Below, one piece after another: positions 1-14,046 of a stretch of 14,046 bases of DNA. The position numbers and the translations under genes were made by a program. The notes beneath the pieces were generated by a model. That model did not search any database. It had not been told where the DNA came from and saw nothing but the letters and a program-made list of their open reading frames with translations. The DNA comes from Thiotrichaceae bacterium. GTDB taxonomy: Bacteria > Pseudomonadota > Gammaproteobacteria > SZUA-229. Every line of letters starts with the position of its first letter. Position 1 is the stretch's first letter. The DNA lies in assembly GCA_002746365.1 (NCBI GenBank), contig NVWZ01000008.1:1-14046 (forward strand), read 5' to 3'.

Positions 1-129
1 TACAAGACAGCTGAAACTGCTCATGCAGGTATATTTGAATATATTGAACTATTCTATAACAAGTTAAGACGACATTCTGCAAACGATTATGTCAGTCCAA
101 ATGAATTTGAACAACAGTACAACATTTAA
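1..129 (+). CDS. IS3-family transposase OrfB, C-terminal end (partial)
   Basis: Frame 1 is open from the first base to TAA at 127-129 and gives 42 residues. They include the segment IELFYNKLRRHSANDYVSPN, which matches the conserved C-terminus of IS3-family OrfB integrases (the usual form is a YN..RRH....SP..FE pattern after the catalytic Glu). The DDE catalytic core lies upstream, outside the window. The coding sequence ends directly at the terminal inverted repeat, as is normal for this family. Whether the missing part is intact cannot be judged. Confidence 0.8.
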   Translation, partial: YKTAETAHAGIFEYIELFYNKLRRHSANDYVSPNEFEQQYNI

Positions 130-157
130 CCGTGTCTACTTTTCGTGGGTAAGATCA
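1..157 (+). mobile_element. Right end of an IS3-family insertion sequence
   Basis: The left edge of the window cuts through an IS3-family element. Its last 129 bases encode the end of the OrfB transposase. Directly after the TAA stop, 130-157 reads as the terminal inverted repeat; on the other strand it begins TGATCTTACCCACGAAAAG and continues GTAGACACGG, the kind of end seen in many IS3-family elements (terminal TG...CA). The element stops only about 10 bases beyond the vapC stop codon, so its insertion probably removed or displaced the left boundary of the vapBC cassette. The left end lies outside the window, so target duplication cannot be checked. Confidence 0.75.
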
Positions 158-166
158 GTGTAAAAA

Positions 167-559
167 TCAACAAGCAGATTTCAGTCTTAAGTTATCTACA
201 AATGGTATAAAGTCTTTATCTGTAAACAGTAAAGGTAATTTGTTTTCTATACAGTAGGTAGCAATTATTACATCCGCTGTTTTTCTAATCGTAATCCCTT
301 TTTTCCTGAGTTTTCTAAAATTATTTGCGCTTTTAATCGCAAGCTCCTTACCTAATAGATCATGCACAGCTAATGACGTTAAAACATTTTTAGCGGCTTT
401 ATAGTCGGTATCACTCCTAAACCCTTGTAATACTTCAGCGAGTATAAGGTCGCCAATTACAACTTCTTCAAGTCCTAGTATCTCATTTAATTTATCCGTT
501 TCAGCATTGTCCACACCATTAAAAAAATTAATCCAAACACTTGAGTCAACCAAAATCAT
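167..559 (-). CDS. vapC: VapC-type PIN-domain toxin
   Basis: This 130-residue protein is a single PIN domain, the RNase fold of type II VapC toxins, which cleave tRNA or other RNA when freed from the antitoxin. The acidic metal-binding residues are visible: Asp5 in ILVDSSVWI, Glu42 in LAEVLQG, Asp96 in KTADVIIA and Asp114 in FTDKDF. The length is typical and the domain looks intact. The ATG start overlaps the upstream antitoxin stop by one base (TAATG), so translation is probably coupled. The gene ends about 10 bases from the end of an IS3-family element. With vapB it forms a cassette lying left of attC1 but reading against the attC direction. Family assignment is secure; RNA target and activity are inferred. 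Confidence 0.9.
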   Translation of the reverse strand: MILVDSSVWINFFNGVDNAETDKLNEILGLEEVVIGDLILAEVLQGFRSDTDYKAAKNVLTSLAVHDLLGKELAIKSANNFRKLRKKGITIRKTADVIIATYCIENKLPLLFTDKDFIPFVDNLRLKSAC

Positions 560-750
560 TATTTAGCTCTCATTTCTTCCAGGTTGCCTTCCCACTTTAA
601 CTTCCCTCTAAGTGCTCTTATAGAAGCTTGTTTATTTAATTTAATCAACGCCTTAAGTCCCAATTCAACGGCTTCTTTTTTAGTGCTTAAACCTGTTGCT
701 TTTAAAGCATCAGCCATTAAACTATCATCAATTTCAATATTTGTACGCAT
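559..750 (-). CDS. vapB: VapB-type antitoxin
   Basis: This 63-residue protein begins MRTNIEIDD, a beta-strand/helix start typical of VapB antitoxins with a ribbon-helix-helix-like DNA-binding N-terminus. The helical KKEAVELGLKALIKL segment follows. The basic C-terminal part (LRGKLKWEGN) is expected to wrap around VapC. I choose ATG at 748-750 rather than the in-frame TTG at 760-762 because GGAGAG lies at a normal ribosome-binding distance just upstream. The stop overlaps the vapC start. As antitoxin and likely autorepressor with VapC, it should bind the repeat-rich region directly upstream. Confidence 0.88.
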   Translation of the reverse strand: MRTNIEIDDSLMADALKATGLSTKKEAVELGLKALIKLNKQASIRALRGKLKWEGNLEEMRAK

Positions 751-762
751 CACGCTCTCCAA

Positions 763-800
763 TGTGTATAATTAATAATATGTGTACACATTGTAGCAAA
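763..800 (-). promoter_or_regulatory. Probable vapBC promoter/operator
   Basis: Directly upstream of vapB there is a perfect palindrome TGTGTACACA (781-790) and a partial copy TGTGTATA (763-770) spaced 18 bases away. The AT-rich DNA between them could hold the -10 element for leftward transcription, and TTGCTA on the minus strand (799-794) could act as a -35, although spacing to a good -10 is not ideal. Repeats of this kind are common targets of VapBC autoregulation. Function is inferred from position and symmetry. Confidence 0.45.
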
Positions 801-805
801 AAAGC

Positions 806-866
806 ACATAACAAGTCAATTAACGGCGACCGCGAAAAGCGCGTCGCGTTATTTCAAACGTTAGAG
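806..866 (+). repeat. Integron attC site 1 (59-base element)
   Basis: The 61 bases have the layout of an integron cassette recombination site. R'' is ACATAAC (806-812), then comes an AAGTCAATT L'' box, an imperfect hairpin, a TTATTTCAAA L' box and R' GTTAGAG (860-866). The central hairpin pairs AACG/CGTT, CGAC/GTCG and GCG/CGC, with two bulged bases on the left arm only, around an AAAAG loop. The outer boxes closely resemble those I recall for the aadA-type attC sites, which sets the orientation as plus. A nearly identical copy lies at 2628-2682. Cleavage would occur between G860 and T861. Confidence 0.8.
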
Positions 867-891
867 CTACTTAAAAACAAAAAAGGAAGTT

Positions 892-1011
892 ATGTTTTTA
901 TCTCCAACTCAAAACAGCGATTCAAGTAAAAACTTGTCATCAGGAATCAACCAGGGTCAATCATTGGTGGTACATACAAAGCATTGCGTACAAAACACAT
1001 ATGAGCCATAA
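892..1011 (+). pseudogene. Tiny cassette ORF (about 36 residues) interrupted by an IS
   Basis: A strong ribosome-binding sequence AAGGAAG (883-889) precedes ATG at 892, only about 30 bases after the attC1 R' box, which is the usual spacing of a cassette gene. The frame runs MFLSPTQNSDSSKNLS to CVQNT at codon 36 (997-999), then enters the IS1111-type element, adding Tyr-Glu-Pro before a TAA at 1009-1011. If the element is removed and the attC restored on the attC1 model, codon 37 becomes the TAA inside R''. The native product would then be 36 hydrophilic residues ending exactly in attC, as many cassette ORFs do. No known family is recognised and there is no signal peptide. The DNA structure is well supported; expression of the peptide is inferred. 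Confidence 0.5.
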
Positions 1012-1507
1012 CCCTGTCAACATGCACTAGTGTTTTTTTTCGGTTAATTGAATAACCAAAAAATAACCAATGAGCAAAGTCGACTACTTCATCTGTCATG
1101 GGTGCTGTTAAGTCAGTCGCTTACAGCAAACACATATAGAGAGTCTCTTACTGCGGTCTCACCGCTGCCTGTTTTTTTGCTTATCCATAAACAGCAACAG
1201 GGCTACTAGACATTCATCGGTTAACCTGGTGCTGGCACTATTCAAATAGGCGGGTTTAGGCAAGCACTGCCTACCCAGTTAGTTTCAGGCTCAGCTCAGG
1301 TGCCGCAGTTATGTACATGGGACTTTGTTCATTGTTTTTATGCACGCCAATGGGGCGTCTAATCAAATCGTCAGGCTCAAGGCTTGATGTAAAAACGGAT
1401 GGTTATCATGGCTAATAGCCAAGCGGTAGCATCGAGTTTTAAACACATTCAACCTGCTTTATTAAAAGCACTGTCCAGTTAGACGTCCAGCTCACCCCCT
1501 TGCGTGA
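1010..1507 (-). ncRNA. Non-coding end of the IS1111-type element, candidate bridge RNA
   Basis: About 500 bases between the transposase stop and the element end contain no supportable gene. IS110-family elements encode a structured bridge RNA in their long non-coding end, and in the IS1111 group this end lies downstream of the transposase, as here. Visible structure includes a strong hairpin at 1252-1276 (TAGGCA / TGCCTA, loop AGCAC, extended by GGG/CCC with a bulge) and several shorter GC-rich inverted repeats at about 1160-1450. AAACACATAT at 1128-1137 repeats the left insertion junction, and AAGTCA at 1110-1115 repeats part of the right flank. Start, end and strand of any RNA are not determined; the assignment rests on the family. 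Confidence 0.4.
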
Positions 1508-2551
1508 CTAACCTTTTAAAAATCGTTTTTCATCGAATACACTCTCGTTTTTTAACATGAAGTAGACACAGCGACCTAGTTTGTGCGCCAGCGCTGAAAG
1601 CGCTTTCGCTTTGCTCATGCGTTTTTGCAGTTTCAATAAATACTTTTGTGCTTTTTCATTGCCTCGCAAATAGAGAACGGCCGCTTCTGAGAATGCCCAC
1701 TTCAAATGCGCATTACCAATTTTATTACCTTGGGTACCGTAGGTTTTCCCTGCAGACTCGGCTTTGCATTTAACTAACCTGGCGTAGGAGGCAAACTTTT
1801 GCACCGACTCGAAACGATCGATGTCGCCGATTTCATAGATGATAGTGAGTGCCAGAATAGGTCCGATACCCCAGACACTTTTTAACAGATGAAAGTGGTT
1901 GGGTTTATGTTGTTTGGCTTGTTGCTGGATATACCATTCCACTTTACTTAACTGTTCAGCGTAGCAGTCTAGGATAACCATATCCAAATCAATATTTTTT
2001 TGTACGGACTGTTCTGAAAAGGTATTTCTCAGTTGCTGGCGTGCATCCTTGTTTTTCAGGTTCACTTTATTGGCTGGCAGATTGTATTGACTGGTGGTGT
2101 TAACAACGTGGGCTTTTAGGTCTGCGCCGTGTCGTACAATCTTCATACGGCGGCGCAGCAAATCACGGGTTGCCCGCATTTTCTTCGGGTAGACATACGC
2201 CAGCGGGAAATTACCACCTCGTATCAGGTTGGCAATTTTAAACGAATCAATCCGGTCATTTTTTGCTTTTCCGCCATGGATGGCTTTCATGTACAGGGCA
2301 TGGCCGAGGATGAAATCAACACCGATGTCTTCACAAAAGTCAGCAACCCAGTACCAGCAGTGCATGCATTCAACCCCAACGACGACATTGCCGATATAAG
2401 GTTCTAGCAGTTGCTGAAGTTTATCGGGTGAAGCGGATATCTCTTTATGCAGACAAGTCTTGCCTGCCTGGTCGATGATGCATACATAAAGTGATCGGGC
2501 GTGTAAATCGATTCCACAGTAGTATGGGTGTATGTTATTGTAGAAATTCAT
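1508..2551 (-). CDS. IS110/IS1111-family transposase (DEDD recombinase)
   Basis: This intact 347-residue transposase has the two-part layout of the family. The N-terminal RuvC-like DEDD domain shows Asp15 in CGIDLHA, Glu61 in GVECM, and Asp99 and Asp102 in KNDRIDS. The C-terminal Tnp_20 domain contains the helix-hairpin-like GIGPILALTIIYEIG (228-242) and then SYARLVKCKAESAGK, where Ser266 is the probable catalytic serine, followed by GNKIGNAHLKWAF. Length is normal and there are no frameshifts, so the element may still be active. GGAG lies 8 bases before the ATG. Only about 75 bases separate the start from the element end, while about 500 non-coding bases follow the stop, which favours the IS1111 group over the IS110 group proper. 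Confidence 0.9.
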   Translation of the reverse strand: MNFYNNIHPYYCGIDLHARSLYVCIIDQAGKTCLHKEISASPDKLQQLLEPYIGNVVVGVECMHCWYWVADFCEDIGVDFILGHALYMKAIHGGKAKNDRIDSFKIANLIRGGNFPLAYVYPKKMRATRDLLRRRMKIVRHGADLKAHVVNTTSQYNLPANKVNLKNKDARQQLRNTFSEQSVQKNIDLDMVILDCYAEQLSKVEWYIQQQAKQHKPNHFHLLKSVWGIGPILALTIIYEIGDIDRFESVQKFASYARLVKCKAESAGKTYGTQGNKIGNAHLKWAFSEAAVLYLRGNEKAQKYLLKLQKRMSKAKALSALAHKLGRCVYFMLKNESVFDEKRFLKG

Positions 2552-2627
2552 TGGGCTTTCTCCGTTTGGTTTGGTCGCCTTTCAGTTTAGCTCAGCGCTA
2601 ATCTGAAGGGGATGGCTCAATGAGTAT

Positions 2628-2682
2628 CAAGTCAATTAACGGCGACCGCAAAAAGCGCGTCGCGTTATTTCAAGCGTTGAAG
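2628..2682 (+). repeat. Integron attC site 2, right-hand part, split by an IS
   Basis: From CAAGTCAATT to R' GTTGAAG (2676-2682) this is a near copy of attC1, with four substitutions over the shared 55 or so bases. One of them weakens the top pair of the hairpin and two fall in the R' box. Its R'' half is missing here and is found instead at about 996-1001 (CACATA), on the far side of the IS1111-type element. Immediately to the right, the IS1182-family terminal repeat begins, so both sides of this site have been hit. Recombination at this site should be blocked or much reduced by the split of R'' from L''. Confidence 0.75.
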
Positions 2683-4110
2683 CTGTAGAAAAACCCTAAA
2701 AACGCAGTGATTTTGCTAAAATGGCTTATTCTAAAAAGGAGTCATGCCTATGCCAAACTTCATTCCTTACGACTATAACCAAAGCACTATGGTCGTCATT
2801 AATTTTGAAGATCAACTGCAACCAGGCACCTTTGAACATGCCATTAATTATCTTGTTGAGAATAAACTCGACCTGTCAGTTTGTTTTTCTGCCTACAATA
2901 ATGAAGACAATGGCCGCCCTGCATATAACCCAGCTATCTTATTAAAAATCATTTTATTTTCTTACTCAAAAGGCATTACCTCAAGTCGGGAAATTGAATA
3001 GTGCTGTATCAATAATATTATTTTTAAATCACTTTCTTGCGACACCGTTCCTCACTTCACCACTATTGCGGGTTTTGTTAGTAGTCGTACTGATGCCATT
3101 GAATCTATCTTTGAACAAATTCTTTTGACCTGCGATGATCAAGGGTTATTAGGACATGAACTCTTTGCCATCGATGGTTGCAAGATGCCTTCGAATGCCA
3201 GTAAAGAATACTCTGGTACCCTAAAAGAACTCGAACAAAAACGTGACAAGATGAAGAAGGCATCGTCGTGACGGCTGATACCGGTTTTGCAAATGAATCT
3301 AACATGGAATATTTATATAACAGTTATATTAATGCCATCATTCCAGACAACGCCTTTAGAAGTCGAGATAAGCGATTTAACGAACAAAAGAAAAGGTATG
3401 GCAAACGCTATCAAGATAAAGCAACAACGAATGCATCAAAATTATTCAGGGCAGAAGAGTTTAACTACCAGCCAATCAAGCAAACGTGCGTTTGCCCCAT
3501 GGGCAAAGAGATGTGGTTAAAAGTTAAAAGTAAAGACGGGCAAGGGAATGACAAAATATTTTTTGAAGGCAATATCACTGACTGTCGTGCTTGTACACAA
3601 CGCTATCGTTGTATGCGCAATCCGGCTTCTGCAGACAGTGCGAGTGGACACGGCAGGCAGGTCTCTTTTATTATCAACAAGAACAAGAAAAAGCGGACTT
3701 TTACCGACTGGATGAAAGAAAGAATAGACAGCAGTGAAGGTCGACAAATATATAGTCACCGCATGAGTGTCGTTGAGCCAGTGCTTGGTCATATCGGCAC
3801 GAACAAGACTTAACCGATTTAGTTTAAGGGGCAAAAAGAAGGTACAAGGGCAGTGGCAGCTGTTTTGTTTAGTTCATAATATTGAAAAGCTGGCTAATTA
3901 TGGACGGTTAATGCAGTAACTTTTTTGCAAAAAAACATACTGTGACGAGACTTGTGCCGTTGTACACAGCGTTCAAGATCAACAAGTGCACATGTTCTGC
4001 AGATGAGTGATAAAAACCACGCAAAAAATAAAAAGTATGGTAACTTATTATTGAGATAATAATTATGACCGGCTGGTGATTCAAGTGGTTTTCTTGGGTT
4101 TTTCTACAGC
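2682..4110 (+). mobile_element. Decayed IS1182-family element
   Basis: Perfect 15-base terminal inverted repeats, GCTGTAGAAAAACCC at 2682-2696 and its complement at 4096-4110, bound a broken transposase gene of the IS1182 family. The repeats continue imperfectly inward (TAAAAAC against GTTTTCTT). The span is about 1429 bp, shorter than intact members because of an internal deletion in the transposase gene. About 175 non-coding bases (3920-4095) lie between the gene and the right repeat, with no ORF of note. No target duplication is apparent in the flanks. The outermost G and C could belong to the target rather than the element. Confidence 0.8.
2744..3919 (+). pseudogene. IS1182-family transposase, broken by stop, deletion and frameshift
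   Basis: The protein starts MPNFIPYDYNQSTM, with the family's N-terminal domain (about 80 residues). There are three lesions. An in-frame TAG at 2999-3001 follows SREIE, where relatives have an aromatic residue before CC..N. A deletion near 3256-3262 joins KRDKMKK to IVVTADTGF out of frame and removes the segment normally found between the first two catalytic Asp residues. A 2-base loss near 3810 follows GTNK, after which the family C-terminus (LNRFSLRGKKK to NYGRLMQ) continues in another frame to TAA at 3917-3919. The likely DDE residues remain visible in LFAIDG, TADTG and VVEPVLG, but no functional transposase can be made. AAAAAGGAG lies upstream of the ATG. Confidence 0.88.
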
Positions 4111-4120
4111 CTCGTTATGT

Positions 4121-4390
4121 TTAAAATTGATCATAATGTCCGCCAATTGCGTAGATATAAATGTAATCTTTATCATACTTATATATAACACGATCTTTTT
4201 GGCTTATGCGACGAGACCACAAACCAGAGAGGTTGTGTTTTAATGGTTCAGGTTTTCCGGTTCCAGCTCGTGGGTCATCACGGAGCATTTCTTTTAATAA
4301 ACGGCAAAGCACTTTGTGTAGCTTTTTGTCTTTTAGCCTAAGTCCTTCATATGTAGTCCAGGTATTACCCTCAAATACCAGTGATCTCAT
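4121..4390 (-). CDS. yoeB: YoeB-family mRNA interferase toxin
   Basis: This 89-residue protein belongs to the Txe/YoeB branch of the RelE superfamily, ribosome-dependent RNases that cut mRNA in the A site. The signature KPEPLKHNLSGLWSRRI is present. The residues equivalent to E. coli YoeB Glu46, Arg65, His83 and Tyr84 appear as Glu48, Arg67, His85 and Tyr86. Length and C-terminus (HYDQF) are normal, so the toxin looks intact. It overlaps the antitoxin gene by 20 bases, with the antitoxin upstream, which implies coupled expression. The pair sits left of attC3 and reads against it, and the IS1182-family remnant ends about 10 bases beyond the stop codon. Activity is inferred from intact residues. 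Confidence 0.93.
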   Translation of the reverse strand: MRSLVFEGNTWTTYEGLRLKDKKLHKVLCRLLKEMLRDDPRAGTGKPEPLKHNLSGLWSRRISQKDRVIYKYDKDYIYIYAIGGHYDQF

Positions 4391-4643
4391 CTAGCTCTCC
4401 AGCAGTAGGCTTATATCCCTTATTTTTTGCATTTGTAGTAACTGAGGCTGCAATCTGCTTCATTAAGTCATTGTTTTGTAAAATATATAAGGTTTCTTGC
4501 TCACGCTCCCAGTCATCCGCACTTAAAATAACAAAATCATCACCACACCTGCGTGTAACCTTAAGAGGCAAGTGCTCTGTAACCACCTGTTCCACAAAGC
4601 TTTTTAAGTTTTCTCTAAATTTATTTACACTAATAGTATCCAT
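4371..4643 (-). CDS. yefM: YefM/Phd-family antitoxin
   Basis: This 90-residue antitoxin starts MDTISVNKFRENLKSF, the typical Phd/YefM N-terminal DNA-binding fold. The LPLKVTRRCGDDFVILSADDW segment ends the folded domain. A more polar C-terminus (residues about 60-90) is expected to bind and neutralise YoeB. I take ATG at 4641-4643 rather than the upstream GTG at 4650-4652, because GGTGAG lies 4 bases before the ATG and the protein then begins as its relatives do. The next gene, yoeB, overlaps its end. With YoeB it should repress its own promoter directly upstream. Confidence 0.9.
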   Translation of the reverse strand: MDTISVNKFRENLKSFVEQVVTEHLPLKVTRRCGDDFVILSADDWEREQETLYILQNNDLMKQIAASVTTNAKNKGYKPTAGELDEITGI

Positions 4644-4651
4644 TTCTCTCA

Positions 4652-4680
4652 CCTATATAACGTACCGTAATGCCGTACAT
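4652..4680 (-). promoter_or_regulatory. Probable yefM-yoeB promoter/operator
   Basis: Two GTAC cores (4662-4665 and 4675-4678) lie 13 bases apart within CGTACCGTAATGCCGTACAT just upstream of yefM. E. coli YefM-YoeB recognises TGTACA-type cores at about this spacing, so these are good operator candidates. On the minus strand, GTTATATAGG between the second core and the ribosome-binding site could supply a -10 element. No wet evidence is implied; the assignment is by analogy and position. Confidence 0.45.
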
Positions 4681-4693
4681 GGTAATGGCAAAG

Positions 4694-4780
4694 CCCTAAC
4701 AAGTCAATTAACGTGGACTCTCAGAATGCGTCTTTCGTTCTTCTAGCCCGCTGTGCAGCCAGTTATTTCAAACGTAATGT
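4694..4780 (+). repeat. Integron attC site 3, divergent
   Basis: R''-like CCCTAAC (4694-4700) is followed by AAGTCAATTAACG, identical to the left arm of attC1. The right arm GTTATTTCAAACGT (4762-4775) also matches attC1, ending in an R' box GTAATGT (4774-4780) that departs from the GTTRRRY consensus at its third base. The central part differs completely and is longer (about 50 bases). Only a short stem (AAC-TGG with CCA-GTT, one bulged G) is easy to see. The site separates the yefM-yoeB cassette from a lipoprotein cassette. The R' change suggests it may recombine poorly. Confidence 0.65.
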
Positions 4781-4817
4781 TTGTAAAATAAAATTCACGC
4801 TATCAACGAGGAGAGTT

Positions 4818-5059
4818 TTGCGTATAAAAAAGTAGCACTTTTAATATCTGCATCATTAGTTGGGTGCTCGGTAAATGAAGTTAGACCTAAAGCAGCACAT
4901 GTTGATATTGTGTATGAAAAACCCAACAAAACTAAATGTAAATTTGTCTGTGAAGTTGTTGGTTCGCAAGGTAATTGGTTTACTGGCGATTTCACGTCAA
5001 ACGAGGTGGCAATTACGTCGGTGACGTCCATTTCGAGTCCGCTGATTGCTGTGATGTAG
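4818..5059 (+). pseudogene. Truncated DUF4156-like lipoprotein cassette gene
   Basis: GAGGAG (4808-4813) precedes a TTG at 4818. The reading MRIKKVALLISASLVGC with a lipobox LVGC is obtained only if one A is added to the run of six at 4826-4831, so the gene carries a frameshift at its start. The mature part (KPNKTKCKFVCEVVGSQGNW, then FTGDFTSNE) resembles DUF4156 outer-membrane lipoproteins, common as cassettes in chromosomal integrons. Similarity ends near 5005. The remaining 18 or so codons to TAG at 5057-5059 are unrelated, and the family's ARN-LK--A--LGAN-type C-terminal half is missing. No attC follows, so the right end of this cassette was lost in a rearrangement. Family assignment is from memory of the pattern and moderately sure. 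Confidence 0.65.
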
Positions 5060-5285
5060 GTGTCGTATTCTTCCGTTATCCCTCCTTTGGCTATCAGTTC
5101 TGATAGTACGATATTGAATCGGTCGATCAGTAATGTTTGCTCAGTCGTCAGGGTGGTGGTATGTTTAATTAAAGCTGTTTTCAAACTACCATTGCAGCTT
5201 TAGACTTCTCTGGTGCGGCAATAAGTTCGTCTTCTTTACTTGCACTATCTTTTTCTGTGTTTTCAGATGATAAAAAAGAGGTGGT
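5010..5285 (-). pseudogene. Displaced fragment of an unrecognised two-gene operon
   Basis: On the minus strand, a frame ending at 5181-5183 gives a hydrophilic C-terminus (SSENTEKDSASKEDELIAA, then PEKSKAAMVV). Its TGA overlaps a TTG start at 5182-5184 that opens a second protein, MKTALIKHTTTLTTEQ to AISGLEMDVTDVIA, about 57 residues long. Beyond about 5010 that second frame continues only as the antisense of the lipoprotein remnant, and beyond about 5285 the first frame runs antisense-like through the end of the ScsD-like gene. Both therefore look like pieces of neighbouring genes joined here by recombination. The stop/start overlap suggests a real former operon. I do not recognise either protein. 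Confidence 0.4.
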
Positions 5286-5292
5286 GGAAAAT

Positions 5293-5796
5293 CTATAATG
5301 TTGACAACCAGAGTCGAAGCCGAAGTCCCAGTTCGGTGCTATATCCCGTTTCGACAAACCGGATCTCGCCGCCTGGATCGAGAATGAAACTGGTCGGCAC
5401 ACCCTTGAGGCCAAATCGCTGAGCCAGTTCGCCACTGTTATCAAGCGTCACTGGAAAAGTCAGTTGTTTCTCTAGCATATAGGCTTTAACTTGTACCTCA
5501 CCCTCAGACCAGGACGCAATGCTTATCACCTGATAGTCATGAGAAATCGATTCTATCGTACCCATTCCTAGATCACAGATTGGACACCAGGTCGCCCAAA
5601 AATGAAATAAAACGGGTTGACCTGAAAATGCTGCAATTGTGTAGGTGGTGCCGTCCATCAGTTCGCCACTCAATTCAGATAGGTTGCCGCTCAGTGCGTC
5701 ACGGGTTTTCCACCAGTTAGCGCCAAGCATAACAACAGTAAAAAGAACGATATAGAGTAGCCAGGAAATCCAGAGTTTTTTTGTCTGTGTGTTCAT
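5293..5796 (-). CDS. ScsD-like membrane-anchored protein disulfide oxidoreductase
   Basis: This 167-residue thioredoxin-fold protein has an N-terminal membrane anchor (about 9-27, WISWLLYIVLFTVVMLGA) and a periplasmic TlpA/ScsD-like domain. The active site is WATWCPIC (Cys71 and Cys74), the cis-proline loop is GVPTSF (Pro134), and the C-terminus GLRLRLWLSTL resembles ScsD. Family members handle disulfides in the periplasm, in some cases linked to copper tolerance, but no scsABC partners are in view. The gene is intact and marks the start of conserved chromosome; its stop lies beside the scrambled segment at 5010-5285. It diverges from the dehydrogenase gene across 140 bases. No strong ribosome-binding site is visible before the ATG. 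Confidence 0.85.
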   Translation of the reverse strand: MNTQTKKLWISWLLYIVLFTVVMLGANWWKTRDALSGNLSELSGELMDGTTYTIAAFSGQPVLFHFWATWCPICDLGMGTIESISHDYQVISIASWSEGEVQVKAYMLEKQLTFPVTLDNSGELAQRFGLKGVPTSFILDPGGEIRFVETGYSTELGLRLRLWLSTL

Positions 5797-5936
5797 ATTT
5801 TGATATTACAGGAAATTGATCTTACCAATTAATAATGTTTCTGATATTCAAAAATATCTCTGGCTGATGTAGTATCTTACATTTATAAGTCTAACTAATT
5901 ACCTATTAGTCACTAGATGTTAATCAGGGTCAAGAT

Positions 5937-6647
5937 ATGTCAGGTCAAATAAAAACAGCAATTGTAGCCGGAGTGGGTGCTGGATTAGGTGATGAGCTTT
6001 GTAAGCAGCTAGTCAGTTTTGGTTATCGTGTAGCAGGATTTTCACGAAGTCAGTCTGGTAGTGAAGCATTGGTAAATGAGCTAGGTGAAAATAACTATCG
6101 TCATATCAGTTGTGATATTACGGATGTGTCTCAGGTAGATTTAGCTGTTTCTCAAGTTGAAGAAGTATTTGGATCGGTATCGGTCTATGTGCACAATGCG
6201 GCTTATTTACATATGCAGTCATTCATTGAAACTGAGCCAACTGAATTTGAGTCTCTCTGGCGAACAATGTGCCTGGGCGCTGTTCACGGTTCACAACGTG
6301 TTTTATCTTCGATGATTTCAGAAAAGTCAGGCACCTTATTATTTATCGGTGCGACCGCATCAGTTAAAGCGGGCGCTAAATTCTCAGCATTTAGTTCTGC
6401 TAAGTTTGCCTTGCGTGGGTTATCACAATCGTTGGCGCGTGAACTTGGGCCGTCTGGTATTCATGTTTCACATTTAGTAATTGATGGTGTGATGTGGGAT
6501 AAGCGGGCAAAGGAAAGTTTTGGCATGAGTGAAGACCAATGTATTAAACCAAATTCTGTTGCTAACACTTGCATGCAGTTAATTGAACAAGATCAATCTG
6601 CCTGGACTTATGAGATGGATATTCGTCCAGGTGTTGAGCACTTCTGA
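5937..6647 (+). CDS. Short-chain dehydrogenase-like protein lacking the catalytic Tyr
   Basis: This 236-residue protein has the Rossmann fold of classical SDRs. The cofactor loop is AGVGAGLG (11-18), CDITD (59-63) corresponds to the adenine pocket, HNAA (86-89) replaces NNAG, and the active-site strand is LFIGATAS (135-142). At the catalytic YxxxK position it has Phe152-Ser-Ser-Ala-Lys156, so the general acid Tyr is missing while the Lys remains. A subgroup of SDRs with this change is known (FxSAKFALR pattern, LARELGPSGIHV). The ending is also typical of that subgroup. Substrate is unknown and oxidoreductase activity is doubtful. AGGG lies about 9 bases before the ATG. The next gene follows after 15 bases, so the two are probably co-transcribed. 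Confidence 0.85.
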   Translation: MSGQIKTAIVAGVGAGLGDELCKQLVSFGYRVAGFSRSQSGSEALVNELGENNYRHISCDITDVSQVDLAVSQVEEVFGSVSVYVHNAAYLHMQSFIETEPTEFESLWRTMCLGAVHGSQRVLSSMISEKSGTLLFIGATASVKAGAKFSAFSSAKFALRGLSQSLARELGPSGIHVSHLVIDGVMWDKRAKESFGMSEDQCIKPNSVANTCMQLIEQDQSAWTYEMDIRPGVEHF

Positions 6648-6662
6648 TAGTCAAATGATATT

Positions 6663-7718
6663 TTGAAATCAAAAGAAAAATCTATCTGGTTGCTTTCTGC
6701 TTATCGTTCCGATAGCCATGCTTCTTGGGCTGACTGGTTAGTCGAAACGTTTACACAATTTCACTGGTTTAAAATTGAGCTGCCCGGTCGGCATTTTCGT
6801 TGGCGGATAAGAGGGAATCCATTGTCCTGGTTATATGCGTTGCCGGAAGAACTGCCCGATTTTATTCTTGCGACATCAATGGTGGATCTGGCTACGATAA
6901 AAGGTTTGCACCCCAGGTTGGCGAATGTTTCCTGTATTTATTATTTTCATGAAAATCAGTTTTCTTATCCGGTTAGTAAGCACCAGGTCGATTCTGTTGA
7001 ACCGAAGATGGTGCAGTTATATGGTGCGATAGCAGCGGATAAATTACTTTTTAATTCTGTTTACAATCGTGACTCGTTTTTAGAAGGTGTGGGAAACCTG
7101 TTGGATAAATTTCCCGATAGTATTCCAGGTGGCATTGTCGATTCTTTAACAGAGAAATGTAGTGTGCTACCCGTAGCGATACATCCCATTGAGCATGGTG
7201 AAGTTAAAAATAAATCTTTAATCCTGTGGAATCATCGATGGGAATACGATAAAGACCCACAAGTTTTTTGTGATGCAATTATAAAGCTAAATAAAACTTA
7301 CCCAGATTTTAAACTTGCCTTACTTGGTAGTCGACCAAAAATTAAACCGGAAGCGTTAATAAAAATTGAAGATGAGTTTGCGGATAAAATTATTGTAAAT
7401 AAAAAAGTTTCTAAACAAGATTATAGAAAATATCTAGGGCAATCATCCATTGTGGTCAGTACGGCTATCCATGAATTTCAGGGGTTGTCTATCCTTGAGG
7501 CGATTAGCGCAGGTGCGGTGCCTGTTGTTCCGGATGGTTTATGTTATCAGGAGCAGTATGAAAAAAAATATCGATACGAAGCGGGGAATAGTCGTGTACT
7601 CGCAGAAGTATTGACTGATTATCTGCAAGCAGCGCCCAGGCCACCTGATGTCTCTGACTGGTATAGCGATAGTCTTACAGATGAGTGGTATAAGGTTTTG
7701 GTAGCGACGATAGCTTGA
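6663..7718 (+). CDS. Glycosyltransferase of the tRNA-queuosine mannosyltransferase type
   Basis: This 351-residue GT-B glycosyltransferase carries the N-terminal domain formerly DUF3524, now named after eukaryotic tRNA-queuosine alpha-mannosyltransferase (GTDC1). Hallmarks are LLSAYRSDSHASW (10-22), LPGRHFRWRIRGNPLSW (40-56), YYFHENQFSYP (93-103), the donor-domain start WNHRWEYDKDP (189-199) and the nucleotide-sugar site EFQGLSILEAISAGAVPVV (271-289) with an E-x7-E arrangement. The start is TTG at 6663; no ATG fits and no good ribosome-binding site is seen, so coupling to the upstream dehydrogenase gene is likely. In bacteria the acceptor of this family is less certain than in animals, so modification of queuosine tRNA is an inference from the family. 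It converges on the GGDEF/EAL gene with 19 bases between them and no hairpin terminator visible. Confidence 0.85.
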   Translation: MKSKEKSIWLLSAYRSDSHASWADWLVETFTQFHWFKIELPGRHFRWRIRGNPLSWLYALPEELPDFILATSMVDLATIKGLHPRLANVSCIYYFHENQFSYPVSKHQVDSVEPKMVQLYGAIAADKLLFNSVYNRDSFLEGVGNLLDKFPDSIPGGIVDSLTEKCSVLPVAIHPIEHGEVKNKSLILWNHRWEYDKDPQVFCDAIIKLNKTYPDFKLALLGSRPKIKPEALIKIEDEFADKIIVNKKVSKQDYRKYLGQSSIVVSTAIHEFQGLSILEAISAGAVPVVPDGLCYQEQYEKKYRYEAGNSRVLAEVLTDYLQAAPRPPDVSDWYSDSLTDEWYKVLVATIA

Positions 7719-7737
7719 GGTTAACGGGGTAGCCTGA

Positions 7738-10578
7738 TTATTTTATATTATTTGTTTTAACCGTAGTTAAAACTGGCTTTGATACTCCTGGTGAAATGGA
7801 AGTAAGTGGTACGGGTCTGGCGATCGCATATCCCTGGGCATTATCCACACCGATTTCACGTAAACACTTAATGATGCTTTCTGACGCAGCGTATTCTGCA
7901 ATGGTTTTAATGCCCATTACCTGTCCAACTTCATTAATCGATTTTACCATTGCATAATGCATAGGATCTTTATCGATATCCATAACGAAAGCACCGTCGA
8001 TCTTCAGGTAATCAACGGGTAGGCTGGTTAAGTATGAGAAAGATGATAGACCGCTACCAAAATCATCCAGTGCAAAAGTACAGCCTAGTTTTTTCAGAAC
8101 ATTCATAAAGTGGATGGCTGTACTTAGGTGGCTGATTGCTGCTGTTTCTGTTATTTCAAAACATAACAGTTCCGGATTTATCTGATGTTGTTTTATTTTA
8201 GAAACAACAAGGTTAAGGAAGTCACGATTAGAAAGTGACATTCCCGATAAGTTAACAGAAATTAAAACCTTATTTTTTTGTGAAGCTAACCATTGAAGGG
8301 ATTTTTCTACTACCCATTCATCGATTAGTATAATCATATTGTAGCGTTCAGCTGCAGGCAGAAAACTACCTGGAGAAACGATATCGCCTTCTTTGTTAAT
8401 CATGCGCAATAAAATTTCACCATGTAATATAAATGATTGCTCCTGACTACTAAGAGGCTTTATTTCCTGAAAATATAACTGGAAACGATTTTCTTCCAGT
8501 GCCTGATTAATGCGTGAAACCCAGTGCATTTCTCTTTGTTGAATTAGCAATTTATCATCTTCAGCAGTGAATATCTGAATACGGTTTCGGCCACTTTCTT
8601 TTGCCAGATAGCAAGCGGAATCTGCATTGCTAAGAACTTCTTCACATGACGATGTTGAATCGGTAATGGTGGAGATACCGATGCTTGCACCAATCGTAAA
8701 GGTATTTTCATTCCAGCTGAACTGAAATTGTTGAATAATTTTAAGTAGCTTTTCTGCGATTTCCTGTGTGTCGGCGAGGTTACTATTTTCCAATAGTAGG
8801 CCGAATTCATCGCCGCCCAGTCGCGCCAATGTGCCAACGCCTTCCAGGCCATTTTGTAGTAGTAAGGTTATTTGCTTGAGCAGCTCATCACCCGCAGTGT
8901 GACCACAGGTATCGTTTACTAATTTAAACTGATCAAGATCGATGTAACAAAGTGTGTTAACCGTTTTTATATTTTTTTGTGCGTTAATGACGTTTTTCAG
9001 ACGGCGCTCGAATTCATAACGATTGATAAGGCCGGTTAGTGCGTCATGTGTTGCCTGGAATGTCAGCTGCCTGTTTAGCGAGCGCTGTACTGATTCATCA
9101 TGAATAATTATGACGATGCCGGCGATCTTGTCTTCGTGGTCACGCATGGGTGCGACGATATATTCAACGGGCGTTTCGACGTTACTATTGCGTTGTATCA
9201 GGATGGCATTGGTTGGTTTGTCGAGAACGGTTTTATGTTCAACATTTTCTGTCGGATTATAAATTCGTTTAAGTGTCTCTTCGTTTAAGGTGTGCATTAC
9301 CTGTACCAGCGGTTTGCCTTCCGCTTCACTTTCGGGCCATCCGGTTAATTGCTCTGCTGTTGGGTTAATGGTTTTAATGTAGCCACTAGTATCGGTCGTT
9401 ATTACGCCATCAACAATGGATTGCATGGTCAGGTGTAAGAAGTTGCTTTGCTTTTTCGCTTGCTGCGCATGTTTTTCAGCAATATCTTTTGCCTTTTTGA
9501 ATTTTTCCTCAGTTTTCTTATGTTGTATTACTTCATCTTGAAGGTCGTTGATCAATGCCTGAATTTTTCTAACCATAGCATTGAATGCGATGATGGGTGT
9601 GGTGATCTCGCTATAACCTGATTCATCAACAGAGGTAAATTCACCGCGTGCACTACTGTTGACCGCACGTTTTAAATTATTCAGTGGTAACAGACCGCGA
9701 TGTAAAATCATTAGTGCGAAGAGTAAAGTAAATAGAGTCAAAGCTGAGGCGCCTAAAATAATTTTAAAACGCGTCATGTTCAAATTCTCAATAAATGCGG
9801 TTATGTCTGAGGCACCGCTGATGCGCATATAGGGCACGCCTTTTTCATGAATAGTATAAGTGCTAATCAAATAATTTTGATTAGTCTGGTTGATTGGCCA
9901 GTTACTAGACTGATGGAGCAGGTTGTTTTCCGGGTCAAATATTTTTAAGGGTAAACCAAGTTCAGTTTTAATCTGAGTCAGGGTGTGTGCCGGATTGGTA
10001 ATGACCTGAATATATCCCCTGGATTTCAGGCTGCCGATGGATATGACTGTGGATAATAACGAACGGTTATTATATTTACAAAGACTTGAGCTGGGTTTTA
10101 TACGCTGTAGGCTTGGTAATGACTGCACATGCTGGATAAGTTGTGTGCATGGCAGTTGCTTATCATTAATTATGCTCAACCCGCGTTCTGAATAACTAAT
10201 CAGCTGAAAATCTTTATCGTAAATAATAATTTTTTCTAGTTTAATAAGGCCAATCGTGATATAGAATCGGCTAAATTCCTGATCTAACCAGTAAGTTATA
10301 TCTTTGATGTTTTTTAATTTGATGGCATCTGAAAATTCAGTTTCATCTTGTAAGCGAAAGCCTAAATCTTTTTGGCGTTCAGTTAGTTCTTCGATTAAAT
10401 CAGTCGATTTAAGTTTGATTAGTTGACTGGTGGATTCCTTCTGTTGCCCGAAGGCCAGTTGTCTGTATGTGTAATCGGTGGCAATAACCAAAGCGATACC
10501 GATGACACCAATGAGTAAAATGGTGAGCGCCAGTGTTTTTTGAAGAGTATGTGATTTGCTGTTCATAAAGCAGGTCAC
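7738..10578 (-). CDS. Membrane sensor with HAMP, PAS, GGDEF and EAL domains
   Basis: This 946-residue dual-domain cyclic-di-GMP protein has, in order: TM1 (about 15-34), a periplasmic sensor region of about 235 residues, TM2 (272-293), HAMP (294-345), a coiled linker, PAS (381-495), GGDEF (505-668) and EAL (680-930). The cyclase motif GGDEF (588-592) is intact, but no RxxD inhibitory site precedes it. The EAL motif reads EIL (721-723), while the other metal and catalytic residues remain: Asn776, Glu808, Asp838-Asp839 in LDDFGSG, Lys859, Glu895 and Gln915. Both activities are therefore possible. The GTG at 10578 overlaps the rhodanese stop (GTGA); ATG at 10566 is an alternative start with GGTGA 8 bases upstream. 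The two genes form one leftward operon. Confidence 0.93.
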   Translation of the reverse strand: MTCFMNSKSHTLQKTLALTILLIGVIGIALVIATDYTYRQLAFGQQKESTSQLIKLKSTDLIEELTERQKDLGFRLQDETEFSDAIKLKNIKDITYWLDQEFSRFYITIGLIKLEKIIIYDKDFQLISYSERGLSIINDKQLPCTQLIQHVQSLPSLQRIKPSSSLCKYNNRSLLSTVISIGSLKSRGYIQVITNPAHTLTQIKTELGLPLKIFDPENNLLHQSSNWPINQTNQNYLISTYTIHEKGVPYMRISGASDITAFIENLNMTRFKIILGASALTLFTLLFALMILHRGLLPLNNLKRAVNSSARGEFTSVDESGYSEITTPIIAFNAMVRKIQALINDLQDEVIQHKKTEEKFKKAKDIAEKHAQQAKKQSNFLHLTMQSIVDGVITTDTSGYIKTINPTAEQLTGWPESEAEGKPLVQVMHTLNEETLKRIYNPTENVEHKTVLDKPTNAILIQRNSNVETPVEYIVAPMRDHEDKIAGIVIIIHDESVQRSLNRQLTFQATHDALTGLINRYEFERRLKNVINAQKNIKTVNTLCYIDLDQFKLVNDTCGHTAGDELLKQITLLLQNGLEGVGTLARLGGDEFGLLLENSNLADTQEIAEKLLKIIQQFQFSWNENTFTIGASIGISTITDSTSSCEEVLSNADSACYLAKESGRNRIQIFTAEDDKLLIQQREMHWVSRINQALEENRFQLYFQEIKPLSSQEQSFILHGEILLRMINKEGDIVSPGSFLPAAERYNMIILIDEWVVEKSLQWLASQKNKVLISVNLSGMSLSNRDFLNLVVSKIKQHQINPELLCFEITETAAISHLSTAIHFMNVLKKLGCTFALDDFGSGLSSFSYLTSLPVDYLKIDGAFVMDIDKDPMHYAMVKSINEVGQVMGIKTIAEYAASESIIKCLREIGVDNAQGYAIARPVPLTSISPGVSKPVLTTVKTNNIK

Positions 10579-11084
10579 CGAGGTTTTATGTACTGGTATC
10601 CTTTTTCATTCCATTCGGCAAATCCTCCTTTAAACCAGGATAAATGATGGTAACCACAAGAGCGCGCAATTTTTATCGAGACGACACTGCGGCCGCATTG
10701 CACGCCATTACAATAAAACATGAGGTGGCGACTTTTATCTGTAGTCACATTTTTAAGCGTGTCGCAGTTGGTTTCGATATCAGGTAAGCCAACACTGCTC
10801 TCAATATAACCGTGTAAGCGATCACTCTTGATACGTGCATCAATTAGTAGGGGTGGTTGGTCTGAAGTCAGAACTTCAATGAGTTGTTCGGCACTGACTG
10901 TTTCGACGCCAGGGATTTTCTCTGGGACGACAACTTTAGGTTGGGTTAAATTCGGTGTTTCTGCCGCGGTTGCATTTGAATTAAAGACAGTCAGCGCCAT
11001 TAAGCTCAAAATAAAGCCAGTGAGACTGCATTTGAGTAAATAATGTACAGTATAGCAATCGACAGTAATATTATGTCGTGTCAT
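10575..11084 (-). CDS. Exported rhodanese-domain protein
   Basis: This 169-residue protein has a hydrophobic N-terminal segment (about 15-34) followed by NSNATAAET, which fits a signal peptide cleaved after ATA or an uncleaved anchor. The remainder is one rhodanese domain: LLIDAR (79-84), then the active-site loop YCNGVQCGRS with Cys125 as the expected persulfide-carrying cysteine and a second cysteine at 130, ending WFKGGFAEWNEKGY. Such proteins move sulfane sulfur or sense it in the periplasm. The stop overlaps the start region of the GGDEF/EAL gene by 4 bases, so the two are co-translated and may act together. The start ATG has only a weak GAGAT upstream. Substrate is not known. Confidence 0.85.
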   Translation of the reverse strand: MTRHNITVDCYTVHYLLKCSLTGFILSLMALTVFNSNATAAETPNLTQPKVVVPEKIPGVETVSAEQLIEVLTSDQPPLLIDARIKSDRLHGYIESSVGLPDIETNCDTLKNVTTDKSRHLMFYCNGVQCGRSVVSIKIARSCGYHHLSWFKGGFAEWNEKGYQYIKPR

Positions 11085-11364
11085 ATTTATCTCATATTAT
11101 TCAATTATTGATTATTCAGCAGATAGCTAATCTCACTAATCATAGTCAATAAATCATTATATGTATGATATATCGACAAATTTTTTTAAAAGCAGACACG
11201 CATCACAAAGACGAAATCAGGTTTTTTGAAAAATGTCTGCTTAGCAATTTCGGTTAAAGAGTAATCAATCTCTAGATGTGTCATCAAGCCATCTTAAAGT
11301 ACAAACTATTGATTAATTCGTATACAATTAGTGGTTTTTTCTGCAGAAATATCTGGAAAAGTTT
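11085..11364. promoter_or_regulatory. Divergent intergenic region upstream of purE and the rhodanese operon
   Basis: The 280 bases are AT-rich and hold no gene. They must carry the promoter for purE and the promoter for the leftward rhodanese operon. TATACAAT at 11321-11328 is the best -10 candidate for purE and would give a leader of about 30 bases, but no convincing -35 lies at the right distance. I saw no clear PurR operator and no riboswitch fold. GGAAAAG at 11355-11361 is the purE ribosome-binding site. Confidence 0.4.
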
Positions 11365-11874
11365 ATGTCACAACAAAATAATGCAAGAAAAGTAGCCGTT
11401 GTTATGGGTAGCCAGAGTGACTGGCCGGTCATGCAACATGCTGTTGAGCAATTAGAAGCATTCGGTGTTGAATACGAAGCGAAGGTCGTTTCGGCTCATC
11501 GCACGCCAGAGTTATTGTTTGAATTTGCTGATTCGGCTCGTGATAAAGGATTTGCCGTGATTATTGCGGGTGCAGGGGGCGCAGCGCATCTACCGGGTAT
11601 GTTGGCCGCCAAAACGACCTTGCCCGTGTTAGGGGTGCCGGTTGCTTCGAAGTACCTTAAAGGGATGGACTCATTATTATCTATTGTACAGATGCCTAAA
11701 GGTATCCCGGTTGCTACTTATGCAATCGGTGAAGCGGGTGCGGCTAATGCCGCCTTATCGGCTATTTCGATGTTAGCCATTGATGATGATTCACTGGCCC
11801 AAAAATTGTCTGAGTTTAGAGAGCAGCAACAGCAGAATGTATTTGCCATGACATTGCCACCGGCTGCCGATTAA
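11365..11874 (+). CDS. purE: N5-carboxyaminoimidazole ribonucleotide mutase, PurE
   Basis: This is a class I PurE of 169 residues, a full-length cytoplasmic enzyme that moves the carboxyl group of N5-CAIR to give CAIR in de novo purine synthesis. Conserved parts are VVMGSQSDW (12-20), VVSAHRTPE (41-49) with His45, [11 protein letters not shown] (69-79) with the catalytic His75, and the family block [20 protein letters not shown] (94-112), followed by VATYAIG. The ATG has GGAAAAG upstream. The stop TAA is directly followed by the purK ATG, so the two steps of the same conversion are coupled in one operon. Nothing unusual is seen. Confidence 0.97.
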
Positions 11875-13026
11875 ATGGCGAACTCAGGTCAGCCTTCGGC
11901 GACACCTATACTTCCGGGGTCAACTCTGGGTGTATTAGGCGGCGGTCAGCTAGGTCGTATGTTCTGTGCCGCTGCCCGTACCATGGGTTATCGTGTAGTG
12001 GTGCTGGACCCTGACCCTGTTTGTGGTGCCGGTTTGATTGCTGATGTGCACATAAAGGCAGCGTATACAGACCGGGGTGCTTTATCAGAAATGGCGAAGC
12101 AGTGTGATGTCATTACGCTGGAATTTGAAAACATTCCATCAGAAAGCGTGCGATTCATCGCCGATAAAACCACCGTTTTTCCGGCCGCAGAATCATTAGA
12201 GATTGCGCAGAACCGTGATCTTGAAAAACAGTTTGCATTAAAAGCAGGTTTGCAGCCGGTGCCTTATTTTGCCATTGCCCAGGAAAGTGATCTTCTGCAA
12301 GCGGCTGATGAAATCGGTTTTCCTGCGATATTAAAAAGTAATACACTGGGCTATGACGGAAAAGGCCAATTTGTTATCAATGATTTTTCGCAACTAACAG
12401 AAGCTTATAAAACCGTTGGTAAAGTGGACTGTGTCTTAGAAAAGCAGATTATGATTCGATGTGAAGTGTCGGCAATTATTGCGAGAAATACCAGCGGCGA
12501 GTGGGCAAGCTTTCCGATTTCTGAAAACCAGCATAGAAACGGTGTGCTGCATTTGAGCATTGTGCCGGCCCGTGTTGATGAGGCACTAGCTCAGCAAGCT
12601 ATTGAGGCTGCTTTCAAACTCGCTGAAGCCCTGTCTTATGTTGGTATTTTGGCGGTGGAATTTTTTGTCAGTAATGAAGGTGTATTGTATTTTAATGAAA
12701 TGGCGCCGCGCCCTCACAACAGTGGGCACTACACCAAAGATGCCTGCGTTACTTCGCAATTTGAACAACAGGTTCGTATGATGTGTGGTTTAAAGCCCGG
12801 TGATACGCGTTTGATGTCGCCCGTGGTAATGGTGAATATGTTAGGCGATTTATGGTTGCCTGATTGGCAAAAGATATTTACGCAGAGTAATATTAAGTTG
12901 CACCTTTATGGGAAAACAGAAGCTAGACTCGGGCGGAAGATGGGGCATTTTAACGTTTTGGCGGAAGATGTTGAGTCTGCGCTGGCTGTGGCTGAAGGTG
13001 TTTTTACTGAATTATCGGGGAGCTGA
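11875..13026 (+). CDS. purK: N5-carboxyaminoimidazole ribonucleotide synthase, PurK
   Basis: This ATP-grasp enzyme of 383 residues uses ATP and bicarbonate to carboxylate AIR to N5-CAIR, the substrate of PurE encoded just upstream. It shows the N-terminal loop LGVLGGGQLGRM (18-29), the VITLEFENIP segment, an ATP-binding SNTLGYDGKGQ loop, and the metal-binding core GILAVEFFVS followed by LYFNEMAPRPHNSGHYT. The first 15 residues are a short extension before the glycine-rich loop. The start abuts the purE stop (TAAATG) with no ribosome-binding site of its own in clear view, so it probably relies on re-initiation. The C-terminus looks complete. Confidence 0.96.
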   Translation: MANSGQPSATPILPGSTLGVLGGGQLGRMFCAAARTMGYRVVVLDPDPVCGAGLIADVHIKAAYTDRGALSEMAKQCDVITLEFENIPSESVRFIADKTTVFPAAESLEIAQNRDLEKQFALKAGLQPVPYFAIAQESDLLQAADEIGFPAILKSNTLGYDGKGQFVINDFSQLTEAYKTVGKVDCVLEKQIMIRCEVSAIIARNTSGEWASFPISENQHRNGVLHLSIVPARVDEALAQQAIEAAFKLAEALSYVGILAVEFFVSNEGVLYFNEMAPRPHNSGHYTKDACVTSQFEQQVRMMCGLKPGDTRLMSPVVMVNMLGDLWLPDWQKIFTQSNIKLHLYGKTEARLGRKMGHFNVLAEDVESALAVAEGVFTELSGS

Positions 13027-13040
13027 TTGGGAAAACGTAA

Positions 13041-13133
13041 TGAAAAGTGAAAAGTGAAAAATTAGAAACAAAAACAAGAAATGCAGTCATTGTGAACGTA
13101 GTAATGGCAAAATTTTTCATTTTTCATTTTTCA
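13041..13133. terminator. Long inverted repeat between purK and rhlB, probable bidirectional terminator
   Basis: A 23-base arm (13041-13063, built from two GAAAAGT units and ending GAAAAATT) pairs with 13111-13133 (AATTTTTCAT and further TTTTTCA units) with only two mismatches, both able to form G-U pairs in one orientation. The loop is 47 bases. The right arm continues one more TTTTTCA unit. The position, between convergent genes, fits a shared transcription terminator. The AT-rich tandem units are unlike a classical GC-rich stem, so a small repeat element or MITE remnant is an alternative. Confidence 0.5.
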
Positions 13134-13148
13134 TTTTTCATTGCCGAC

Positions 13149-14046
13149 CTATCGTCTCCGATTATCCCTTCCACTCCCTTGATTACGATTTCCACCACCA
13201 CGGTTTCCTCCGGGTCGACTCCCCCCAGGTCTGGGTCGTCTTTCCATCTTAATCGGTGGTTTCGGTTCAATAAGCAGGTCACCCGTTACTGCTTCTTTGC
13301 CAATTTTTTGGTCGATATATTCTTCGATATCCATGATGTAATGGGCAAAATCTTCACAGGCAAAACTGATGGCAGAGCCGCTGGCTCCGGCGCGTGCTGT
13401 TCGACCGATGCGGTGGACGTAATCCTCACCAGATTGCGGCAGGTCAAAGTTGAATACATGGCTGACTTCGGGAATGTGTAATCCACGGGCCGCAACGTCG
13501 GTTGCAACTAAGGTGTTGAATTCACCATCCTGAAATTTTTTCAGTAAAGTCTGGCGTTTTTTCTGAGGAACATCACCGGATAGCAGCGCAGATTTATAAC
13601 CATTACCTTCTAACCAGGCATAGACTTTATCAGCAACACGTTTGGTATTGATAAAGACGATGCTACGAGTAGGATTGATTTTTTTCATCAAACCCAACAA
13701 TAACGGAATCTTTTCTGCATTTGCCGGATAGTAAATAGATTGTTCGATTTTATCGGCTGTTTTTGTTTCAGCCTTGATCCGAACTTCGGCCGGATCATTC
13801 ATGTGTACATAAGCTAATTCGCCGATGCGGTGGGAAAGCGTGGCTGAAAACAGCAGGCTTAAACGTTTATCAGGCTCGGGGCAACGGTTCAGTAAATAAC
13901 GCATATCATCAATAAAGCCCAGATCGAACATGCGGTCAGCTTCATCCAGAATAACCACGTCGCAGTTTTTCAGGCTAAAAATCCGTTGCTTAAAGAAATC
14001 GATAGTCCGTCCAGGTGTGCCAATTAATATATCGACACCATTTTCC
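13149..14046 (-). CDS. rhlB: ATP-dependent RNA helicase RhlB-like, N-terminus outside the window
   Basis: The open frame runs from the right edge to TAG at 13149 and shows 298 residues of a DEAD-box helicase. Visible in order are TPGR (motif Ib), VVILDEADRMFD (motif II), LLFSATLSHR (motif III), IVFINTKR (IV), TLVATDVAARGLHIPEVSHV (V) and YVHRIGRTARAG (VI). The GLHIP and FNFDLPQ wording fits RhlB, the helicase partner of the RNA degradosome in enterobacteria, better than RhlE or DeaD. The tail after residue 240 is a basic Gly/Arg/Asn-rich stretch (PRPGGSRPGGNRGGGNR) ending in RRR, probably an RNA-binding tail. The GTG at 13956-13958 is internal and not the start. The N-terminal Q-motif and motif I are beyond the window. 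Confidence 0.9.
   Translation of the reverse strand, partial: ENGVDILIGTPGRTIDFFKQRIFSLKNCDVVILDEADRMFDLGFIDDMRYLLNRCPEPDKRLSLLFSATLSHRIGELAYVHMNDPAEVRIKAETKTADKIEQSIYYPANAEKIPLLLGLMKKINPTRSIVFINTKRVADKVYAWLEGNGYKSALLSGDVPQKKRQTLLKKFQDGEFNTLVATDVAARGLHIPEVSHVFNFDLPQSGEDYVHRIGRTARAGASGSAISFACEDFAHYIMDIEEYIDQKIGKEAVTGDLLIEPKPPIKMERRPRPGGSRPGGNRGGGNRNQGSGRDNRRR

Follow-up and report, generated by a model that had tools for sequence, protein, structure and literature searches.

This locus raises the question of whether three similar sequences spaced along it are the recombination sites (attC) of an integron, and of what has entered an array with no integrase beside it. The window, by which we mean the whole analysed stretch of 14,046 nucleotides from a Thiotrichaceae bacterium, had been read in an initial annotation as holding three attC sites in one orientation around gene cassettes, with arm sequences shared by all three. 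We scored it with a covariance model of our own (R1, not that of IntegronFinder), built from 22 attC-like sites, all of other genomes. With filters off, R1 ranked the three sites first to third in the window, all on the plus strand, and the next match reached 9.8 bits. The shared arms were recovered as direct repeats at 809-878/2625-2694/4697-4718 and 848-861/2664-2677/4762-4775, and the R' core is GTT in sites 1 and 2 and GTA in site 3. When the minus strand was folded as single-stranded DNA, shuffled sequences folded equally well in 6 of 200 cases for site 1, 0 of 200 for site 2 and 159 of 200 for site 3. A search of the window against Rfam (E up to 1) returned two weak matches, both under their gathering scores and neither relevant, and contigs C50 and C51 and half of C20 gave no Rfam match. 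We conclude that the three repeats are integron attC sites, with the R''/L'' and L'/R' boxes and the paired structure that the covariance model scores.

Profile matches identified VapC, VapB, YefM and YoeB, as had been proposed for the two toxin-antitoxin pairs, while the supposed truncated lipoprotein gene is better described as a DUF4156 remnant without a start codon (Table 1). Cassettes do lie between the sites, but they do not form the simple run first envisaged, because two insertion sequences, overlooked in that reading, break up site 2. The three sites fall within 3971 bases, above the minimum for a CALIN, which passages of PMC9024848 describe as at least two attC with no integrase nearby. 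The window resembles such a cluster, although it abuts a contig edge and its cluster is interrupted by the two insertion sequences.

Table 1. Features of the locus, in window coordinates. E-values of R1 are rough, as for such models generally.
Feature	Position	Strand	Evidence
IS3-family element, 3' end, cut by contig start	1..156	+	99% identity to 1101-1256 of the full copy on C54
vapC toxin gene	167..559	-	NF047959 159 bits, cut-off 80; PIN domain
vapB antitoxin gene	559..762	-	PF09957 E 7e-17
attC site 1	806..862	+	R1 35.0 bits, E 9.4e-8
IS1111/IS110-type insertion sequence, in R'' of site 2	997..2628	-	junctions AAC/ACATATGAG ... GAGTATC/AAGTC
IS110-family RNA-guided transposase	1508..2551	-	NF033542 218.9 bits, cut-off 140
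attC site 2	2622..2678	+	R1 23.1 bits, E 2e-4; R'' split, other half 990-996
GTT to the left of the IS1182-type element, forming the R' core of site 2	2676..2678	+	sequence
Decayed IS1182-type element	2679..4113	+	terminal repeats GAAGCTGTAGAAAAACC / GGTTTTTCTACAGCCTC, inverted repeat
GTT to the right of the same element, interpreted as a target duplication of 3 bp	4114..4116	+	sequence; both sides alike in other genomes
yoeB toxin gene	4121..4390	-	TIGR02116 66.5 bits, cut-off 51.8
yefM antitoxin gene	4371..4652	-	PF02604 E 6e-16
attC site 3, R' core GTA not GTT	4694..4776	+	R1 26.4 bits, E 2e-5
DUF4156 lipoprotein gene remnant, no start codon	4820..5056	+	PF13698 E 1e-8

The window had also been described as lacking an integrase, and a profile search of the whole genome (TIGR02249, cut-off 265, exceeded in 0 of 14 control genomes) agreed: matches over the cut-off were confined to two full integron integrases on other contigs (C51:12127-13065, 488 bits; C50:8408-9352, 445 bits). 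We regard an integrase-less cluster, with both integrases elsewhere in the genome, as the more likely nature of the array. Its contig (C23) starts at window base 1, within a copy of a repeated IS3 element (the OrfB of the full copy on C54 matches NF033516, IS3 family, with 323 bits), and since the break falls inside this copy the array probably extends leftward. The window could conceivably be the distal end of either genome integron, severed from its integrase by assembly alone, though we doubt it: besides the start of C23 in a repeated element, C51 terminates inside an IS1111-type copy and C50 about 220 bases past such a copy. However, the contig ends that could be joined to C23 through the IS3 element are those of C3 and C48, which stop in its 5' part; each has a sequence resembling attC immediately ahead of the element, and the TIGR02249 search of both contigs gave no integron integrase, which favours a longer integrase-less cluster. 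By an arm score whose threshold let through 1% of 2578 control CGTT (controls near model matches being excluded), the attC-like sequence of C3 (29.5) lies above the threshold and that of C48 (5.4) below it; R1 gave no match to either. The SDR gene adjoining the array has a match in 3 of 58 genomes, the window's own included, and the single same-genus match has nothing but this gene in common with the window locus, so that it gives no date for the cluster.

Site 2 was entered twice, by an IS1111/IS110-type element at R'' and by an IS1182-type element at R'. Both junctions of the former recur in copies on C50 and C54, and the left one also on C51; within this genome the left junction follows AAC in 4 of 4 copies and the right one leads into attC arms in 3 of 3, where R1 scores 23.1, 17.8 and 16.7 bits. 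By its coordinates the element has 511 noncoding bases downstream of the transposase gene as against 77 upstream, and the longer side is thus the one expected of IS1111-attC elements, which are further marked by subterminal inverted repeats of 11-13 bp and a seekRNA that matches the target. It was presumably RNA-guided in splitting R'', a behaviour known for its group: IS1111-attC elements, for which passages of PMC11187229 cite Tetu and Holmes 2008 and Post and Hall 2009, use a DEDD RNA-guided transposase to enter integron attC at one of the two ends, and the window copy, too, lies at one end, R''.

The IS1182-type elements differ from that group in having a DDE transposase, terminal inverted repeats and GTT on both sides, and in lying at the R' end. 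The window copy begins exactly after the R' triplet GTT of site 2, and GTT stands again at its far end. Its ORFs at 2744-3001 and 3268-3813 match intact IS1182 transposases, with about residues 172-303 missing, and carry PF05598 and PF13751 in pieces (3268-3813 matches NF033551 with 62.9 bits). With this internal deletion and with stops, the copy is dead. Elsewhere in the genome these ends recur in one place only, on C54, where another attC carries a miniature element of 166 bp.

We scanned one genome per species (84,980 species, the window's own records left out) for the terminal repeats, and obtained at least 124 matches in at least 115 public loci. GTT flanks 101 of the 124 matches listed: the preceding triplet is GTT in 66, AAC (the other end) in 35 and a different one in 23, and the chance of such flanking is about 3e-127 if the listed matches are independent. 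C precedes GTT in 65 of the 66 listed GTT ends. Among the matches listed, the GTT-flanked ends come from many proteobacterial records and from a few titled Desulfuromonadaceae, Nitrospirae and Spirochaetes. The model found an attC ending at the element in 41 of the 66 listed GTT ends and in 21 of 46 in loci outside its training (one of the 21, L124, has its last 60 bases identical to training locus L053), and none at the other 25; this count took in 154 of 168 model matches, the 14 omitted having 17.9 bits or less and none lying at an element end. Among these 25, the ends of L073, L075, L135, L145, L089 and L095 resemble plain CGTT sites. The arm score, applied to 45 of the 46 held-out ends (one with fewer than 60 bases upstream was omitted), marked 24 as attC-like (Fisher 2e-32). 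On the outer side of the 35 AAC-side ends, attC in the cassette sense lay within 3 kb in only 12 and in the opposite sense in 1. A strict hairpin detector, positive at 32 of 66 ends and at 305 of 9005 control GTT, proved too strict, and the model was used instead.

A search led by the transposase, and not conditioned on the target, used 24 of 28 loci (L196, L200, L201 and L204 were omitted; L189 repeats L153, L206 repeats L147, and the flanks of L183 are those of L106). All 22 left ends and all 20 right ends carried GTT, and an attC (E up to 0.062) lay at the end in 14 of 19 assessable loci. In a tree of proteins picked for length (21 of the clade against 17 others), the attC-associated transposases formed one clade with a support of 100/100. 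The 17 other IS1182 loci gave a single weak R1 match (15.3 bits), away from any end, and 4-bp direct repeats were seen in 6 of 11 other members checked. The clade shares with the IS1182 family (NF033551) its transposase type, DUF772 plus DDE, and its general build, but its members score on either side of the NCBIfam cut-off, are flanked by GTT at each end and are located at attC. Two intact relatives carry PF05598 and PF13751, i.e. DUF772 plus DDE_Tnp_1_6, and reach 264.9 and 248.9 bits for a cut-off of 270, while other clade members reach, for example, 301.3, 288.9 and 273.8. The Marinobacter ELB17 element (L125:3474-5301) is one intact member. For ISPse1, of the IS1182 family, passages of PMC3281130 give 1653 bp, 16/16 repeats and a 4-bp duplication.

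Miniature copies account for 23 of 37 two-ended elements and have GTT on both sides too; the 37 were chosen because the triplets at their two ends match, and a 108-bp one lies within another, L076 (746 bp). In one two-contig genome, copies that are 0-1 base apart or 2 bases longer occupy two different attC, among other sites. The transposases of L053, L084 and L166 run opposite to the other ten. On plasmids the IS1182-type transposase was found in 3 of 72,556 records, two with at least 80% coverage, and all three are large Pseudoalteromonas or Catenovulum replicons; of the two plasmid loci examined, one shows a sequence resembling attC (score 36.7) next to the element, while no left end was located in the other.

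Elements of this kind sit at the R' position, have GTT on both sides, recur at attC elsewhere and belong to one transposase clade. We consider it highly probable that the three repeats are the attC of a cassette array, that site 2 was entered by insertion sequences on both sides, and that the IS1182-type clade is one that likely recognises attC and inserts at the R' GTT. The DDE transposase would make GTT as a 3-bp target duplication, and what it recognises would be the attC, as sequence or in folded form, rather than CGTT alone. It is unlikely, in our judgement, that what the elements read is CGTT, or a short hairpin of any kind that ends in it, with attC being just a common example and no specific attC recognition involved. 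CGTT targets without attC do exist (2 of 5 ends in one genome, G277), which makes GTT the stricter rule of the two, and by eye some targets of other IS1182 members (L238, L247 and L248, for example) look partly palindromic. Yet in the aligned ends the R'', L'' and L' boxes are present and covary as in attC, attC recurs at the 14 of 19 ends of the search not conditioned on the target, and CGTT occupies 0.37% of positions in the scanned loci, while attC-like sequences stand at 24 of 45 held-out ends and at 1% of control CGTT. Very improbable is a placement of the elements at G/TT, as cassettes, by the integron integrase and not by their own transposase. Their boundary does coincide with what we take to be the integrase crossover point, with GTT on both sides, but their terminal inverted repeats are near-perfect and their DDE transposases intact, they also occur at CGTT without attC, one truncated copy starts at the GTT following a full copy, and no attC was noticed inside them by eye alone.

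The attC core would survive insertion, GTT being followed by GAR, close to GTTRRRY. The cassette that comes next would thereby gain the element as its 5' part, and an integron integrase would presumably mobilise the two as one unit. We also hold, with confidence only a little better than even, that one IS1182 clade, with its miniatures, lives at the integron crossover triplet, where it goes in at R' with duplication of GTT, does not spoil the site and travels with the cassette that follows, and that in this genome no fewer than four unrelated groups use attC as a common target: the IS1111-type element at R'', three kinds in all at R' (IS1182, its miniature and another IS110-type element), and, a few bases beyond GTT, an IS3 group. 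Several of the IS3 and IS110 insertion points were not recognised as attC by R1.

In the literature searched, to the extent of the passages available, attC-targeting IS1111 elements and group II introns are already known and are the sole attC-specific elements named. Group IIC-attC introns, inserted directly after or into attC with a bottom-strand target TTGT/T according to passages of PMC7923331, are mobile at attC as the IS1182-type elements are, but they are retroelements and not transposons. Passages of PMC11089894 assign 49% of phyllosphere cassette transposases to the IS5 family and 23% to IS3; such elements have therefore been seen in arrays before, with no target noted in those passages. 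Among the matches listed, mainly from non-subscription literature, no IS1182 or IS3 group was named as targeting attC, and an IS1182 clade that does so is apparently unreported. Integron arrays are a main stockpile of mobile gene cassettes. If our reading is true, integrons gain a class of DDE parasite that chooses the recombination core without an RNA guide and maybe spares the site, and this IS1182-type lineage would likely travel with the gene next to it each time that gene is moved by an integron. The clade would be a test case for a DDE transposase that reads a folded or strongly structured target. Contigs with attC may also break at such elements, inflating the counts of integrase-less clusters in draft genomes.

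Over the whole genome, R1 gave at least 13 matches, a lower bound because 150 of 363 first-look candidates were scored. Sequences similar to the three sites occur singly on several contigs, as REP-like intergenic repeats without integron function would, but we set that reading aside as extremely improbable, since a model built from other genomes matches all three sites together with sites beside the C50 integrase, their context is cassette-like and the genome has two integrases. A bare, dispersed repeat is not what we found, as the seven other single matches with examined surroundings all adjoin small genes, of which several look by eye like toxin-antitoxin genes. Next to the C50 integrase R1 picked out three sites, one of them as its top match in the genome.

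The initial annotation had read three like-oriented repeats in the window as attC sites, and a repeat search of the window returned them at the positions it had given. We built a covariance model (R1) from 22 aligned attC-like sites, all of them from other genomes and the window sites being kept out; 20 of the 22 come from the ends of IS1182-type elements and two from a genome that carries an integrase (L037). Run without filters, R1 placed the three window sites on top, at 35.0, 26.4 and 23.1 bits, the next match reaching 9.8. In the 22-site alignment, 98.1% of the box-pair cells were paired versus 80.4% in shuffled controls, none of 500 reaching the observed value, and shifting one partner by 1-3 columns lowered pairing to 22-52%. 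Because it also recovers, genome-wide, the three sites adjoining the integrase of contig C50, R1 works as an attC model. Single-strand folding favoured the first two sites but not the third, which has GTA where GTT is expected. Across the genome, with 150 of 363 candidates scored and E values up to 1 accepted, R1 gave at least 13 matches, spread over nine contigs. Lone matches lie on C3, C25, C43, C12, C5, C20 and C26 (loci L221, L222, L223, L224, L225, L017 and L220), seven contigs with no integrase match over the profile cut-off; their neighbours are small genes, several toxin-antitoxin-like by eye.

Features of the window, and of loci on other contigs or in other genomes (L-numbers)
Feature	Position	Orientation	Context
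IS3-family element, 3' end	1-156		left edge of window
vapC, vapB		reversed	between IS3 end and attC 1
attC 1	806-862	+	
Very short ORF	from 892		right of attC 1; runs into IS1111/IS110-type element
IS1111/IS110-type element	997-2628		between attC 1 and attC 2
attC 2	2622-2678	+	
IS1182-type element	2679-4113		between attC 2 and yoeB
yoeB, yefM		reversed	between IS1182-type element and attC 3
attC 3	4694-4776	+	
DUF4156 remnant			right of attC 3
Thioredoxin-like, SDR, queuosine mannosyltransferase-like, GGDEF-EAL, more chromosomal-type genes			in this order beyond DUF4156 remnant
A/T-rich inverted repeat	13039-13135		25-base arms (92%), between purK and RNA helicase gene
Double insertion	L016:2659-4520		C54
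IS3-group left end	L221:4653-4765		C3
IS3-group left end	L016:1-98		C54
IS3-group left end	L257:73-120		C48
IS3-group left ends	L262, L264, L268, L267		
IS110-family element	L219:440-2020		C44
attC followed by GATATGACTTTCCGC	L014:13779-13915		C50

The initial annotation had also left two readings of these sites, a cluster lacking an integrase or the distal end of a longer array. The window, 14,046 bases long, opens C23, a 160.7-kb contig; the draft genome comprises 56 contigs and 3.41 Mb, and in it two integrases exceed the TIGR02249 cut-off of 265 bits (488 on C51, 445 on C50) and five further matches are weaker and fall under it. C23 starts within an IS3 copy; a full copy lies on C54, and C3 and C48 end in 5' parts; one of these two contigs probably adjoins C23 on the left. 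At all three places an attC-like sequence immediately precedes IS3, with arm scores (a simple scoring of attC arms upstream of an element end) of 29.5 on C3, which passes, 3.6 on C54, where the contig end cuts it, and 5.4 on C48; R1 matched none of the three, and matched a different attC on C3, 0.7 kb before the one adjoining IS3. A TIGR02249 profile search found no integrase on C3 or C48. The cluster is therefore the more likely reading, without certainty.

The inverted ends of the IS1182-type element are 24 bases long and 88% alike. The element starts right after the CGTT of attC 2 and has another GTT on its far side. Its transposase gene contains stops and, compared with intact relatives, is missing about residues 172-303. 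A genome search found no intact element of this type; other IS1182 members are present on C11 and C36. Its ends (up to two mismatches) occur at one further place, a 166-bp miniature element on C54. It, too, sits exactly at the GTT of an R' box, in an attC with an IS1111-type copy inserted in its R''. The double insertion is the same as that at site 2, with a different central stem.

Scanning one genome for each of 84,980 species with the terminal sequence GARGCTGTAGAAAAACC gave at least 124 matches in at least 115 loci. Among the 124 matches listed, to which the counts of this paragraph refer, the end was preceded by GTT in 66, by AAC in 35 (the opposite end read outward) and by another triplet in 23, many of which fall by eye within coding sequence; in these loci 1.6% of all triplets are GTT, and C stands before the GTT in 65 of the 66 cases. 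R1 found an attC ending at the element at 41 of the 66 GTT ends (20/20 in loci that supplied training sites, 21/46 elsewhere) and at 2 of the 23 other ends, with CTT or GTC as the triplet. By arm score, 24 of 45 held-out ends passed a threshold met by 1% of 2578 control CGTT, and 16 passed at 0.2%. Among the held-out loci, L124 has the same attC as the training locus L053. Outside the 35 opposite ends, a cassette-sense attC lay within 3 kb in 12 cases and one of opposite sense in 1. Of 37 two-ended elements, chosen for matching triplets, 23 measure 88-746 bp and carry no full transposase; the other 14 measure 1639-1974 bp, 13 of them with ORFs of 456-539 aa.

A second search used an intact transposase as query against 369 genomes of the class, so that the ends played no part in selection. 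It matched in 24 genomes, including the window's own, and the end analysis took in 24 of the 28 loci. Every recognisable left end followed GTT (22/22) and every right end preceded it (20/20). Of 19 loci with upstream sequence, three of them repeats of first-set loci, 14 had an R1 attC that ended at the element within one base, E values as high as 0.062 being accepted; R1 found none at the element in L190, L202, L205, L206 and L207. Another genome, G277, assembled in two contigs, has copies with no more than one base of difference between them, and a fourth that is 2 bases longer; they occupy two distinct attC sites as well as two CGTT sites that lack attC. A truncated copy there begins at the GTT after a full copy. 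Since some members sit at plain CGTT, the requirement for GTT is stricter than that for attC.

We propose that the transposase would recognise attC, perhaps in folded form, and make cuts staggered by 3 bases at the R' core, leaving GTT on each side. As the left GTT followed by GAR still resembles an R' box, the attC would persist, while the right GTT would start the next cassette; as the new 5' part of this cassette, the element would move along with it. Of the 13 long-ORF elements among the matches listed, 10 have the transposase gene pointing away from attC, towards the next cassette; the three reversed (L053, L084, L166) form a Rhodocyclales subclade inverted relative to attC.

One branch with 100/100 support separates 21 transposases of GTT-flanked elements from 17 other IS1182 proteins, in a tree for which the program warns of some long branches among the 17. 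The ends of these others are different or unresolved, and their loci yielded a single weak R1 match, which scores 15.3 bits and lies outside the element. Direct repeats of 4 bp flank 6 of 11 checked, as likewise noted for ISPse1 in the available part of PMC3281130. A possible history, one that fits the tree, is a single change from a 4-bp to a 3-bp duplication with attC preference. By eye, the targets that surround L238, L247, L248 and L251 (other IS1182 members) appear partly palindromic, and some of them have 4-bp repeats; this habit was perhaps the source of attC targeting.

Four copies of the IS1111-type element, complete or partial, are present in the genome. Its left junctions follow AAC (4/4) and its right junctions continue into attC arms (3/3 visible), the last two scoring only 17.8 and 16.7 bits with R1 because the IS1111-type end replaces R''. 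This agrees with the IS1111-attC group, whose attC targeting is already known (PMC11187229, in part). Group IIC introns targeting attC are known too (PMC7923331, in excerpt), and IS5 and IS3 transposases are reported to be numerous in cassettes (PMC11089894, in part). The literature matches listed contained no report of an attC-targeting IS1182 or IS3 group. The window is accordingly an attC cluster, a known structure, carrying a form, absent from those matches, of a known kind of element: a probably attC-specific insertion sequence, here of another transposase family.

Two further groups are leads, with less support than the IS1182-type elements. A pattern search for the IS3 group across 369 genomes detected 14 ends, in 7 of the genomes; seven of these ends, from five genomes, were taken as left ends by eye. 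All seven have GTT exactly 11 bases upstream of CTACCC. With the arm-score threshold at 22.0, two score above it, at 29.5 and 41.5, and a third narrowly misses it at 20.0; three others are low (5.4, -2.7 and -14.1), and in the remaining case a contig end truncates the sequence. R1 confirms one of the seven, L262, at 31.7 bits. On C44, an IS110-family element (NF033542, 279.5 bits) starts with GATATGACTTTCCGC right after the GTT that belongs to an attC look-alike with no R1 match, and the same end lies right after the GTT of one C50 attC (R1, 16.7 bits).
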